In this document: positions 1 through 64,000 of the stretch, one piece after another
How the letters are laid out: the number at the start of each line of letters is the position of its first letter
Position numbering within the stretch: the first letter of the stretch is position 1
Assembly: GCF_027531815.1 (NCBI RefSeq)
Contig: NZ_JAPZSK010000005.1
Coordinates: forward strand, 124,001 to 188,000
Direction of reading: 5' to 3'
Length of the DNA: 64,000 nt
From: Gemmatimonas sp.
GTDB taxonomy: Bacteria > Gemmatimonadota > Gemmatimonadetes > Gemmatimonadales > Gemmatimonadaceae
Notes under the pieces: model-generated
The model's database searches: none
Told to the model about the DNA's origin: nothing
The model's input: only the letters and a program-made list of their open reading frames with translations
Position numbers and translations under genes: made by a program

Positions 1-1482
1 CTCCTGCAACTGCGCCAGCCTGGCCACCTCCAGAGCGCGGGCACGGTCGACAGTCTCGGGTGGCTCGCCAAAAGCAATGTTGGCCAGTAGCGATTCGTCG
101 GTGATGAACACTGCCTGCGATACGTAGCCCACCTGCGGGCGCCATGCTCTGATGTTGTGCAGCCCCAATGGTTGACCGTCCACGCACACCGCGCCGCGCT
201 CGGGCCATTGCAGGCCAAGCAGGATATCAGCGAGCGTGCTCTTCCCCGACCCCGACGAGCCGATCACCCCCAGCGAGCTCCCCCTGGGGATGCGGAACGA
301 CACGCCATCCAGCGCGGGGCGCTGCTGCCCCTCGTACCGGAAGCACAGATCGCGCACCACCACTTCGCGTCCAAAAGGTAGTGCCTCGAGTGGTTCCTGT
401 TCGTGTTGCTGCGCCTCGGCGCCATCCTCAAGCGCGGCAAGCACTTCGTCAATCGTTGAACGATTGGTGCGGTACGCGGTGATGGCGCCGAACACATTCT
501 GCATGGCCGGCAGCAGGCGAATGCCGGCAAACAGGTACAGGCTGAGCGTGGGGAGCAGTGACGCGGGTGCCTGGCCACCCGAGCGTACTACCAGAAGCGC
601 CACGATCATGCTGCCAACCAGCAGTACCTCCACCAGATAACGCGGTACCAGGGGCAGGGTGTTCGCCAGTACGGCACCACGACGGATGGTGCTGTCCGAC
701 TCGCGGAAGCGCGCCAGCGGGAGCTCCTCCTGCTGCAACACCTTGAGTTCGCGAATACCCGACAGCGCCTCGCTGGCCACCTTGTTGCGCACGCGATTGG
801 CCCGGAGGCGCTCTTCACCCGACGCGGCGGTCCGTTTCTTGGCGGCCGCGTGCGTGATGGCAAAGACGCCGCCGATGACGGTGAGCAGGATGCTGGACAC
901 CACCAGATCGCTGGCCAGCAGCAGCGCCACCACCGCCACCACCACCAGCGACTGACCGGCGAGCGTGAGCAGCGGCCCTACCACACCGGCGCCCACCTGC
1001 TGGCTCTCCTGCATGACGGTGCGGTGCACCTGCGCCGAGTGCACGGTGGTGTGATAGGCGTACGGCCTGGCGAGATAGCCGCGCAGCAGCCGCCGCGAGA
1101 GGTACAGCACCACGTCCCAGCTGTAGGCGGTCGACTGTCGCGCCGCAACAACGGCCAGCACGTTCCCCAGCGCCAGCGAAACGACCACACACACCCCGAG
1201 CGCCGTGGTGAACGCCATGGGCGACGTGAAGCCGCCGACGCGATAGAGCCACGCCAGCGCATCCACCTCCTGAATGACCGTCGGGTCAGTAGCCACCTTC
1301 AGGAACGGAGCCACCGCGCCGACGCCCACCAGCTCGAAGGCGCTGCGGATCACGAGCAGCGCCAGCATGCCCCACAGTCGCTTGCGGCCGGGGGGGAGCA
1401 CCTTGGACAGTCGCGCCAGTTCGGCGCGCACCCCCACCCTCTGGTCGCCCTGCGTGTGTGCGGACAGATTTGCTGAGGTCAC
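1..1482 (-). CDS. ABC exporter half-transporter, PglK-like, cut by the window edge
   Basis: The reading frame encodes a membrane domain with several hydrophobic segments followed by a nucleotide-binding domain with Walker A GSSGSGKST near residue 407 and a Q-loop VGYVSQ. The window ends before the signature motif and Walker B, so the C-terminus is missing. The layout (membrane domain then ATPase in one chain) is that of lipid-linked oligosaccharide flippases such as PglK. The adjacent sugar aminotransferase and phosphoglycosyl transferase make a glycan flippase role likely, but this is inference. The first ATG (1527) would overlap the divergent start at 1526, so the GTG at 1482 with AAGGA upstream is preferred. 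A peptide or drug exporter is the alternative. Confidence 0.8.
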   Translation of the reverse strand, partial: MTSANLSAHTQGDQRVGVRAELARLSKVLPPGRKRLWGMLALLVIRSAFELVGVGAVAPFLKVATDPTVIQEVDALAWLYRVGGFTSPMAFTTALGVCVVVSLALGNVLAVVAARQSTAYSWDVVLYLSRRLLRGYLARPYAYHTTVHSAQVHRTVMQESQQVGAGVVGPLLTLAGQSLVVVAVVALLLASDLVVSSILLTVIGGVFAITHAAAKKRTAASGEERLRANRVRNKVASEALSGIRELKVLQQEELPLARFRESDSTIRRGAVLANTLPLVPRYLVEVLLVGSMIVALLVVRSGGQAPASLLPTLSLYLFAGIRLLPAMQNVFGAITAYRTNRSTIDEVLAALEDGAEAQQHEQEPLEALPFGREVVVRDLCFRYEGQQRPALDGVSFRIPRGSSLGVIGSSGSGKSTLADILLGLQWPERGAVCVDGQPLGLHNIRAWRPQVGYVSQAVFITDESLLANIAFGEPPETVDRARALEVARLAQLQE

Positions 1483-1525
1483 GCTACTGCTCGTCCTTGC
1501 GTCGTTCACATTCGTGAGTGCTCTC

Positions 1526-2713
1526 ATGACCCCGTTGGATATTCCCGTGCGCGACACCTTCCTCCCCTTCTCGCCGCCGTCCGTTGGCCCCGAGGAGATT
1601 GCCGAAGTGGTCGCCGCCCTGCAGTCCGACTGGATCACCACCGGGCCCCGCACGCAGGAGTTCGCACGCGCCTTCGCCGACAGCGTGGGCGCCCCCGCGG
1701 CACTCGCCCTCAACTCCTGCACCGCCGGCCTGCACGTGGCGCTCGCCACGCTGGGCATTGGCGCGGGTGACGAGGTCATCACCACCCCCATGACGTTCTG
1801 CTCCAGCGCCAACGTCATCGTGCATGTGGGCGCCACACCCGTACTGGTCGATGTGGAGCCCGACACGCTCAACATCTGCCCCAACGAAGTCGCCCGGCGC
1901 ATCACCCCGCGCACTCGCGCCATCATTGCCGTGCACTACGCCGGCCACCCCGCCGAACTCACCGCCCTGCGCGCGCTGGCCAACCAGCACGGCCTCACGC
2001 TCATCGAAGACGCCGCGCACGCCTACCCCGCCGCCTACCGCGGCACCCCCATTGGCGGTGGCAGCAACCCGGTGGCCTTCAGCTTCTACGCCACCAAGAA
2101 CCTCACCACCGGCGAAGGGGGCATGCTCACCGGCGACGCGGAATTCCTCGACCGAGCCCGCATCGTGAGCCTGCACGGCATGTCGCGCGACGCCTGGAAG
2201 CGCTACACCAAGGGGGGCAGCTGGCACTACGACGTGGTGCTGCCGGGCTTCAAGTACAACATGACCGACCTGGCCGCCGCCCTGGGACTCGTGCAGCTGC
2301 GGCGCATGGACGACATGCAACGCCGCCGGCAGGAGGTCGTGAACATGTACATGGCCGGTTTCGCCGAGCTGGCGGCCGAAGGGCTGCTGGAGCTGCCGGT
2401 ACACCGCCCGCATGTGGACCACGCCTGGCACCTGTTCGTGCTGCGGCTGCGCCCCGACCGGCTGCGCATTGGCCGCGACGCGTTCATCACCGCCATGACC
2501 GAGCAGAACATCGCCACCAGTGTGCACTTCATTCCCGTGCACCTGCACCCCTACTACCGCGACCGGTACGGCTTCGCCCCCACCGATTTCCCCGTGGCCA
2601 ACGATGCCTACTCGCGCATGCTGAGCCTGCCGCTGCACCCGCGCCTGAGCGATGGCGACGTGGCCGATGTCGTGGCGGCCGTGCACCGCATCGTGCGCGC
2701 CAACCGGCTGTGA
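1526..2713 (+). CDS. DegT/DnrJ/EryC1 family PLP-dependent sugar aminotransferase
   Basis: This 395-residue protein matches the DegT/DnrJ/EryC1 family, which transfers an amino group to keto nucleotide sugars. It has the N-terminal signature FSPPSVGPEEIAEVV and GWITTGP-like SDWITTGPRT, the IEDAAHAYPA motif, and the PLP lysine in FYATKNLTTGEGG at about K191. The length is normal for the family. It overlaps the next gene by four bases (GTGA), so the two are translated together. With the PglF-like dehydratase at 13738 and the PglC-like transferase next door it resembles the PglE step of the bacillosamine pathway. The exact sugar is inferred, not shown. The start is the ATG in front of the conserved IPVRDTF segment. 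Confidence 0.92.
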   Translation: MTPLDIPVRDTFLPFSPPSVGPEEIAEVVAALQSDWITTGPRTQEFARAFADSVGAPAALALNSCTAGLHVALATLGIGAGDEVITTPMTFCSSANVIVHVGATPVLVDVEPDTLNICPNEVARRITPRTRAIIAVHYAGHPAELTALRALANQHGLTLIEDAAHAYPAAYRGTPIGGGSNPVAFSFYATKNLTTGEGGMLTGDAEFLDRARIVSLHGMSRDAWKRYTKGGSWHYDVVLPGFKYNMTDLAAALGLVQLRRMDDMQRRRQEVVNMYMAGFAELAAEGLLELPVHRPHVDHAWHLFVLRLRPDRLRIGRDAFITAMTEQNIATSVHFIPVHLHPYYRDRYGFAPTDFPVANDAYSRMLSLPLHPRLSDGDVADVVAAVHRIVRANRL

Positions 2714-3315
2714 CCCCGGCCAAGCGCGCCTTCGATGTCGTGGCGTCGCTGACCGGGTCACTGCTGCTGCTCCCGCTGTGCGCCGTCATTGCGCTGGCCA
2801 TACGCCGCGACGGTGGCCCGGTGTTCTTCAGGCAGCGTCGCGTGGGGCGCCACGGCCGCGAGTTCCTCATGTGGAAGTTTCGCAGCATGGTGGTGCGCGC
2901 CGAGCAGACAGGGCCGCAACTCACCGCCCACGGCGACCCGCGCATCACGCGCGTGGGGCACTGGCTGCGCAAGGCCAAGCTGGATGAGCTGCCTCAGCTG
3001 CTGAACGTGCTGGCCGGCGACATGTCGCTGGTGGGCCCCCGCCCGGAAGTGCCCCGCTATGTGGCGCTGTACACGCCGGCGCAGCGCGCCGTGCTGGCGC
3101 TCACCCCGGGCATTACCGACCCGGCCTCGCTGCACTACGTGGACGAGTCGGCGCTGCTGGCCGAGGCCAGCGACCCCGAGGCGCTGTACGTGAACACGCT
3201 CATGCCCGACAAGATTGCCCGCAACCTGGCGTACGCGCAGCAGGCCACGCTGGCGAGCGATGTGGCCGTCATTGTGCGCACGCTGCTGGCCGCCGCCGGG
3301 GTGGGGCGACGCTGA
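2710..3315 (+). CDS. Bacterial sugar transferase (PglC-like phosphoglycosyl transferase)
   Basis: A 201-residue membrane enzyme of the bacterial sugar transferase family, which moves a sugar-1-phosphate from a nucleotide sugar to undecaprenyl phosphate and so starts a glycan repeat unit. Visible motifs are one N-terminal hydrophobic helix (about residues 9-30), FRQRRVGRHG, WKFRSM, and KLDELPQLLNVLAGDMSLVG followed by PRPEVP. The short length, without the extra N-terminal membrane domain of WbaP, is typical of PglC. It starts at a GTG that overlaps the stop of the aminotransferase. Confidence 0.93.
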   Translation: MTPAKRAFDVVASLTGSLLLLPLCAVIALAIRRDGGPVFFRQRRVGRHGREFLMWKFRSMVVRAEQTGPQLTAHGDPRITRVGHWLRKAKLDELPQLLNVLAGDMSLVGPRPEVPRYVALYTPAQRAVLALTPGITDPASLHYVDESALLAEASDPEALYVNTLMPDKIARNLAYAQQATLASDVAVIVRTLLAAAGVGRR

Positions 3316-3351
3316 GCACCGGCGAGACGCCGCCGACGTCGTCACCGGTGC
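3316..3351. terminator. Hairpin between convergent genes
   Basis: GCACCGG at 3316-3322 pairs with CCGGTGC at 3345-3351, with extra short stems inside. It lies in the 43 bases between the stops of the convergent sugar transferase and Wzc genes. There is no clear U-run, so termination is a guess from position. Confidence 0.3.
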
Positions 3352-3358
3352 CGCGGCA

Positions 3359-5785
3359 TCAGCCGCCCTCCTCGCCCGCCGACACCGCCGCGTAGTAGCC
3401 GCGATAGGCGTAGGTCCCCTCGCCGTAGCGCTCCAGCCGGTTGTCCACGTCGTTGATCACGGCGCCCAGTATGTTGGCATTCACCGCGTCCAGCTGCCGC
3501 AGTGCCTCGTCGGCCTCGTCGAGGCGCGTTTCCCCGGCGCGCGTGACCACCAGCACGCCGTCGGCAGCCACGCTCATGGCCACCGAATCGGCCACGGCCA
3601 GCAGCGGTGCCGAGTCGAGAATGACCACGTCGTAGACTGCCGCGAGCTCGCGCAACAACGTGCGAAAACGCTGGCTCCCCGCCTGATCGATGAGGTCGGC
3701 GCCAACGGCCCCAGCCGAAATGAGCCACAGCCCCGACACCAGCGTGCTCTGCACGGCGCCAAAGGGAGAGCTGAGGTCCCCCAGCACCTGCTGCAAGCCC
3801 GGGGTGGCGTTGGCCCCCAGCAGCACGTGCAGCCGCCCGGCCACGAAGTCACAGTCGATGAGCAGCACGCGCAGTCGTTGCTGCGCAAAGGAAATGGCGA
3901 GGTTCACACTCACCGAGGTCTTGCCTTCAGCGGGGCGGGTGCTGGTCACCAGCAGGCTCTTGCCGCGTCCACCCAACCCGTACAGCAGCTGCGTGCGCAA
4001 CTGGCGGAACGCTTCCGACTCGCCGCTGCGCAAATCGCGCGCAGCGGCCAGCGCCACCGAGCGGCGGCGTCCCACCTCCGACACCTTGGGGGTGTCGCGG
4101 CGCAGCCAGCGTCGCGTGGCAGCGTGGGGGCCGGTGATGCGCGGAATGGTGCCCAGCAGCGGCACACGCAGCCCGCGCTCCACACTGTTGCGCCCCTTCA
4201 CCGTGCGGTCGAGCGCTTCGCGCAGCACGCCGGCCATGATCCCGAACAGCGCCCCCAGGGCCAGCGCAAACACCACCAGTCGTCCCACCGGAGGGCGCAA
4301 CGGCAGCACGCGCGTGGGCGGCTCCACGATGTCCACCTGCCCCACCGCGGCCGCCTCGGCCACCTGCGCGCGCTGATATTCGGCGCGCAGCCCCGCTGCC
4401 TGCTCACGCAGCGCATCGGCCGACTGCGCCAGCAGCACCTCCTGGGCCTTCGTGACCGGTGCTCCCTGCAGGTCACGCGACAATTCGGTTCGCTGCCTGT
4501 CGAGCGCCGCCAGGCGCAGCAGCAGCCCTTCCTCGTACGCCTGCACCGCGCCGATCAGGCGGCGCTTGGTGCCCTCCACCAGCTGGTCGGCGCGCTGCAC
4601 ATCGGGGTGGCGCGCCGGCAGGCCGCGCGGCCCCGAGGTAATCTCCGAGCGCGCCGCTTCCCGCTGCGACAGCTCGGTGTAGAGTGCCGCGACGGCGGGG
4701 GCGCTCCCCACGGGCGTCCCGGGGAGCGCCAGGAGCGCCCGCGCCCGTACCGCCGGGTCTGGGGAGTCGAACCGTACGCGGAGGTCACCCAGGATTTGCC
4801 GTTCCGCCTGCAGCTCCTGCTGCTTCTGCTCCACCAGGCTGACTTCGGAGCGCCGCGTGGCGATACGCTCATCGCTGCTGAAACCCTGCTGCGTGCTGCG
4901 GAAGGCCCCCTGCTGTCGCTCGGCGCCGGAAAGCTGCGCGTTGACCGCGGCCAACTGCTGCTGCGCGAATTCACGCCGTCGCCGCGCCTGCAGCTGCGCC
5001 GTGGCGGCATCGGCACTCTGGTAGGCCTGCACCAGCGCCCCTAAAGCCTGCAGCGCCACCTGCGGTTCGTCGGCGGTGAAGCGCACGTCGATGAGCGTGG
5101 TCATCTCGCGATCGTTCACGACCAGCTGCGACAGCACACGATCGATGGCCATATCACGCGGCAGAATGAGCAGGCTGCCGCTGGTGACGCCGACCGGCGG
5201 CCGCTCCAGGCGCAGGGTGAGGCCGCGCACGGTGATCGACTTGCCGTACGGGTAGCGAACGGAGTCGTCGGTCACGAACCACGACCCGCCGTCGAAGGCC
5301 AGCTTGAGGATACCGCCGTCGGCGGGATTGCCGGCCACGCCCACATCGTGCACCATCCCCGCCGGCATGCCCTGCGGCAGCACGCGCAGGCCGAGGGGGA
5401 GCGAGTCCACCACCTTGCCGGCCAGCGGGCGGCTGCGGAGAATGGCCACCTGGGTGCGCACCGACTGCGGCGGCGCCGACGAGCCACCGCCGTCGAGGCG
5501 CGTGCCGAGTGACAGGCGACCATCCAGCAGCTGGATGGTCGCAGTCGTCATGTAGCGTGTGGGCTGGCGACTTACCCATCCATACGCCGCGGCACCGGCC
5601 AGCAGCACCCCCAGCACCGGCATCCACCAGTTGCGCAGCAGCAGCCGCAGCACCCCCTTGGGATCGGAGGGGAGTGTGTCGTAGCCACCAGCCTCCGGGC
5701 GCGCACGGGGTGCGCGCAGCGGCGGTACCGGTTCGGCGGTCGAGTGCGGAGCAGGGGTGCGAACGAGCGACGTGCGGGGATTCAT
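3359..5785 (-). CDS. Wzc-type tyrosine autokinase and polysaccharide co-polymerase
   Basis: An 808-residue inner membrane protein that controls polysaccharide chain length and export. The N-terminal Wzz part has a membrane helix near residues 52-70, a long coiled periplasmic region, and a second helix near 505-525 (VVFALALGALFGIMAGVL). The cytoplasmic BY-kinase domain has Walker A TRPAEGKTS near 618, Walker A' LLIDCDFVAG near 642 and Walker B VVILDSAPL near 720. The C-terminus carries a tyrosine cluster (YGEGTYAYRGYY, about 788-799), the usual autophosphorylation tail. It follows the Wza-type gene by six bases, so the pair is probably one transcript with the lasso and dehydratase genes upstream. 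Confidence 0.95.
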   Translation of the reverse strand: MNPRTSLVRTPAPHSTAEPVPPLRAPRARPEAGGYDTLPSDPKGVLRLLLRNWWMPVLGVLLAGAAAYGWVSRQPTRYMTTATIQLLDGRLSLGTRLDGGGSSAPPQSVRTQVAILRSRPLAGKVVDSLPLGLRVLPQGMPAGMVHDVGVAGNPADGGILKLAFDGGSWFVTDDSVRYPYGKSITVRGLTLRLERPPVGVTSGSLLILPRDMAIDRVLSQLVVNDREMTTLIDVRFTADEPQVALQALGALVQAYQSADAATAQLQARRRREFAQQQLAAVNAQLSGAERQQGAFRSTQQGFSSDERIATRRSEVSLVEQKQQELQAERQILGDLRVRFDSPDPAVRARALLALPGTPVGSAPAVAALYTELSQREAARSEITSGPRGLPARHPDVQRADQLVEGTKRRLIGAVQAYEEGLLLRLAALDRQRTELSRDLQGAPVTKAQEVLLAQSADALREQAAGLRAEYQRAQVAEAAAVGQVDIVEPPTRVLPLRPPVGRLVVFALALGALFGIMAGVLREALDRTVKGRNSVERGLRVPLLGTIPRITGPHAATRRWLRRDTPKVSEVGRRRSVALAAARDLRSGESEAFRQLRTQLLYGLGGRGKSLLVTSTRPAEGKTSVSVNLAISFAQQRLRVLLIDCDFVAGRLHVLLGANATPGLQQVLGDLSSPFGAVQSTLVSGLWLISAGAVGADLIDQAGSQRFRTLLRELAAVYDVVILDSAPLLAVADSVAMSVAADGVLVVTRAGETRLDEADEALRQLDAVNANILGAVINDVDNRLERYGEGTYAYRGYYAAVSAGEEGG

Positions 5786-5791
5786 GAGCAG

Positions 5792-6454
5792 TTACGGGAG
5801 TTCACGGCGCGAGAGAATGATCAGGTACGTCGTGACGTACGCGGTGGCGAACCCCGCCGTGATCTGGAGAATCGGGCCGATAACGGACCACAACGACCGT
5901 GTGCTGCGCCGCGGCACCAGAATGCGGTCGCCCGACTGAATGGTGCGCAACGACCGCTCGAGCGAGGCATCCCCCGGGTCGAACTGCCGTTCGCGCCCGC
6001 CGCGCTCCAGCGCCACCTTGCGTTCGTGGCCGGTCATGGTGGGCGAGCCGGCCTTCACCACGGCGTCGGCCACGGTGGTTTCGGGGGGGAGCAGATACAC
6101 CCCGGGGGTGCGCACCTCCCCCGACACCACGATGCGCACGAGCGGCTTGATGTCCACCGCCGGCTCGCGCTGGTAGTCGCTGAGAAACGCGACGATGCGC
6201 GCACGCACACTGTCCAGGGGAATGCCCGCCACTGCTACGCGGTTGAGCAGCGGATGATGCAGCGTGCCGTCGGGCGCCACCTCGAACTCGCCGCTGAAGG
6301 AGGGCGACTCCCACACGGTGAGCTTGATGGCGTCACCGGGGTGCAGCACGAGCGGCGGCGACGCCGCCGGCTGCGCGGCCGCGGGTGTCACCGCCGTTGC
6401 CTGCAGCAGCAACGTCGCCAGCAACGTCACTGGCAGCGTCAATAGCCGAGCCAT
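5792..6454 (-). CDS. Polysaccharide export protein, Wza family (SLBB domain)
   Basis: This protein of about 220 residues is a periplasmic/outer membrane polysaccharide export component. After a signal peptide ending in PAAAQ it has the Poly_export segment (LHPGDAIKLTVWESP, then PDGTLHHPLLNRV) and one SLBB-like segment (VSGEVRTPGVYLLPPETTV). A C-terminal hydrophobic helix (GPILQITAGFATAYVTTYLIIL) replaces the amphipathic helix of Wza. The start at 6454 has AAGG nearby and gives a normal signal peptide. Two more upstream ATGs (6481, 6541) are possible. It partners the Wzc-type kinase directly downstream. Confidence 0.9.
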   Translation of the reverse strand: MARLLTLPVTLLATLLLQATAVTPAAAQPAASPPLVLHPGDAIKLTVWESPSFSGEFEVAPDGTLHHPLLNRVAVAGIPLDSVRARIVAFLSDYQREPAVDIKPLVRIVVSGEVRTPGVYLLPPETTVADAVVKAGSPTMTGHERKVALERGGRERQFDPGDASLERSLRTIQSGDRILVPRRSTRSLWSVIGPILQITAGFATAYVTTYLIILSRRELP

Positions 6455-6559
6455 CGCCCGCCTTGCGGGGCGCGACGACATCGCCGCCGCAGGCAGCAGG
6501 GACGCAATGCGAAAGGCAGCCAGGAAGGAGATTGCCGTCACGATACGGTCAGATTGCGG

Positions 6560-7921
6560 TCAGGATGCCGATGGACGCGAGGCGCCGAACACGGCGCGCG
6601 CATACCGAGCGAACTCACGCCAGCGTGCACGTGCCGGCATACCGTAGGTTGCGGTGGTCGCGTCCGCTCCCTGCAAAGTAGCGCCTTGCGACAGGGCCGC
6701 GAGATCCGGTACGTCCACATCGTGTTCCACGAGCCACGGGCGTGACCCCTTGTGCCCGCTGGTATTCGGGCGCAAGGCCCATTCCCACGCCAGCCGCCGC
6801 AGCCGCACCGAGGGACAGTCGGTGCCCCCCGGAATGAGAATGGCCAGCAGGTGCCGCTCCACCAGGGCGTTTACACTGCGCATGGCGGCCCGCGGCACAC
6901 CCGCCGGCGGCGGGGGCTCGAGCGCCGCCAGCACCGTGGCCGGCACCGGCACTGCAGCCAGCCCCTCGACCAGGCGCAACGCCCAGTAACAGCAGCTGGC
7001 CGCCCGCGCCTCGTGCGCCAGTGCCACGAAGGCCGACCAGCTGAAGGCGGGGTCGGCGGTGATGACCCGCAGATCCCCGGCCGTGCGCCACGTGCCGGTG
7101 CGCAGCATGTGCTGCCACGCCAGGTGAATGCAGGCGTGCAGCGCCATGTGCAGCGCCGAGGGGATGCGCGCCCCGACCAGGTCGGCCCCGAGCGTCTCGC
7201 CGAGCACATCGTCCACGGGGCGTGCATCGCGCCACAGGTCGCTGGCACCAAAGGCAAAGGGGTGCCCCGGGGGAATCACGTCGGTGTGCACCTCCAGGTT
7301 CACTGCCACCCCGGTGGCATCGTGCAGCGCCGGCAGGTGGTGAATACCGCCGGCGGGGAGCTGCACGGTGTCCTCGGCGGCGGGCACCATCCACCCAGTG
7401 CCGCACAGCACGTCGTACGCCTGCGGCGCCTGCGCGGCGGGCACCAGCAGGTCGAGGTCCAGCATGGGGCGCGCGGCAAAGCTGCGATGGTACCAGGCCG
7501 CCACCGCGGCGCCCTTGAGCAGCAGCACCGGAATGCCGGCCTCGTGCAGCGCGCGCACGCTCTGCCCGAGCCGCTGCCGCAGGTGGTGCATGCGGAACTC
7601 CATGACCATGGCCAGCTGCCGCAGCGGCGCCGCGTCTGCCGGCACGGTGCCGCGTTCGGCGCCCGCCAGCACGCGCGACAGCGCGATGACCGCCTTTTCG
7701 CGCTCGGCGGTGTAGCGTAGCGTGCCCCATCCTGCCGGGGTAATGGCGGCCAGCAGCGCGGCCGGCGCCGTGAAGCCCGGCACGGCACTGCCAAAGAGCA
7801 GGCGATGCTCGGGGGCGAGCCGCGCCTGCAGCCGGGCCACGGGGCGGGGCGCCGGCATGGGAGACGCGGCGGCCCACGCCGGCGCGTCAGTACTGCCCAA
7901 GGCTCCCCCGTCGCCGTGCAT
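6560..7921 (-). CDS. Lasso-cluster nucleotidyltransferase (N), NTP_transf_5 type
   Basis: About 453 residues with the core of the uncharacterised nucleotidyltransferase family: VLLLKGAAVAAWY followed by ARPMLDLDLLVP, where the paired Asp residues would bind metal, and a later conserved His-rich stretch (ALHMALHACIHLAW). In other lasso clusters, such as that of pseudomycoidin, proteins of this family act after the HPr-kinase-like enzyme to decorate the phosphorylated C-terminus. That role here is inference from the neighbouring kinase gene. The ATG at 7921 overlaps the permease gene by 35 bases, and an ATG at 7858 is the alternative; neither has a clear ribosome site. Confidence 0.8.
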   Translation of the reverse strand: MHGDGGALGSTDAPAWAAASPMPAPRPVARLQARLAPEHRLLFGSAVPGFTAPAALLAAITPAGWGTLRYTAEREKAVIALSRVLAGAERGTVPADAAPLRQLAMVMEFRMHHLRQRLGQSVRALHEAGIPVLLLKGAAVAAWYHRSFAARPMLDLDLLVPAAQAPQAYDVLCGTGWMVPAAEDTVQLPAGGIHHLPALHDATGVAVNLEVHTDVIPPGHPFAFGASDLWRDARPVDDVLGETLGADLVGARIPSALHMALHACIHLAWQHMLRTGTWRTAGDLRVITADPAFSWSAFVALAHEARAASCCYWALRLVEGLAAVPVPATVLAALEPPPPAGVPRAAMRSVNALVERHLLAILIPGGTDCPSVRLRRLAWEWALRPNTSGHKGSRPWLVEHDVDVPDLAALSQGATLQGADATTATYGMPARARWREFARYARAVFGASRPSAS

Positions 7922-8687
7922 CGCGCAACGTGTAATGCAGCGCCCACCCGCCGGCAGCACAGGTGGCGAAGGCCATGGCCGACAGCACCGCCACGTCGGC
8001 GGCCACGGTGGCAAGGGGGGCGCCGTCCAGCCACAGCCGCCGGGTGGCGCGCAGGCCATAGGTGAGCGGAATGACATCGCTCACGCGTGCCACCCACGAG
8101 GGAATCACGTGCGTGGGGAAGTACACGCCCCCGAGGAGCGATGACACGGTCATGATGCCGCCCAGCAACGGCCCCGACGTGCGAAACGCCACCACCATGG
8201 CCGCCGAGACGAGCCCGATGCCGAAGTACGCCAGCGTTGTGAGCGCCATGACCACCAGCCCCGGCACGAAGTGGCTCCAGACGACGCTCACGCCCAGCAG
8301 CAGGCCGCTCACCACCAGCAGCAGCGCACGCACCCATGCCTGCGCAATGTCGAAGCTCATGAGCCCGGCAAAGACCACCCACGACGGGGTCGGCAGCGAG
8401 AGCATGAGCTCGAGCGTGCCGCTGCCGATTCCGCCGCTCACCGCGGTGGCGGGGGCGCGCATGGCCGCGATGATGAGCGTGGTGGAGAGCACCCCCAGCA
8501 GCGTGAAGGCGAAGAAGTTGCCCCCTTCGCCGGCAATGGCCCCCGCCATGGTGGGCTGCAGCGCATTGGCCACGAAAAAGAGCGGCACCACCGTTACCAG
8601 CAGCGCGCCCAGGGAGAAGAGAAACTGGAGGCGATAGCTGCTGGCCAGAATCCACGAAGCCCGGAACAGGGCGGCAATGACGCTCAT
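7887..8687 (-). CDS. ABC-2 type permease of the lasso cluster
   Basis: A 266-residue integral membrane protein with about six hydrophobic segments, starting SLGALLVTVVPLFFVANAL near residue 25. It carries the ABC-2 permease features: SGGIGSGTLELMLSLPTP in the first cytoplasmic part and SSLLGGVYFPTHVIPSWV before the last helices. It overlaps the ATPase gene by four bases (ATGA), so the two form an exporter. Their position inside the lasso cluster suggests export of the mature peptide. Most lasso clusters use a single-chain exporter (D) instead, so this is a variant. Confidence 0.9.
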   Translation of the reverse strand: MSVIAALFRASWILASSYRLQFLFSLGALLVTVVPLFFVANALQPTMAGAIAGEGGNFFAFTLLGVLSTTLIIAAMRAPATAVSGGIGSGTLELMLSLPTPSWVVFAGLMSFDIAQAWVRALLLVVSGLLLGVSVVWSHFVPGLVVMALTTLAYFGIGLVSAAMVVAFRTSGPLLGGIMTVSSLLGGVYFPTHVIPSWVARVSDVIPLTYGLRATRRLWLDGAPLATVAADVAVLSAMAFATCAAGGWALHYTLRDARRRGSLGQY

Positions 8688-9706
8688 GCGGGTACGGTCT
8701 CACGCATCGGCGCCTCAGCTCCCGCGATCACCCGCTCGATGAGCCCGGCCAGCGACCCGTCGAGTCGTTCGAAGCGCGCGATGGGCACTCCGTGCGTTCC
8801 CAGCAGGGCGAGCACGGCCGCCGCCGCCGTGGGACCATTGGGCAGCGACACGCGCACACAGCACCACCCGTCGATCCTCTCTCCCTCGCGCACGCCGTGC
8901 GCGAGCCCCTGCGTCTCGAGGAGGGCAAAGGCCGCGTGCTGCGGCTGCGTGGTCCACACCCCCATGGTGGCATCGCCAAAGCGTTCGGCCAGCACGGACG
9001 CGCGATCGCTGGCCACGACGCAACCGCGGTGCAGGATGGCGACGCGATCACACCAGTTGAACGCTTCGTCGCCGTCGTGCGTGGCCAGGAGCACGGTGCA
9101 CCCGCGCTGCGCCACGAGCACCTCGCGTACGAGCGCGCGCAGCGACTGCGCGGCCATGGGGTCGAGCCCGCGCGTGGGCTCGTCGAGCAGCAGGACCGCC
9201 GGGCGCCCCAGCAGGGCGCGCGCAATGAGCGCCCGCTGCCGCAAGCCGGTGGAGAGCTGCCCCACTGGCCGATCGGCGTACTCCTGCAACTGCACGTCGG
9301 CCAGCACCTCGTCCACGGCCGCGCGCCGTTCGGCGGTCGCCACGTTCTGCAGCGCCGCATACAGTCGCAGATTTTCCCGCGCCGACAGGCGCCAGTTCAT
9401 CACCCGTTCGTTGGCCAGAACACACCCCACCAGGCGCTGCACGGCGCGCGGTGTGCGCACCACATCGTGACCGTCAACGGTGATGGTGCCCCGATCGGGG
9501 GTGAGATAGGTGCCGAGAATGCGAAAGAGGGTGGACTTGCCGGCCCCGTTGGGGCCGAGCACGCCGAACAGTTCGCCGCGACGCACCTCGAGCGACACCC
9601 CGTCGAGACCGGTCACCCACTCGCCGCGCCCCAGGGGGGCCCGCAGTGTGTCGCGCCACCCGCGGCGCAGCTCGAACCGCTTGGCCACGTCGTGCAGGCT
9701 TACCAT
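8684..9706 (-). CDS. ABC transporter ATP-binding protein of the lasso cluster
   Basis: A 340-residue ATPase with Walker A GPNGAGKST, signature LSTGLRQRALIARALL, Walker B LLLDEPTRGLDP and H-loop LLATHDGDE. It has a C-terminal extension of about 100 residues beyond the ATPase core, as in NodI/DrrA-like proteins of ABC-2 exporters. It overlaps the kinase gene upstream by seven bases and the permease gene downstream by four. The start at 9706 matches the family N-terminus (VSLHDVAKRFELR). It powers the adjacent permease, probably for lasso peptide export and self-protection. Confidence 0.93.
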   Translation of the reverse strand: MVSLHDVAKRFELRRGWRDTLRAPLGRGEWVTGLDGVSLEVRRGELFGVLGPNGAGKSTLFRILGTYLTPDRGTITVDGHDVVRTPRAVQRLVGCVLANERVMNWRLSARENLRLYAALQNVATAERRAAVDEVLADVQLQEYADRPVGQLSTGLRQRALIARALLGRPAVLLLDEPTRGLDPMAAQSLRALVREVLVAQRGCTVLLATHDGDEAFNWCDRVAILHRGCVVASDRASVLAERFGDATMGVWTTQPQHAAFALLETQGLAHGVREGERIDGWCCVRVSLPNGPTAAAAVLALLGTHGVPIARFERLDGSLAGLIERVIAGAEAPMRETVPA

Positions 9707-10626
9707 GGGTGCCACGCGCGCACGGTGTTGATGACCTCCGGCAAACGCGAGAGGTCCCGCGCCACCGACAGGGTGTACGACGGGACCTTGGAGACCAGCG
9801 CCAACGTGCCAAGAAACTGGCGGTTGGCCTCGGCGCCACCCAGCAGGTCTCCCAGCTTGCCGTGCTGCTGCAGCTGCACCGCGGCCGCCATGGGCGCGAG
9901 GCAATCGCGTGTGACCGCCTGTTCGGCGTGCGCCGGGGCGGGCGCGATGAGATACACCGCATCCACGGGGGTCCCCGCATGCAGCGGCAGGTGCGACGGC
10001 ATCACGTCGACGGACAACTTGCCGTCGATGGTGGGCGTGGCCGTGGCCCACGCGGCCCCGGCGGCCGCGAACGCATCGGCACGCACGCGCAGCGCCATGC
10101 TGCCGGCAAAGGCCACGGGCACCGGGTCCACCTGCACCGCCACCGCATCATCGCCAATGAGGGTGGCCCCATGTGCCACCAGCGCCGCGGCGAGACTCGA
10201 CTTGCCGGTGCCCTTTACCGCGGCAAAGAGCACGGCCCGGTTGCCCACACGCACGGCGCTCGCGTGCAGACACAGGTCGCCCGCGTCGTGCACCAGCAGG
10301 GGCAACAGGCGCCCCACCAGGTCGAGACGCACAGACTCGTCGTCCAGCGTGTCTGGCACATCGCAGGCAATGATGCGGCGCGCCCGGTCCAGTTCGTACT
10401 GGCCACTGCAGGCATGTTCGAAGCGCCACGTGGCCCCGTGGCGCCACAGCTGCAGGTTGCAGGGCTGGTAGGGGTCGGCGCCGACCAGCGTGAATGCGGC
10501 ATCGCGCGGTGCGAGCGCCTGTCGCACGACCTGCACGTCGACGTCATCCGGCGCCGCCTGCACGGGGAGTGTAGCCACCGGAAAATCGGAGCGCACCCGG
10601 CGTCCGAAGGCAAAGTAGTGATACAT
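9700..10626 (-). CDS. HPr-kinase-like lasso peptide kinase (K)
   Basis: A 308-residue protein resembling the kinase domain of HPr kinase/phosphorylase. It has HASAV near residue 121, Walker A AVKGTGKSSLAAAL near 137-149, and the LIGDDAVAV strand shortly after. Enzymes of this type in lasso clusters, characterised for paeninodin, phosphorylate the C-terminal Ser of the precursor. The precursor encoded just upstream ends in Ser, which fits. The HPr-specific phosphorylase features are not obvious. The start at 10626 follows a strong hairpin after the precursor gene, and the end overlaps the ATPase gene. Confidence 0.88.
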   Translation of the reverse strand: MYHYFAFGRRVRSDFPVATLPVQAAPDDVDVQVVRQALAPRDAAFTLVGADPYQPCNLQLWRHGATWRFEHACSGQYELDRARRIIACDVPDTLDDESVRLDLVGRLLPLLVHDAGDLCLHASAVRVGNRAVLFAAVKGTGKSSLAAALVAHGATLIGDDAVAVQVDPVPVAFAGSMALRVRADAFAAAGAAWATATPTIDGKLSVDVMPSHLPLHAGTPVDAVYLIAPAPAHAEQAVTRDCLAPMAAAVQLQQHGKLGDLLGGAEANRQFLGTLALVSKVPSYTLSVARDLSRLPEVINTVRAWHPW

Positions 10627-10641
10627 GGGGAACCGACGAAT

Positions 10642-10669
10642 CCGGGAAGGCACCGAAGTGCCTTCCCGG
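10642..10669 (-). terminator. cUUCGg-capped hairpin after the lasso precursor gene
   Basis: A perfect 12-bp stem (CCGGGAAGGCAC / GTGCCTTCCCGG) closes on a TTCG loop on the transcribed strand, giving the exceptionally stable C(UUCG)G tetraloop. It lies eight bases after the precursor stop and 16 before the kinase start. No U-run follows, so it may stabilise or partly stop the precursor transcript and raise precursor level over the downstream enzymes. That function is inference. Confidence 0.7.
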
Positions 10670-10676
10670 TCGTCAC

Positions 10677-10826
10677 TCAGCTCGTCTTGCAGCTGAAGCT
10701 GCCGCCAGTCGGTGTGCAACCCGGTGCTGCCGGGTTGGTTCCGAAGGTGTCAGTGCCAGACGTACCGCCGGCAAGCGTGAGCTCGCGCAGCGTACCGAAC
10801 CGTTCCAGCCGTGGTGCGTTGTACAT
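10677..10826 (-). CDS. Lasso peptide precursor (A)
   Basis: A 49-residue peptide. The leader fits the lasso consensus YxxPxLxxxGxxxxxT exactly: Y2, P5, L7, G11 and T17. With Thr at position -2, cleavage after L18 gives a 31-residue core that starts AGGTSGTD. Ala1 and Asp8 would form an eight-residue macrolactam ring. A Gly1/Asp7 ring is the alternative. The tail is long and Gly/Thr/Ser/Pro-rich with two Cys (core 19 and 28), and ends KTS. The ATG at 10826 has AAAGGA seven bases upstream. Unusually, the gene lies after the cyclase gene and before the kinase gene. Confidence 0.9.
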   Translation of the reverse strand: MYNAPRLERFGTLRELTLAGGTSGTDTFGTNPAAPGCTPTGGSFSCKTS

Positions 10827-10850
10827 CACGAGTCCTTTGCTCGAGTGGAA

Positions 10851-10890
10851 GTCGGGTGTCGCCCGACACGACCGCAGTCCGCGTGACTGC
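10851..10890 (-). promoter_or_regulatory. Two small hairpins upstream of the precursor gene
   Basis: Inverted repeats GTCGGG/CCCGAC (10851-10867) and GCAGTC/GACTGC (10874-10890) fill the 82-base gap between the cyclase stop and the precursor start. They could be a terminator or processing site that separates the precursor message from the upstream genes. I see no convincing -35/-10 pair. Confidence 0.4.
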
Positions 10891-10908
10891 AAATGCCTGT
10901 GATACCCG

Positions 10909-12915
10909 TCAGGAAAGCGCACCTTCGCAGTGCGCGTGGGAGTGGCCGATCAGCACGCCAGCGACCTGGCTACCCGCCGATACAGGCTCCGTCATCACCC
11001 CGCGGGCGGAGCGCGAGTCCCTCCGCAGGAACCACTCAACCTGTGCCGTACGCAGCAGCGCCTCGCACAGCCCGGGAGTAGCCCTGCCTGCTTCCGCCTG
11101 CGCAATGTGCAGAGTCAGGGAAGAACGATCAAGGAGACCAAGATCCGCGAGGCGCAGGTCGGTGCCGCACTGCCGCAACCACGCTGCCGCCCCCGCCGCC
11201 GACTGCTCCAGCCGCGTTCCCAGGGTGCCGGTGCGCTCCGCGCGCCGCGCCAGCAGCGCCGGCGGCAGGAACGGGCGCATCGCCCCGCGCAACAGCAGCT
11301 TGGTGTCGCCGTCGGCATACCGCTCGCTGTGATGCCCCTGGGCCATGAAGCGCACCACGCGCAGGTCGTGGAAGGGCGAACGCGCCTCCACACCGAGTGC
11401 ATGCACGGCACCATGCATGACCGCGGCCAGACGCGGGAACCCCTGATTCTCGAAGTACCAGCGAAACTCGGCGTGGGCCGCACCATGCCGCTGCACGTCG
11501 GGCACCCATTCGGGCGCCCGTGTGTCCAGCGCCAGTGTGGCGGTGGTTGGCGTACGCAGCCACGGTGGCACCAGCCGTTCGAACAGCCCCATGAACCGGC
11601 GTCCGCGCAGGCGCCCCAGCCCACGTAGCACTGCCGGCGGCAGCGCCGGTTCCACGGCGTACTTCCAGAACCAGGTGGCGGGCTGTGTGTGAATGCCGAA
11701 GGCCCGCCACTCACGCCATACGGCCGACAGCCGCCCGCGGCGCAGCAAGTCGGAGAGAAACCACGGCGCGCACTGGAAGAGAAAGTCGCCGGCGTGGCCA
11801 TGCAGCGCCACGCGGCTTTCGACCGCACGCGTCCCGTGCGCCAGCAGCTCGAGCGCCGCCGCGTGCAGATGCACGTGCGACTCCTCGCGGCCGGCGGCAT
11901 CGAATCGCGGCGCGGGAGGAATGGGACCGAGGGCGCTCCCGTCCAGCCAGTGCACCGGCACGCCGAGATGCTGCGCCACCAGAACAATGAGCTCGTCTTC
12001 GCGGCCGCTGTTTCCCTCGGGGTACGACACCGAGACCACGCGATACGTGCGCGCTGGTTGCAGCGACGCCTTCTGCGCCGCCTGATGCAGCATCGCCGCC
12101 ACCGCCGTGCTGTCGTACCCACCGCTCATCCACACCGCGGTCGGCGTGCGCTGCGCCATGCGCTCGCGCACCGCTGCCTCGAGCAGCGTGCCCAACTGTG
12201 CCTCGGCCTCGGCGGCCGGTCGCGGTGCGCCTTCCCGCTCGGGCAGCGTGAACCAGCGGTGGCAGGTGAGCGCCTGCCGTTGCCACAGCTCGGTACTGCC
12301 CGCCTCTACCTGACGAATGGCGCGGTACACCGTGCCGTTGCCCGCCGAGTAGAGCAGGCCGGCGGCGTCGCTGGCAATGGTGGCGAGGTCGAGATCGGCC
12401 GCACAGTGCGGATGGCCACGCAGCGCCGACACCACCGAGGCATACGCCACCCCGCTCCCCAGCGTGGCGCGATAGAGCGACCGCGTGCCACTGAAATCCC
12501 GCGAGGCCACCAGCTTGCGCTGCCGGCGATCCCACAGCACGAACGCGAAGTCGCCCTCGAGCAGTTCGGCGCAGTCGTCGCCGAACGCCTCGTACGCCGC
12601 CACGATGCAGTGGCTGGCGGTGGGGCCACCCGGCGTGACGCCCCGAATGGCTAGCCGCCGACGCAGCTCATTCAGGTAGTAGAGCCGCGCGTCGGCCGCC
12701 ACCACCACCTCGTGTCCGTGCACCAGCAGCGCGGGGCCGGAGAAGTCGTCGTCCATCTCCCACGTGGCGCGCTGCACCGCCAGCACCACGCCGTCCTCCT
12801 GCCACTGCTCCACGCGGTCACTGCCACAGGGCGCCATGGCACGCAGCATGTCGCGCACGACCGGCGGCGAAACCGCCGCGGCGTCGTTGGCCACGATGGC
12901 CAGAATCGCGCTCAC
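10909..12915 (-). CDS. Lasso cyclase, asparagine-synthetase-like (C)
   Basis: A 668-residue homologue of class B asparagine synthetase. The N-terminal glutaminase-like domain begins MSAILAIV and has no Cys2 nucleophile, so it cannot use glutamine as asparagine synthetase does. The C-terminal ATP-pyrophosphatase domain has the AMP-forming motif VWMSGGYDSTAVAAML. Lasso cyclases use this domain to adenylate the side chain acid of the ring residue, which is then attacked by the core N-terminus. It overlaps the B2 gene by four bases. The length is within the usual 550-680 range. Confidence 0.95.
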   Translation of the reverse strand: MSAILAIVANDAAAVSPPVVRDMLRAMAPCGSDRVEQWQEDGVVLAVQRATWEMDDDFSGPALLVHGHEVVVAADARLYYLNELRRRLAIRGVTPGGPTASHCIVAAYEAFGDDCAELLEGDFAFVLWDRRQRKLVASRDFSGTRSLYRATLGSGVAYASVVSALRGHPHCAADLDLATIASDAAGLLYSAGNGTVYRAIRQVEAGSTELWQRQALTCHRWFTLPEREGAPRPAAEAEAQLGTLLEAAVRERMAQRTPTAVWMSGGYDSTAVAAMLHQAAQKASLQPARTYRVVSVSYPEGNSGREDELIVLVAQHLGVPVHWLDGSALGPIPPAPRFDAAGREESHVHLHAAALELLAHGTRAVESRVALHGHAGDFLFQCAPWFLSDLLRRGRLSAVWREWRAFGIHTQPATWFWKYAVEPALPPAVLRGLGRLRGRRFMGLFERLVPPWLRTPTTATLALDTRAPEWVPDVQRHGAAHAEFRWYFENQGFPRLAAVMHGAVHALGVEARSPFHDLRVVRFMAQGHHSERYADGDTKLLLRGAMRPFLPPALLARRAERTGTLGTRLEQSAAGAAAWLRQCGTDLRLADLGLLDRSSLTLHIAQAEAGRATPGLCEALLRTAQVEWFLRRDSRSARGVMTEPVSAGSQVAGVLIGHSHAHCEGALS

Positions 12916-13430
12916 GCCACCTCCCGCCGCAGCGCCTGCAGCGCCGCCGTCCCGCCGTCACCGCCGTCACCGCCCTGCAGCGCGCTGCTCCCCAGCGGCG
13001 TCCACTGCTGCTGCACCGAGGGGCGGTCACCCACCACCACGCCGCCCACTTCCACCCATGCGTGCGCCTCGAAGGTGGCCTGCGCGCGCACCCCCACGCG
13101 CACGACGCTCCCCGGCACCCCATTGGCCACCAGCAGCCGATGCAGCGCCATGGAACGCACCAGGCAGGCGCCACGCCACGGGCCATAGCGCTCGGCGCGC
13201 TTGAGTGCCTGCGCCCACCGCTGTGCCTGCGGCACCGCGACCGGTAGCCCGGCGTCAGCCGCTTCACCCGTTGACTCCGCCGTGGCCGACAGCGGCAGCA
13301 GCGCACCCGTTGGCGCCGTGGCCAGATCGCGCCGCGCCACCCGCAGCGCCTGCATGGCCTGCAGCATATCGATCACCGCGCGCGGCGCCGCGAGGGTACG
13401 CAGCACCGTGCCAACGCCGGGGAGCGGCAT
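12912..13430 (-). CDS. Lasso leader peptidase, transglutaminase-like (B2)
   Basis: A 172-residue protein with the transglutaminase-like Cys-His-Asp triad of lasso B proteins: Cys in RGACLVRSMALHRLL, His in FEAHAWVEVGG, and Asp in VVGDRP. B2 cuts the leader off the precursor while B1 holds it. The frame is open far upstream, but the ATG at 13430 lies two bases after the B1 stop and precedes the conserved N-terminus, so it is chosen. It overlaps the cyclase gene by four bases. A low-complexity GGDGGDGG stretch near the C-terminus is unusual. Confidence 0.93.
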   Translation of the reverse strand: MPLPGVGTVLRTLAAPRAVIDMLQAMQALRVARRDLATAPTGALLPLSATAESTGEAADAGLPVAVPQAQRWAQALKRAERYGPWRGACLVRSMALHRLLVANGVPGSVVRVGVRAQATFEAHAWVEVGGVVVGDRPSVQQQWTPLGSSALQGGDGGDGGTAALQALRREVA

Positions 13431-13432
13431 GC

Positions 13433-13741
13433 TCAGGCCGCAGGCTCGGTGGTCGCCAAGCCGGCGGCCACGAGATCGTCCAGCAGCGCGTGCACGTCGG
13501 CGAGCAGCGTGGCCATGGGCGCGTCGGGATACGTGGCCGACAGCTGCGCACACACCGCGCCCACGGTGCGCTGCACCGGCGGCAACAGCGCCCACACCTC
13601 GGCACCCACCGTGTTGAGGCCGAAGTACGTCTCGCTGCGCCCGTCGAAGAGCACCGCGCCCTCGTCCATGCGCTGCACGATCACTCCGGGTGCCGGCGTG
13701 GGCAGTACCCGCACGGCCAGTTCCGTTTCGCGACCACTCAC
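13433..13741 (-). CDS. Lasso recognition protein, PqqD-like (B1)
   Basis: A 102-residue PqqD-family RiPP recognition element with the typical pattern AVLFDGRSETYFGLNTVGAE then VWALL, and the C-terminal helix LLADVHALLDDLVAAGLA. It binds the leader of the precursor and presents it to B2 and the cyclase. The start codon overlaps the stop of the upstream dehydratase gene (ATGA), so the lasso genes are translationally tied to the glycan gene. B1 and B2 being separate is common in lasso clusters. Confidence 0.93.
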   Translation of the reverse strand: MSGRETELAVRVLPTPAPGVIVQRMDEGAVLFDGRSETYFGLNTVGAEVWALLPPVQRTVGAVCAQLSATYPDAPMATLLADVHALLDDLVAAGLATTEPAA

Positions 13742-15756
13742 GGCGATACACCGCTCACCATGTCGGCGCCGCCAAGATCCGCCAGCGGGATCACCAGTGG
13801 CGTACGCGATGCGCGCGGCGCCCGATCGGCCAGTTCGATGCGCGATGGCACGAGCACCAACGGCGGCGCACTGACGGCCGTCGCGACGACCGGCATGAGG
13901 GGGATGGGCATGCCCAGCGACGCCTCCGGCACGAGACGCTGCATGACCTGCCGGATTCCTGCCGCATCATCGCGCTCGGCCATCACCGCCAGCTCGTCGA
14001 GTCCCAGATGCAGCCGGGGCCCGGCCAGTCCTTCGGTGCGCAGCATGCGAATCTGCTGCACCGACGTGGGCGTGCCCTCCTCGAACAGCGCCATGAGATC
14101 TTCGTTGAGCTTCTCGCCAGGGCGCAGACCGGTGAAGGTGATGCCTACGTCGGTGTACGGCACGCGCCCGGCCAGCCGAATGAGCTGCTCGGCCAGATCG
14201 AGAATGCGCACCGGCTCGCCCATGTCGAGCATGGTGATGCGATCGCTCGCCTCGGGAAGCGCCGCGGCCTGCAGCACGAGCTCCACCGCCTCGGGGATGG
14301 TCATGAAGTAGCGGCGCACATCCGGGTGCGTCACGGTGAGCGGCCCGCCGGCGGCCAGCTGCCGCTGAAAAAGCGGCACCACGCTCCCCGCCGAGCCCAG
14401 CACGTTGCCGAAGCGCACGGCCCGGAAGTCGGTGCCATGCCCGCGCACCTCCGGATGCCCCAGCACCACCAGTTCGGCGAGCCGCTTGGAGGCGCCCATG
14501 ACGCTGGTGGGATTCACCGCCTTGTCCGTGGAGATGAGCACGAACTTGCGCGCCCCGGTGCGCACCGCGGCCATGGCCACATGCAGCGTGCCCAGCACGT
14601 TGTTGCGTACCGCTTCGCCGGGGTGCTCCTCCATGAGCGGGACATGCTTGTAGGCGGCGGTGTGGAACACGACCGTCGGCCGATAGGCCTCGAACAGCTG
14701 CTGGACGCGGGTCACGTCGGCGATGTCGCCAAGCAGGGCGTGCACCTCGAGCGACGGGAAGGCGCGCGCGAGCTCGTGTTCAAGGAAGTACAGCGGCGAC
14801 TCGGCCTGGTCGAGCAGCACGAGGCGTCGCGGCGCAAAGCCCGCCACCTGACGCGCGAGCTCCGCGCCGATGGAACCGGCGGCCCCTGTGACCAGTACCA
14901 CGGCGCCGGTGAGATCGCGCTCCACGTCCGTCGGGGCCAGTTGCACCGGGCGGCGACCGAGCACGTCCTCGATGCACACCTCGCGCACCTCGCCCACCTT
15001 GGCGCGTCCAGCGAGGATTTCGCGCAGCGTGGGGATGGCCTTGAACTCGCAGCCGCTGCGCTCGCACTGGTCGATGATTTCGCGCATGAGGGGGCCCGAC
15101 ACCTCGGAGAGGGCGATCACCACCAGCTCCGCTCCCACGCGCTGCACCAGCGCGGGCAGGTCACGCAGCGCACCCACCACCGGTACCCCGTGAATGGCCA
15201 GCGCGCCGAACACCGGCTGCAGCGTCACGAGCCCTGCCGCCTGCAGGTTTCCCTCGCCGTCCCGCTGGCACTGGCGCACGAACCGCTCGGCGGCGTCGTC
15301 GTCGCCAATCACGAGCACCTTACGCCGGGCCGCTCCGTGATGCTCGGCGCGACGCCGCTCGTGCAGCAGGCGCGCGCCCACCCGCGCCGAGCCGGCGAGG
15401 CCGAAGAAGAACACCGCCTCGAGCACGAAGATGGAGCGCGGCATGCCGATGGCGGCGCCCAGCAGCAGCACGGCCATGATGGTGAAGCCGCTGCCGAGGG
15501 CGGTGGCGCGGGCCAGCATCATGGCATCGCGCACGCCCGCATGCCGCCAGGAGCCGCGGAAGACACCCATCCACATGAGCACCAGCAGGCGACCGCCCAG
15601 CAGCGCGGGGCCCACGACCCACAGACGCGCCAGCTCCTCGGCGGGGACCGCGAAATCGAAGCGCACCACGTACGCCAGCACCAGCGCCAACGCCGCGGCC
15701 CCGAGGTGCAGAGTCGCGATGAGGAGGGTGCGATGACGCAGTGGGCGAGAGGGCAC
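13738..15756 (-). CDS. Membrane nucleotide-sugar 4,6-dehydratase, PglF/CapD-like
   Basis: About 672 residues. The N-terminal part has about four membrane helices, followed by a Rossmann-like CoA-binding-type domain (KVLVIGDDDAAERFV) and a short-chain dehydratase domain with VLVTGAAGSIGAELARQV. The catalytic region reads STDKAVNPTSVMGASKR, with the Met-Lys arrangement of the WbpM/PglF/CapD group. These enzymes make a 4-keto-6-deoxy sugar from UDP-GlcNAc, the substrate for an aminotransferase like the one at 1526. The frame is open to a TTG at 15885; the GTG at 15756 places the first helix at a normal distance and is preferred without strong ribosome-site support. Confidence 0.9.
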   Translation of the reverse strand: MPSRPLRHRTLLIATLHLGAAALALVLAYVVRFDFAVPAEELARLWVVGPALLGGRLLVLMWMGVFRGSWRHAGVRDAMMLARATALGSGFTIMAVLLLGAAIGMPRSIFVLEAVFFFGLAGSARVGARLLHERRRAEHHGAARRKVLVIGDDDAAERFVRQCQRDGEGNLQAAGLVTLQPVFGALAIHGVPVVGALRDLPALVQRVGAELVVIALSEVSGPLMREIIDQCERSGCEFKAIPTLREILAGRAKVGEVREVCIEDVLGRRPVQLAPTDVERDLTGAVVLVTGAAGSIGAELARQVAGFAPRRLVLLDQAESPLYFLEHELARAFPSLEVHALLGDIADVTRVQQLFEAYRPTVVFHTAAYKHVPLMEEHPGEAVRNNVLGTLHVAMAAVRTGARKFVLISTDKAVNPTSVMGASKRLAELVVLGHPEVRGHGTDFRAVRFGNVLGSAGSVVPLFQRQLAAGGPLTVTHPDVRRYFMTIPEAVELVLQAAALPEASDRITMLDMGEPVRILDLAEQLIRLAGRVPYTDVGITFTGLRPGEKLNEDLMALFEEGTPTSVQQIRMLRTEGLAGPRLHLGLDELAVMAERDDAAGIRQVMQRLVPEASLGMPIPLMPVVATAVSAPPLVLVPSRIELADRAPRASRTPLVIPLADLGGADMVSGVSP

Positions 15757-16206
15757 TGGGATCAGGACGTCGGGAACGGGGGGCCGCCACCCGCGCGGGC
15801 AGCACCGAGAATCGGGAGACCTCGCCGTTGGACAGACGGTGAGCCATCGCACAGGGCGACCGGATGAGCACGACACCCGGAGCAATGACTATGCCGAACG
15901 GGGATCGTGCCGCATCCACCCATGTGGAGTGGGGGGTGCTCGCCGGATTCCGCAGCCGGCGCCGCGGTGCAGGTTAGCTGCGCGGCTCGCGATTCCCAAC
16001 AACCGCTTTGAAACGAACACGTTGCACGTTCATTCCTGACACAGGGAAAGCCCGCGACGGCGATTCGCTGCGTAACCGGACTTCGAGCAATCTCGGCAAC
16101 CGTTGCGCGCTCACTACGACATTGTCGCTTGAGCGCAACAGCTGGTTGCGACCCGATCTAGATGGGTGGTCGCGGCTGGCTGGTCTCCGGATCCTACAAC
16201 GGCGAG
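15757..16206. other. Intergenic region before the glycan/lasso operon
   Basis: I see no gene here. A hairpin CGCAAC-AGCTG-GTTGCG (16134-16150), extended by GTCGC/GCGAC arms, lies 57 bases after the chelatase stop and could end that transcript. The rest should hold the promoter of the dehydratase-lasso operon, but I cannot point to a convincing -35/-10 pair. Confidence 0.4.
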
Positions 16207-17151
16207 CTACGGTGCGGGTTGCACGACCGCAGTGCCAACTGCCGTTTCCCGCACGCGCCGCTCCACCCAGCGGGCAAGCTGCGGATGCGGGGCCAGCGGT
16301 TCGGCGCCGTACTTCGAGCGGGTGCCGCGAATGTCGTGCGGCACCTTGTCGCGGCTCACGTTGCCCTTGGACACGAGCACGGGCACCACGATGACCTCGC
16401 GGCCCGTGGCGGCAGCCTGCAGGTCGATGAGCTCACGTACACGGCGCACCGCTTCGGCGCGCACGGCGGCGGGGGCGTCGTCGCGCACCACGTCCACGCG
16501 CACGTCCTTGAACTGCGTCCACGTCTTCACCGAGTCGGCCACGGGGCGCAAGTTCTCCATCCATGCGGCGTAGTCTTCGGCCGAGTTGGGGCCATGGCCG
16601 ACGATGAAGAGCGCCTGCTCGCGCGGCGTGGCGGTGAGGGCGAGCGCCCGGTCGGTGAGAATGCGCGCCATTTCCGGTGACGCGTCGAGCGCCTTGGCAA
16701 GGCGGATGGGCACGGTGGTGGTGGGGCGTGCGATGCCGGACATGTGCAGGTGGTGCGTCATGTCGTTGTCGAGGGTCACCGGTTCGCCGGTGAGGTAGCG
16801 GATCTGGTCGTAGTGCCCGCTGAAGCTGGAGACGAGCAGCGGCACCACGACGATTTGCGAGACCCCCTGCTTCTCCAGCGTGGCCACGACGTCCTGGAAG
16901 CGCGCGCGGGCGGCGCCGGGGCCCATGAGGAAGCTCACTGCCACGGGGCCGCCGGTGTTGGCGCTGGCCACGCTCTGCTGCACGGTGGCGTTCCAGAGCG
17001 AGTCGCCGCCGTGCGCGACGACGATGGTGCCCACCGTCTGCGCCATGGCGGCGCGGGGGGCCGAGAGGGCCAGCGTGGCGGCGGTGGCCACGGTGGCCAA
17101 CACGGTCAGGGAGCAGCGAAGGGTGGTGGAGCGAAGCGATCGGGACGGCAT
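16207..17151 (-). CDS. Exported CbiX-like chelatase-fold protein
   Basis: A 314-residue protein with two CbiX/sirohydrochlorin-chelatase-type halves, each opening with the family's strand and glycine-histidine turn (TIVVAHGGDS near residue 40 and LFIVGHGPNS near 190). Known CbiX enzymes insert cobalt or iron into sirohydrochlorin in the cytoplasm, but this one has a clear signal peptide ending in AAMAQ, so it acts outside the cytoplasmic membrane. The His-rich stretch DMTHHLHMSG could bind metal. A Fur-like palindrome lies 58 bases upstream. The substrate is unknown. The start at 17151 gives the best signal peptide. Confidence 0.82.
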   Translation of the reverse strand: MPSRSLRSTTLRCSLTVLATVATAATLALSAPRAAMAQTVGTIVVAHGGDSLWNATVQQSVASANTGGPVAVSFLMGPGAARARFQDVVATLEKQGVSQIVVVPLLVSSFSGHYDQIRYLTGEPVTLDNDMTHHLHMSGIARPTTTVPIRLAKALDASPEMARILTDRALALTATPREQALFIVGHGPNSAEDYAAWMENLRPVADSVKTWTQFKDVRVDVVRDDAPAAVRAEAVRRVRELIDLQAAATGREVIVVPVLVSKGNVSRDKVPHDIRGTRSKYGAEPLAPHPQLARWVERRVRETAVGTAVVQPAP

Positions 17152-17208
17152 CGGCGAATCCACGGCAGGGTCAGGGTGAGACTGGCGGCCGAAAGGGAGC
17201 CGCGTTAC

Positions 17209-17225
17209 ATGAGAAGCGTTCTCAT
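17209..17225. promoter_or_regulatory. Fur-like operator palindrome
   Basis: ATGAGAA-GCG-TTCTCAT is a perfect 7-3-7 inverted repeat. Its core TGAGAA-N3-TTCTCA has the arms and spacing of common Fur-box variants. It lies 58 bases upstream of the exported chelatase gene, where a repressor would block transcription. Metal control of that gene is inferred from this. Confidence 0.6.
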
Positions 17226-17280
17226 GATCGAGCCGAAAGTATGTCACCCAATCCCGACAGTGTCAATCGGCTTTGTGGGG

Positions 17281-18036
17281 CTAGCTCGTTGACGTCCCAC
17301 CGCTCCGCAGGAACGCCCCGAACTCCTCGGGCAGCCCGGCGGCGCGTACGCCCTCGACCGTGGCCTCGAGATCGTACGGCACCCGCACGAACTCCACCTG
17401 GGCCGGGGCATCGCCGAGGGTGACCACCACGTAGCCCGCACGCCAGTCGCCGTCCTTGGGGCGTCCCACGCTCCCCGTATTCAGGAAATGGATCCCGTCC
17501 ACAGTGCGGTGCCACGGCCGGTGCGTGTGGCCAAAGGCCAGCATGTCGCCGGCGGTAAGCCCCACCGTTGCCGCCATCTTGCGGCAGAAGTCGTCGGAGC
17601 GATCGGCGGTGAAGTACACCGTGTTGAGCGTGGGCGTACCGTGCACGAGCACCAGGCGGGGGCCCGCCGCGTGCCCGCCCAGCGGACGCAGATCGAGCGA
17701 GAAGGGGAGCGCGGCCAGGTAGGCGCGCGTGTCGGCCGTGACCGCCGCGCAGGTGTACTGGAAGCTGATGTGCGCCAGCTCCTCCTGCCGCACACTCTCC
17801 GACTTGCAACCGCAATGCTTGTACGCCGTGGCGACGGTGGAGTCGTAGTTGCCCGCGATCCCCGCCACCCCGCGAGCGCGCAGCCGGTCCACCACGGCGT
17901 TGGGATTGCTCGAGTATCCCACCAGATCACCCAGGTGATACACGGCATCCACATCGCCCCGCGCGTCGATGTCGGCCAGCACGGCGTCGAGCGCTTCGAG
18001 GTTGGCGTGGATGTCGGAGAGGAGTGCGTAGCGCAT
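17281..18036 (-). CDS. Calcineurin-like metallophosphoesterase
   Basis: A 251-residue phosphoesterase with the dimetal motifs of the family: D in LLSDIHANLEA, GDLVGY, GNYD, a His in LVHGTPTL, and GHTHRPW near residue 165. The protein is closest in layout to the YfcE-like group, which cleaves phosphodiesters in the cytoplasm. A Cys pair (CGCKSES) near residue 75 is not a usual feature. The true substrate cannot be told. The start ATG sits directly before the conserved MRYALLSDIH. It follows arsM by 12 bases on the same strand, so the two may be co-transcribed. Confidence 0.88.
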   Translation of the reverse strand: MRYALLSDIHANLEALDAVLADIDARGDVDAVYHLGDLVGYSSNPNAVVDRLRARGVAGIAGNYDSTVATAYKHCGCKSESVRQEELAHISFQYTCAAVTADTRAYLAALPFSLDLRPLGGHAAGPRLVLVHGTPTLNTVYFTADRSDDFCRKMAATVGLTAGDMLAFGHTHRPWHRTVDGIHFLNTGSVGRPKDGDWRAGYVVVTLGDAPAQVEFVRVPYDLEATVEGVRAAGLPEEFGAFLRSGGTSTS

Positions 18037-18048
18037 GCGCGTGGCGGC

Positions 18049-18954
18049 TCAGGGGGTGGTCGGGGCCGCGGGGGCCGCCGCTGGGGCAGCCGCAGGGGCA
18101 GCCGCAGGGCGCGTGGCCCGCACGAACGCCGCCATGAACTTGCCGTCGATCTCCGCCAGGTTGGCGGTCACGTCGATCCCCGACTCCTCCAGGAACTGAC
18201 GCGCGTCCTCACTCCGGTACACCCGCGTGGGCTCGATGTCGATGTCGATGAACCCCGACTCGGCCAGCAGCGTGCGGAACTCCTGCTCCTCCAACGCGCC
18301 GGCCACGCACCCCACCCACAGCTCCATGCTACGACGCACGGCGGGGGGCACCGCGCCGCGCACCACCACATCGCTCACCGCAAACCGACCGCCCGGCTTG
18401 AGCACGCGGAACGCCTCGGCGAGCACGCGGCGCTTATCACCCGACAGGTTGATGACGCAGTTGGAGATGATCACGTCGACCGACGCGTCGGGGAGCGGAA
18501 TCTCCTCGATGCGCCCCTGCAGGAACTCCACATTGCGCACCCCCGCCTCCGCGGCGTTGCGCCGCGCGAGTTCCAGCATGTCGTCGGTCATGTCGAGCCC
18601 GTACGCCATGCCAGTGGGGCCCACGCGACGCGCGGAGAGCAGCACGTCGATCCCGCCCCCCGACCCCAGATCGAGCACCACCTCCCCCTCGCGCAGCTCG
18701 GCCAGTGCCGTGGGATTGCCGCACCCCAGCGAGGCCAGCACCGCCGCGTCGGGGAGCAGCTCGCGCTCGCCGTTCACGTAGAGGTTGGAGGTGATCGGAT
18801 CGACGCTGCCGTTGAAGGCCGCGCCACCACAGCAGGAGTTGAGCGGGCCGCAGCAGCTCTCTGCCGCCGGGGCCGCCACCTCGAGTACGCGGCGCGCCGC
18901 TTCCCCGTACTTCTCACGCACGATGGTGGTGACGTCTGCCTGATCGGATGCCAT
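18049..18954 (-). CDS. arsM: Arsenite S-adenosylmethionine methyltransferase
   Basis: A 301-residue class I methyltransferase with SAM motif VLDLGSGGGIDVLL and the ArsM cysteines: an early CC pair near residue 35, C in SNCVINLSG and C in WVGCVAGAL. ArsM methylates As(III) to volatile or less retained forms. The C-terminus has a low-complexity Ala/Pro tail that is not part of the fold. The ATG at 18954 has GGAGGG four to five bases upstream. An ArsR-type operator lies between this gene and the divergent efflux operon, so arsenic-dependent control is likely. Confidence 0.93.
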   Translation of the reverse strand: MASDQADVTTIVREKYGEAARRVLEVAAPAAESCCGPLNSCCGGAAFNGSVDPITSNLYVNGERELLPDAAVLASLGCGNPTALAELREGEVVLDLGSGGGIDVLLSARRVGPTGMAYGLDMTDDMLELARRNAAEAGVRNVEFLQGRIEEIPLPDASVDVIISNCVINLSGDKRRVLAEAFRVLKPGGRFAVSDVVVRGAVPPAVRRSMELWVGCVAGALEEQEFRTLLAESGFIDIDIEPTRVYRSEDARQFLEESGIDVTANLAEIDGKFMAAFVRATRPAAAPAAAPAAAPAAPTTP

Positions 18955-19013
18955 GAACCCTCCAGTTGCCATCAAGACGCGGTCGTTGCCGCAGCGGGTG
19001 TGGATCGTATCTA

Positions 19014-19029
19014 ATCAATTTTTGTTGAT
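19014..19029. promoter_or_regulatory. ArsR/SmtB-type operator in the divergent promoter region
   Basis: The sequence ATCAA-N6-TTGAT is a perfect inverted repeat with the half-sites and spacing of ArsR-family operators. It lies 60 bases before arsM and 31 bases before the TolC-like gene, in an AT-rich patch unlike the rest of the window. A related site precedes the arsR gene. Confidence 0.7.
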
Positions 19030-19059
19030 ATATCTAGCCTCCCCTCGGGGAACGCTCGC

Positions 19060-20532
19060 GTGACGCACGGGTACCGCGAGACTTTACGCCGCATAAATTC
19101 CACCGCGTACGCGCTCCGGTTCGCCCGCTCCCACACCCCTGTCGTGCCCTTCCTTCGCGTTTCCCCGCCTCGCCCACGGCGCCCCTGGGCTCGGGCCGCC
19201 AGCGCCGTCAGCGCTGCCGCCGCCAGCCTGGTCCTCGGTCTTGGCGCCTGCGCCCACGGCTCCCTGCAGCAGGATGTCACCGATGTCGACGCGCTTCTCC
19301 GCCCGCGCGCCGGCGTCGTCATTCCCAGCCGCACCGCCTTTGGCGAGACCGCCGACGCCGACACGGTGAAGCGCCTGCTCGAGCGGCCGCTCTCCCCCGA
19401 GTCGGCGGTGCGGATTGCCCTCATCGCCCACCCCGCCCTGCGCGCCACCTACGCCGACCTTGGCCTCGCACGCGCCGACGTCGTCCAGGCGGCACTGCTG
19501 GCCAACCCGGTGCTGTCGCTCGAACGGTTCTCGAGTGGACGCTTCCAGGAGTTCGGCATTGCGCAGTCGTTCATCGACCTGCTGTCGCAACCCATGCGCC
19601 GCCGTCTGGCGGAATCGCAGCTGGCGAGTGCGCGACTCCGCGTGGCCAATGACGTGTTCCGCCATGTCACCGAGGTGCGCGATGCGCTGGTGGACGCGGT
19701 GGCGGCAGACCAGGCGCGCGACGTGAGCGAGCGGGCGCACGCCGCCGCCGCCGCCTCCGCGGTCGCGGCCACGGCGCTGCGTGACGCCGGCAATCTGCAG
19801 GAGCTCAACCTCGTAAGCGAGCGCGCGGCGGCGGCGGAGTTCCTGGGTGGCGCCCTCGATGCCCGCGGTCACAGTCAAGCCACGCGCGAACAGCTCGTGC
19901 GCACCCTCGGCGTCGCGACCCATGGCGCCGCGCTGTCGCTGCCGGAGCGCCTCCCCGACCTGCCGGCCGAGGACCCGACGCTCGATTCGCTGCTCACCCT
20001 CGCGGCGCGCCACCGGCTCGACCTCGCGGCGGCGCTGCAGGACATCAATGCCGCCGGCCGTGCGGTGGGGCTCACCCAACGGTTCCGCCTGCTCCCCGAT
20101 GGGTCGCTCACCTATGCCGGTGAAGGGAAGGATGGCGGCCCGTTCGAAAGCGGCCTCGGCATGGTGATTCCGCTCCCCCTCTTCGATCGTGGACAGGCGC
20201 GCCTGCTTCGTGCACAGAGCACCCTGCGCGCGGCGGTGGCGCGGCAGGAGGCGCTGCTGCTGGTCATGCGTGCCGACGTGCGGTCGGCGTATGCCCTGCT
20301 GGCCGCCGCCCGCGCCCGCTTCGAGGAGTATCGCGCGCGCGTCGTGCCGCTCCGCCGCCGCGTCACCGAGGAAACCCAGCTGCAGTACAACGCCATGGCC
20401 ATCAGCGTCTTCGGCCTGCTGCAGGCGCGGCAGGGCGAACTCTCCGCCGCCCAGGGGTACATCGAGGCGCTCAGCGATTACTGGAAGGCGCGCATCCAGC
20501 TGGAGCGCGCCGTGGGGACGTCACTGCCGTGA
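19060..20532 (+). CDS. TolC/CusC-family outer membrane efflux lipoprotein
   Basis: A 490-residue outer membrane factor with the two long alpha-helical repeats of the TolC family (SPESAVRIALIAHPAL, then LDLAAALQDINAAGRAVG). A signal sequence with lipobox LGLGAC ends near residue 63, so it is a lipoprotein as in CusC. No periplasmic adaptor or inner membrane pump is encoded beside it. Instead it is translationally coupled to a multicopper oxidase, a pairing seen in copper-tolerance loci. The GTG at 19060 has GGGGAA upstream but gives a long n-region; a GTG at 19144 would give a more normal signal peptide. Confidence 0.85.
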   Translation: MTHGYRETLRRINSTAYALRFARSHTPVVPFLRVSPPRPRRPWARAASAVSAAAASLVLGLGACAHGSLQQDVTDVDALLRPRAGVVIPSRTAFGETADADTVKRLLERPLSPESAVRIALIAHPALRATYADLGLARADVVQAALLANPVLSLERFSSGRFQEFGIAQSFIDLLSQPMRRRLAESQLASARLRVANDVFRHVTEVRDALVDAVAADQARDVSERAHAAAAASAVAATALRDAGNLQELNLVSERAAAAEFLGGALDARGHSQATREQLVRTLGVATHGAALSLPERLPDLPAEDPTLDSLLTLAARHRLDLAAALQDINAAGRAVGLTQRFRLLPDGSLTYAGEGKDGGPFESGLGMVIPLPLFDRGQARLLRAQSTLRAAVARQEALLLVMRADVRSAYALLAAARARFEEYRARVVPLRRRVTEETQLQYNAMAISVFGLLQARQGELSAAQGYIEALSDYWKARIQLERAVGTSLP

Positions 20533-21926
20533 CCGATCACGTGAACGACCCATCGACCATGAACCGACGCACCCTGCTGACCACCGGCGTGGGTGCCGTG
20601 GCGGGTGGCGCGCTGCTCGGCCTTCCGGCCACGGCCTCCGCGCTCGCGCGCACCACGGTGCCGCACGATGCCGGCACGGTGTACGCCCCCGGACGCCCCG
20701 GACGCGACTACACGCCGGTCACCACCCCCAACGGCTCCACGCTGCCGTTCACCATCGTGGACGGCGTGAAGGTGTTCCACCTCATCGCCGAGCCGGTCGA
20801 GCACGAGTTCGCACCCGGCCTCACGGCACAGTGCTGGGGGTTCAACGGCAGCACGCCGGGGCCCACCATCGAGGCGGTGGAGGGCGATCGCGTGCGCATC
20901 TACGTCACCAATGCGCTCCCCGCTCCCACCAGCGTGCACTGGCACGGCATTCTGCTCCCCTCGGGGATGGATGGCATCGCCGGTCTCAGTCAGGCGCCCA
21001 TCGCCACCGGCGAGACGTTCCGCTACGAGTTCACGCTGCGGCAGCATGGCACGTACATGTACCACTCGCATCGCGACGAGATGACGCAGCAGGCCCTCGG
21101 CATGATGGGCATGTTCATCATCCATCCGCGCGTGCCCCCCCAACGCCGTCCCGATCGGGACTTCGCGCTGCTGTCGAGCGAATGGAAGGTGCTCCCCGGT
21201 GCGCGCCGTCCCGATCCGAACGAGATGCTCGAGTTCAACGTGCTCACCTTCAACGGCAAGGCGTATCCGGGCACGGCGCCGCTCATGATGGAGCGCAACG
21301 AGTACGTGCGCATTCGTCTGGGCAATCTGAGCGCCATGAGTCACCACGCGATCCACATCCATGGGCACACCTGGACGCTGGTGGCCACCGATGGTGGCGA
21401 CATCCCGCGGTCGGCGCGGTGGCCGGAGGTGACGCAGCTGGTCCCGGTGGGGAGCACGCGCACCATGGAGTTCATCGCCGACAATCCGGGCGACTGGGCG
21501 TTGCACTGCCACATGTCGCATCACACCATGACGCAGATGGGGCACAGCGGCACCAGCATGTTCGGCGTCGACGCGGCCGTCATCGACAAGGCGGTGCAGC
21601 CGATCATCCCCACCTACATGACGATGGGGCAGAATGGCATGGGCGACATGGCGGTCATGGGCATGCCCGTGCCCGGCAATAGCACCCCCATGATGGGCGC
21701 ACCGGGGCCGCACGGCTACATCGACATGGGTGGTATGTTTACGATCATGAAGGTGCGCGATCGTCTGCGTCCGGGTGACGACAGGTCGTGGTGGCAGGCG
21801 CCGGGAGGAACCCAGGCGCGCGCGGCCACGGCCGAGGAGCTCACGCGTGATCGCATCAAGGTGCCGGAGATCACGGCCAAGCCCGCCAGCCACATGCATC
21901 ACCACCCGCCCGGAGGTTCGGAGTGA
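20529..21926 (+). CDS. Multicopper oxidase with Tat signal
   Basis: A 465-residue laccase-like oxidase with all four copper-binding motifs: HWHGILLPSG, YHSHRDEM, HAIHIHGHTW and HCHMSHHTMTQM. The Tat signal includes MNRRTLLTTG from the ATG at 20559, so export is in folded form. The C-terminal part is Met- and His-rich (MGQNGMGDMAVMGM; ending MHHHPPGG), typical of copper-handling oxidases such as CueO and CopA. It probably oxidises Cu(I) in the periplasm. It overlaps the genes on both sides by four bases. The listed GTG at 20529 is the coupled start; the ATG at 20559 may be the true one. Confidence 0.93.
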   Translation: MTDHVNDPSTMNRRTLLTTGVGAVAGGALLGLPATASALARTTVPHDAGTVYAPGRPGRDYTPVTTPNGSTLPFTIVDGVKVFHLIAEPVEHEFAPGLTAQCWGFNGSTPGPTIEAVEGDRVRIYVTNALPAPTSVHWHGILLPSGMDGIAGLSQAPIATGETFRYEFTLRQHGTYMYHSHRDEMTQQALGMMGMFIIHPRVPPQRRPDRDFALLSSEWKVLPGARRPDPNEMLEFNVLTFNGKAYPGTAPLMMERNEYVRIRLGNLSAMSHHAIHIHGHTWTLVATDGGDIPRSARWPEVTQLVPVGSTRTMEFIADNPGDWALHCHMSHHTMTQMGHSGTSMFGVDAAVIDKAVQPIIPTYMTMGQNGMGDMAVMGMPVPGNSTPMMGAPGPHGYIDMGGMFTIMKVRDRLRPGDDRSWWQAPGGTQARAATAEELTRDRIKVPEITAKPASHMHHHPPGGSE

Positions 21927-22369
21927 ACGCCCCCAAACCACTGCCCCCGCGCATGGGCGACGCCGTTCGGCTGTCGGCCGATGGTCTGGCGAAGGTGCTG
22001 GGGGATCTCGAGGCACGCCTGCTCAACACCATGTGGCGCCTCGAGGCGCCGGCTACGGCGCGCACCGTGCACGAGCAGGTCATCGGGGAGCACGACGTGG
22101 CGCTGCTGACGGTGGTGACGGTGCTCAACAAGCTCGTGGACAAGCACCTGCTCACGCGGCGCAAGGTCGACGGGCTGCTGCACTATGCGGCGGCGCTGTC
22201 GCCGGCGGAGTTCGAGGAGTACGCGTCGCGCCGGTTGGTGGAGGGGGTGATCGACTTCGCGCCGCAGCGGCTCGCGGCCTGCTTCGTGGATGTGCTGGCG
22301 CAACGCGATCCAGCGCAGCTGGAGCAGCTGGCGCGGCTCGTGGAAGAGGCGCGGCGGCGCCGTGACTGA
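21923..22369 (+). CDS. BlaI/MecI/CopY-family transcriptional repressor
   Basis: A 148-residue winged-helix regulator with the BlaI pattern LGDLEARLLNTMWRLEAPAT, then VVTVLNKLVDKHLLTRRKV, and a C-terminal dimer part. Family members repress operons until cut by an M56 peptidase (BlaI, MecI) or released by copper (CopY). The next gene is an M56 peptidase, and the gene before it is a multicopper oxidase, so copper or envelope-stress control of this operon is the best guess. No Cys-based CopY metal motif is visible. The GTG start overlaps the oxidase stop. Confidence 0.92.
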   Translation: MNAPKPLPPRMGDAVRLSADGLAKVLGDLEARLLNTMWRLEAPATARTVHEQVIGEHDVALLTVVTVLNKLVDKHLLTRRKVDGLLHYAAALSPAEFEEYASRRLVEGVIDFAPQRLAACFVDVLAQRDPAQLEQLARLVEEARRRRD

Positions 22370-22381
22370 GCCCACCGGTTC

Positions 22382-23434
22382 GTGAGCGATTCGACACGCC
22401 CCTGGCTGCGCGAGGGCACCGTGCACGGCGAGCGCCGCTATCAGCGGCTGCTCGTCATCGGCCTCGCTGCTATCCTGCTGCTGTCGCTGGTGCCGGTCGT
22501 GGGCACGCACGTGCTGGGGCTCGCCGACCGCCCGCTGTCGGGGAGCGATCACTTCGGGGTCGTGTGCCTTATCGCGCTGCATGAGCTGCTGGCCCCGGTG
22601 CACCAGCTGTTGCACGTGCTGGTGATCGTGGGGGGGGGCTGGGCGCTGTGGGATCTCGCGCAGCGTGCGTGGCAGACGCGGCACGTGCTGCAAGGGCTGC
22701 CGGTGCGCCGCCTTTCGGCGGCCGAAGCAACCGTGGCGGCTGAGGCTGGGCTGCATGCGGCAGCGGTGCGCGTGGTGCACGGGCTCCCCATGCCGGCCTT
22801 TACCGCCGGCCACGGCCTGCGTCCGCGCGTGTACGTGGCCGACGCGCTGCTGCACGGGGCGGAGGCGCTGTCGGCGGAGGAGCTGACGGCGGTGCTGGCG
22901 CACGAGGCGGCCCACGTGCGCCGCCGTGATCCGCTACGCTTCCTGCTGCTGCGCTCCCTCGCGCGTGCGCTCTTCTGGGTGCCCGCCGTGCGCGCGGTCT
23001 CGGAGGACATTGCCGACGAAGCCGAGGTGATCGCCGACGACGCGGCGAGTGCGGTGGCGGGCCCCATCGCGGTGGCGAGCGCGCTGGTGAAGCTGGGCGC
23101 GTGGCCGTCGCCTGCGGCGCCGGTGGCCGTGGTGGGGTTTCTGCGGCACGATCTACTGGACCGTCGCGTGCGCCGACTGCTGGGCGAAGCGTATCAGCCG
23201 CAAGGTCGGCTGCGGACACGCGCGGTGGTGGTGGCCGTGCTCATGCTCACGGTGAGCACGCTGTCGGGGATCGTGGATGTGCACGACCTGCCGGCGGCGG
23301 CGGGGCACCCCGCGTCACATCAGCATTGCGAGCACGACGGCGTGTTCGCGGCGGCGCATCTGTTCTGCCGCTGGCAGGTGAAGGGTCCGCTGCTGCCGGT
23401 GGGCGCGAGCGATTGCCCGCACCGGCAGGGGTAG
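22382..23434 (+). CDS. M56-family membrane metallopeptidase, BlaR1-like
   Basis: A 350-residue membrane protease with helices near residues 20-45 and 60-90, the zinc motif AHEAAHVRRRDP near residue 180, and a downstream DEAEVIADDAASAV that supplies the glutamate ligand. There is another membrane helix near residue 280 and a short C-terminal part with CEHDG and C-rich segments, but no penicillin-binding sensor domain. It probably inactivates the BlaI-like repressor encoded 12 bases upstream. The GTG at 22382 is the only suitable start. Confidence 0.88.
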   Translation: MSDSTRPWLREGTVHGERRYQRLLVIGLAAILLLSLVPVVGTHVLGLADRPLSGSDHFGVVCLIALHELLAPVHQLLHVLVIVGGGWALWDLAQRAWQTRHVLQGLPVRRLSAAEATVAAEAGLHAAAVRVVHGLPMPAFTAGHGLRPRVYVADALLHGAEALSAEELTAVLAHEAAHVRRRDPLRFLLLRSLARALFWVPAVRAVSEDIADEAEVIADDAASAVAGPIAVASALVKLGAWPSPAAPVAVVGFLRHDLLDRRVRRLLGEAYQPQGRLRTRAVVVAVLMLTVSTLSGIVDVHDLPAAAGHPASHQHCEHDGVFAAAHLFCRWQVKGPLLPVGASDCPHRQG

Positions 23435-23438
23435 GCGC

Positions 23439-23771
23439 TCAGCCGCAGCAGCGCCCGAAGATCGTGAGCGAACGTCGCGAGCCGTCGGTGCCGAGGGCGC
23501 GCACCAGATCGTGCACCTCCTCGAGCACGCGCTGATTGAGACGGTAGTACGACCAGCGCCCGTCCTTGCGGTCGGTTACGAGACCGGCCTCGCGCAGCAC
23601 CTTGAGGTGAAACGACAGCCGGGACTGCGCCGCCTCGAGTGCGTCCTGCAGGTCACACACACAGCGCTCGCCGTCGCGCAGCATGTCGAGAATCTCGAGC
23701 CGCGTTTCGTCGGAGAGCGCGTGGAAGAGCGTGGCCGCCCGTGTCACATCGATAATGTCGGGGTCTGTCAC
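23439..23771 (-). CDS. arsR: ArsR/SmtB-family metalloregulator
   Basis: A 110-residue winged-helix repressor with the ArsR pattern FHALSDETRLEILDMLRDGE, the metalloid-binding box ERCVCDL, and DNA-recognition helix AQSRLSFHLKVLREAGLV. The CVC pair is the As(III)/Sb(III) site of classic ArsR. A second Cys pair ends the protein (FGRCCG). The GTG at 23771 is chosen because it precedes the conserved N-terminus; it lacks a clear ribosome site. A weak copy of the operator seen at 19014 lies just upstream, which suggests autoregulation. Confidence 0.92.
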   Translation of the reverse strand: MTDPDIIDVTRAATLFHALSDETRLEILDMLRDGERCVCDLQDALEAAQSRLSFHLKVLREAGLVTDRKDGRWSYYRLNQRVLEEVHDLVRALGTDGSRRSLTIFGRCCG

Positions 23772-23784
23772 GACTGAAATATAT

Positions 23785-23800
23785 ATCAACTTTTGCTGGT
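23785..23800. promoter_or_regulatory. Degenerate ArsR-type operator before arsR
   Basis: ATCAA-N6-CTGGT preserves one half-site. The shared string ATATATCAAC also occurs, on the opposite strand, in the perfect operator at 19014. It sits 14-29 bases upstream of the arsR start, in the gap after the TonB receptor gene. Confidence 0.5.
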
Positions 23801-23803
23801 GCG

Positions 23804-26209
23804 TCAGAACCCGAAGCGCACGCCACCGTTCACGGTGAACCCCACCAGCTCCGTCCAGGCGTCGGTCGACCAGCGACCACCGCGCCCCCGCGACGGCAGC
23901 AGCAGCGGATCGATGCGCGTCTGCCGCACGTTGGTGAGATTCTCGAGGTTCACGAAGAGCCGCGCCACGCCGGCCCGCGTCGTGAACGCGCGCTCCCCCA
24001 GCAGCCCCACCAGCACGTAGGGGTGACTCTGCGCGCGATACGGGTTCACGTCGCGCTCGAGCGATTGCCGGCCGGTGTAGTACAGCTCGAGGCCGACGCG
24101 ACTCTTGCCCTCCTGCTCGAGACTCGCCACGAACGTGGCCGCATGACGCGGCGTAAGCGGTACCTCGCGGCGCGCACAGGCGGTGCCCGTGATGCCGTCC
24201 GGGTCGCACTCCGTGGCGCGCAGATACGCATACGTGGCGGTCACCCGCAGCGCGGGCGCCTCCTCGTCACCGTCCCGGTCGTCACCGAGCGGCCGCACCA
24301 GCCGCGCGAGCAACTCGGTGCCCCAGGTGCGGGTGGGAGCGGGCGCGTTGGCCAGCGCGAGGCGACTCGCCCCGCTCGCCGTCACCCCGTTGGCCGCGCG
24401 CGCCTGCAGCGGGTTCGCCAGCTGCGACGCGAACGCCGTGGCGTTCACCTCTAGGGTGCCTGTTTCCAGCGCAAGCGGCCCGCCCACGTCGAACGACGCA
24501 CTGCGCGCCCGTTCGGCGATGAATGTCGCCACGCCACCGGCCACAGGCACCACCGGGGTCAGTCCCACCGCCTCCACCTCCTCCACCAGCGGGGTGGGCG
24601 CGTACAGGCCGGTGCCGCCGGAGAGGCGCGCCGTCCACCGCGCCAGCGCCCCCTCACGCAGCGACCGCAGCAGTACCGACAGGCGCGGGTTCACGAACGT
24701 GCCGTACACATTGTGCGCATCCACCCGCGCACTCGACGACAGCGACAGCCACGCGGCGGGATCGACGTCCACCTGCGCGAAGGCCGCCGGCGTGTTGAAG
24801 GTGTAGTTCCACCCGTCCACCGTGCGATGGCGGTAGGCATCCTGCTGGAAGGCGGCGCCAGCCACGTACGTGGCGCGGCCACGCGGCACCGCGATGGACG
24901 CCTCGCCGAACGCCGTGCGATGCCGGTCGTGCTCGCGCACCTCGCCAAAGCGGTGCCGATGCCGCTGCTCCATCGCCGACCCGCGCACGGTCACGATGGC
25001 GCCGCGCAGCGCTCGCAGCGCGGCCGGCGTCGTGGCGTCGGTGAACGCCCACCGCGCCAGTGCCCCCACATCACCGCGCTGCAGCTGCAGCTCCTCCGCA
25101 AAGCTGGCGCCGCCGGGGAGCACGCCGGCGCGCATGGTGCCGCCCGTGCGATCCTCGGTGGTGAATCCGGCCGTCACGAAGGCCGTGCGCCCTGCCCCGT
25201 CGTCGTAGAAGAGCCGAGGACGCACCGCCACCCGGTCGTATCCGGGCATGTCGGTCCAGCCGTCGGCATCGAGATCGTTGCGCTGCTGCCGGTGCACGCC
25301 GGTGAGCAGCGTATACCCCCAGCGGTCGCCCAGCGGCCCCGTGAAGAATGCGAGCGCATCGCTGCCCCCACGCGACGTCTGGTTGAGCAGCGCCGTGTGT
25401 TCGCTCTCCTTGCCTGGGCGGCGGCTCACCAGGTTGATCACGCCGCCCGCGCCCCCCGAGTAGAGCCCGGTCGCGCCCTTGAGCACCTCCACGCGCCCGA
25501 GGTCGATGGGGGTCTGCAGCAGTGAGAAGCCGCCGCCGTCACCGGCCAGCGGCAAGCCATCGGTCAGCAGCAGCGCGTAGCGCCCGCGGAGCCCCTGCAC
25601 GCGCACGTTGGCGTTCCCAATGGAGGGACTGGTGGTCTGCACGCGCAGCCCACCCGTTTCGGCGAGCAGCATCTGAATGGACGCGGGGCGCATGGCGAGC
25701 TTTTCCCCCACCTCCTCCTCGTCTACCACTTCCACCCGCAGCGGCGTGTCTTCCACTCGCCGCTCCGCGCGCGTGGCACTCACCACAAACGTCTCCACCA
25801 CCTCGGCGAGCGATTCGAGCCGCACCACCACACTCGTGTCCTGCGCCGCGCGCAGCGTCACCGCGAGCGTGTCGGCGCGGTACCCCACCCGCGAGATCAC
25901 CAGCCGCCGGTCCCCCGCCGGCAGACGCACCACGGCGCCACCTCCCGCATCGGTCTGCGCACCCACCGCGCGCCCGGCGGCATCGGTTGCGTCGAGCGAA
26001 CGGATCGCGGCGCCGGGCACCGGGTCGTCGTCGTGACGCACCGTGAGGCGCAGCGTGGCCAGGGAATCGCGTGCATCGACGGTCCGCGAGGCCATGGGCA
26101 CCGCGTTTTGCGCCGCGAGCGGGCGCGGTGCGTACATGGCACCGCCCACCAGTGTAAGCGCGGCGGCGAGCGCGGCGCATTGGCGGGCGTTGGCGTGGCG
26201 TTGAGGCAT
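23804..26209 (-). CDS. TonB-dependent outer membrane receptor
   Basis: An 801-residue receptor. After a signal peptide ending PLAAQN comes a carboxypeptidase-regulatory-like beta domain (about 45-130), then the plug with VVSATRAERRVEDTPL, the NVRVQGLRGRYALLLTDGLP region and VEVLKGATGLYSGGAGGVIN, then a 22-strand-type barrel ending in F. Such receptors import siderophores, cobalamin or metal chelates across the outer membrane. The metal-linked neighbourhood suggests a metal complex, but the ligand is unknown. The frame is open another 210 bases upstream through a heptamer repeat array; the ATG at 26209 gives the signal peptide and is preferred. Confidence 0.93.
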   Translation of the reverse strand: MPQRHANARQCAALAAALTLVGGAMYAPRPLAAQNAVPMASRTVDARDSLATLRLTVRHDDDPVPGAAIRSLDATDAAGRAVGAQTDAGGGAVVRLPAGDRRLVISRVGYRADTLAVTLRAAQDTSVVVRLESLAEVVETFVVSATRAERRVEDTPLRVEVVDEEEVGEKLAMRPASIQMLLAETGGLRVQTTSPSIGNANVRVQGLRGRYALLLTDGLPLAGDGGGFSLLQTPIDLGRVEVLKGATGLYSGGAGGVINLVSRRPGKESEHTALLNQTSRGGSDALAFFTGPLGDRWGYTLLTGVHRQQRNDLDADGWTDMPGYDRVAVRPRLFYDDGAGRTAFVTAGFTTEDRTGGTMRAGVLPGGASFAEELQLQRGDVGALARWAFTDATTPAALRALRGAIVTVRGSAMEQRHRHRFGEVREHDRHRTAFGEASIAVPRGRATYVAGAAFQQDAYRHRTVDGWNYTFNTPAAFAQVDVDPAAWLSLSSSARVDAHNVYGTFVNPRLSVLLRSLREGALARWTARLSGGTGLYAPTPLVEEVEAVGLTPVVPVAGGVATFIAERARSASFDVGGPLALETGTLEVNATAFASQLANPLQARAANGVTASGASRLALANAPAPTRTWGTELLARLVRPLGDDRDGDEEAPALRVTATYAYLRATECDPDGITGTACARREVPLTPRHAATFVASLEQEGKSRVGLELYYTGRQSLERDVNPYRAQSHPYVLVGLLGERAFTTRAGVARLFVNLENLTNVRQTRIDPLLLPSRGRGGRWSTDAWTELVGFTVNGGVRFGF

Positions 26210-26242
26210 GCCCCGAATGTAGCAACGTGCCGGGTGCCTATC

Positions 26243-26340
26243 GCAGGACGCAGGTCGCAGGACGCAGGGGGCAGGACGCAGGGGGCAGGACGCAGGGGGC
26301 AGGACGCAGGGGGCAGGACGCAGGGGGCGGGTCGCAGGTC
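26243..26340 (-). repeat. Tandem heptamer array NNCCTGC upstream of the TonB receptor
   Basis: Fourteen 7-base units of the form GCAGGNN on the given strand (NNCCTGC on the receptor's coding strand), mostly alternating GCAGGAC and GCAGGGG. The array ends 33 bases before the receptor start codon. Units this short and this similar are prone to slippage, so copy number probably varies between strains. A second array of the same family is at 41888. Confidence 0.9.
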
Positions 26341-26467
26341 GTTGGCGGAACGCGCCGCTCTCGTGCACATGCGCATACGGCCGTGGCCGTCGGTGGCGCG
26401 TGGGCTCGGTGGGGCGCATGATCTCACGAGGACCGCGTTGCCATCACCCACGCCCAGGGACCACCAC

Positions 26468-27166
26468 ATGCCGCGCACCGTGCATCCGGAACGTCACTTC
26501 ACCGAACGCATCGGGTGGCTGCGCGCGGCCGTGCTGGGCGCCAACGACGGCATCGTGTCGACGGCGGCGCTCCTGGTCGGGGTGGCCGCGGCGGGTACGG
26601 CGCGCGATGCGCTGCTGGTCGCGGGGCTGGCGGGGTTGGTGGCCGGCGCGATGTCCATGGCTGCCGGCGAGTACATCTCGGTGAGCTCCCAGGCCGACAC
26701 CGAGCGCGCCGACATGGCGCGTGAACGGGGCGAGCTGGCGCAGGATCCCGAGGGCGAGCTGCGGGAGCTCACGGGGATCTACGAAGCGCGTGGTCTCGAC
26801 GCCGAGCTGGCACGTCGCGTCGCCGAGCAGCTCACCGCGCACGATGCCCTGTCGGCGCATGCACGCGATGAACTGGGGATCAGTGCGGTGCTGTCGGCCC
26901 GCCCGGTACAGGCGGCGCTCGCCTCGGCGGCAACGTTCGCCGTGGGCGCCGCGCTGCCGCTGGTGGTCGCGCTGCTGTCGCCGTCGGGGTTGGTGATCGG
27001 CGCGGTAACCGCGAGTTCGCTCCTGTCTCTGGCCGCGCTGGGCGCGGTGGCCGCCAGCGCCGGTGGTGCGGGACGGTGGCGCGGCGCCGCCCGCGTGACC
27101 TTCTGGAGCGCCCTCGCGCTCGGCATGACCGCGTTGGTGGGTCGGGTGTTCGGCGCGTCGGTGTAG
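26468..27166 (+). CDS. VIT/Ccc1-family iron or manganese transporter
   Basis: A 232-residue membrane protein of the VIT1/CCC1 family with the two diagnostic segments: VLGANDGIVSTAALLVG near residue 20 and GAMSMAAGEYISVSSQADTE near residue 60, the latter holding the conserved Met and Glu of the metal path. A Glu-rich cytoplasmic linker (about 75-135) and two or three further helices follow. These carriers move Fe(II) or Mn(II) out of the cytoplasm. The upstream open frame runs through the repeat array and is ignored; the ATG at 26468 starts the conserved N-terminus. Confidence 0.9.
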   Translation: MPRTVHPERHFTERIGWLRAAVLGANDGIVSTAALLVGVAAAGTARDALLVAGLAGLVAGAMSMAAGEYISVSSQADTERADMARERGELAQDPEGELRELTGIYEARGLDAELARRVAEQLTAHDALSAHARDELGISAVLSARPVQAALASAATFAVGAALPLVVALLSPSGLVIGAVTASSLLSLAALGAVAASAGGAGRWRGAARVTFWSALALGMTALVGRVFGASV

Positions 27167-27255
27167 CGGCGTGAGTCGGACCCTTGGTGGTGCCCGGTGG
27201 TGCACGCTGTACATCTACAGCTGCATCGCGCGACGGACACTCGCCCCCGACTGAC

Positions 27256-27600
27256 ATGCCCATCCCGAGCAGCACCATGAACCGCCTGGCGTCAGCGCTG
27301 GCCGACCGGTATCGCGTGGAACGCGAGCTCGACGCGGGGGGCATGGCCACCGTGTATCTCGCGCACGATCTCAAGCACGACCGCGATGTTCAACACCGAG
27401 ACGTTCACCTGGTCCAGAGCGGTGCCGCTCGACGCGATGTCGCACTCGCTGGTGGATGTGTCCAACGACGGCACCACCTGGTTCGCGCGTGTGCCCGAAC
27501 AGACCGAGATCTGGCGCATGCCCCCGGGTGGCGCGCGCACGCGCATCGCCGCGCGCCCCGCGCTGACATCGCTAAGCCGGACCGCCCTATGGTGCTCCTC
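27256..27600 (+). pseudogene. Remnant of a serine/threonine protein kinase gene
   Basis: The first 35 codons read as the start of a Pkn-type kinase: RYRVERELDAGGMATVYLAHD, then LKHDRDV, covering the glycine-rich loop. The frame then breaks; in another frame (from about 27386) a stretch FNTETFTWSRAVPLDAM and VEQTEIWRMPPGG-like sequence follows, which could be part of a C-terminal sensor. The catalytic core is absent, so this is a deletion remnant. It abuts a tRNA-Gln fragment at 27638, in keeping with rearrangement at an island edge. Confidence 0.65.
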
Positions 27601-27637
27601 CGGGCTGAGTGCGTGCTCCCTCACGACTTCAGCGACT

Positions 27638-27685
27638 ACCCCTCTTGGTGCTGAACCAGGAACCTGCTGTTCCAGAGTCGATCCG
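27638..27685 (-). repeat. Degenerate tRNA-Gln 3' half, outer island boundary
   Basis: This stretch matches the 3' half of the tRNA-Gln at 38582, keeping GAACCAGGAACCT and TCCAGAGTC. It shares with the copy at 36325 the strings GAACCAGGAACCTGCTG and AGTCGATCCG, which the intact tRNA lacks. It cannot fold as a tRNA. It probably marks one end of the integrated metal-resistance segment. Confidence 0.65.
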
Positions 27686-27744
27686 TCGGGGGACTTTGGT
27701 GAGCGCGTTTGCGAGGTCACCCCTTCAGAGTGCACCTTCGGGGC

Positions 27745-28179
27745 ATGCCCCGGTTACGTTCATTCCGCATAGTGCTCCTGGCGCTCATTACAGCGCCACT
27801 CACCGCCGCCCGCCCCGTACCGCATGATGTGTGGATCGGCACCGCCATCGCCGTAAACGGCAGTGCCATGCGCGGCGACCTCGAGATGTTCGCCGGCAAG
27901 GCGGCCAACACGACGTTCGTGGAGCTGGCGCAGCGCAACGACGCCCCGGGCGCCGTGCGCACCTGGCGGGTGCGACACGGCACGTGCGCGAAGCCCGGGA
28001 CGGCGTTCGGCGACGCCGCCGCCTACCCCGTCATTCGAATCGGCGGGGACGGTAAGGGGGTCGGCACGGTAACGCTGCGGCTCGCCCTCCCCGACACTGG
28101 TGGATTTCATGTAGCCGTGGCCGCATCACCACGCGACTCGCGTCGCGTGGCGTGCGGCGATCTCGTGCTCGAGGACTAA
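27745..28179 (+). CDS. Small exported protein of unknown function, SOD-like barrel pattern
   Basis: 144 residues with a signal peptide (LRSFRIVLLALITAPLTAA). The mature part has WRVRHGTCAKPG, YPVIRIGGDGKG and ending RRVACGDLVLED, a spacing of Trp, Cys, Pro and a final ACGDL that recalls Cu/Zn superoxide dismutase barrels, with the two Cys likely disulfide-bonded. The SOD copper histidines are not present, so enzymatic activity is not expected. It lies alone on the plus strand at the island edge, convergent with the efflux operon. Start ATG 27745 is the one with the best signal peptide. Confidence 0.6.
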   Translation: MPRLRSFRIVLLALITAPLTAARPVPHDVWIGTAIAVNGSAMRGDLEMFAGKAANTTFVELAQRNDAPGAVRTWRVRHGTCAKPGTAFGDAAAYPVIRIGGDGKGVGTVTLRLALPDTGGFHVAVAASPRDSRRVACGDLVLED

Positions 28180-28434
28180 CTACTTCGACCGTGTCGCCGC
28201 AGCGGCCATCGAGTCTGCTCGCGCGTCCTCGATGGCCTCCTTGGCGAGTTCCTGCTTCAGACGGCCCATCTGCGTGAGCCCGATGCGACGGCCGATGCCG
28301 GTGGGATCGATCCCGTACTCCGCCGGCAACACCACCATCACCGCGATCGCAACAGCGAGGATCGCGGCCACGACGGACGCACGACGAAGCACCGCCGGCG
28401 ACGGACCTTCGGGCACTGAGGACGGAGTGGTCAT
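28180..28434 (-). CDS. Small membrane anchor protein (N-terminal half of the anchor family)
   Basis: 84 residues with one membrane helix (VVAAILAVAIAVMVVLP) directly followed by the highly characteristic AEYGIDPTGIGRRIGLTQMG, then a charged, Ala-rich tail. From memory, this block is found in proteobacterial transmembrane anchor proteins encoded near CzcA/HupE genes, where it is fused to a periplasmic beta domain. Here the beta domain is a separate gene just upstream. The ATG at 28434 overlaps that gene's stop. The function is unknown. Confidence 0.8.
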   Translation of the reverse strand: MTTPSSVPEGPSPAVLRRASVVAAILAVAIAVMVVLPAEYGIDPTGIGRRIGLTQMGRLKQELAKEAIEDARADSMAAAATRSK

Positions 28435-28874
28435 CACATCTTCTTCAGTGCGGAGAACTGACCGGACGCCTTCACTGTCACGGTGACCGGCTTCTCCGCG
28501 GTATTGCGAAACGCCCATCCGTGCACCCCGTCGAATACGGCCTCGATGGCGCCCTTCTCGGCGCGCGACGAGCCCCGCTTGTAGATGTGCGCCTTCACAC
28601 TCGGATCGGCTGGCACTTCACCGTGCAGATTGAAGCCCACCTCGGCACCGTTCGTGGCCCACTCGAAGGCGGCCTTCTGCCCCTTCTTCATGACGAGCTT
28701 CACCTCCACGCGCTTGGCCGGCTCGATGGTCACCGTCATGGAGTCGCGCCTCACCTGCACCGCCGCGGTCCTGCTCACCTCGATCATCGGGGGCGTCGAC
28801 GGCGGCGCGCAGGTGGCCGTGGTAGTGGCGAGTGACGCGGAAACGACGAGCAACTGGGAGAGAAATGCGAACAC
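28434..28874 (-). CDS. Periplasmic partner of the anchor protein (beta domain)
   Basis: 146 residues with a signal sequence and a possible lipobox (TATC). The mature domain reads VEVKLVMKKGQKAAFEWAT, VGFNLHGEV and DGVHGWAFRNTAEKPVTVTV, the pattern of the soluble half of transmembrane anchor proteins found beside CzcA/CusA genes. The HGW motif is typical. It starts at a GTG with AGGGA six bases upstream, nine bases after the HupE stop, and overlaps the 84-residue anchor gene by one base. A role in holding or sensing the metal pump is a guess. Confidence 0.8.
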   Translation of the reverse strand: MFAFLSQLLVVSASLATTTATCAPPSTPPMIEVSRTAAVQVRRDSMTVTIEPAKRVEVKLVMKKGQKAAFEWATNGAEVGFNLHGEVPADPSVKAHIYKRGSSRAEKGAIEAVFDGVHGWAFRNTAEKPVTVTVKASGQFSALKKM

Positions 28875-28883
28875 GGCGAGTCC

Positions 28884-29588
28884 CTAGGTTTGGGTGGTGA
28901 AGTAGCCCGTGAGCTGATAGCCCACAAGCAGAAGACCGGCCACCAGCAACAGCATGTTGGCCGCGAAACCGCCGCGAAGGAATGACGGCGAGCGACGCCA
29001 ATAACTCATCGCAATGAGCACGAGCGAGAGCGCAAGCAACTGCCCGACTTCGACACCCACGTTGAACGCGAGCAGGTTCTGCACGAGCCCCTCGGGATCC
29101 ATCTCGAAGTCAAGCAGCTTGGTGGCCAGGCCAAACCCGTGGAACAGGCCGAACACCAGCGTTGCGGCGCGAGGATTCGGCTGCACGCCGAACCACCTCT
29201 GAAACGCGCCGACGTTGTCGAGCGCCTTGTACGCCACGGAAAAGCCGATGATCGCGTCGATCAGAAAGGGACTGGCGCTGATCTTTGTGAGCACCCCAAG
29301 GATGAGCGTACTCGAATGGCCCACCGCGAAGAGCGTGACGTACGTGGCGATGTCGCGCACGCGATACAGGTAGAAGATCACCCCGCACAAGAACAGGATG
29401 TGATCGTATCCGGTGACCATGTGCTTGGCGCCCAGATAGAGGAAGGGCACCAGACGCACGCCAAAGGTTTCCTGGATGTAGCCCTTGTCGCCCACCGAGA
29501 CGCCGTGCGCCAGCAGCACACTCGGCAACGCCCCCATCAGTGCGAGCGCCAGGAATGGCGCCCATGGCCTCGGCCATCGTGAGATCAC
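28884..29588 (-). CDS. HupE/UreJ-family membrane protein
   Basis: A 234-residue membrane protein with about six to seven helices and the HupE/UreJ signatures: YLGAKHMVTGYDHILFL near residue 50, FAVGHSSTLILGVL, and LVFGLFHGFGLATKLLD near 145. HupE proteins are thought to move nickel, cobalt or similar ions. The conserved His residues in H-x4-DH and FHGFG probably line the path. It starts within the stop of the CzcA gene (four-base overlap), so it belongs to the efflux operon. A signal-like N-terminus ends LLAHGVSVGDKG. Confidence 0.9.
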   Translation of the reverse strand: MISRWPRPWAPFLALALMGALPSVLLAHGVSVGDKGYIQETFGVRLVPFLYLGAKHMVTGYDHILFLCGVIFYLYRVRDIATYVTLFAVGHSSTLILGVLTKISASPFLIDAIIGFSVAYKALDNVGAFQRWFGVQPNPRAATLVFGLFHGFGLATKLLDFEMDPEGLVQNLLAFNVGVEVGQLLALSLVLIAMSYWRRSPSFLRGGFAANMLLLVAGLLLVGYQLTGYFTTQT

Positions 29589-32500
29589 GCGACCACCTCC
29601 GCCGCCCGTACCTCACGCGAACCGTAGAGCCAGTACAGCGCGGGGAGCACGATCATGTTGAGCACCGTTGCAGACAGCAGCCCGCCCAGAATCACGATGG
29701 CCATGGGGGTCTGCAGTTCGTTGCCCGGCTCCCCCCCGCCGAACGCCAGCGGAATGAGCGCGAGCCCCGCCGTGAGCGCCGTCATGAGAATCGGCGAAAG
29801 CCGCTCGAGTGACCCGCGCGTGATCGCTTCCGCGAACGGCACCCCCTCCGCGAGCAACTGCTGGTAGTGGGCCACGAGCAGGATGCCGTTGCGCGTGGCG
29901 ATCCCGAAGAGCGTGACGAAGCCGACGAGTGAGGCAATGCTTACCACACGTCCTGTGAGCATCACCGCGACCACCCCCCCGATGAGGGCGAGCGGCAGGT
30001 TGGCCATGACCAGGCTGGCGGTGCGCGCCGAGCCGAACTCACCGAAGAGCAGCAGGAAGATGGCGGCAACGGAGAGCAGCGACAGCACCGCCAGCGTACG
30101 CGTCGCTTCGGCCTGTGCCTCGAACTGGCCACCGTACTCCACGAAGTATCCGGGTGGCAGCGTGACCTTCTCACGCACGGCACGCTCGATGTCGGCAACG
30201 GTGCTCCCCAGGTCACGTCCCGCCACGTTCGCCTGTACAACGATCTTCCGCTGCACATTCTCGCGCGAAATGGTGTTGGGACCGCGATCCACGGTCACCG
30301 CCGCGAGCTGCGACAGCGGAACGTGCTGGCCGGTGGGCGTATCGAACGATACGGCAGCAATGGCCTCGGCATTGAGGCGGTACGCTTCCGGATAACGTAC
30401 CACGAGGTCCACACTGCGTCCTTCCTCGAGCACCTGCGACACCGTCTCCCCGTTGAGCGCCACATCGATGGCCTCGGCAAGCTGCCCCACACTCATGCCG
30501 TAGCGCCCGAGTGCCGCACGGTCGGCCCTGATGCGGAGCTGCGGTACGTCCGACTGCTGTTCGAGCTGCAGATCGGCCACCCCGGGCACGCCCGCCATCA
30601 CGTCGCGAATCTGGGTACCAGTCTGCCGCAGCTGATGGAGATCGGTTCCGAACAGCTTCACCGCGATATTGGCGCGCGTGCCGGACAACATATGGTCGAT
30701 ACGGTGGCCGATGGGTTGACCGATGGTGACGTTCGTGCCAGGGATGGCCGTGAACTCATTGCGCAGCTCCTCGAACAGCCGCTCCTTGTCGGCGTCATCG
30801 CGGAGCGTCACGTCGATCTCGGCGGCATTGACGCCCTGCGCATGCTCATCGAGTTCGGCGCGCCCCTGCCGACGGTCCGTGTTGATGACCGCCGGTTTCG
30901 TCCTGAGGATCTGCTCCACCCGCAGTCCGATGGCGTTTGACTCATCGAGCGAGGTCCCGGGCACCGTCACGACCGACACGGTGAGCGCGCCTTCGTTGAA
31001 CTCCGGCAGAAACGCCGATCCCAGCATGGGTATCGCCCCGATGCTCAACGCGAATGCGAGAACGGCCCCGGCGAGCACGCGCTTCGGGTGCGACAGCACG
31101 GCTGACAGCACGTTGGCGTAACGCCCCTTGAGCCACGTCACCACGCCGCTCTCCTCCTCACGCTGCACTGCCTTCGAGTTGGGGAGCAGATACGCACACA
31201 GCACCGGTGTGACCGTCACCGCCACCAGAAGCGAGGCAAGAATGGACACCACGTAGGCGAAGCCCAGGGGACGCAGCAGACGCCCTTCGACCCCGCCGAG
31301 GAAGAAGAGCGGGAGGAACACCACGATGATGATGAGTGTGGCATTCACGATGCTCGCCCGAATCTCTTTCGACGCGTCGTACACCACACGCAGCGCCGAA
31401 CGCTGCTCGGCCGGCGGCCGGTGGTGGTTCTCCCTGAGGCGGCGGAAGACGTTCTCCACATCGATGATCGCGTCGTCCACCAGCGCGCCAATGGCGATGG
31501 CCATGCCACCCAGGGTCATGGTATTGATGCTGATACCCAGCAGCTTCATGGCGAAGATGGCCACCACGAGCGACAGCGGGATGGCGATGACGGAGATGGC
31601 CGTCGCGCGGAGATTCCAGAGGAACAGGAAGAGCACGATCACCACGAGCACCGCTCCGTCACGGAGCGCCTTGAGCACATTGTCCACGGCCACGCGAATG
31701 AAGCTCGCCTGCCGAAAGAGCTCCGTGTGCACCTTCATGCCGACGGGCAGCGTTGGCTGAAGTGCGGCGAGTTCGCGCTCGATGCGCGCGGTGAGCTCGA
31801 GCGTATTGGCGCCCGGCTGTTTCTGCACGGCCAGTACCACCCCCGGCTCTGCGTTCACACTACCGTCACCGAATCTGGGGGCCGTGCCCACCGTGACGTC
31901 GGCCACCTGTCCCAGCGTAATCGGCGTCCCGCCGCGCACCGCCACCACCGTACTGGCAATGTCGGCTACCGACTGTACCCGCCCAATACCGCGGATCACG
32001 TACTCCTGACCACGGTCCATGTACACGCCGCCGGACGCGTTGGCGTTCGAGCCGCGCGCCGCCCGTACCACCTGCTCGAGCGACACACCTGCCTGCATCA
32101 TGCGCGCCGGATCGGCGAGCACCTGGTACTGCTTCACGGCGCCGCCAATGGGAATCACCTGCGCGACTCCCGGCACCGCGAGCAGGCGACGGCGAATGGT
32201 CCAATCGGCCAGCGTGCGCAGTTCCGTGGGCGACTGGGTCCCCGTGAGGCCGATCATCAGGATCTCCCCCATCACGCTCGACACGGGGGCGAGCACCGGC
32301 GCCGAGATGCCTACGGGCAGTGCCGCCGCGACGGTCTGCAACTTCTCGGCGACAATCTGACGGGCGCGGAAGATGTCGGTGCCCCAGTCGAACTCCACCC
32401 ACACGACGGAGATGCCTTGGGCCGTGGAAGACCGCACGCGACGCACACCGGTGGCGCCATTCACCGAGGTCTCGATGGGGAAGGACACGAGCGCCTCCAC

Positions 32501-32680
32501 CTCCTCGGGGGCCATGCCGTGGGCTTCGGTGAGTACCGTCACCGTCGGGGCCGTGAGGTCGGGGAACACGTCCACCGGCATGCGCCAGGCGGTCCACGCC
32601 CCCCCCAACAGCAGCACCACCGATGTCGCCAGCACGATGACACGGTTGGCCAGCGCCCATCCGATCAAGCGATTCAGCAT
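29585..32680 (-). CDS. CzcA/CusA-family heavy-metal RND efflux pump
   Basis: 1031 residues, the normal length for metal-exporting RND pumps of the HME group. It has an N-terminal helix, two large periplasmic loops, and 12 helices in all. Helix 4 contains GALVDDAIIDVENVFRRL, the HME proton-relay motif with adjacent aspartates and a glutamate. The first loop begins DVFPDLTAPTVTVLTEA. It expels divalent (Czc-type) or monovalent (Cus-type) ions using the proton gradient; I cannot tell which from this sequence alone. It follows the CzcB gene by seven bases. Confidence 0.95.
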   Translation of the reverse strand: MLNRLIGWALANRVIVLATSVVLLLGGAWTAWRMPVDVFPDLTAPTVTVLTEAHGMAPEEVEALVSFPIETSVNGATGVRRVRSSTAQGISVVWVEFDWGTDIFRARQIVAEKLQTVAAALPVGISAPVLAPVSSVMGEILMIGLTGTQSPTELRTLADWTIRRRLLAVPGVAQVIPIGGAVKQYQVLADPARMMQAGVSLEQVVRAARGSNANASGGVYMDRGQEYVIRGIGRVQSVADIASTVVAVRGGTPITLGQVADVTVGTAPRFGDGSVNAEPGVVLAVQKQPGANTLELTARIERELAALQPTLPVGMKVHTELFRQASFIRVAVDNVLKALRDGAVLVVIVLFLFLWNLRATAISVIAIPLSLVVAIFAMKLLGISINTMTLGGMAIAIGALVDDAIIDVENVFRRLRENHHRPPAEQRSALRVVYDASKEIRASIVNATLIIIVVFLPLFFLGGVEGRLLRPLGFAYVVSILASLLVAVTVTPVLCAYLLPNSKAVQREEESGVVTWLKGRYANVLSAVLSHPKRVLAGAVLAFALSIGAIPMLGSAFLPEFNEGALTVSVVTVPGTSLDESNAIGLRVEQILRTKPAVINTDRRQGRAELDEHAQGVNAAEIDVTLRDDADKERLFEELRNEFTAIPGTNVTIGQPIGHRIDHMLSGTRANIAVKLFGTDLHQLRQTGTQIRDVMAGVPGVADLQLEQQSDVPQLRIRADRAALGRYGMSVGQLAEAIDVALNGETVSQVLEEGRSVDLVVRYPEAYRLNAEAIAAVSFDTPTGQHVPLSQLAAVTVDRGPNTISRENVQRKIVVQANVAGRDLGSTVADIERAVREKVTLPPGYFVEYGGQFEAQAEATRTLAVLSLLSVAAIFLLLFGEFGSARTASLVMANLPLALIGGVVAVMLTGRVVSIASLVGFVTLFGIATRNGILLVAHYQQLLAEGVPFAEAITRGSLERLSPILMTALTAGLALIPLAFGGGEPGNELQTPMAIVILGGLLSATVLNMIVLPALYWLYGSREVRAAEVVA

Positions 32681-32687
32681 GCGCGCC

Positions 32688-34190
32688 TCAATGCTCGTGA
32701 CCGTGCGCGGGCACGGCCGTGGACAGCGACGCGAGGCGTACCTGGTATGCGGCTCCGGTCACCACGCGCTCGCCGGCGCGGATGCCGCTCCGCACCAGGA
32801 CACGTCCGCCTTCGCTCGGCCCCAGCGTGAGCGCGCGCTTCTCGAACCGCTCGCCTTCGACCTGCACGTACGCGATGGGGCGCCCGTCTTCGTCGAGGAC
32901 TGCCGTGCTGGGCACGAGCACGCCGGCCTCCCGCTGTCCGGTGCGCACCGATACGCGCGCGGCCGCACCGACCTTGAGCGTGCCATCGGCATTGCTCACC
33001 TCGAGCAGCAGCGGTACGGAACGCGTCACACTGTCGATCATGCTGCCCAGGGCGATCACGCGACGCGCCGCGTAAACCTGCTCCGATCCTTCCACCCGGA
33101 ACTCCACGCCCGACGTACGGGATACGCTTGCCGCCTGGGCGGCCGGCACGTTGACCCGCAGCCACACCACGGAGGGATCGACGATGGTGAACAGCAGGGC
33201 GCCGGCATCCACGCGACTGCCGGGAGTGACACGTCGGTCGGCGATGACGCCGGACACGGGCGCGCGCACTGCCACGCGCCCACCGGCGGCCAGTTCGCCG
33301 CCACCGTAGCCGGCCAACGCTTCACGCGCTGCGGCAAGACGGATCTCAGCCTCGTGTACCCGGCGTTGGGGCACCGCCTCTACGGCATACAGCCGCACGG
33401 CGCGTGCGTGCTCGTCTTCGGCCTCGCGCAGCCGTGCACGGGCCTCGGCGTAGGCCGCACTCCCGGCCTCCCCAATGGAGGGCGCAAGCAGCGCCAGCGT
33501 CTGCCCGCGTGCCACGCGCACGCCAGGCGCGAGACCATTCGCGACACTCGACGCGTCGATGAACCCGGCGATCGGGGCGCTCACGTGCGCAAAGTGCCCC
33601 GCCGCCGGCTCGATGCGTCCAGGTGCGTCGAACGTGCCGGCGAGGGCACCGTCCGTGGCGAACGCACTGCGATAGCCGGGCGTCTTCCACGCCTGCTCCT
33701 TGAGGAACGAAATGCCACTCTCGCCGCCGCCGGAGTCACGCGGTGCGGTCGCCGCGTTGGCAAACACCGTAAGTCCCGGCACAAAGAGACTATCGAGGGC
33801 CTGCGGACTTTCCACGCGGATGACGAGGTCGTAGACGCCAGCCTTCGTAAATGTTGGGCTCGGCCCGTAGATGCCGGGTGAGCGCGGCGCGTCCTGCACC
33901 ACGACCAGCGGCGTACCGCCACCGCGCGGGATGAACGTGAGGGTGATGCGACCTGAACGCAGCGGTGCGAAGTCCGTGAGATCGGTAAGGTGCACGGCGA
34001 ACTTGTCCGGCGCGCCCACGATCAGCGCGGGATGCTCCATGAACAATTCCGTGCTGTCGGTCCACTGCGTGATCGCGCCACCCGCTGGCTCATCGGTCGC
34101 TGGCTCCGTGGAGGCGTTGTCAGGAGTCGATCCACTGCACGCGGCCGCACCGATCACGGCGAATGTCAGGAGAAGAGAACGGCCGGTCAT
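32688..34190 (-). CDS. CzcB-family periplasmic adaptor lipoprotein
   Basis: A 500-residue membrane fusion protein. The signal sequence ends in lipobox IGAAAC. An extra beta-rich domain (about 45-160, ITLTFIPRGGGTPLVVVQ) precedes the adaptor core, as in CzcB. Then follow the barrel/lipoyl parts (APIAGFIDAS, RVAVRAPVSGVIADRRV) around a coiled hairpin (YAEARARLREAEDEHARAV). The C-terminus ends PAHGHEH, a small metal-binding tail. It links the CzcA pump to the CzcC channel. The ATG at 34190 overlaps the CzcC stop by four bases; the longer open frame upstream is not used. Confidence 0.93.
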   Translation of the reverse strand: MTGRSLLLTFAVIGAAACSGSTPDNASTEPATDEPAGGAITQWTDSTELFMEHPALIVGAPDKFAVHLTDLTDFAPLRSGRITLTFIPRGGGTPLVVVQDAPRSPGIYGPSPTFTKAGVYDLVIRVESPQALDSLFVPGLTVFANAATAPRDSGGGESGISFLKEQAWKTPGYRSAFATDGALAGTFDAPGRIEPAAGHFAHVSAPIAGFIDASSVANGLAPGVRVARGQTLALLAPSIGEAGSAAYAEARARLREAEDEHARAVRLYAVEAVPQRRVHEAEIRLAAAREALAGYGGGELAAGGRVAVRAPVSGVIADRRVTPGSRVDAGALLFTIVDPSVVWLRVNVPAAQAASVSRTSGVEFRVEGSEQVYAARRVIALGSMIDSVTRSVPLLLEVSNADGTLKVGAAARVSVRTGQREAGVLVPSTAVLDEDGRPIAYVQVEGERFEKRALTLGPSEGGRVLVRSGIRAGERVVTGAAYQVRLASLSTAVPAHGHEH

Positions 34191-35647
34191 CGGGACGATT
34201 CGGTGAGGGGAAAGAGCGAAAGTCCGACCGCGCGCGCGAGTTCGACGCGGCGCAGCGCGATGCTGGTGGTAAGAGTGAGCAGCGTTACTTCGGTCTCCTG
34301 CCAGGCACGCACCGCCTCGAGCCACTCCGTGAGCGTGATCTCGCCTTCGGCGAACGCTGCCTGCACCGCGCGCAACGCGAGGCGCGACTCATCGCCGACG
34401 AACGGCTGCAGCAGTGCGCGCTCCGCTTCGGCACCGCGCACGGCGTTCAGCGCCTCGAGCACTTCGCGCGCCACTCGGCGTTTCGCCCCCTCGACTTCGG
34501 CGTCACTCTGGCGTGCGGTCGCACGTGCCGCCGCTGTCGATGCCGCGCGTCGGTCGAGTAGTGGCAGCGGCAGTGAGAAGCCGGCCACGAAGCCGGCGAG
34601 CGACACGCCACGTGCATTGATGCCCGATTGGATCTGCTCCCCCTTGTAGCCGGCCGATAGTGCGGGCATGGGCACGCGCTCGCGTGAGGCGAGCCGTGCG
34701 TCCGCGAGCGCCGCCTGCGCTTCACGCTGCGCCGTGCGCACATCCGCGCGCTCCGCATGCGCCCGCGCGACGAGCGAGTCGCCCGACACGTCGGATGCCA
34801 TGACCGCGACCATGGACTCACTAACAACGGTTGAAAGCAGTGCCGAGAAGGCGGTGCCGGACGAATCGCCGGCCGACACTGCTGGCACCGTGATGCGTTC
34901 GGCGGGGAGTCCCGTGAGCAGGGCGAGCCGTTCGCGCGCCGCACGCGCCAGGGCAGCGGCCTCGGCACGACGCGCCGCGTAGCGCCCGGCCTCCAGTCGC
35001 AGCCGACGACCCACATACATGGCCGCGTCCCCTGCCCGCACCCGTTCGTCGCTCACGCGCTGGGCTTCGCTGGTGGTACGAAACGCCGCGTCGGCGAGGG
35101 AGGCCCGCTGCGTGGCGGTCATCGCCTCGACGTACGCCTGCACGACGTCTCCCTCCAGCGCCTGCACTGCCGTGGCCACGCGCGCCTCTGCGGCTTCGCG
35201 TCGGAACCGCGCCGCCGCAATGCGCGCAGAGCGCTGCCCCGCCACGTCGAGCGGCCACTCGACCTGCGCGATGTCCTGTGCGTTGGACTGCCCGGGCCGC
35301 GACGTTTGCTCACGGCCGTACGCGAGGCTGGGATTCGGCAAGGCGGCCGCCTGCCGTTCACGAGCAGACGCCGCAGCCGCAGCCTCTTTGGCGGCGCGAA
35401 CCGCGGGATCGATCCTGAGGGCAGCCGCGTAGGCCTCCCTCAGCAACAGGAGCTCCGGACGTGCCCCACTGGGGAGGCCGTCCTGCGCTGAGACGGGAGG
35501 CGCGCTCACGCCCACAAGGAGCAGCGCACCGACAAGAAGCTGTCGGCGTTGAAAGAACGACGAGACCACGGGAGCGATGGGCTGACGTTCCCGAGGGGAT
35601 CCCGACGCTGGCCTTGTGCTCGCGTCGTCTCCCACGGGGACGGTCAC
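34187..35647 (-). CDS. CzcC-type TolC-family outer membrane channel
   Basis: A 486-residue outer membrane factor with a signal peptide (LLVGALLLVGVSAPPVSAQ) after a longer N-terminal lead. Two TolC-type helical repeats are visible: LREAYAAALRIDPAVRAAKE with PNPSLAYGREQ, and the second with VSLAGFVAGFSLPLPLLDRR. It forms the exit duct for the CzcAB pump encoded directly downstream. An upstream GTG/ATG choice is open because the first 30 residues look unlike a signal n-region; the ATG at 35647 is kept for lack of better evidence. Confidence 0.92.
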   Translation of the reverse strand: MTVPVGDDASTRPASGSPRERQPIAPVVSSFFQRRQLLVGALLLVGVSAPPVSAQDGLPSGARPELLLLREAYAAALRIDPAVRAAKEAAAAASARERQAAALPNPSLAYGREQTSRPGQSNAQDIAQVEWPLDVAGQRSARIAAARFRREAAEARVATAVQALEGDVVQAYVEAMTATQRASLADAAFRTTSEAQRVSDERVRAGDAAMYVGRRLRLEAGRYAARRAEAAALARAARERLALLTGLPAERITVPAVSAGDSSGTAFSALLSTVVSESMVAVMASDVSGDSLVARAHAERADVRTAQREAQAALADARLASRERVPMPALSAGYKGEQIQSGINARGVSLAGFVAGFSLPLPLLDRRAASTAAARATARQSDAEVEGAKRRVAREVLEALNAVRGAEAERALLQPFVGDESRLALRAVQAAFAEGEITLTEWLEAVRAWQETEVTLLTLTTSIALRRVELARAVGLSLFPLTESSR

Positions 35648-35711
35648 GCGGGGCGTGACCGACTACGCGTCACACGACTGAGCGCATGGCGCGCGTCGCG
35701 GGACGGTGGAG

Positions 35712-36200
35712 TCAGCGAACCGGAGGAGCTCGGAGAGCGGGGGGAGGCCCCGTGTCGGGCGCGGGGCGCGCGAGGGTCACGATATCCCAGCGGGACACGG
35801 GAGAGCGCTCGTGCGTCGCCTGGGCAAGCATTGGCGGGGCCACCGTGGCGGTGACCGGTACCTCGAATACGCTGCGCACGTCTGGCTTGCCCGTCGCCCC
35901 CAGCTCCACCCGCTCATGGTCGTGCCGATGCCCGTGGTGCTGGTCACGCAGGGTCGCACCGTGCTCATCGTGCGAGGGGGCCGACGCGTGCTCGTGTCCG
36001 TGGACGGGCTCGTGCTCGTGCTCGTGCTCGTGGTGGTGGTCGTGGTCGTGCGTGGCCCTTCTGCCATGGTCATCCCCTGCATGCTCCTCGGCGCCATGTG
36101 CGTGCGCGACTCCATGCGCGACGGCAAGTACGGGCGACGTGAGGCTGGCGACCAGCGCGAGGATGAGGACGGTCCAACGGGACCAGAAAGTTCGGGGCAC
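35712..36200 (-). CDS. Histidine-rich exported metal-binding protein
   Basis: 162 residues with a signal peptide (WTVLILALVASLTSPVLAVA). The mature N-terminal half is packed with His and acidic residues (THDHDHHHEHEHEHEPVHGH, then HHGHRHDHERVEL), able to bind several divalent ions. The C-terminal part has a conserved-looking segment RSVFEVPVTATVAPPML and a Pro-rich end. It is the first gene of the efflux operon, 64 bases before CzcC, so it may buffer or deliver periplasmic metal to the pump. Specificity cannot be read from sequence. Confidence 0.82.
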   Translation of the reverse strand: MPRTFWSRWTVLILALVASLTSPVLAVAHGVAHAHGAEEHAGDDHGRRATHDHDHHHEHEHEHEPVHGHEHASAPSHDEHGATLRDQHHGHRHDHERVELGATGKPDVRSVFEVPVTATVAPPMLAQATHERSPVSRWDIVTLARPAPDTGPPPALRAPPVR

Positions 36201-36287
36201 GCGGGGAATGTACCACCAAAGCCCGGCGATGAACGCCCAGACACGGTGGGAAAAACCTTGCGCCCGTGGGCCCCCGGAGAACCACCA

Positions 36288-36372
36288 ACGCCGCCATCAC
36301 GGAAGTGACGGCGGCGCTTGCGATTGCCCGTCCTGTGGTCGAACCAGGAACCTGCTGATCCACAGTCGATCC
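36288..36372 (-). repeat. Degenerate tRNA-Gln 3' half with its terminator hairpin (copy C)
   Basis: The hairpin AACGCCGCC...GGCGGCG at 36288-36316, the linker CTTGCGATTGCCC and the tRNA-like part at 36325-36372 match the 3' end and downstream flank of the tRNA-Gln at 38582. The D-arm and anticodon 5' half are missing, so it is not a tRNA gene. It lies about 90 bases upstream of the His-rich gene and is the likely inner boundary of the metal island. Confidence 0.75.
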
Positions 36373-36399
36373 GAGGGACGTCGGCGAGGCGCGACATGA

Positions 36400-36714
36400 G
36401 TGGTCTGCGGCCCCCAGTTGAGTAGTCCCTCGGCGACCGTCCCTCCGCCTCAGAGCTGCGGGTATACTCTCAGTATATCGCCGACCGTCCTGCGCGAGGG
36501 CCCCTTCCGCCTGTTCTTCTTTTCGCGTGAGGAACCCCGAGTGTACGTTCGTGTGTCCCATCCGGATGGCGAAGCAAAATTCTGGCTGACGCCGGATGTG
36601 GCACTCGCTGACGCGGTCGGTCTCACCGCTCGGCAACTCGCTGAGGCACAGGACATTGTCGAACGTCACACAGGGGAGATCCGTGATGCCTGGATTCGCC
36701 AGTTCGGCGCCTGA
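36400..36714 (+). CDS. DUF4160-family protein, possible toxin-antitoxin partner
   Basis: The conserved DUF4160 block begins SPTVLREGPFRLFFFSREEP and continues VSHPDGEAKFWL and ending EIRDAWIRQFG, about 78 residues. Family members normally start with Met one residue before the PTVLRE segment. Here that codon is ATA (36475), so either the upstream GTG at 36400 adds 25 odd residues, a rare ATA start is used, or the gene has lost its start. It overlaps the DUF2442 gene by 29 bases. Such pairs are common in mobile DNA and are suspected, not proven, to be toxin-antitoxin modules. Confidence 0.65.
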   Translation: MVCGPQLSSPSATVPPPQSCGYTLSISPTVLREGPFRLFFFSREEPRVYVRVSHPDGEAKFWLTPDVALADAVGLTARQLAEAQDIVERHTGEIRDAWIRQFGA

Positions 36715-36961
36715 GGTCACAAACATCTCCCGGCACGGCTTCTGGCTGCTGCTGGGTGACGAAGAGCTGCTCGTGCGCTTCGAGGACTTCCCGTGGTTCC
36801 GACATGCGACCATTGATGCGCTTACGCGCGTCGAATGGCCGAGTCCGGATCACCTGTACTGGCCGCTTCTCGACGTGGACCTCTCCGTCCGCTCAGTCCG
36901 ACGGCCAGCGGATTTCCCTCTGGTATCGAGGGCAACGGCCGGCCCCGCGGCGGGTACGTAA
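36686..36961 (+). CDS. DUF2442-family protein
   Basis: A 91-residue protein with the DUF2442 pattern VTNISRHGFWLLLGDEELLV, RFEDFPWFRHATIDAL and EWPSPDHLYWPLLDVDLSV. DUF2442 genes usually follow DUF4160 genes, as here, and the product is taken to be a DNA-binding antitoxin-like partner. The ATG at 36686 lies inside the end of the DUF4160 gene. The last dozen residues (ATAGPAAGT) run past the usual family end. It sits between two tRNA-Gln fragments. Confidence 0.75.
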   Translation: MPGFASSAPEVTNISRHGFWLLLGDEELLVRFEDFPWFRHATIDALTRVEWPSPDHLYWPLLDVDLSVRSVRRPADFPLVSRATAGPAAGT

Positions 36962-37017
36962 CTCGGGAGTCTCTGACATTATGGAACTGGGAATCCCCTC
37001 CAGTCTTCCCCAGAACA

Positions 37018-37102
37018 CAAACGCCGCCCTCACTCGTAAGTTACGGCGGCGCTTGCGATTGCCCCTCCTGGGATCGAACCAGGATCCTTCTGTTCTCGAG
37101 TC
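37018..37102 (-). repeat. Degenerate tRNA-Gln 3' half with its terminator hairpin (copy B)
   Basis: The hairpin region (37018-37050), linker GCGATTGCCCCTCCTGGGAT and tRNA-like part to 37102 match the 3' end of tRNA-Gln at 38582 with a few changes. The similarity also extends outward to ACACAAACGCCGCC. It ends before the anticodon 5' half, so it is a fragment. It separates the DUF4160/DUF2442 segment from the AbiE-like segment. Confidence 0.8.
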
Positions 37103-37255
37103 GCTCCGGGAAGGCGGACGAGAATACCGAGCTGCGATTTCTACCAAGTCGCTTGTCGATTCGGGCTGATCGGCGCTCAGCGCGAACGGATTTCTGACTG
37201 CAGCGCGCGCGAAGGAGCGCGCCACGCATCGACTGTTCGCCGTTGCCAACGAGGT

Positions 37256-37913
37256 TTACGGGACAAGCCTCGAGATCCTCTCACGAATTCCCACGAGCAC
37301 GTTCGGCAGCCGCTGCGCATCCGGGAATGTCCCTTCGAGTACGTCGTCGAACCACGGTGCCGCCTGCAGCATTCTCACGGAGTCGGCGACAAACGTGCGT
37401 ACGTCTGGCGACTGCCTATCCAACTCATCGGCGAGTTCGGGGCGACCGGCGATCAGCATGAGCAGATCTTCGAGGTCGTGACTGCCGAAGGGATCGTCAG
37501 CGCCACGGCCGAGGTACGCCTCCCACTTCGTTGCGAGCAGCGCCACAGGATGCGCGGCGCGGATCATGATACCACCGGTTGCTGAACCCAAGGATATCCC
37601 CGTCGAGCGGCATGGCGTCGAGCACCAGACCATCGTCCGTACGATAGCGGCAGACCGGTGCGCGCGGTGATTGGTCCAACCGGAACCCGCGTTCATGCAG
37701 CCGCACGCCGAACGCGTTATAGGCGCTGCGCGTACGGCACCCGACGACGACATCGACATCGTCCGTTGGACGCATGCGATGCAGGCCACGGTCGGAGATG
37801 AAGAACGGGATCATCAGGCCACCAACGAATACGACCTCGTCGAGAAGGTCCCCGAGTGCGATGGCGGCGCGCCGGACCTGCTGCGTGTTGGGATGATCGA
37901 GGTGAACGATCAT
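37256..37913 (-). pseudogene. AbiEii-like nucleotidyltransferase gene with a frameshift
   Basis: The first frame (from ATG 37913) has EVVFVGGLMIPFFIS and PTDDVDVVV, the nucleotidyltransferase core of AbiEii-like toxins, and runs to DAMPLDGDILGFSNRWY. The family-like sequence then continues in another frame as RAAHPVALLATKWEAYLGRG and HDLEDLLMLIAGRPELADEL down to the stop at 37256. The shift lies at about 37560-37590. Either the gene is broken or the base count there is wrong. It overlaps the HTH gene by four bases, as in AbiE operons. Confidence 0.75.
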
Positions 37914-38416
37914 GCCGCCTCAGCGAGCCGTTGCCGAAGATGTTCACGGGCCCGCTGTCTTTCGCGCGCGCGCCCGGCGCGCAGTGCGTCTACCAAGGCG
38001 AGCAGCTCGTACAGCGCCGGATTGGTCGTCGCGGTGTGCACGGCTCCCGCATACAAGGGCTCGATCGATTCACCGCGAACGAGCCCCTCTGCTGACGGCC
38101 AGACATAGGCGTTAGCGGCGGTAAAGTCGGCGGCCAGCGGTGGCGCGGCGTGCGCGGTGGGCACACCACGCACCTCGGCCCCGGGAGTCGCCGCATACGC
38201 GTACGGGACACCGCCGATCAGGAACTCGAGGAGCGCCTCCGTCTTCACGACACGTGAGCCCGCGCGAAGCAGCCGTGCGGCCTGCAGGCGCCGCACGGCG
38301 TTGTGCGCCTCCCCGTGTGAGATGCCCACGGCCGCCGCCAACTCCCGGTAGGGTACGTCGGGTGTGAGCGACAGCTGGAGGGCGACGGCCACATCAGCGG
38401 GCTTGAGCGGCACCAT
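37910..38416 (-). CDS. Winged-helix regulator paired with the AbiEii-like gene
   Basis: A 168-residue protein with an N-terminal helix-turn-helix (PYRELAAAVGISHGEAHNAV, then RRLQAARLL) and a C-terminal part that includes GAVHTATTNPALYELLALVD. Its place directly before a nucleotidyltransferase gene, with a four-base overlap, matches two-gene AbiE-type systems, in which the first protein represses the operon and counters the toxin. It is not a close AbiEi match by eye, so the pairing is inferred from context. It lies between the intact tRNA-Gln and fragment B. Confidence 0.7.
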   Translation of the reverse strand: MVPLKPADVAVALQLSLTPDVPYRELAAAVGISHGEAHNAVRRLQAARLLRAGSRVVKTEALLEFLIGGVPYAYAATPGAEVRGVPTAHAAPPLAADFTAANAYVWPSAEGLVRGESIEPLYAGAVHTATTNPALYELLALVDALRAGRARERQRAREHLRQRLAEAA

Positions 38417-38542
38417 TGGCTCCGTGTCCAGTGTTCATGAACGCTGGACACGCCAGCGCACGGTGTCAACGGGCACCCAGGAGGAGATTTGCATTCAGGT
38501 CGGTCGTGAACGAGGAATCCCGTCCGACTGGCGGAAAAACAC

Positions 38543-38576
38543 AAACGCCGCCGTCACGTAAGTGACTGCGGCGTTT
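38543..38576 (-). terminator. Rho-independent terminator of tRNA-Gln
   Basis: A stem of AAACGCCGC and GTCAC paired with GTGAC and GCGGCGTTT, with one mismatch and a four-base loop, is followed on the minus strand by a T-rich run. It lies six bases after the tRNA 3' end. Altered copies of it accompany the tRNA fragments at 37018 and 36288. Confidence 0.8.
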
Positions 38577-38581
38577 GCGAT

Positions 38582-38653
38582 TGCCCCTCCTGGGATCGAA
38601 CCAGGAACCTTCTGATCCAGAGTCAGACGCTCTGCCAGTTGAGCTAAGGGGCA
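38582..38653 (-). tRNA. tRNA-Gln (anticodon CTG)
   Basis: A complete 72-base cloverleaf: acceptor TGCCCCT/AGGGGCA, D-arm GCTC...GAGC, anticodon stem TCTGA/TCAGA with loop CTCTGGA, and T-arm CCTGG-TTCGATC-CCAGG. The anticodon CTG reads CAG codons. CCA is not encoded. Three partial copies of its 3' half lie downstream, making it an integration hotspot. GlnRS is encoded 1.5 kb away. Confidence 0.97.
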
Positions 38654-38727
38654 GCTGGCTTTCCCGGCCCGGTGGACCGGTAAGGCGTCAAATATACGCC
38701 GCCCGGCACCGGATGGTAGTGCCCCCG

Positions 38728-39291
38728 TCAGTCCGGGCCGAGTACCCGCCCGAAGAAGCCGGGAAGGTCGATGGACAGGGGCGTCGTCAGCCCCTCCGGG
38801 ACCCACAGGAACTCCTCGGCCCAGACCTCCGGGCGGTCGGCACCCGGAAGCCAGCGCTCCAGAAGCTGGGCATCCAGGTCTACGATCCAATACTCCACCG
38901 CTTTCCGCTGGTACAGCGCCCGCTTGACCAGACGGTCGTGCCGAGCGGTCGCTGGTGACAACACCTCGACCACGAGTATCGGATCGATGTCTACCGCGTC
39001 AGCGGCCGGCCTGCCGTTCACAAACGGAATGACGAAGACATCCGGCTGAACCGAAGTACGCCCTTCGACGAACAGGTCGGCCGGCGATGCCAACACTTCG
39101 CCAACGCCACACGAGACTACGAAGTCACCGAGAAGTCGAAGCAGGTGAACCACCGCACGCTGGTGCGAACGCCGAGGGGACGGGCTCACGAGCAGTTCGC
39201 CGTCGACCACCTCATATCGGCGAGAAGGGTCCTGCTCCTGAAGCGCGTGCGCTTCCTCGACCGACCACAGGCGCGGCGACGTTGCGGACAT
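38728..39291 (-). CDS. Uma2-family putative restriction-endonuclease-fold protein
   Basis: 187 residues of the Uma2 (DUF820) family, a PD-(D/E)XK nuclease fold of uncertain role. Visible are RRYEVVDGELLVSPSP, the active-site-like Asp in SVQPDVFVIP, and ILVVEVLSPATA...VKRALYQ with the Glu and Lys. The ATG at 39291 is followed by the usual N-terminus; the upstream open frame is ignored. A paralogue follows upstream at 39404. These genes are abundant and often clustered in some phyla, with no established function. Confidence 0.88.
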   Translation of the reverse strand: MSATSPRLWSVEEAHALQEQDPSRRYEVVDGELLVSPSPRRSHQRAVVHLLRLLGDFVVSCGVGEVLASPADLFVEGRTSVQPDVFVIPFVNGRPAADAVDIDPILVVEVLSPATARHDRLVKRALYQRKAVEYWIVDLDAQLLERWLPGADRPEVWAEEFLWVPEGLTTPLSIDLPGFFGRVLGPD

Positions 39292-39403
39292 GCCCGTAGT
39301 GTGCTCTCCGTTCGGCGGGTTTCGCAACTCGGCGGGATCGTGCCCCACGATGGCACACGGGTGACGAACTCCCGTTACCCGTTTCACGCGAGTCGGATGA
39401 TGG

Positions 39404-39985
39404 CTACGCCCCCGCGTCGCGCACGGGCCCGAGTACCTGCCGCATGAATGCCGCCACCTCGAGTACGAACGGCGACCGGGCGCCAGGAGGAGACCACACG
39501 AGCTGCTCGCCACACACCTCCGGTCGCTCCGCATCGACTGTCCACCGTTCGATCAGCTCGGAATCGAGGTCCACCAGCCAGCACTCAATCCCCGCCTGCT
39601 GGTAGCGCGGCCGCTTGCGCAACCGATCGGCACGTGCCGTGGAGGGCGACAAGACCTCGATGGCCAGAAACGGCACCGGAGGACGGACATCGCCACGAAC
39701 CACGTCGGGGCCGACCGGGGCGATCACCAGGATATCGGGCTGCACGAGGGTGAACGGATCGAGCACGACGTCATACGGCGACCACAAGACTTCGCCCAGA
39801 CGCTCAGCCGTGACGTACCCGCTCAGCAGAACGCCACTGCGGGCGACCGCTCGCTGATGCACGAACCGCGGCGTGGGGCTCACCAGCAGTTCCCCGTCCA
39901 CGGTCTCGTAGCGATTGCCGTCGTCCGGCAACGCCCACACGTCATCCACAGACCAGCGACGCTCGTTCGCGATCGGCATACCCAT
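39404..39985 (-). CDS. Uma2-family putative restriction-endonuclease-fold protein
   Basis: 193 residues, a paralogue of the protein at 38728. It has NRYETVDGELLVSPTP, LVQPDILVIAP and FLAIEVLSPSTARADRLRKR, matching the PD-(D/E)XK pattern Asp, Glu-x-Lys. The ATG at 39985 has GAGGAAAG upstream; an ATG two codons later is also possible. The two copies face the same way and are separated by 112 bases, but the sequence differs enough that the duplication is old. The role is unknown. Confidence 0.88.
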   Translation of the reverse strand: MGMPIANERRWSVDDVWALPDDGNRYETVDGELLVSPTPRFVHQRAVARSGVLLSGYVTAERLGEVLWSPYDVVLDPFTLVQPDILVIAPVGPDVVRGDVRPPVPFLAIEVLSPSTARADRLRKRPRYQQAGIECWLVDLDSELIERWTVDAERPEVCGEQLVWSPPGARSPFVLEVAAFMRQVLGPVRDAGA

Positions 39986-40107
39986 AGTCTGCTCTTTCCT
40001 CGGCGTTCTTCGCAACTCGGCGCACCCATGCACCAACATGCAACCGGGGTGACGGCACGCCGTCACCCCGATTACGCGAGTCGTATCACGCGAACGCCAA
40101 ACGTGCG

Positions 40108-41814
40108 CTATGCCTTCTTCACTTCCTTCGCCCAGCTGTCGCGCAGCCCCACGATGCGGTTGAACACCCGCTTCTCCGGCGTGCTCCCCTCGGGCTCGGC
40201 GTAGAAATAGCCCACCCGCTCGAACTGATACCGCGACCCCAGCGGGTCATCGAGCACACCCGGCTCGGCCTTGGCGTGCTCGATGATCACCAGCGACTGC
40301 GGGTTGAGCGCACTCAGGAAATCCTGCCCCTCGGGTACGTCGTCCGGGTCGGGCTGCGCGAAGAGACGGTCGTAGAGGCGCACCTCCACGTCGGCCGCGT
40401 GCGGCGCACTCACCCAGTGAATGGTACCCTGCACCTTGCGCCCGTCGGGCGCGCTGCCGCTGCGGGTGGCGGGATCGTAGGTGCAGCGCAGCTCCACGAT
40501 TTCGCCGGCGTCGTTCTTCACGACCTCCTGGCAGGTGATGAGATAGCCGAAGCGCAGGCGCACCTCACGACCCGGCGCCAGCCGATAGAACTTCTTCGGC
40601 GGGTCTTCCATGAAGTCGTCGCGGTCCACGTACAGCTCGCGCGAGAACGGAACGGTGCGACTGCCCGTCTTGGGTACGTCGTGCGGATAATCCTGCGCCT
40701 CGAGCTGCTCGACTTGCCCCTCGGGGTAGTTGGTGAGCACCACCTTGAGCGGGTTCAGCACGCACAATCGGCGCGGCACTTCCATGTTGAGATCGTTGCG
40801 CACCGCGTGCTCGAAGGTGGCGATCTCCACCCGCGCATCCTTGCGCGCCACGCCAATCACGTCGGCAAAGGCGCGAATGGCCTCGGGGCGCACACCACGA
40901 CGGCGCAGCCCCGCGATCGTGGGCATGCGGGGATCGTCCCACCCGTTCACGTGCCCTTCGTTCACGAGACGCAGCAGCTTGCGCTTACTGAGCACCGTGT
41001 AGTCCAGCTCGAGCCGCGCGAATTCGATCTGCGTGGGCGGCTGCTCGAATCCCGCCTCCCGCACGAGCCAGTCGTAGATCTCGCGCGCATCCTTGAACTC
41101 GAGCGTACACAGCGAGCGCGTGATCCCCTCGATGGCGTCGCTCAACCCGTGCGCGAAGTCGTAGAGCGGGTAGATGCACCAGTCGTTGCCGCGCCGATAG
41201 TGGTGCGCATGACGAATGCGCAGCAGCAGCGGGTCGCGCATGATCATGTTGGGGTGCGCCATGTCGATCTTCGCGCGCAGCACCTTTGCCCCGTCGGGAA
41301 ACTCACCGGCCTTCATGCGACGCAGCAGGTCGAGATTCTCTTGCACACTGCGATCACGCCACGGGCTGGGGGTGCCCGCACTCGTCACCGTGCCGCGGTT
41401 GGTGCGGATCTGCTCCTCGTTCTGGTCGTCCACATACGCCTTGCCGTTCTGCACGAGCATCTCGGCGATGTCGTACAGCTGCTCGAAGTAGTCGGACGCG
41501 TAGTAGAGCCCGTCCCACTGGAACCCCAGCCACTGCACGTCGCGCTGAATGGCCTCCACGTACTTGATGTCTTCCGTGGCCGGATTGGTGTCGTCGAAGC
41601 GCAGGTTGCAGGTGCCGCCGAACTCCTGGGCAATGCCGAAGTTGAGGCAGATGCTCTTGGCGTGCCCCATGTGCAGGAAGCCGTTGGGCTCCGGCGGGAA
41701 GCGGGTGGCGGGGGCACGACCAAAACGGCCGGTCGCAACATCGTCCGCCACCATTTCGCGGATGAAGTCACGGCGCGGAGCCGAGGAGTTGTCGGAGATC
41801 GGAGAATCGGACAC
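40108..41814 (-). CDS. glnS: Glutaminyl-tRNA synthetase
   Basis: 568 residues, a class I synthetase that charges tRNA-Gln. The HIGH motif appears as FPPEPNGFLHMGHAKS near residue 45, the KMSKS motif as VLSKRKLLRL near 280, and the C-terminal anticodon-binding barrels as QYFERVGYF-like segments. Having GlnRS means this organism charges tRNA-Gln directly. The ATG at 41814 gives the short acidic lead MSDSPISDNS before the conserved DFIREMV. The stop is followed by the Uma2 genes in the same direction. Confidence 0.97.
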   Translation of the reverse strand: MSDSPISDNSSAPRRDFIREMVADDVATGRFGRAPATRFPPEPNGFLHMGHAKSICLNFGIAQEFGGTCNLRFDDTNPATEDIKYVEAIQRDVQWLGFQWDGLYYASDYFEQLYDIAEMLVQNGKAYVDDQNEEQIRTNRGTVTSAGTPSPWRDRSVQENLDLLRRMKAGEFPDGAKVLRAKIDMAHPNMIMRDPLLLRIRHAHHYRRGNDWCIYPLYDFAHGLSDAIEGITRSLCTLEFKDAREIYDWLVREAGFEQPPTQIEFARLELDYTVLSKRKLLRLVNEGHVNGWDDPRMPTIAGLRRRGVRPEAIRAFADVIGVARKDARVEIATFEHAVRNDLNMEVPRRLCVLNPLKVVLTNYPEGQVEQLEAQDYPHDVPKTGSRTVPFSRELYVDRDDFMEDPPKKFYRLAPGREVRLRFGYLITCQEVVKNDAGEIVELRCTYDPATRSGSAPDGRKVQGTIHWVSAPHAADVEVRLYDRLFAQPDPDDVPEGQDFLSALNPQSLVIIEHAKAEPGVLDDPLGSRYQFERVGYFYAEPEGSTPEKRVFNRIVGLRDSWAKEVKKA

Positions 41815-41887
41815 GTATGTACGGGTAAGGAGGACCCGTCAATCTAATCCTCGCCGGTATACATCGGCGGTCTCCCTACTATCTGTT

Positions 41888-41957
41888 CTCCTGCTCCCTG
41901 CTCCCTGCACCCTGCACCCTGCACCCTGCCTCCTGCTCCCCGCCCCCCGCCTCCTGC
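41888..41957 (+). repeat. Tandem heptamer array NNCCTGC upstream of an exported-protein gene
   Basis: Ten consecutive 7-base units, most often TCCCTGC, ACCCTGC or CTCCTGC, two with CCCGC in place of CCTGC. The array ends 21 bases before the start codon of the lipoprotein gene at 41979. The unit and orientation to the downstream gene match the array at 26243. Confidence 0.9.
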
Positions 41958-41978
41958 CCACCACCCCGTCCGCCCCCC

Positions 41979-43271
41979 ATGCCCCGCCGCGCCGCATCCG
42001 TCCTGCTCGTCACCGCCTTCACCCTGCCGCTGTTTGCCGGGTGCCGGGCGCCCGCGCTGGCGCACGACGGTGACGCACGCGGCGCGCAACGGCATTTCGA
42101 CGGCCTGGTGGGGGCATTCGAGTCGCGCTTCACCAATGTGACACGGCAGCCCAAGGTGCAGCACGGGCGCATGCGCATCGCGCGCTATGCCTTCGCGCCG
42201 TCGAAGCTGGCCGAGGACACCGCGATCTGGACGGCCATGCGCACGACGCGTACGGGAGCCGACCGCGCCGCCGAGTGGCAGGGGAGTCTGGTGAACAACC
42301 AGTTCCGGTTCGTGGCGCGCCACGAAACACCGCTACCCACGCGGCTGGGAGAGCAGCGTCACCACATTGCGGTGACGCAACGTCGGGAGAACGACTGGAT
42401 CTGGCACACCGTGGTGGAGCACCACGTGGGTACCATGCCGCCGCGCCGCCTGAACGAGGTGGCGCGCGCGTTTTTCGCGAGCGCCGAACGCCCCGGCAGC
42501 GCCATGCGCGTCGACTATCGCGACGCGTTTCCGCGCACCGTGGGGGCGCTCGGCCGACTGCTCACCATCGACAGCATCTTTGCCACCTCGCAGCTCGACG
42601 GCTCCACGCTGGTGGCCATGCAGATCCGCATCGACGCGCGCGACATCGCCCCCAGCTTTCCCAGCTTCGCGCGTTACCTGCAGAAGTACGTGGAGCCCGC
42701 ACGCTACCGGTACCGGCTCAGCGATCGGCTTGGGGGCGACTACTTCGATGCGCAGACGGTGAACCGCGTGCTTACCATGCGCTTCCGCACGCGCAACGGC
42801 GCGCTGCAACCCATTGCGGGGGCGGCGCGCCCCATGCCCGACACCCTCGTGCTCACCGTGGACGCCATGGCCAAGCTGGGGCTCTTCTCGGTGGGGGTGT
42901 CGAATCTCGTGGGCGAGTTCGTGCACGTGGACACACCGCGCGAGCGTGCGTGGCAACTGCGCTTCACCCGCGAGCCCAAGTGGCACTTGCCGCTCATTGC
43001 CGAACGCCTGTTGAGCAGCGCCGTCCGCCACCCGTTCGAGGGGAACGGCGTCTACTTCAAGCTGGGGCTGCGCACCGGCCCCGCCGGCCAGACGATCAGC
43101 GAACGCATTGTGGATGTGGCGGTCAAGGAGAGCGCCATCATGCGCTGGCTGGGGAACCTGGGCTTTACCGCCATGAGCGACTTCGCCGGCAGCGTGGAGG
43201 AGGAGGAGAACCGGTTCCTGGTGGAACTGTTCCGGGCGATGCGGGGAGATATGGCCGCCCTCACTCGGTGA
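41979..43271 (+). CDS. Lipoprotein of unknown function
   Basis: 430 residues with a signal sequence and lipobox PLFAGC near residue 22. I do not recognise the family. Visible are a segment like VGTMPPRRLNEVARAFFAS, an acidic stretch SVEEEENRFLVELFRAM near the C-terminus, and DRLGGDYFDAQTVNRVLTM in the middle. It shares no clear motif with known enzymes. It starts at ATG 41979 right after a slippage-prone heptamer array and is followed by a large inverted repeat. Exported and anchored, it is probably an envelope protein. Confidence 0.8.
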   Translation: MPRRAASVLLVTAFTLPLFAGCRAPALAHDGDARGAQRHFDGLVGAFESRFTNVTRQPKVQHGRMRIARYAFAPSKLAEDTAIWTAMRTTRTGADRAAEWQGSLVNNQFRFVARHETPLPTRLGEQRHHIAVTQRRENDWIWHTVVEHHVGTMPPRRLNEVARAFFASAERPGSAMRVDYRDAFPRTVGALGRLLTIDSIFATSQLDGSTLVAMQIRIDARDIAPSFPSFARYLQKYVEPARYRYRLSDRLGGDYFDAQTVNRVLTMRFRTRNGALQPIAGAARPMPDTLVLTVDAMAKLGLFSVGVSNLVGEFVHVDTPRERAWQLRFTREPKWHLPLIAERLLSSAVRHPFEGNGVYFKLGLRTGPAGQTISERIVDVAVKESAIMRWLGNLGFTAMSDFAGSVEEEENRFLVELFRAMRGDMAALTR

Positions 43272-43276
43272 CCGTC

Positions 43277-43560
43277 TGGATGGTCCGAATTTTCGGGATG
43301 GTTCGGATGGCCGGACGGTCCGGACGGTCGGATGATCGGATGTCGGACATCGGATGCATGCCGGATGTCGGAGGCCGGATACGGCGGTCGGATGTCCGAG
43401 GTCGGAGTGGATGCGTCCGGCATCCCCCCGACCTCCGGCGTCCGGGCAGGTAAATCCGACCTCCGATTTCCGACCGCCGTTTCGCGCCTCCGAATTCCGG
43501 CATTCGTCCGACCATCCGACCATCCGACCAATCCGACCTCGGACCACTCCGACTCCCCCA
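43277..43560. repeat. Large inverted repeat of TCGGA/TCCGA units (copy 1)
   Basis: The left arm (about 43277-43435) is rich in TCGGA and the right arm (about 43455-43560) in TCCGA. Read as a complement, the left arm lines up with the right arm around CCGACCGCCGT..CC..CCTCCGA, ATTCCGGCAT and ATCCGACC repeats. It starts just after the stop of the lipoprotein gene. The same core recurs at 48197. The arms could fold into a long hairpin. Confidence 0.8.
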
Positions 43561-43574
43561 CGTCGGAAAGCAAA

Positions 43575-43604
43575 GAACCCCGCACAGCTGAGCTGTCGGG
43601 GTTC
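43575..43604 (-). terminator. Rho-independent terminator on the minus strand
   Basis: GAACCCCG-C-ACAGCT pairs with AGCTGT-CGGGGTTC, and on the minus strand it is followed by TTTGCTTT. It lies 170 bases after the tRNA-Ala and would end that transcript. Confidence 0.7.
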
Positions 43605-43773
43605 AAAAACTGCCACGCGCGCCGTCATTGGAACTCTCCGTCCTACCGAACGGCGGCGGGCTTGTCTTGTATACACTGGACGATGCAGGGTGATCCAGCG
43701 TCACACAAGTGCCGGATCCGTCACGACCCGGTCTCCTTTCCGTAAATCAGAATGCTGGAAAGGTTCCGGCAAG

Positions 43774-43846
43774 TGGAGCTGAGGGGGCTCGAACCCCTGA
43801 CCTCTGCAATGCGAATGCAGCGCTCTCCCAGCTGAGCTACAGCCCC
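43774..43846 (-). tRNA. tRNA-Ala (anticodon CGC)
   Basis: A complete 73-base cloverleaf including the discriminator A: acceptor GGGGCTG/CAGCTCC, D-arm GCTC...GAGC, anticodon stem CTGCA/TGCAG with loop TTCGCAT, T-arm AGGGG-TTCGAGC-CCCCT. The anticodon CGC reads GCG codons. CCA is not encoded. No partial copies are visible nearby. Confidence 0.96.
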
Positions 43847-43865
43847 AAGTGACCCGGACAACAAA

Positions 43866-43890
43866 GGCCCCGCTCCTGTGGCGCGGGGCC
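43866..43890 (-). terminator. Hairpin with T-run on the minus strand, upstream of tRNA-Ala
   Basis: GGCCCCGC/GCGGGGCC forms an 8-bp stem with a nine-base loop, followed on the minus strand by TTTGTTGT. No minus-strand gene ends here now, so it may stop antisense reading or be a relic of a lost tRNA. Confidence 0.45.
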
Positions 43891-44002
43891 CATCGGGTAA
43901 CGGAGGGGAAGGTAGCGCGTGGCAGGGGGAAGTCAAGCGGAACGGCACAAGCCGAGGCCGCTGGTGGCAACTCCCGGAGCGCTGGGGGCGTTCACCGGCA
44001 CC

Positions 44003-45520
44003 ATGAACCGCGCCCATCCTTCCTTGCCCTACGGGGCGAACGCTGCGGGCGCGCACGCCCTCGAGTCGGAGTACGTGCGCGACCAGCTGGTACCGCGCAC
44101 CCTCGATGTGAACGGCAAGACGTATCACCCCGACGGGGAGTACGTGCTGTACTGGATGCAGTCCACGCACCGCCTCGATGAAAACTGGGCGCTGCGGGCG
44201 GCCATCCGCACCGCCAATCGCGTCCAGCGGCCGCTGGTCATTCATCAGGGACTCGACCCCACCTATCCGCACGCCAGCGACCGCCACCACACCTTCATCC
44301 TGCAGGGCGCGCGCGACACGGCGCGTCACGCGGAGCAGCTGGGGCTGTACTACCAGTTCGTGCTGCGGGCGCGGCGCGACGACGACCGCCGCGTGCTGGA
44401 TCGGCTCGCGGCGCGTGCGTATGCCGTGATCACCGACCTCTACCCCACGGCTGGCGTGCGCGAACGCACCGAGCGCTTCGGCGAGCGGGTGAACTGCCGG
44501 GTGCTGGCCATCGACAGCGTGTGCACGGTACCCAGCGGCACCTTCACCAAACCGGAGTTTGCCGCACGCACCATTCGGCCCAAGATTGCGAAGCTGCTCG
44601 ACCAGATGCTCGAACCGGTGGCGGAGGGGATGCCGCAGGTGCCCGTGAGCGAGTCGTTGCGGGCCTCGTTGCGCGACACGGTGGCCGCGGGAGGCGGGCT
44701 CACGGTGCTCCCGCTGGCCACCATGACCGACGACGACATCGCGCGCGCCGTGGCCGCGTGCGAGATCGACCACACGGTGGCCGCAGTCACGCAGCCGGGG
44801 GGCAGCGTAGCGGCGCAGGCGCGTTTTGCGCAGTTCCTGCAGCGCGGCCTCACGCACTACGACACCCAGCGCAACGAGGCCGGCAACAGCGAGGGCACCT
44901 CGCGGCTCTCGCCCTACCTGCACTACGGCCACATCGCGTCGGCGCGCGTGATTCGTGAGGCGCGCGCCGCCCGCGCCGAGGTGGGCGCGACCGCTGCTGA
45001 CCTGGAGGCATTCGTGCAGCAGGTCACCACCTGGCGCGAGTTGAGCTACAACTGGTGCGTACGCACGCGCCACTTCGACCAGCTCACCGCGCTCCCCGAC
45101 TGGGTGCAACGCACCATGGCGGAACATGCCAACGACCCGCGGCCGCAGCAGTACGACCTCGAGACGCTCGAGGGGGCACACAGCGGCGATCGCCTGTGGA
45201 ACGCCGCGCAGCACGAACTCGTGACGCAGGGGATCATCCACAACTACCCGCGCATGCTGTGGGGCAAGACCATCCTGCTCTGGACCGAGAGCTACGAGCA
45301 GGCGCGCGCCTGGATGTTTCACCTCAACGACAAGTACGCGCTGGACGGGCGAGATCCCAACAGTGTGGGCGGCATCATGTGGTGCCTCGGACTCTGGGAT
45401 CGCCCCTGGGGGAACAAGCCGGTGTGGGGCGGGCTGCGTCCCATGGTCACGCACCGTGCGAAGATGAAGTTCGATGTGGAGGGGTACATCGCCCGCGTGC
45501 AGGGGACACGGTTGCTGTAA
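44003..45520 (+). CDS. Class II CPD photolyase-like protein
   Basis: 505 residues resembling class II DNA photolyases, which use FAD and light to split pyrimidine dimers. Visible are VLYWMQSTHRLDENWALRAA at the start of the alpha/beta domain, NSEGTSRLSPYLHYGHI in the FAD region, and LWNAAQHELVTQGIIHNYPR with MLWGKTILLWTE, the class II C-terminal signature. The length is as expected. The ATG at 44003 is chosen; a longer open frame to GTG 43919 adds a non-conserved lead. Confidence 0.93.
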   Translation: MNRAHPSLPYGANAAGAHALESEYVRDQLVPRTLDVNGKTYHPDGEYVLYWMQSTHRLDENWALRAAIRTANRVQRPLVIHQGLDPTYPHASDRHHTFILQGARDTARHAEQLGLYYQFVLRARRDDDRRVLDRLAARAYAVITDLYPTAGVRERTERFGERVNCRVLAIDSVCTVPSGTFTKPEFAARTIRPKIAKLLDQMLEPVAEGMPQVPVSESLRASLRDTVAAGGGLTVLPLATMTDDDIARAVAACEIDHTVAAVTQPGGSVAAQARFAQFLQRGLTHYDTQRNEAGNSEGTSRLSPYLHYGHIASARVIREARAARAEVGATAADLEAFVQQVTTWRELSYNWCVRTRHFDQLTALPDWVQRTMAEHANDPRPQQYDLETLEGAHSGDRLWNAAQHELVTQGIIHNYPRMLWGKTILLWTESYEQARAWMFHLNDKYALDGRDPNSVGGIMWCLGLWDRPWGNKPVWGGLRPMVTHRAKMKFDVEGYIARVQGTRLL

Positions 45521-45559
45521 GTGGACGCATCGCGTGGCGGGCACCGTTACAATTCCTGC

Positions 45560-46543
45560 ATGCTCCCACTCGATCCGACCATCGTTCCCGCAGTCTCGGC
45601 GGTGCGCTCCGCCGCCGAACGGCTGCGCTCGTTTCTGCCACCCAGCCGGCTCGTGCGGCACGACGGGCTGTCACAGACGCTCGGCGTCGACGTCTGGTTC
45701 AAGCTCGAGCTGGAGAATCCCACCGGCTCGTTCAAGGTGCGTGGCGCGTACAACGTGCTGGCCGGCCTGTCGGCGGAGGAGCGCGCCAAGGGTGTGGTGG
45801 CCTCGAGCGCCGGCAACCACGGACTGGGCGTGGCGTATGCCGCGCACGCTTTCGGCACGCCGGCCATGCTGTACGTGCCGGTCAACGCGCCGCAGGTCAA
45901 GAAGGACGGCATCAGGGCGCTCGGCACCACGGTGAACGACGAGGCCGCCGATTACGACGTGGCCATGGTGATGGCCAAGGCGTACGCCGCGCGCGAAGGC
46001 ATCCGCTTCATCAACCCGTGCCTGGGGCTCGACCTGCTCGCCGGGCAGGGCACGGTGGCACTCGAGCTGCTGGAGCAGCTGCCCGCCATGCAGACGGTGC
46101 TGATTTGCACCGGGGGTGGTGGCCTGCTGGGCGGCATGGGTGGCGTGCTGCGACAGCTCGCGCCGCACGTGCGCGTGATTGGCGTGCAGAGTGAGGAGAC
46201 CGCCGCCATGACACGCAGTGTGCGCGCCGGACGGGTGGTGGACACCCCTGTCACCCCCACGCTGGCCGATGGGCTCGCGGGGCAGATCGATGACGAGGCC
46301 TTGCACATTGGTCAGGCGTGCGCCGACGATCTCCTGCTCGTGACCGAGGAGCAGTTGGGAGAAACGATCGCGTGGCTGCACCACACCACCGGCATGGCCG
46401 TCGAAGGGGCCGGTGCCGTCACCGTGGCCGCCCTCCGTCACGGGTACCTGACCGCGCCCGCCGGCCCGCTGGTGGCGGTGGTGAGCGGTCGCAACATCGA
46501 CCCGTCCCGCCTCGAAGCACTCACCACGCGCTACCCGGGGTAG
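45560..46543 (+). CDS. Threonine/serine dehydratase (PLP fold type II)
   Basis: 327 residues of the threonine dehydratase group. The PLP lysine is in NPTGSFKVRGAYNVL, the phosphate-binding turn in CTGGGGLLGGMGGVL, and SSAGNHGLGVAYAA is the usual SxGNHA-like loop. There is no C-terminal ACT regulatory domain, so this is the short catabolic type rather than feedback-regulated IlvA, or a serine racemase-like enzyme. The ATG at 45560 starts it 39 bases after the photolyase stop, so the two may share a transcript. Confidence 0.93.
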   Translation: MLPLDPTIVPAVSAVRSAAERLRSFLPPSRLVRHDGLSQTLGVDVWFKLELENPTGSFKVRGAYNVLAGLSAEERAKGVVASSAGNHGLGVAYAAHAFGTPAMLYVPVNAPQVKKDGIRALGTTVNDEAADYDVAMVMAKAYAAREGIRFINPCLGLDLLAGQGTVALELLEQLPAMQTVLICTGGGGLLGGMGGVLRQLAPHVRVIGVQSEETAAMTRSVRAGRVVDTPVTPTLADGLAGQIDDEALHIGQACADDLLLVTEEQLGETIAWLHHTTGMAVEGAGAVTVAALRHGYLTAPAGPLVAVVSGRNIDPSRLEALTTRYPG

Positions 46544-46575
46544 CCACTCGGCGGAGCTGCCCCCGGATGTACGAC

Positions 46576-46606
46576 GGGCCGGGCCCACCGTGCGGTGACC
46601 CGGCCC
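46576..46606. terminator. GC-rich hairpin between convergent genes
   Basis: GGGCCGGG and CCCGGCCC form an 8-bp stem with a 15-base loop, between the dehydratase stop and the KGG gene stop. No U-run is present. It could end both transcripts. Confidence 0.5.
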
Positions 46607-46654
46607 TGTCTCGCGAGTGGAGGGAGCGCGAGGGTCATGCCCCGCGACGAGGCG

Positions 46655-47014
46655 TCAGCGCGCCGTCGACTCGTCGACGTGGGTGATGCTGGTGCGCGGA
46701 CGGTCGGACGCCGGACGCGGCGCCCCGCCTTCTCGCGCCACCTGCAACGGCATTTCGCGATCTCCTGCCCGCGCGACGCGCGCCTGACGCGCCGCCGCAC
46801 TGCGGGATTCGCCACCCTCACGGCCGATGGTTGCCATGTGGACCCGGTCGCGACTGACGGTCACGCCGCCCTTGCGCCCGGCCTTCCGCGCTTCGTCGGA
46901 CGACCACTCGTGCGCCGTCCCCTTTTCGTGGGCCGCTCGCCCACCCTTGCTGGCGATCTCGCGCTGACGCGCGGGATCCATTGACGCAAACCCGCGTCGG
47001 CTCTTCCCGGTCAT
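46655..47014 (-). CDS. KGG-repeat stress-type protein
   Basis: 119 residues with the KGG repeats of YciG/con-10-like general stress proteins: ASKGGRAAHEKGTAHEW, KAGRKGGVTVSRDRVHM and IGREGGESRS. The rest is basic and low complexity with a tail of Arg, Pro and Thr. Such small hydrophilic proteins build up in stationary phase or under dehydration; no molecular activity is established. The first ATG (47014) is the best start. It is divergent from rnz, sharing a 245-base upstream region. Confidence 0.85.
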   Translation of the reverse strand: MTGKSRRGFASMDPARQREIASKGGRAAHEKGTAHEWSSDEARKAGRKGGVTVSRDRVHMATIGREGGESRSAAARQARVARAGDREMPLQVAREGGAPRPASDRPRTSITHVDESTAR

Positions 47015-47130
47015 ATGCCCCCCGGCCTCCGGAAGTGAATGTCAGTGGTGGAAGGGGGCCGCACCGGCCACCCCGAATCGGGCGCCGTCACACGGCCAGC
47101 ACTCCCCCGTGAACACAGCCAGCCTGTACT

Positions 47131-47203
47131 GCAAACCCCGGGCCGTAGTCACACCCAGAGGCCGGCACGGTCAGGTTACGCAAACCCGGGGCCGCAGGGA
47201 CAC
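47131..47203. repeat. Pair of 24-base direct repeats in a divergent promoter region
   Basis: GCAAACCCCGGGCCGTAGTC at 47131 and GCAAACCCGGGGCCGCAGGG at 47180, each followed by ACAC after zero to a few bases, differ at about four of 24 positions. They lie 49 bases apart between the KGG gene and rnz and could be protein-binding sites. Confidence 0.4.
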
Positions 47204-47259
47204 TGTCACGCCACCGGCATCCTGCCGGAATTCGCGGGGCACCGGTCTATATTCGACCC

Positions 47260-48198
47260 ATGCCGCTGCTCGTCCGTTTTCTCGGAACCGCCGCTTCCCG
47301 CCCCACCGCGGAACGGGGGGTGCCATCGCTCGCGCTCATTCGCGATGGGCAAACCCTGCTGTTCGACTGCGGCGAAGGCACGCAGCGCCAGATGATGCGC
47401 TACGGCGTGTCCTTCTCGCTCGAAGACCTGTTCTTCACGCACACGCACTCCGACCACATTCTGGGGATTACCGGACTCATCCGTACGATGGCGCTGCAGG
47501 GGCGCACCGAACGGCTACGACTTTGGGCCCCCCGTGGCGCGGGGAAAACGTTGCGTCAATGCATCAGTCTTGGTGGCGAGCGTACCACGTTTCCGGTGGA
47601 CATTACGGAACTGGACGCCGGCGCCTCGCTCGCCCGCGGTGAGTATCGCATCGACACCTTCGCCGTGGATCACGGCCCCTCCACCTCCCTCGGCTACGCG
47701 CTGGTGGAGGAGGAACGGAAGGGCCGCTTCAACCCCGACCTGGCCCGGGCGCTGGGCATCCCCGAGGGGCCGCTGTGGGGGCGCATTCACCGGGGCGAAC
47801 AGATCACCCTCGACGACGGGCGCGTGATTGATTCGGCGATGCTCGTGGGCGAGCGGCGACGTGGTCGGCGCGTGGTCATTACCGGAGATACGCGCCCCTG
47901 CGCCGCCACCATCGAGGCGGCGCGCGACGCCGACCTGCTCGTGCACGAGGCCACCTTCGCCGACGACGAAGCGGCGCGCGCGGTGGAAACGGGGCACTGC
48001 ACGGCGCGCGAAGCGGCCGAAGTGGCCAAGGCCGCGGGAGCGCGGCGGCTCGCGCTCACCCATATCTCGGCGCGCTACTCGCAGAACGCGCGCGAACTCG
48101 AGCGCGAAGCGAAGGCAGTGTTCGCCAATACGACCGTGGCGAAGGATGGGTACGAGGTGGAGCTGGCGTTGACGGAGGAGGAGGCGGGGCTCGGATAA
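47260..48198 (+). CDS. rnz: Ribonuclease Z
   Basis: 312 residues of the RNase Z/ElaC family, a zinc metallo-beta-lactamase-fold nuclease that trims tRNA 3' ends. The zinc motif is FFTHTHSDHILGI near residue 65, the next His in VDHGPSTSLGY, the Asp in VITGDTRPC near 210, and the final His in LTHISARYS. Both tRNAs in this window lack an encoded CCA, so they need such processing. The ATG at 47260 gives the canonical N-terminus LLVRFLGTAAS. Confidence 0.95.
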   Translation: MPLLVRFLGTAASRPTAERGVPSLALIRDGQTLLFDCGEGTQRQMMRYGVSFSLEDLFFTHTHSDHILGITGLIRTMALQGRTERLRLWAPRGAGKTLRQCISLGGERTTFPVDITELDAGASLARGEYRIDTFAVDHGPSTSLGYALVEEERKGRFNPDLARALGIPEGPLWGRIHRGEQITLDDGRVIDSAMLVGERRRGRRVVITGDTRPCAATIEAARDADLLVHEATFADDEAARAVETGHCTAREAAEVAKAAGARRLALTHISARYSQNARELEREAKAVFANTTVAKDGYEVELALTEEEAGLG

Positions 48199-48455
48199 GG
48201 TCGGATTGGTCGGACTGGTCAGAGATCGGAAGTCGGATGAATACCGGAGATCGGAGGCGGGAAACGGCGTTCGGAAATCGGAGGCCGGAGCGTGTGGGGC
48301 TGGGGCGCGATCGACGCTCCCTGCCACCCCTCCGATTTCGGACCTCCGAACGCCGTTTCCGGGCTCCGATTTCGGGCATTCAATCCGACCTCCGACATCC
48401 GACCTCCGACATCCGACACGTCCGACACATCCGACATCCGACGCCCGAACGTCGG
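48197..48455. repeat. Large inverted repeat of TCGGA/TCCGA units (copy 2)
   Basis: The left arm (48197-48293) is TCGGA-rich and the right arm (48328-48455) TCCGA-rich. The complement of the left arm and the right arm share CGAACGCCGTTTCC, CTCCGAT and ATTCA followed by TCCGAC repeats, the same core as in copy 1. It begins at the stop codon of rnz and ends just before the MFS gene stop, so it separates two convergent genes. Confidence 0.8.
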
Positions 48456-48460
48456 CGTGC

Positions 48461-49732
48461 TCAGTGCCCCTTCAGATTCTTCAGCCGGCGTAGCGCCGGC
48501 ACCCTCCACGCCACCGTGGCCGCCACGCCCAGAGTAGCCACGCCACCCACCACCACGGCCGTCACCGCGCCCCACCAGCGGGCGGTGATGCCACTCTCGA
48601 ACGCACCGATCTCGTTCGAGCTGCCAATGAAGATCTGATTCACGCTGGAGACGCGCCCCAGCAGCGCCTCGGGAGTGCGCATCTGCAGCATGAGGCTGCG
48701 AATGACCACGCTCACCATGTCGCTCGCGCCCCCCAGCGCGAGGAAGGCAATGGAGAGCGGCAGGCTCCGACTGAGCCCGAAGCCGATCGTGCACACCCCG
48801 AAGCCGGTGACGGCGAGCAGCAGGTTGCGCCCCGAATGCGCGAAGGGCGGGAAGCGCGTGAGCAGGATGCTCGACACCACCGCCCCCGCCGCAGGGGCCG
48901 CGCGCAGCAATCCGAGCCCCGTGGGGCCGGCCTGCAGAATCTCGCTGGCGAAGACTGGCAACAGCGCCACGGCGCCACCGAAGAGTACCGAGAACAGGTC
49001 GAGTGACAAGGCGCTCAGCAGCAACGGATCGCGGAAGACGAAATGCAACCCGCCAAGAATGGCTACGCGCATCGGTTCATCGTGCCGCTCGCGGTGGGGC
49101 GAGCGATGACGCACGGAGAAGAGCACCAATACCGCGAATGCCATGAGCACGGCGTCCACAGCGTAGCTGAGCGTGATGCCGCCCACGGCGTACAGCAGGC
49201 CACCCAGCGCCGGCCCCAGCACGGCGGCCAACTGCCAGCTGCCGCTGCGCCACGTGATGGCATTGCTGTATAGCGTACGCGGCACCAGCTCGGCGCTGAG
49301 CGCCTGACGTGCCGGCTGCAGAAAGGCGCGCGCCACGCCACTCACGACGATGACGGCGTAGATGGATCGCACGCGCGCAGACGCCGTAAGCGGTGTGTTG
49401 CCCGTGGGCGCGGGGAGCGCCAGCCACCAGAGCGCGATTGAGCACGCCACCAGGACCGACAGCGCCGCCAACGCGATGCGGCGTCGGTCGTAGGTATCGG
49501 CGACATGTCCGGCGAACAGCGACATGCTGATCGCCGGCAGCGCCTCCGCCAACCCGACGAGGCCAAGGGCCAGCGGATCCTTCGTGAGATCGTAAATCTG
49601 CCAGCCGACGACCGTCCCCTGGATTTGAATACCCAGGGTGAGCGTGAACAGCGCGAGGATGTAGCGACGGAAATTGGGCAGGCGGAGCGCGGCGTAGGTA
49701 TCGCGCGCCTCGCCGATCTGGTCAGCGGACAT
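48461..49732 (-). CDS. MFS transporter, MFS_3/EntS-like
   Basis: 423 residues with about 12 hydrophobic helices. Segments such as VVGWQIYDLTKDPLALGLVG, FAGHVADTYDRRRIAL after the second helix, and AFLQPARQALSAELVPR between helices match the MFS_3 group that includes the enterobactin exporter EntS and macrolide exporters. The substrate is unknown; no siderophore genes are nearby. The first ATG (49732) directly precedes the conserved YAALRLPNFRRYI. Confidence 0.92.
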   Translation of the reverse strand: MSADQIGEARDTYAALRLPNFRRYILALFTLTLGIQIQGTVVGWQIYDLTKDPLALGLVGLAEALPAISMSLFAGHVADTYDRRRIALAALSVLVACSIALWWLALPAPTGNTPLTASARVRSIYAVIVVSGVARAFLQPARQALSAELVPRTLYSNAITWRSGSWQLAAVLGPALGGLLYAVGGITLSYAVDAVLMAFAVLVLFSVRHRSPHRERHDEPMRVAILGGLHFVFRDPLLLSALSLDLFSVLFGGAVALLPVFASEILQAGPTGLGLLRAAPAAGAVVSSILLTRFPPFAHSGRNLLLAVTGFGVCTIGFGLSRSLPLSIAFLALGGASDMVSVVIRSLMLQMRTPEALLGRVSSVNQIFIGSSNEIGAFESGITARWWGAVTAVVVGGVATLGVAATVAWRVPALRRLKNLKGH

Positions 49733-49780
49733 GCGGCAACATAGTCGCAGATCCTCGCGCGCGCGGGCGTGGCACGTTCC

Positions 49781-50275
49781 CTACGACGCGCCCCGCGCCT
49801 CGTCCTGGCGCTCCTCGAGGCGACGACGACGGCGGGCCTGCGCGGCGTCGTAGCGCCGCTGCTGCTCCTCGGTTTCCGGCATCACCGCGGCGATGGGCAC
49901 CGGGCGGCCGTTGCGATCGATGGCCACGAACGTGAGGTAGCAGGTATTCGTGTGCCGCCGAGTGCCGTTGATGAGGTCCTCGGCCTCCACCCGCACCCCG
50001 ATCTCCATGGACGTGGTGCCCACGAAGTTCACCGACGCCTTGCACGTCACGAGATCGCCCACGTGAATGGGCTCGCGGAAGTCGACGCGGTCGATGGAGG
50101 CCGTCACGCAGGCGGTGCGGGCATGGCGGAACGCCGAGACCGCCGCGGCCTTGTCCACCATGGCCATGATGGCGCCGCCGAAGGCATGGCCAAGGATGTT
50201 GGCATCCTGCGGCATGATGAGTTCACTCGTCTCGTGCTGCGAGTGGGCGACGGGACGGGCGGGGCGGTCGGTCAT
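49781..50275 (-). CDS. Hotdog-fold acyl-CoA thioesterase
   Basis: 164 residues of the YciA/BFIT-like acyl-CoA thioesterase group. Visible are IMPQDANILGHAFGGAIMA near residue 25, with the conserved Asn/His/Gly of the active site, AASAFRHAR-like AAAVSAFRHART, and VDFREPIHVGDLV. The basic, Gln/Arg-rich C-terminal 25 residues are low complexity. The ATG at 50275 overlaps the stop of the upstream lipoprotein gene by four bases. It probably hydrolyses acyl-CoA in the cytoplasm. Confidence 0.9.
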   Translation of the reverse strand: MTDRPARPVAHSQHETSELIMPQDANILGHAFGGAIMAMVDKAAAVSAFRHARTACVTASIDRVDFREPIHVGDLVTCKASVNFVGTTSMEIGVRVEAEDLINGTRRHTNTCYLTFVAIDRNGRPVPIAAVMPETEEQQRRYDAAQARRRRRLEERQDEARGAS

Positions 50276-51555
50276 GGCTGGGCGGAGAAGGTGGCGTGCC
50301 GCATGGACACGCGCACGGCATCGTGACGGCGGGGAGGGCGGCGATGCGAGGCCCGCTGCACCAGGCCATCGAGCGCCGTGGACCGGTCGAAGGCGCGGGC
50401 GAGCGACGCGCGGCCGGCGCTGTCGAGCGGCGGCTTTTCGAGGGCAATGAGCTGGTACGCCGGTGCGCCCACCGTAGCCACCGGCCACTCGCGCCGCGAG
50501 GTCGTCACGCCACGCGCACTGAGCGACAGCCCCAGCAGTTCCCCGTCCTGTGCGGGCACGGCAATCACATCGTAGCCCCCACGCTCCCAGCGCGCCCGCG
50601 ACGAATCGCTGCTCCACTCGGGCAACGTGCTCCGCACCGACGTCCACCAGCGGGGCGCGCGCACGCCGATGGGCGGTAGGTACAGCGCCAGCGCCTCGCC
50701 ATCGGTGGCCTGCCCCGGCACCATGAAGGCGATGGCCGGTTCGCGGGCCAGGTCGGTGATGCCGAAGCTGCTGCTGTCGAAGACGAAACTGTCGAGGGTT
50801 TCCACCGCGGCCTGCGCCCGGTCGTCGCCGGCGGCACCCGCCTGTCGAATGCTGTCGGTGAGCTGCGCCAGCGACGCCTGCGCGACCAATACCACCCGCC
50901 GCGCCTCCTCGGCACCCAGCAGTTCACCCAGGCTGTTCACGTGTCCACTGCGCACATCCACCACGAAGCGGCGCCCGCGATGCTGGTGCGGCGGGCCACC
51001 GTCAATGTCGGCGTCCAGCAGATGTTCGAAGGTGAGATACGGGCCGTGCACATCAATGATCTCGATGCCATCGTGCACGACGGTGCGCGGGTCATCGGGT
51101 GCATCGTCATCGTTGGGATCGATCTCAAGCTCGCGCGGGTTGGCCTTACGCCACGCGGTCAGCTCGCGCATGACCGTGCTGTCGGCAAAGAGCAGCGTGC
51201 TGTCGCGCGACTGCAGGGCGCGCGCCCACAACCGCGTGGTGGCGAACGAGGCGCTGGGATACTCCGCGCCATCGTCGGAGAGGAACACCTCGATGAGGCG
51301 ACCATCCACGTCGGTGAGCAGGATGGGAGCGCTGCGCACCCGCATGCCTTCTCCGCCGCTGCGCACCCAGTAGGTGGAGTCACCCGCCGCAAAGAGAAAC
51401 TCGGCCGCGGGCAGCGCCTGGCCGCGGGCCGCCGGCTCGCCGCACGCCGCAAACGCGGCGGCGAGCAGGGCGGTGGTGGCGCTCACCACCAGCGCCCGGG
51501 CCGCACGAGATGCCGCCGGCACCCCCCCGCGTGATCGACTGACCGGCACGCGCAT
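50272..51555 (-). CDS. Lipoprotein of unknown function
   Basis: 427 residues with a signal sequence and lipobox AAFAAC near residue 38. I do not recognise the family. The mature protein is beta-rich, with acidic segments (DPNDDDAPDDPRTV), HRGRRFVVDVRSGHV and PAIAFMVPGQATDGEALALY. The ATG immediately follows the stop of the desulfurase-like gene (TGAATG), and the end overlaps the thioesterase gene, so all four genes of this set form one operon. A function cannot be proposed. Confidence 0.82.
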   Translation of the reverse strand: MRVPVSRSRGGVPAASRAARALVVSATTALLAAAFAACGEPAARGQALPAAEFLFAAGDSTYWVRSGGEGMRVRSAPILLTDVDGRLIEVFLSDDGAEYPSASFATTRLWARALQSRDSTLLFADSTVMRELTAWRKANPRELEIDPNDDDAPDDPRTVVHDGIEIIDVHGPYLTFEHLLDADIDGGPPHQHRGRRFVVDVRSGHVNSLGELLGAEEARRVVLVAQASLAQLTDSIRQAGAAGDDRAQAAVETLDSFVFDSSSFGITDLAREPAIAFMVPGQATDGEALALYLPPIGVRAPRWWTSVRSTLPEWSSDSSRARWERGGYDVIAVPAQDGELLGLSLSARGVTTSRREWPVATVGAPAYQLIALEKPPLDSAGRASLARAFDRSTALDGLVQRASHRRPPRRHDAVRVSMRHATFSAQP

Positions 51556-52833
51556 TCAGCGCCCCTGGACCAGCGTACGCACGCCATCCACGAGCCGCGC
51601 CACTTCCGCGCCGCTCGTGTAGCAGGCACAGCCGACGCGCACGAAGCCCTCCTGCTCGTATCCCAACCGACGCGCCACCGTGGTGGCGTAGAAGTCGCCG
51701 TGCGACACGTACACGCCCCGCGGCGCGAGGAAGCGCGCCACCGACTCGGCGGCGTGCCCTAGCACTCGAAAGCTCAGGGTGGGCGTGCGGGGCGTACCGG
51801 GACGGGGCCCGTAGAGCGTGACCCCGTCGACCTCCGCGAGGCCGTTCCACAGCTGGGCGAACAGCTGCTCGCCGCGCTCGTGCAGCCCGTGCATGGCAAC
51901 GGCCAGCCGGTCACGGCGGGAGGTCGTCACCTCGCCGGCAATGCTGGCGAGAAACTCCACCGCGGCGGCGGCGCCCACGATGCCCTCGTGGTTCTGGGTG
52001 CCGGTTTCCAGGCATTCCGGGACCCAATCGGGCGCAGGCTCCAGGCGCGGCAGGTCGAGCGCGGCGGTGGCATCGGCGCGGCCGTACACCACCCCCACAT
52101 GCGGCCCGTAGAACTTGTAGGCGCTGCACAGCACGAAGTCGGCGCCCAGCGTCTGCACGTCGACCAGATGGTGCGGGGCGTAATGCACGGCGTCGACCAC
52201 CGTGATGGCGCCGGCGGCGCGCGCGAGCTGCACCAGGCGCGGCACATCACTCACCGTGCCAAGGATGTTGGAGGCCGCCCCGAGCGCCACCACCTTGGTG
52301 CGCTCAGTCAGCAGTCGCTCGAACGCGCCCGCCTCGTGGCGGAACGTGTCGAGATCGAGCGGCAGCCAGCGCAGCACGGCCCCCCGTTCCTTCGCCAGCG
52401 CCTGCCACGGCGCGATGTTGGCGTGGTGATCGAGCTCGGTGACGATGATTTCGTCACCCGGCTGCAGGGCGCGACCAATGGCCCGCGACAGATGAAACAG
52501 CAGCGTGGTCATGTTGGCACCAAACGCGATCTCCCCCGCGCTCGCCCCCAGAAAGTCGGCGAGCGTCTCGCGCGCCTGCATGAGCAGGGCATCGGTCTCC
52601 ACGCTCGTGGGATAGGCCCAGTGCGTGTTGGCGTTGTGGTGCAGCAGGTAGTACGTCATGGCATCGGCCACGCCGCGCGGCACCTGCGTACCCCCCGGCC
52701 CGTCGAAGTACGCCACGGGCTGGTCTCCCTCGCGACGACCAAGGGCGGGGAACTGGGCACGAATGGCATCGACGCTGGCAATCACGTGCTCGCTGCCGTC
52801 GGACATATGCGGGGGCACCTGGGTGGCTGTCAT
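51556..52833 (-). CDS. Cysteine desulfurase-like class V aminotransferase
   Basis: 425 residues of the PLP-dependent SufS/CsdA-like group. Visible are NANTHWAYPTSVETDALL, VTELDHHANIAPW with the conserved His, and the PLP lysine in SAYKFYGPHVGVVYGR. The long form resembles the family annotated as cysteine desulfurase-like proteins, whose activity is often untested. A Cys pair (GCACYTSG) lies near the C-terminus rather than in the usual catalytic loop, so desulfurase activity is uncertain. It overlaps the upstream dehydrogenase gene by four bases. Confidence 0.9.
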   Translation of the reverse strand: MTATQVPPHMSDGSEHVIASVDAIRAQFPALGRREGDQPVAYFDGPGGTQVPRGVADAMTYYLLHHNANTHWAYPTSVETDALLMQARETLADFLGASAGEIAFGANMTTLLFHLSRAIGRALQPGDEIIVTELDHHANIAPWQALAKERGAVLRWLPLDLDTFRHEAGAFERLLTERTKVVALGAASNILGTVSDVPRLVQLARAAGAITVVDAVHYAPHHLVDVQTLGADFVLCSAYKFYGPHVGVVYGRADATAALDLPRLEPAPDWVPECLETGTQNHEGIVGAAAAVEFLASIAGEVTTSRRDRLAVAMHGLHERGEQLFAQLWNGLAEVDGVTLYGPRPGTPRTPTLSFRVLGHAAESVARFLAPRGVYVSHGDFYATTVARRLGYEQEGFVRVGCACYTSGAEVARLVDGVRTLVQGR

Positions 52834-53750
52834 GTCGAGGCACTCCCGGTGGCGGCCCCGCCGCCAATGGTGGCGCCGCCCAGTCGCTCCACCACACGGG
52901 CCGCTTCCACATGATCGGCCTCCTCGCCCAGCTCGTGATGGGCCATGCGGAACAGCTCCGAGGTGAGCTGCAGCAGCGGTGCCGTAATGCGCTGCTCGCG
53001 CGCCAGCTCGGCGGCTATTCCCACGTCCTTGTCGAGCAGCGCCAGCCGGAAGGTGCGGGGGAAGGCACGCGTGACCACCCGCTCGGGGAAGAGGTTCATA
53101 CTCGCGTTCGAGCGGCCGCTCGAGGTGTTGATCACGTCGAGTGCCACCTCCGCCTTCACCCCCGCCTTCTCGAGTGCCACCAGCCCCTCGGCGGTACCCC
53201 AGATGTGCATGGCCAGCAACGCGTTATTCACTGCCTTGAGGGCATCGCCCGCGCCCACGGCGCCGCAGTGCACGATCTTCTTGCCGAAGCACTCGATGAC
53301 GGGGCGCACGCGCGCCAGGGTGGCCTCGTCGCCGCCGATCATGACCGTGAGTGTTCCCTGCTCCGCCCCGCTCACCCCGCCGGACACGGGGGCGTCGAGA
53401 AACCCGATGCCGCGCTCGGCCAGGGTGGCAGCGATCCGCCGCGAGGTGGCGGCGTCGCCCGACGTGCAGTCGACGAGGACAGCGCCGGCCGGCATGGTGG
53501 CCAGCAGGCCGTCCGGGCCCGCGAGCAGCGACTCGACATCCCGTGACACGGGGAGACAGGTCACGACCACATCACGGTCCCGCGCGGCCTCGGCGGGCGT
53601 GGTCACGGCACGCGCGTCGTGCGCGGCCGCAAACGCCTCGGCCCTGGCCGCGGTGCGGTTCCACACGGCGAGGTCGAAATCGGGACGGGCGAGATGGCGC
53701 GCCATGGGAGTTCCAATGGCGCCGAGACCGAGAAACGCGACACGTGGCAT
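52830..53750 (-). CDS. 3-hydroxyisobutyrate dehydrogenase-like oxidoreductase
   Basis: 306 residues of the beta-hydroxyacid dehydrogenase family. The NAD(P)-binding motif is FLGLGAIGTPMARHL, the substrate loop DAPVSGGVSGAEQGTL, and the catalytic lysine region GAGDALKAVNNALLAMH with K near residue 170. The exact substrate (3-hydroxyisobutyrate, tartronate semialdehyde or succinic semialdehyde) cannot be told. The ATG at 53750 starts the conserved N-terminus; the long upstream frame is a shadow of MgtE. It is the first gene of a four-gene operon. Confidence 0.93.
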   Translation of the reverse strand: MPRVAFLGLGAIGTPMARHLARPDFDLAVWNRTAARAEAFAAAHDARAVTTPAEAARDRDVVVTCLPVSRDVESLLAGPDGLLATMPAGAVLVDCTSGDAATSRRIAATLAERGIGFLDAPVSGGVSGAEQGTLTVMIGGDEATLARVRPVIECFGKKIVHCGAVGAGDALKAVNNALLAMHIWGTAEGLVALEKAGVKAEVALDVINTSSGRSNASMNLFPERVVTRAFPRTFRLALLDKDVGIAAELAREQRITAPLLQLTSELFRMAHHELGEEADHVEAARVVERLGGATIGGGAATGSAST

Positions 53751-53825
53751 GGGGGCATGCTCGAGGGAAACCAGCCGGCGCCCGGTCCCCGTTGAGAAGC
53801 CATGGAGTGGCGCCGAGATTGAAAG

Positions 53826-54065
53826 ATGCCACGACTTCGCATCCACGTGCAGATCGAGGGGCTGCTTTCGGTGCACGCCGTGCGCGCCGTGTGGACGGCC
53901 CTGACGGCCGTCCCGGGCGTGCACCACGCCGAGGTGTCCATGAAGGGGGCCGTGCTGGAGACCGATGGCCCCATCGACCGGCCGCTGCTCGACGCGTGTC
54001 TGGACCACGCCGGTGTCCGGGTGGTGAACATCACGGTGGAGAAGGGCTCGTTGCCCGTGCTGTAA
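53826..54065 (+). CDS. HMA-fold small protein lacking the CXXC metal site
   Basis: 79 residues with the ferredoxin-like pattern of heavy-metal-associated proteins: LRIHVQIEGLLSVHAVRAV, TAVPGVHHAEVSMKGAVLET and LLDACLDHAGVRVVNITVEK. The GMTCxxC loop of copper chaperones is replaced by EGLLSVHA, so it is unlikely to carry copper in the usual way. It stands alone between the divergent dehydrogenase operon and mgtE. The role is unknown. Confidence 0.7.
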   Translation: MPRLRIHVQIEGLLSVHAVRAVWTALTAVPGVHHAEVSMKGAVLETDGPIDRPLLDACLDHAGVRVVNITVEKGSLPVL

Positions 54066-54138
54066 CCGGACGACGGGCGTCGCTTTGCGCCCGGGAAGGG
54101 GCTCACTAACTTGCGCCCGAACCGCCGCCTCTTCGCCC

Positions 54139-55551
54139 ATGACGCCTCGTTCCGACAAAGACCGGCCGCTTGCGGCGCTGATCGTGCCGGACCTGCTCGA
54201 GCTGCTCGAGGAGCATCCGGAGAGCATCGGCCCGCAGACGGAGGAGATGCACCCGGCCGACCTCGCCGACGTGGCAGAGGCCATGCCGGAGGCTGCGGTG
54301 CGGGCCTTCCTGGCCGCCCTGCCGCGCGAGCGCGCCGCCGAGGTGCTGGAGTACCTCGACGAGGAGCTGCGCACGCAGGTCCTCGAGGAGCTGCCGGCGG
54401 GGGAGGCGGCGGAAATTGTCGCCGAGATGGACCCCGACGAGCGGGCCGACGCCCTCGAGGAGCTCGACGAGGAGACGGCCGACGAGATCCTGCAGGAGCT
54501 CGAGCCGGCGGAGAAGGCCGAAACGGAGCGGCTGCTCCAGTACGATCCGTACACGGCCGGTGGACTCATGACCACCGAGTTCGTGAGTGTGCTGGAGACG
54601 CTCACGGTGGAGGAGTCGTTACGGGCGGTGCGAGCCATGGCGCGCGGCGGCCGGCGCGAGGCCATGTACACCATCTACACGGTGGACGACGCGGGGCGGC
54701 TGCGCGGAGTACTGTCGTTGCGCGAGCTGCTGGCGGCGCCGGAAGGGTCGCGCATCAGCGAGCACGCGTGGACCGAAGTGGTGAGCGTGTCCCCCGACAC
54801 CCCGCAGGAAGAGGTGTCGCAGGTGACGTCCAACTACGACCTCGTGGCGCTGCCGGTGGTGGATGGGCAGAAGCGGCTGCTGGGTGTGGTCACCGTGGAC
54901 GACGTCATCGACGTCATCCAGGAAGAGCAGACCGAGGACGCGCAGAAGTTCGGCGGCATGGAGGCGCTCGAGGAGCCCTACATGCAGATCTCGCTCTGGC
55001 AAAACGTGCGCAAGCGCGGCGGCTGGCTGGCCATCCTGGCCATGAGCGAGTTCTTCACCGCCTCGGTCATGGCGCGTTACGAGCACAGCCTCGACGATGC
55101 CGTATTCCTCTCGCAGTTCATCCCGCTCGTCATGAGTTCGGGGGGGAACTCGGGGTCGCAGGCCACATCGCTGATCATCCGCGCCATGGCACTGGGCGAG
55201 GTGCGGTTGGGCGACTGGTGGCGCATCGTGCTGCGCGAGTTGCCGGCCGGGCTCATCCTGGGGATCATCATTGGCGTCATCGCCATGATCCGCATCGTGG
55301 CCTGGAACACGCTCGGGCTGTACGACTACGGCGTTCACTCGGCGTGGATTGCGCTCACGGTGGGCGTCACGCTCGTGGCCGTGGTCACGATCGGGTCGCT
55401 GAGTGGCTCCATGCTCCCGTTCCTGCTCAAGCGGTTGGGGTTCGACCCGGCCAGTGCGTCGGCGCCATTCGTGGCCACCATCGTGGACGTGTCGGCGATC
55501 AGCCTCTACTTCAGCGTGGCCTACCTGTTCCTCGCCGGCAAGCTGCTGTGA
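54139..55551 (+). CDS. mgtE: MgtE-family magnesium transporter
   Basis: 470 residues. The acidic N-domain has HPADLADVAEAMPEAAVRAF and EIVAEMDPDERADALEELDE, then two CBS domains (DPYTAGGLMTTEFVSVLETL, VSVSPDTPQEEVSQV), then five membrane helices with PLVMSSGGNSGSQATSLIIR, the ion-conducting segment. MgtE is a magnesium channel gated by the CBS domains. The ATG at 54139 gives the usual start. I see no room for a magnesium riboswitch in the 73-base gap upstream. Confidence 0.95.
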   Translation: MTPRSDKDRPLAALIVPDLLELLEEHPESIGPQTEEMHPADLADVAEAMPEAAVRAFLAALPRERAAEVLEYLDEELRTQVLEELPAGEAAEIVAEMDPDERADALEELDEETADEILQELEPAEKAETERLLQYDPYTAGGLMTTEFVSVLETLTVEESLRAVRAMARGGRREAMYTIYTVDDAGRLRGVLSLRELLAAPEGSRISEHAWTEVVSVSPDTPQEEVSQVTSNYDLVALPVVDGQKRLLGVVTVDDVIDVIQEEQTEDAQKFGGMEALEEPYMQISLWQNVRKRGGWLAILAMSEFFTASVMARYEHSLDDAVFLSQFIPLVMSSGGNSGSQATSLIIRAMALGEVRLGDWWRIVLRELPAGLILGIIIGVIAMIRIVAWNTLGLYDYGVHSAWIALTVGVTLVAVVTIGSLSGSMLPFLLKRLGFDPASASAPFVATIVDVSAISLYFSVAYLFLAGKLL

Positions 55552-56462
55552 GTGCATCGCCGGCGGCGCGGCGCGCCATCTGGCGCGGTACGCTGGCGGT
55601 GGTGTTCAGCGCCTGCTGCTTCGGCTCCATTTCGCCGCTCACCGTGGTGGCCACCGAGCGTGGCATGGCGCTCGAGAGTATCCAGACCTGGCGCTATTTC
55701 GCCAGTGCGGTGCTGGTGGTGGCGTATGGCTGGTGGCGTCCGCCCGCGCCGGCGGCGGGGCTCTCCCCCTGGTATCGTCCGCGCACGCTGCTCATTGCCG
55801 GCGGCGGACAGGCCATCGTGGCCACGCTGGCGCTGGCGGCGTTGCGCTGGTTGCCCGCCGCCACGGCCAGCTTCCTGTTCTACACGTACCCCGCGTGGGT
55901 CACCGTGATCACCGCGGTGCGTGGTCTCGAACCCCTCGACGGGTCGCGGGTGCTGGCACTCGCCCTGGCACTGGGTGGCATCGCGGCCATGGTGGGCGCC
56001 CCCAGCGCCGCGTCGCTGTCGCCCGTGGGATTGGCCGTCATCCTGTCGGGGGCGCTCGTGTACGCGCTGTACATCCCCGTCCTGAGCGGGTTGCAGCGCG
56101 GGCGCGACGGGCTCGATGTCGCGCGGGCGATCTGTGTGGGCGGGACACTCTGTTTCGCCACGTGGTCGGTGCTGTCGGGCACGCTGTTCGCCATTCCCGA
56201 TGCGGTGGCGCTGGGGGCGAGCGTACTGCAGGGCGTGCTCGCCTCCGGCGCTTTCGTGGGATTTCTGGCGGGGTTGCGCATCCTCGGCAACGTGCGCACC
56301 GCCATCACGAGCACGGTGGAACCGTTCTGGACGACACTGCTGGGAGTGGTGCTCCTGGCTCAGCCCGTCGGTACCGGCACGCTGGTGGGCGGCGCGGCCA
56401 TAATGGGCGCCGTACTCCTCCTGCAACGTCCGGTAGCGACATTGCCAACTCGATCGTCCTAA
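55548..56462 (+). CDS. DMT-superfamily (EamA) transporter
   Basis: 304 residues with about ten hydrophobic helices in two EamA halves, for example [20 protein letters not shown] with [17 protein letters not shown] in the first and [20 protein letters not shown] with [13 protein letters not shown] in the second. The family exports metabolites such as amino acids. It starts at a GTG overlapping the mgtE stop (GTGA), so the two are coupled. The substrate is unknown. Confidence 0.9.
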
Positions 56463-56469
56463 TCTCACC

Positions 56470-57480
56470 ATGGCAAAGATTCTCGTCACCGGCGCGGCCG
56501 GCTTCATTGGCTTCCACACGAGCGAACGCCTGCTGGCGCGAGGCGACACGGTGGTGGGGCTGGACAACGTCAACGACTACTACGACCCCACGCTGAAGGA
56601 AGCGCGCCTCGCGCGGCTGCAGGGGCAGCCGGGGTTCACCTTCGTGAAGATGGACCTGGGCGACCGCGCCGGCATCGAGCGACTCTTCGCCACCGAGCGG
56701 TTCGACAAGGTCATCAACCTGGCCGCGCAGGCGGGGGTGCGCTACTCGCTCACCAACCCGCACACGTACATCGACAGCAACCTGGTGGGGTTCCTGCACA
56801 TCCTCGAAGGGTGCCGCCATCACGGCGTGCAGCATCTCACCTACGCGAGCTCGTCGAGCGTGTACGGGGCCAACACGGCGATGCCCTTCTCGGTGCACCA
56901 GAACGTGGACCATCCGCTGTCGCTTTACGCGGCCACGAAGAAGGCCAACGAGCTCATGGCGCACACGTACAGCCACCTGTACGGGCTGCCCACCACGGGG
57001 CTGCGCTTCTTCACGGTCTACGGCCCGTGGGGACGCCCGGACATGGCGCTCTTCCTGTTCACGAAGGCCATCCTCGACGGGCGCCCCATCGACGTCTTCA
57101 ACCATGGCCAGATGCGCCGCGACTTCACCTACATCGACGACATCGTGGAAGGGGTGATTCGCACGAGCGACCATACGGCGCCACCGAACGCGGCGTGGGA
57201 CAGCGATTGCCCTGATCCCGCCACGAGCAAGGCGCCCTACCGCATCTACAACATCGGCAACAACAACCCGGTGGAACTCATGCACCTGATCGGTACGCTC
57301 GAGCAGGCGCTGGGGCGCACCGCCGTGAAGACCATGCTGCCCATGCAGCTGGGCGACGTGCCGGCCACCTACGCCGATGTCGAGGCGCTGGAGCAGGACG
57401 TGGGCTTTGCGCCGAAGACGTCCATCGAAACGGGCGTGGCGCGCTTCGTGGAGTGGTACCGGGCGTACTACGGCGCGTAG
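56470..57480 (+). CDS. NAD-dependent sugar epimerase, UDP-glucuronate 4-epimerase-like
   Basis: 336 residues of the extended SDR family. The NAD motif is [19 protein letters not shown], followed by the [19 protein letters not shown] pattern of UDP-glucuronate 4-epimerases (CapI-like). The catalytic Ser is in YASSSSVYG and Tyr-Lys in [15 protein letters not shown]. It probably converts UDP-glucuronate to UDP-galacturonate for a surface polysaccharide. It starts seven bases after the DMT gene. Its 3' end overlaps the convergent SURF1 gene by 13 bases. Confidence 0.93.
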
Positions 57481-58196
57481 CGCCGCCTCGTGCGGACGAA
57501 GGCCACGAAGCCCACCAGAAAGACCGTAGCGAAGGAGAACCACTGCAGCGCGTACGACAGGTGCGGGCCATCGTTGATGGCCGGTGGCGGCACGCGCGTG
57601 GGGCGGGTGATGTCCTGCATGATGGTGTCGCCCAGCGCCAGCAGGATGAACGGTGCCACCGGGCGCCCCACCAGCGTGCCGATCGTATCGCGGTCGAGCA
57701 GCCGCATGGCCCGCGGTGACGACTGCATGGTGGCCTGGCCGCCGCGCTTGGGCGGGAACGAGAGGAGCAACGCGTCCAGCCGCAGCGTATCGGCCTCTCG
57801 CGCCTTGGCGAAATCGGCGGTGCGGCCGTCGGCCGCGTAGAGATAGCCACGCAGCACGAGAATCGCGGTGTCCCCCCAGCTGCCGTCGAGGGGGCGCACC
57901 GGCGTGAGCAAATGCACACCGGGCGACCCGTTCTGCGTGCGCGTGGCGTGCACGAGTTCGTTGCCGTAGTCGGCGACCGCCTCGATGCGCACCCGTCGCC
58001 AGTGGGTCACGCTCGTGTCCTGCCCCTGCAACGCGGCCAGCGGCAGCGCCTCGGTTGCCCCCCGCGACGCCACGATCGCGTTCTGCGCGCGTCGCTGTGT
58101 CAGCCGGTCGAGCTGCCAGATGCCAAGCCGTACACACACGCCCACCGCCACGGCCGTGAGCAGGCCGAACGCAATGGTCTTCGCCTTACTGCTCAT
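57468..58196 (-). CDS. SURF1-family cytochrome oxidase assembly protein
   Basis: 242 residues with the SURF1 layout: one membrane helix at each end ([20 protein letters not shown] and [20 protein letters not shown]) around a periplasmic domain with [29 protein letters not shown] and the HLSYALQWF end. SURF1 helps insert haem a into cytochrome c oxidase. No oxidase genes lie in this window. The ATG at 58196 overlaps the end of glgB. Confidence 0.9.
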
Positions 58197-60630
58197 GCGC
58201 CGGCGGGGCGGGAGGGACCGACCGCTTGCGCGGCGTGCGCGCCCGCTTGGCGGCGGGTGCCGGCGCGGGCGACGGCGCGGCCACACTGGCCGGCTTCGAC
58301 GCCGTGGTCAACTTGGGCGCCTTGGGCGTCTTGGGCGTCTTGGTGGCCTTCGGCGCCTTCTTCCCCTTCCTCGCCTTGCCTTCGGGGTTGGCCGCGGACA
58401 ACGCCGGCGCATCGGGCGCCGCCGGCGGCGGCAGCTCCTCGGGCACCAGCACCAGCATGCTCAGCGGCGGCAGCGACACCGTGAACGACTGCTCGAATCC
58501 GTGGTACGGCACGGCGTCGGAGCACGCCGACACCGCGGCCTCGTAGCCGCTGCCGCCGAACTCGGGTGCATCGGAGTTGAGCGCCACGCGATAGCGCGTG
58601 CGCGCCGGCGCCCCCAGCCGATAGTCGGCACGGGGCACCGGCGTGAGATTCAGTACTACCACGGCATGCTCGTGGCCATCGAAGCGCGCGTACGAAAACA
58701 CCGACTGCTCACGATCGGCCACATCGATCCAGCGATAGCCGTTCGGGTCATGATCCCCGCGCCACAGGCAGGGGAGCTGGCGGTAGAGCGCGCCCAGCGC
58801 ACAGACGTACTCCAGCAGGCCACGTCGGCGCGGATCTTCCAGCAGGTGCCACTCGAGGCTCGCGTCGTGATTCCACTCGTGGTGCGTGCCCAGCTCCATG
58901 CCCATGAAGAAGAGCGACTTGCCGGGACGCGTCACCGAATAACCCATGAGCGCCCGCACGTTGGCGAGCTTCTGCCACACGTCCCCCGGCATTTTCTCGA
59001 GCAGCGACTTCTTGAGGTGCACCACTTCGTCGTGCGACAGCGGATTCACGAACCGTTCGCTGTACTCGTACCACATCGCGAACGTCATCTTGTCGTGCGC
59101 GCCCTTGCGGAAGAAGGGGTCCACCCGGAAGTAGTCGAGGGTGTCGTGCATCCACCCCATGTTCCACTTGAAGGTGAAGCCCAGTCCGCCGTCGCTGATC
59201 GGGGCCGTGACCTTGGGCCACGCCGTGCTCTCCTCCGCCACTGTGATCACACCGGGGTGCAGCGACTGCACAGCATGATTGAGCTGCTTGAGGAACCCCA
59301 CGGCATCGAGGTTCTCGCGGCCGCCATGCTTGTTGCGCAGCCACTGTCCGGCTTCGCGGCCGTAGTCCAGGTACAGCATGGATGCCACGGCATCCACGCG
59401 CAGCCCGTCAATGTGGAACTCCTCGATCCAGTACAGCGCATTCGCCACGAGGAAGTTGCGCACCTCGTGCCGCGCATAATTGAAGATGTGCGTTCCCCAC
59501 TCGGGGTGATCGCCGAGGCGCGGATCTTCGTGCTCGTAGCAGGCCGTGCCATCGAACCGGCGCAGCGCCCAGTCATCCTTGGGGAAATGCGCCGGCACCC
59601 AGTCCAGCAGCACGCCGATCCCCGCCTGGTGCAGCGTGTCCACCAGATGCCGGAAGTCGTCAGGCGTGCCGAAGCGGGACGTGGGCGCAAAGTACCCGCC
59701 CACCTGGTAGCCCCACGAGCCACCGAACGGATGCTCCTGCACGGGGAGCAGCTCCACGTGGGTGAACCCCATGCGGCGCACATGCTCCGCCAGCTTGGGC
59801 GCGATCTCGCCGTAGCTGAGCACACGGCCGTCGTCGCCACGCAACCACGAGCCCAGGTGCACCTCGTAGGCCAGCATCGGCTCGCGCAGCGGCTCGCCCT
59901 CGGCGCGCTGCGCCAGCCAGCTGCCGTCGCTCCACACATAGCCACTGCGCGCCTGCACGATGGATGCGAAGCCCGGCGCCTGCTCCAGCTTGTGGGCGTA
60001 CGGATCGGTCTTCACGCGCGTCGCGCCGGTGCGCGTGCGGATCTCGTACTTGTACAACGCTTCGGCGCCGACCCCCGGCACGAACAGCTCGAACACGCCG
60101 CTCGTGCCCAGCATGCGCATGGCGTGCGCGCGCCCATCCCAGCGATTGAAGGTGCCGATTACACTCACGCGCACCGCATTGGGCGCCCACACGGCGAAGG
60201 CCGTTCCGGCCACGCCGTCCACCACCATGGGATGCGACCCCAGCTTCTCCCAGAGGCGCAGGTGCCGCCCCTCGTTGAAGAGGTGCAGATCGACCTCGCC
60301 CATCGTGGGCTGGAAGCGATAGGGATCGTCGATGGTGAACCGTTCCCCCTCGCCGGAGGTGACCACGAGCCGGTAGCGCAGCGGGACGCGGCGATCGGAG
60401 AGGAAGGTCGTGAAGAGGCCAGCTGCGTCACGCTGCATGGCGAACTCGTGTTCTCCCACCAGCACGGAAACCGCGGCCGCATTGGGGAGGAACGCGCGGA
60501 CGACGACCCCCTGCACACCATCCACCGTGGCTGTGTGGGCCCCGAGCACATCGTGCGGATGCATGGATTCCCCACGCACGAGGCGCTGCGCGGCGTCGGA
60601 CGGCACGGGCGGCACTTGGGTCGTCGTCAT
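58186..60630 (-). CDS. glgB: 1,4-alpha-glucan branching enzyme with a basic Lys/Ala/Pro tail
   Basis: 814 residues. Two N-terminal beta domains (about 10-230, the second a CBM48 with FAVWAPNAVRVSVIG) precede the GH13 catalytic barrel. The catalytic residues are Asp in IDGLRVDAVASMLYLDY, Glu in TVAEESTAWP and Asp in NPLSHDEVVHLKKS. It introduces 1,6-branches into glycogen. The last 90 residues are not part of the fold and read GKKAPKATKTPKTPKAPKL and KRARTPRKRSVP, a histone-H1-like tail rich in Lys, Ala and Pro. It may bind acidic partners; the function is unknown. Confidence 0.95.
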   Translation of the reverse strand: MTTTQVPPVPSDAAQRLVRGESMHPHDVLGAHTATVDGVQGVVVRAFLPNAAAVSVLVGEHEFAMQRDAAGLFTTFLSDRRVPLRYRLVVTSGEGERFTIDDPYRFQPTMGEVDLHLFNEGRHLRLWEKLGSHPMVVDGVAGTAFAVWAPNAVRVSVIGTFNRWDGRAHAMRMLGTSGVFELFVPGVGAEALYKYEIRTRTGATRVKTDPYAHKLEQAPGFASIVQARSGYVWSDGSWLAQRAEGEPLREPMLAYEVHLGSWLRGDDGRVLSYGEIAPKLAEHVRRMGFTHVELLPVQEHPFGGSWGYQVGGYFAPTSRFGTPDDFRHLVDTLHQAGIGVLLDWVPAHFPKDDWALRRFDGTACYEHEDPRLGDHPEWGTHIFNYARHEVRNFLVANALYWIEEFHIDGLRVDAVASMLYLDYGREAGQWLRNKHGGRENLDAVGFLKQLNHAVQSLHPGVITVAEESTAWPKVTAPISDGGLGFTFKWNMGWMHDTLDYFRVDPFFRKGAHDKMTFAMWYEYSERFVNPLSHDEVVHLKKSLLEKMPGDVWQKLANVRALMGYSVTRPGKSLFFMGMELGTHHEWNHDASLEWHLLEDPRRRGLLEYVCALGALYRQLPCLWRGDHDPNGYRWIDVADREQSVFSYARFDGHEHAVVVLNLTPVPRADYRLGAPARTRYRVALNSDAPEFGGSGYEAAVSACSDAVPYHGFEQSFTVSLPPLSMLVLVPEELPPPAAPDAPALSAANPEGKARKGKKAPKATKTPKTPKAPKLTTASKPASVAAPSPAPAPAAKRARTPRKRSVPPAPPAHEQ

Positions 60631-60677
60631 GCCTGCAATCTAGGCAGCGCGGCCGCCCCGCAAGTGCCCCGGCGGCG

Positions 60678-61502
60678 TCAGAAGAGCGACGCCTGGTCCC
60701 CCAGCCGTGCCGGGTCCACCGTGGGGAGCCCCAGGCGGGTCTGCAGCATGCGCACCGAAGCGGGCGCATGGCCCGCGAAATGGTTGTTCACGAAGCCGAA
60801 GATCTCGCGGACCTGTCCCTGCAGCACCGGCATCACGCGCGCCCAGGCGTCCAGTTCGGCGCTGCGGTCCACCTGCAGCTGCGAGTAATCGGTGATGGCG
60901 CGATCGGGTCCCATCCAGCGCAGGTACGCAAAATCGGCGGTGGGGTGCGCACAGAGCGACAGCAACCACTCCCGGGGAATCCATCGCCCATCGCTGAGCG
61001 CCAGCGCCACCCCGTGCTCCTGCAGCAGCGCCAGCACGCGTCGCCGCACCCACGACGGATGCCGAAACTCCACCGCAAAGCGCAGGTCGCGAGGCAACGT
61101 CGCCAGCCACTCGGCGAAGGGCTTGCCCTGCGCCGGCAGGAAGTCCGGCGCGCACTGGATGAGAATGGGCCCCAGCCGTGGGCCCAGCTCGCGCATGCGA
61201 TCGGCGAACTCGTCCAGCAGGCCGCGACTGTCGCGAAAACGCCGCTCGTGCGTGATCGCCTGCGGCAGCTTGCAGGTGAACATGAAGTGGTCGGGCGCTC
61301 GTGCGGCCCATCCGCGCACGGTGCTCACCGGGGGAATGGCGTAGAAGGTGGAGTCGATCTCCACCACCTCGAACGCCTTCGCATAGGTGCGCAGGAAGTC
61401 GACCGCACGGGTGTTCGCGGGATAGAAGGGGCCGACCCACGCGGGGTAGTTCCACCCTTGCGTGCCGAAACGGATCGTCGGACGCGATGCCGGCTCACCC
61501 AT
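60678..61502 (-). CDS. DUF72-family protein
   Basis: 274 residues of the DUF72 (YecE-like) family, a TIM-barrel of unknown activity. Conserved blocks are RFGTQGWNYPAWVGPFYP, VVEIDSTFYAIPPVSTVRGW, KLPQAITHERR, LRFAVEFRHPSW and YLRWMGPDRAI. The ATG at 61502 is chosen over the ATG four codons upstream (61514) because neither has a ribosome site and the shorter form has the usual lead. It stands alone between glgB and the ABC genes. Confidence 0.88.
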   Translation of the reverse strand: MGEPASRPTIRFGTQGWNYPAWVGPFYPANTRAVDFLRTYAKAFEVVEIDSTFYAIPPVSTVRGWAARAPDHFMFTCKLPQAITHERRFRDSRGLLDEFADRMRELGPRLGPILIQCAPDFLPAQGKPFAEWLATLPRDLRFAVEFRHPSWVRRRVLALLQEHGVALALSDGRWIPREWLLSLCAHPTADFAYLRWMGPDRAITDYSQLQVDRSAELDAWARVMPVLQGQVREIFGFVNNHFAGHAPASVRMLQTRLGLPTVDPARLGDQASLF

Positions 61503-61655
61503 GGAGCACCGCATGCCGCCACACCGGTGCCAGCCGTGTCGGATCGCCACACCGATGGCTGGACTCGGCGCGCCTCGCTCCGGAGACGCGTGAGTATGTG
61601 ACCCAGCGCGTGCGCTGAGGCACCGGCAGACCGGGACCACGCACAGCGGGGCGGA

Positions 61656-63170
61656 TCAGCGGTACGTTTCGAAGAAGCCGCGCCCGCGCCCGCTGAGCAC
61701 GGTGCCGCGAATGCGTCCGCTGAGCTGCGCCTCGCCCGCCATCTGCACGAACCACGGTCGGGCGAGGCCGCGCGCGTAGTCGCCCTCGCCACGTTCGGCG
61801 AGCCCCGTGCGCGTGTCGGTGGCCACCGCGTCGTCGATCGTGAGCTGCAGCCGCAGCGTATCCGCGTCGCGCACATCGAACAGTTCGGCGTTGGCCGGCA
61901 CCCGCAGCGGCCCCTCCGCCGTGTTCACCACGCGCGCATCCTCGTAGTGCACGACCCGGGGGCGGAACAGCGCCACGAAGCCGCGTGCGTCGGTCACGTA
62001 CACGAACAGCGGCGACGAACTGCCCGCTGTGTCTTCGGGCGTGACGCGTCCGTACAGCAGCGTGTAGTCACCGGCGCGCGTGGCGCCCCACTCCCACGTC
62101 ACGCCACGCCAGCCTCCCCAGTTGTGATCGTGATACGCCTGCGCTTCGGCATAGCGGTCGCAGCGCGACGCGACGCAGATGCGGCCGGTGGCCGTGGCGC
62201 GCAGCGCCGGCACCGCGTAGCCCGAGGTGAAGTCACCGCTCACCAGCGTGGCACCGGGGAACTCCACGCGCGGCGTTGGTGACACCACCAGGTCGAGGGA
62301 GAGCGATGCGCCCGTGCCTGCTTCACGACCCACGGACCGAATCGCGTAGCGCCCGTCGGGAAGCACCGTGACGCTTCCCTCGCCAATACGCACGTCGGCA
62401 TCGCGACGACTGAAGCGAACCCGCTCCCGCGGAACGTTCGTGACGAAGCGCCGCGGCGCCCGCCCCCGCTCGTGCAACGTGACGAGCAGTTGCCCTCCCC
62501 ACCGCTCTCCCCGTACATCACCGCCCACGAGGAACGTGATGAAGGCCCACCTCGAGGCGTCGGGGGAAAGCACGTTGAAGTAGTGCCATTCGCCCCACGA
62601 GTCGGCGTTCGCCAGCCCATCGGCAGGGCGATGGAAGTGGTCGATTTCGTGTCGCAGCTCCGCCACCGTGGGACGCGTCCAGCGCAGGTCACCAGCATCG
62701 TCCTCCCACACCCCCTCGGTGATCGTGGGCATCGCCCCGAGCGCCCGCGTGGCCGACGGCACTTCACCGGTGGCCCGAACGGCCCGCTCCACGCCGTCCG
62801 GTGTGGTGAGATAGAGCAGCTTTCCCTCCATCTGCGGCGCCGCCACCGAGACGGCATCAGCGAGACGCGGATTGCTGAGCACCTGCCGGTACACGAAGCG
62901 CGCGTTGGGCACCGAGAAGAACAGCCCACCCAGCCCGCCGGTCGTGAGGACCTCGAGATCGATCCCTTCCGGCAGCACCGTGATCTGGCCACCGCCCACC
63001 AGCCGCTCCTGACTGGCTTGGCGCACCATCGCCTCGCCGACGGCCAGCAGCACCACCATGACGCCCACTCCGACGCCGAATCCGCTGCACAGCAGCAGCG
63101 CACGCCACGGACGTGACGTGACCGTGCGCCACGCCAGCAGCCACGAGGTGCCCAGCCGTTCGCGGTTCAT
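61656..63170 (-). CDS. ABC-associated protein: FtsX-like N-terminus with an AttH/CrtC-like domain
   Basis: 504 residues. The N-terminus begins LLAWRTVTSRPWRALLLCSG with one membrane helix (VGVMVVLLAVG) and a periplasmic start like that of MacB-type permeases, but the later permease helices are absent. The rest is a lipocalin-like beta domain with DSWGEWHYFNVLSP and YHDHNWGGWRGVTWEWG, the signature of the AttH/CrtC (hydroxyneurosporene synthase-like) family. In AttEFGH systems the AttH protein works with an ABC transporter. The ATPase and permease genes next to it support the same link. The substrate is unknown. Confidence 0.85.
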   Translation of the reverse strand: MNRERLGTSWLLAWRTVTSRPWRALLLCSGFGVGVGVMVVLLAVGEAMVRQASQERLVGGGQITVLPEGIDLEVLTTGGLGGLFFSVPNARFVYRQVLSNPRLADAVSVAAPQMEGKLLYLTTPDGVERAVRATGEVPSATRALGAMPTITEGVWEDDAGDLRWTRPTVAELRHEIDHFHRPADGLANADSWGEWHYFNVLSPDASRWAFITFLVGGDVRGERWGGQLLVTLHERGRAPRRFVTNVPRERVRFSRRDADVRIGEGSVTVLPDGRYAIRSVGREAGTGASLSLDLVVSPTPRVEFPGATLVSGDFTSGYAVPALRATATGRICVASRCDRYAEAQAYHDHNWGGWRGVTWEWGATRAGDYTLLYGRVTPEDTAGSSSPLFVYVTDARGFVALFRPRVVHYEDARVVNTAEGPLRVPANAELFDVRDADTLRLQLTIDDAVATDTRTGLAERGEGDYARGLARPWFVQMAGEAQLSGRIRGTVLSGRGRGFFETYR

Positions 63171-63180
63171 GGCACGTGGC

Positions 63181-63903
63181 TCAGGCAGGGCGGTTGCGGG
63201 TGTCTGACGACACCAGGCCGTCGCGCAGGCGAATCACCCGCTGGGCGCGGTTGGCCACGACCGTGTCGTGCGTGACAAACACCAGCGTCGTGCCGTCGCG
63301 ATGCAACTGTCCGAACAGCTCGAGCAGACGCTCACCGGTGGCGGCATCCAGCTCGCCCGTGGGCTCGTCGGCCAGCAACAGCGCCGGACTGTTGGCGAGC
63401 GCACGGGCAATGGCCACGCGTTGCTGTTCACCACCCGACAGCTGCGTGGGGCGATGATCCCGACGGTCACCCAGCCCCACGTACCCGAGCAGCTGCTCGG
63501 CCCGCGTGCGGCGCGCACGCCGGTCCATCCCCGCTTCGGCGAGCGGCAGCTCCACGTTCTCCTGGGCCGACAACGTGGGCATGAGGTAGAAGCGCTGAAA
63601 CACAAAGCCGATGTGCCGCAGCCGAAAGTCGGTGGCCTCGGTATCGCCCAGCTGCGCCGTGTCCCGGCCGTTCACGAGCACGCGCCCGCTGCTCGGCGCG
63701 TCGATGGCCCCCAGGAGATGCAGCAGGGTGCTCTTGCCGCACCCGGATGGTCCCGTGATGGCCGCAAACTCACCGCGAGCGATCTCCAGATCGATGCCGC
63801 GCACCGCCTGCACGAGGGCGTCGCCCATGCGGTAGCTGCGCTCCACCTGTTCGCAACGAATCACCACCTCGTCACGCGAGCCCACGGGTGTGGAGTGCGT
63901 CAT
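63181..63903 (-). CDS. LolD/MacB-type ABC transporter ATP-binding protein
   Basis: 240 residues with Walker A GPSGCGKSTLLHLLG, the Q-loop GFVFQRFYLMPTLSAQENV, signature LSGGEQQRVAIARAL and Walker B ALLLADEPTGELD. This matches the LolD/MacB/FtsE group that powers FtsX-type permeases. It precedes the AttH-like protein gene by ten bases and follows the permease gene by one base. The ATG at 63903 gives an eight-residue lead before the core. Confidence 0.95.
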   Translation of the reverse strand: MTHSTPVGSRDEVVIRCEQVERSYRMGDALVQAVRGIDLEIARGEFAAITGPSGCGKSTLLHLLGAIDAPSSGRVLVNGRDTAQLGDTEATDFRLRHIGFVFQRFYLMPTLSAQENVELPLAEAGMDRRARRTRAEQLLGYVGLGDRRDHRPTQLSGGEQQRVAIARALANSPALLLADEPTGELDAATGERLLELFGQLHRDGTTLVFVTHDTVVANRAQRVIRLRDGLVSSDTRNRPA

Positions 63904-63904
63904 G

Positions 63905-64000
63905 TCAGCCAACAGCGTCCTCGCGCAGCGAGCGCACGATGGGAATGGAGGCGGCGCGCCACGCCGGCAACAGTCCGGCAAGCGTTCCGGAGACGAGCAG
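63905..64000 (-). CDS. FtsX/MacB-type ABC permease, C-terminal fragment at the window edge
   Basis: Only the last 31 codons are in the window. They read LLVSGTLAGLLPAWRAASIP and end RSLREDAVG, the standard C-terminus of FtsX/MacB permeases: the last half-helix, the LPAWRAA motif and a short tail. The gene lies directly upstream of the ATPase gene on the same strand, so permease, ATPase and AttH-like protein form one export or lipid-handling system. The rest of the permease lies outside the window. Confidence 0.85.
   Translation of the reverse strand: MLVSGTLAGLLPAWRAASIPIVRSLREDAVG

Follow-up and report, generated by a model that had tools for sequence, protein, structure and literature searches.

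Genes and features of the locus

The window analysed here, a 64-kb stretch of Gemmatimonas DNA, carries a lasso peptide locus on its minus strand, in the order PglF-like dehydratase, B1, B2, C, A, K, ABC ATPase, ABC-2 permease, nucleotidyltransferase, polysaccharide export protein and Wzc-like protein. Its features are listed below.

13738..15885, minus strand: flanking polysaccharide-biosynthesis (PglF/CapD-like) dehydratase (PF02719; near identity only in one relative)
13433..13741, minus strand: B1, PqqD-like leader-binding protein (RRE) (PF05402; lasso PqqD models)
12912..13430, minus strand: B2, transglutaminase-like leader peptidase (NF033537 over cut-off)
10909..12915, minus strand: C, asparagine-synthetase-like macrolactam cyclase (PF00733; NF033535 below cut-off)
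10677..10826, minus strand: A, lasso precursor gene, 49 codons plus stop (translation; NF033521 over cut-off; 47/49 residues identical in relative L032)
10773..10826, minus strand: predicted leader MYNAPRLERFGTLRELTL, with T17 at -2 (motif and model; cleavage site placed by the Thr(-2) rule)
10680..10772, minus strand: predicted core AGGTSGTDTFGTNPAAPGCTPTGGSFSCKTS, 31 residues, in the register that this cleavage site would give
10749..10751, minus strand: Asp26 (core Asp8), predicted lactam acceptor (sole acid of the core; family conservation)
10716..10718, minus strand: Cys37 (core Cys19), in the tail (translation; pair conserved)
10689..10691, minus strand: Cys46 (core Cys28), in the tail (translation; pair conserved)
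10680..10682, minus strand: Ser49 (core Ser31), C-terminal, predicted kinase target (terminal Ser in 46/56 family cores)
10634..10675, minus strand: very stable RNA hairpin directly 3' of the precursor stop and before K, with no T run (-32.8 kcal/mol, z -5.75)
9700..10626, minus strand: K, HPr-kinase-like tailoring kinase (PF07475 at E 7e-6, below the Pfam cut-off; profile; His-Lys-Asp-Asp; AlphaFold)
8684..9706, minus strand: ABC exporter ATP-binding protein, start approximate (PF00005; DrrA-like)
7887..8687, minus strand: ABC-2 permease (PF01061)
6560..8077, minus strand: nucleotidyltransferase, NTP_transf_5 (PF14907; invariant DxD; structure model; weak ANT(2'')/LnuA fold matches)
3359..6541, minus strand: flanking polysaccharide export protein (Poly_export) and Wzc-like protein (same order in L032)

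Among the maturation genes, B2 scores above the curated lasso cut-off, while B1, C and K are clear homologues that fall under the cut-offs of the existing lasso and kinase models. The PglF-like dehydratase was considered as a pathway member since its end overlaps the start of B1, and was set aside because the mapped lasso loci lack it outside one relative; its homologues in other genomes of the genus are 36-48% identical and occur without a lasso C gene. The lasso genes thus described sit between polysaccharide biosynthesis and export genes, and they occupy the same place in the sole relative within the genus that has them.

The precursor gene

The minus-strand translation of positions 10677-10826 reads MYNAPRLERFGTLRELTLAGGTSGTDTFGTNPAAPGCTPTGGSFSCKTS followed by a stop, with Y2, P5, L7, G11, T17, D26, C37, C46 and S49 all at the positions originally reported. 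The strict motif YxxPxLxxxGxxxxxT matches once across the six frames of the window, where codon-shuffled windows average 0.03 matches. The NCBIfam lasso leader model, NF033521, gives the precursor 23.4 bits against a cut-off of 19, and in the 4.3 Mb genome it matches the precursor gene only. The sequence AAAGGA lies a few bases 5' of the ATG. With a leader that combines YxxPxL and Thr at -2, and with adjacent B1, B2 and C maturation genes, the locus has the hallmarks of a lasso system, and the gene almost certainly encodes a lasso peptide precursor; the leader model match and the presence of B1, B2 and C in the same operon bear out the identity first proposed for it.

Relatives were collected by a precursor search of 395 Gemmatimonadota genomes, by a kinase profile search of the same phylum, and by a cyclase profile search of one genome per species across 84,980 species. 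The searches gave about 170 loci (the collections overlap), in each of which we looked for the genes of B1, B2, C, K, the ATPase, the permease, the nucleotidyltransferase and the precursors; the loose leader-pattern frames at L203 and L212 were judged spurious and left out. Gene content is largely shared, in that the 24 kinase loci with long flanks include C in 22, B1 in 21, B2 in 19, the ATPase in 21, the permease in 21 and the nucleotidyltransferase in 20. A maximum-likelihood tree of 74 kinases resolved two groups with 99% SH-aLRT support, and the family statistics below refer to the 56 distinct cores encoded beside the clade to which the kinase of the window belongs, unless stated otherwise.

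The cysteine pair

Cys19 and Cys28 both lie after Asp8 and hence in the tail, as had been predicted, and the core has exactly one Cys pair with both members in the tail, the arrangement of Cys that class IV calls for. Across the family, cysteines come in characteristic numbers: 41 cores have two, eight have three, seven have none and not one has a single Cys. When residues were shuffled among these cores, single-Cys cores averaged 15.8 with a minimum of 5, and two-Cys cores averaged 15.1 with a maximum of 28. Two Cys are still present in 26 of the 32 cores that remain once those 55% identical are clustered, against a mean of 8.8 and a maximum of 18 in shuffles. Because loci found through their precursors could bias the Cys and Ser counts, we repeated them with only those loci that the C and K searches had found, where 46 cores include 30 with two Cys, eight with three, eight with none and none with one.

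These numbers bear on whether the cysteines are joined. A class-II-like product, in which both Cys stay reduced, bind a metal or link two molecules, would fit an operon that has no oxidoreductase (domain annotation of the operon and flanks revealed no thiol oxidase or oxidoreductase beside the lasso cluster) and Cys positions that vary among relatives. We consider such a product unlikely, since pairing within the molecule predicts the observed lack of any family core with exactly one Cys, the tail disulfides of class IV clusters appear to form without dedicated enzymes (PMC9266682), and export is probably to an oxidising space. From the pattern of the sequences, a tail disulfide in the exported product is therefore the likely outcome.

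The topology of the pair differs among relatives. A tail-tail pair occurs in 17 of 34 clustered cores and a ring-tail pair in nine, in a count that still contained two spurious frames; the class-IV-like arrangement is thus that of about half of the family, and the class-III-like that of about a quarter. Since roughly a quarter of the clustered cores place one Cys in the ring and some have a third Cys, no single disulfide topology holds for the whole family. The original prediction had described the tail-internal topology as rarely seen, which does not apply here, as tail-tail is the commonest pattern, seen in one of every two clustered cores from loci of this kinase clade. One subfamily (L046, L050, L065, L067 and L071) has three tail Cys, the sole odd count in the kinase clade of the window.

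Ring and cleavage register

Asp8 is the sole acidic residue of the core and falls within the span, core positions 7-9, where lasso peptides have their acceptor Asp or Glu; the ring can thus close only at this residue, which supports the closure on D26 proposed at the outset. The family agrees in large part, with Asp at core 8 in 40 of the 56 cores and at core 9 in seven. The leader residue that is recognised in characterised lasso systems is the penultimate Thr (PMC7549694, PMC10368454), and with Thr at -2 the ring is very probably the eight-residue Ala1-Asp8.

The register could be shifted by one residue if B2 cut one position later, which would give a seven-residue Gly1-Asp7 ring from the same lasso operon. 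Gly is present at core 2 in 47 of the 56 cores, where residue 1 is variable (A, I, V, G, L, Q and others), and because Gly2 is the better conserved of the two, a ring starting at Gly retains some probability. We nonetheless regard it as rather improbable, as the leader up to Thr is equally long in all 56 precursors, and Thr would move to -3 in conflict with the penultimate-Thr rule, which favours Ala1 (PMC7549694, PMC10368454). For the core as listed, the predicted monoisotopic masses are 2816.20 for the lasso, 2814.19 with the disulfide, 2894.15 with a phosphate in addition, and 3056.21 with phosphate and hexose. Seven-residue lasso rings are rare.

A core of 31 residues had been thought long for the class; it is in fact shorter than the family median of 35 and than the core of pandonodin, at 33. 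Some relatives have a good leader and a core without Asp or Glu at positions 7-9, namely L053, L059, L060, L066 and L070, which share a IGDDLIPGIGLDC-like stretch, and L061, L074 and L082, with VSLNLGAFAL cores; in these either the cleavage site or the ring chemistry would differ.

The terminal serine and the kinase

Two elements known from kinase-modified lasso systems occur together here: the precursor ends in Ser, and the adjacent K is HPr-kinase-like with a His-Lys-Asp-Asp set. The predicted catalytic residues of K (H121, K142, D159 and D160) are invariant in 22 homologues of its group, which bears out the original remark that linked the C-terminal Ser to K-type kinases. K scores below the curated cut-offs of both Pfam and TIGRFAM; its sequence profile picks HPr kinase structures, and its AlphaFold model (pLDDT 89) has a PEPCK-type kinase fold. 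The nearest Foldseek match was PEP carboxykinase. PEP carboxykinase and HPr kinase have related P-loop kinase folds, and since the sequence profile picks HPr kinase, we did not count this match against the HPr-kinase reading. A plasmid search with K returned no match.

The terminal Ser is a family trait, present in 46 of the 56 cores, in 27 of 32 after clustering at 55% identity, and in 36 of the 46 cores from the C and K searches alone. Cores beside the second kinase clade are different: they are short, lack Cys in 24 of 25 cases and end in Ser in only four of 25. On clustered cores the association is significant (Fisher P 3e-5), which ties the terminal Ser to one kinase clade. Members of the second clade (L181-L200, L142, L143 and L163) have cores that end in -RTG, -SRT, -KT, -RTGY or the like in place of Ser.

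The known kinases of lasso systems act on the linear precursor and place the phosphate on its C-terminal Ser (PMC8498205), and their His-Lys-Asp-Asp residues are essential (PMC9266682). By analogy with them, Ser49 would very likely receive a phosphate before ring closure. The lasso kinase BsfK, which phosphorylates Ser3 and not the terminal Ser (PMC10368454), sets a precedent for K modifying another residue, and the core offers several Ser and Thr; with Cys also present, K might alternatively phosphorylate Ser or Thr for elimination and thioether formation to Cys. Beyond the genus pair, the closest relative by kinase is L033, whose core ends in Thr-Ser-Pro and not in Ser. We judge these alternatives improbable, because the terminal Ser tracks this kinase clade (46/56, against 4/25 with the other clade), and because the operon is without a lyase or lanthionine cyclase domain.

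The nucleotidyltransferase

The gene at 6560..8077, which did not feature in the original prediction, encodes a protein that scores 94.8 bits with PF14907 against a cut-off of 31.2. Its LLKGxA...RxMxDxD motif is invariant, including the catalytic Asp pair, and its fold gives weak matches to the antibiotic nucleotidyltransferases ANT(2'') and LnuA. Since the frame shares bases with the permease gene and disorder is predicted for its first 75 residues, the true start is probably later. A nucleotidyltransferase alongside K is the combination found in pseudomycoidin, where kinase and nucleotidyltransferase jointly put a phosphate and a hexose on the C-terminal Ser (PMC8498205). On this analogy a further group on the Ser49 phosphate would be expected here too, a prediction to which we give about even odds.

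The hairpin after the precursor gene

The hairpin directly downstream of the precursor stop is likewise new to this analysis, and it is kept in the close relative L032. Downstream of the precursors beside the kinase clade of the window, the median folding energy is -30.4 kcal/mol, against -21.2 kcal/mol for random stretches of the same loci (P 3e-14). Across Gemmatimonadota (the window and loci L032-L082), most lasso precursors, orphan ones included, have a very stable hairpin on their 3' side. Near the precursor gene we found neither a sigma-70-like promoter nor a T-run terminator, and since the hairpin has no T run we withheld the name of classical terminator; for the same reason, an RNA-stabilising or attenuating element is likelier than a plain terminator. 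Such an element may raise the level of the precursor message over that of the enzymes.

Relatives and distribution

The closest relative is Gemmatimonas sp. CoA8N_M110 (L032, NZ_JAJTHI010000080.1), which has the same gene order and the same polysaccharide flanks. Its precursor matches at 146 of 150 bases and 47 of 49 residues, with the other lasso proteins at 76-88%, and no other part of the lasso genes proper is as well conserved as the precursor region. The two differences, T40A and S45N, are both in the tail. Examining homologues had been proposed as a check on the predicted anatomy, and the outcome does not refute it: CoA8N_M110 retains D26, both Cys and Ser49, and the next relative on the kinase tree, L033, has Asp8 and a tail Cys pair, with a core that ends in Ser-Pro. 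That the open frame is spurious, or the gene dead, is scarcely credible: the surrounding DNA is very GC-rich and long spurious frames abound in it, but the frame matches the leader model, lies between C and K, and has a counterpart that is 96% identical in amino acids and conserved above its neighbours.

The cluster is patchy within the genus, as the C gene occurs in only two of its 30 genomes, the one analysed here and CoA8N_M110. Several precursor genes (L046, L054, L055, L059, L064, L073, L075 and L080) have no adjacent B, C or K, and have housekeeping neighbours where these were checked. Their genomes carry a lasso cluster or kinase on a different contig, and such orphan precursors may be matured in trans. 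A Pirellulaceae (Planctomycetes) contig, L117, carries a close relative of the C gene and a precursor that ends in Ser and is without Cys, which possibly reflects transfer between phyla.

Discussion

The gene and its operon are present in the window, and Asp8, the Cys pair, the terminal Ser and the hairpin are conserved. We infer leader removal, ring closure and phosphorylation from the functions of the named enzyme families, and combine them in the following scheme. While the precursor is still linear, K would phosphorylate its C-terminal Ser49; B1 would hold the leader while B2 cuts after Leu18; and C would close an eight-residue ring between the amine of Ala1 and Asp8, with the tail caught inside. 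To the phosphate the nucleotidyltransferase would attach a further group, either a sugar or a nucleotide, and export of the product would fall to the ABC-2 transporter. A Cys19-Cys28 disulfide inside the tail would form, probably spontaneously after export, its small loop serving as a plug in a class-IV-like manner, and the hairpin 3' of the precursor gene would let the precursor message outnumber the enzyme message. As one explanation of the whole, we consider this scheme more likely than not. The product is likely an exported antagonist or signal, a putative role.

The locus appears to encode a class-IV-like lasso peptide together with a kinase and a nucleotidyltransferase, a combination of the class IV and kinase-modified types, which are known separately. 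The class IV peptides LP2006, pandonodin and the felipeptins likewise have one Cys pair wholly within the tail and, as here, no clear need of a dedicated disulfide enzyme, and pandonodin also has a long core of 33 residues (PMC9266682, PMC13352647). Their clusters are described as sharing no extra genes beyond A-D (the felipeptins add FilE), whereas the Gemmatimonas cluster adds the kinase and the nucleotidyltransferase; it also differs from them in its ABC-2 type exporter and its Gemmatimonas host. The class IV clusters covered in one review contain no kinase (PMC9266682). Paeninodin (PadeK) and the ThcoK/SyanK systems likewise combine an HPr-kinase-like K, with His-Lys-Asp-Asp, and a precursor ending in Ser. 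Paeninodin is a class II peptide without a disulfide, unlike the Gemmatimonas core with its Cys pair, and its gene order is C A K B1 B2 D, compared to B1 B2 C A K here. In pseudomycoidin, too, a single lasso cluster contains both a kinase (PsmK) and a nucleotidyltransferase (PsmN), a likeness in gene content; this peptide comes from Bacillus, and the sources consulted mention no tail disulfide for it. A search of the open-licence literature, which most subscription papers fall outside, found no paper on such Gemmatimonadota lasso precursors.

The anatomy first described for the precursor holds, and the nucleotidyltransferase, the hairpin and a phylum-wide family are additions to it. The family is widespread in Gemmatimonadota, most members having a Cys pair and a final Ser that the neighbouring kinase probably modifies. 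A broader statement, to which we give even weight for and against, is that Gemmatimonadota hold a large lasso family with an internal disulfide (tail-tail, sometimes ring-tail) and a phosphorylated, further decorated C-terminal Ser, in which disulfide and kinase co-occur and some precursors are matured in trans.

Few class IV lasso peptides have been characterised, and none with a kinase according to reviews. The family provides dozens of natural sequences from a phylum with few cultured members, many of which combine a tail that may be plugged with a C terminus open to modification, and its two kinase clades with differing partner cores constitute a natural experiment on kinase specificity. 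It thereby makes testable the roles of the disulfide and the terminal phosphate, and the order in which they are made.
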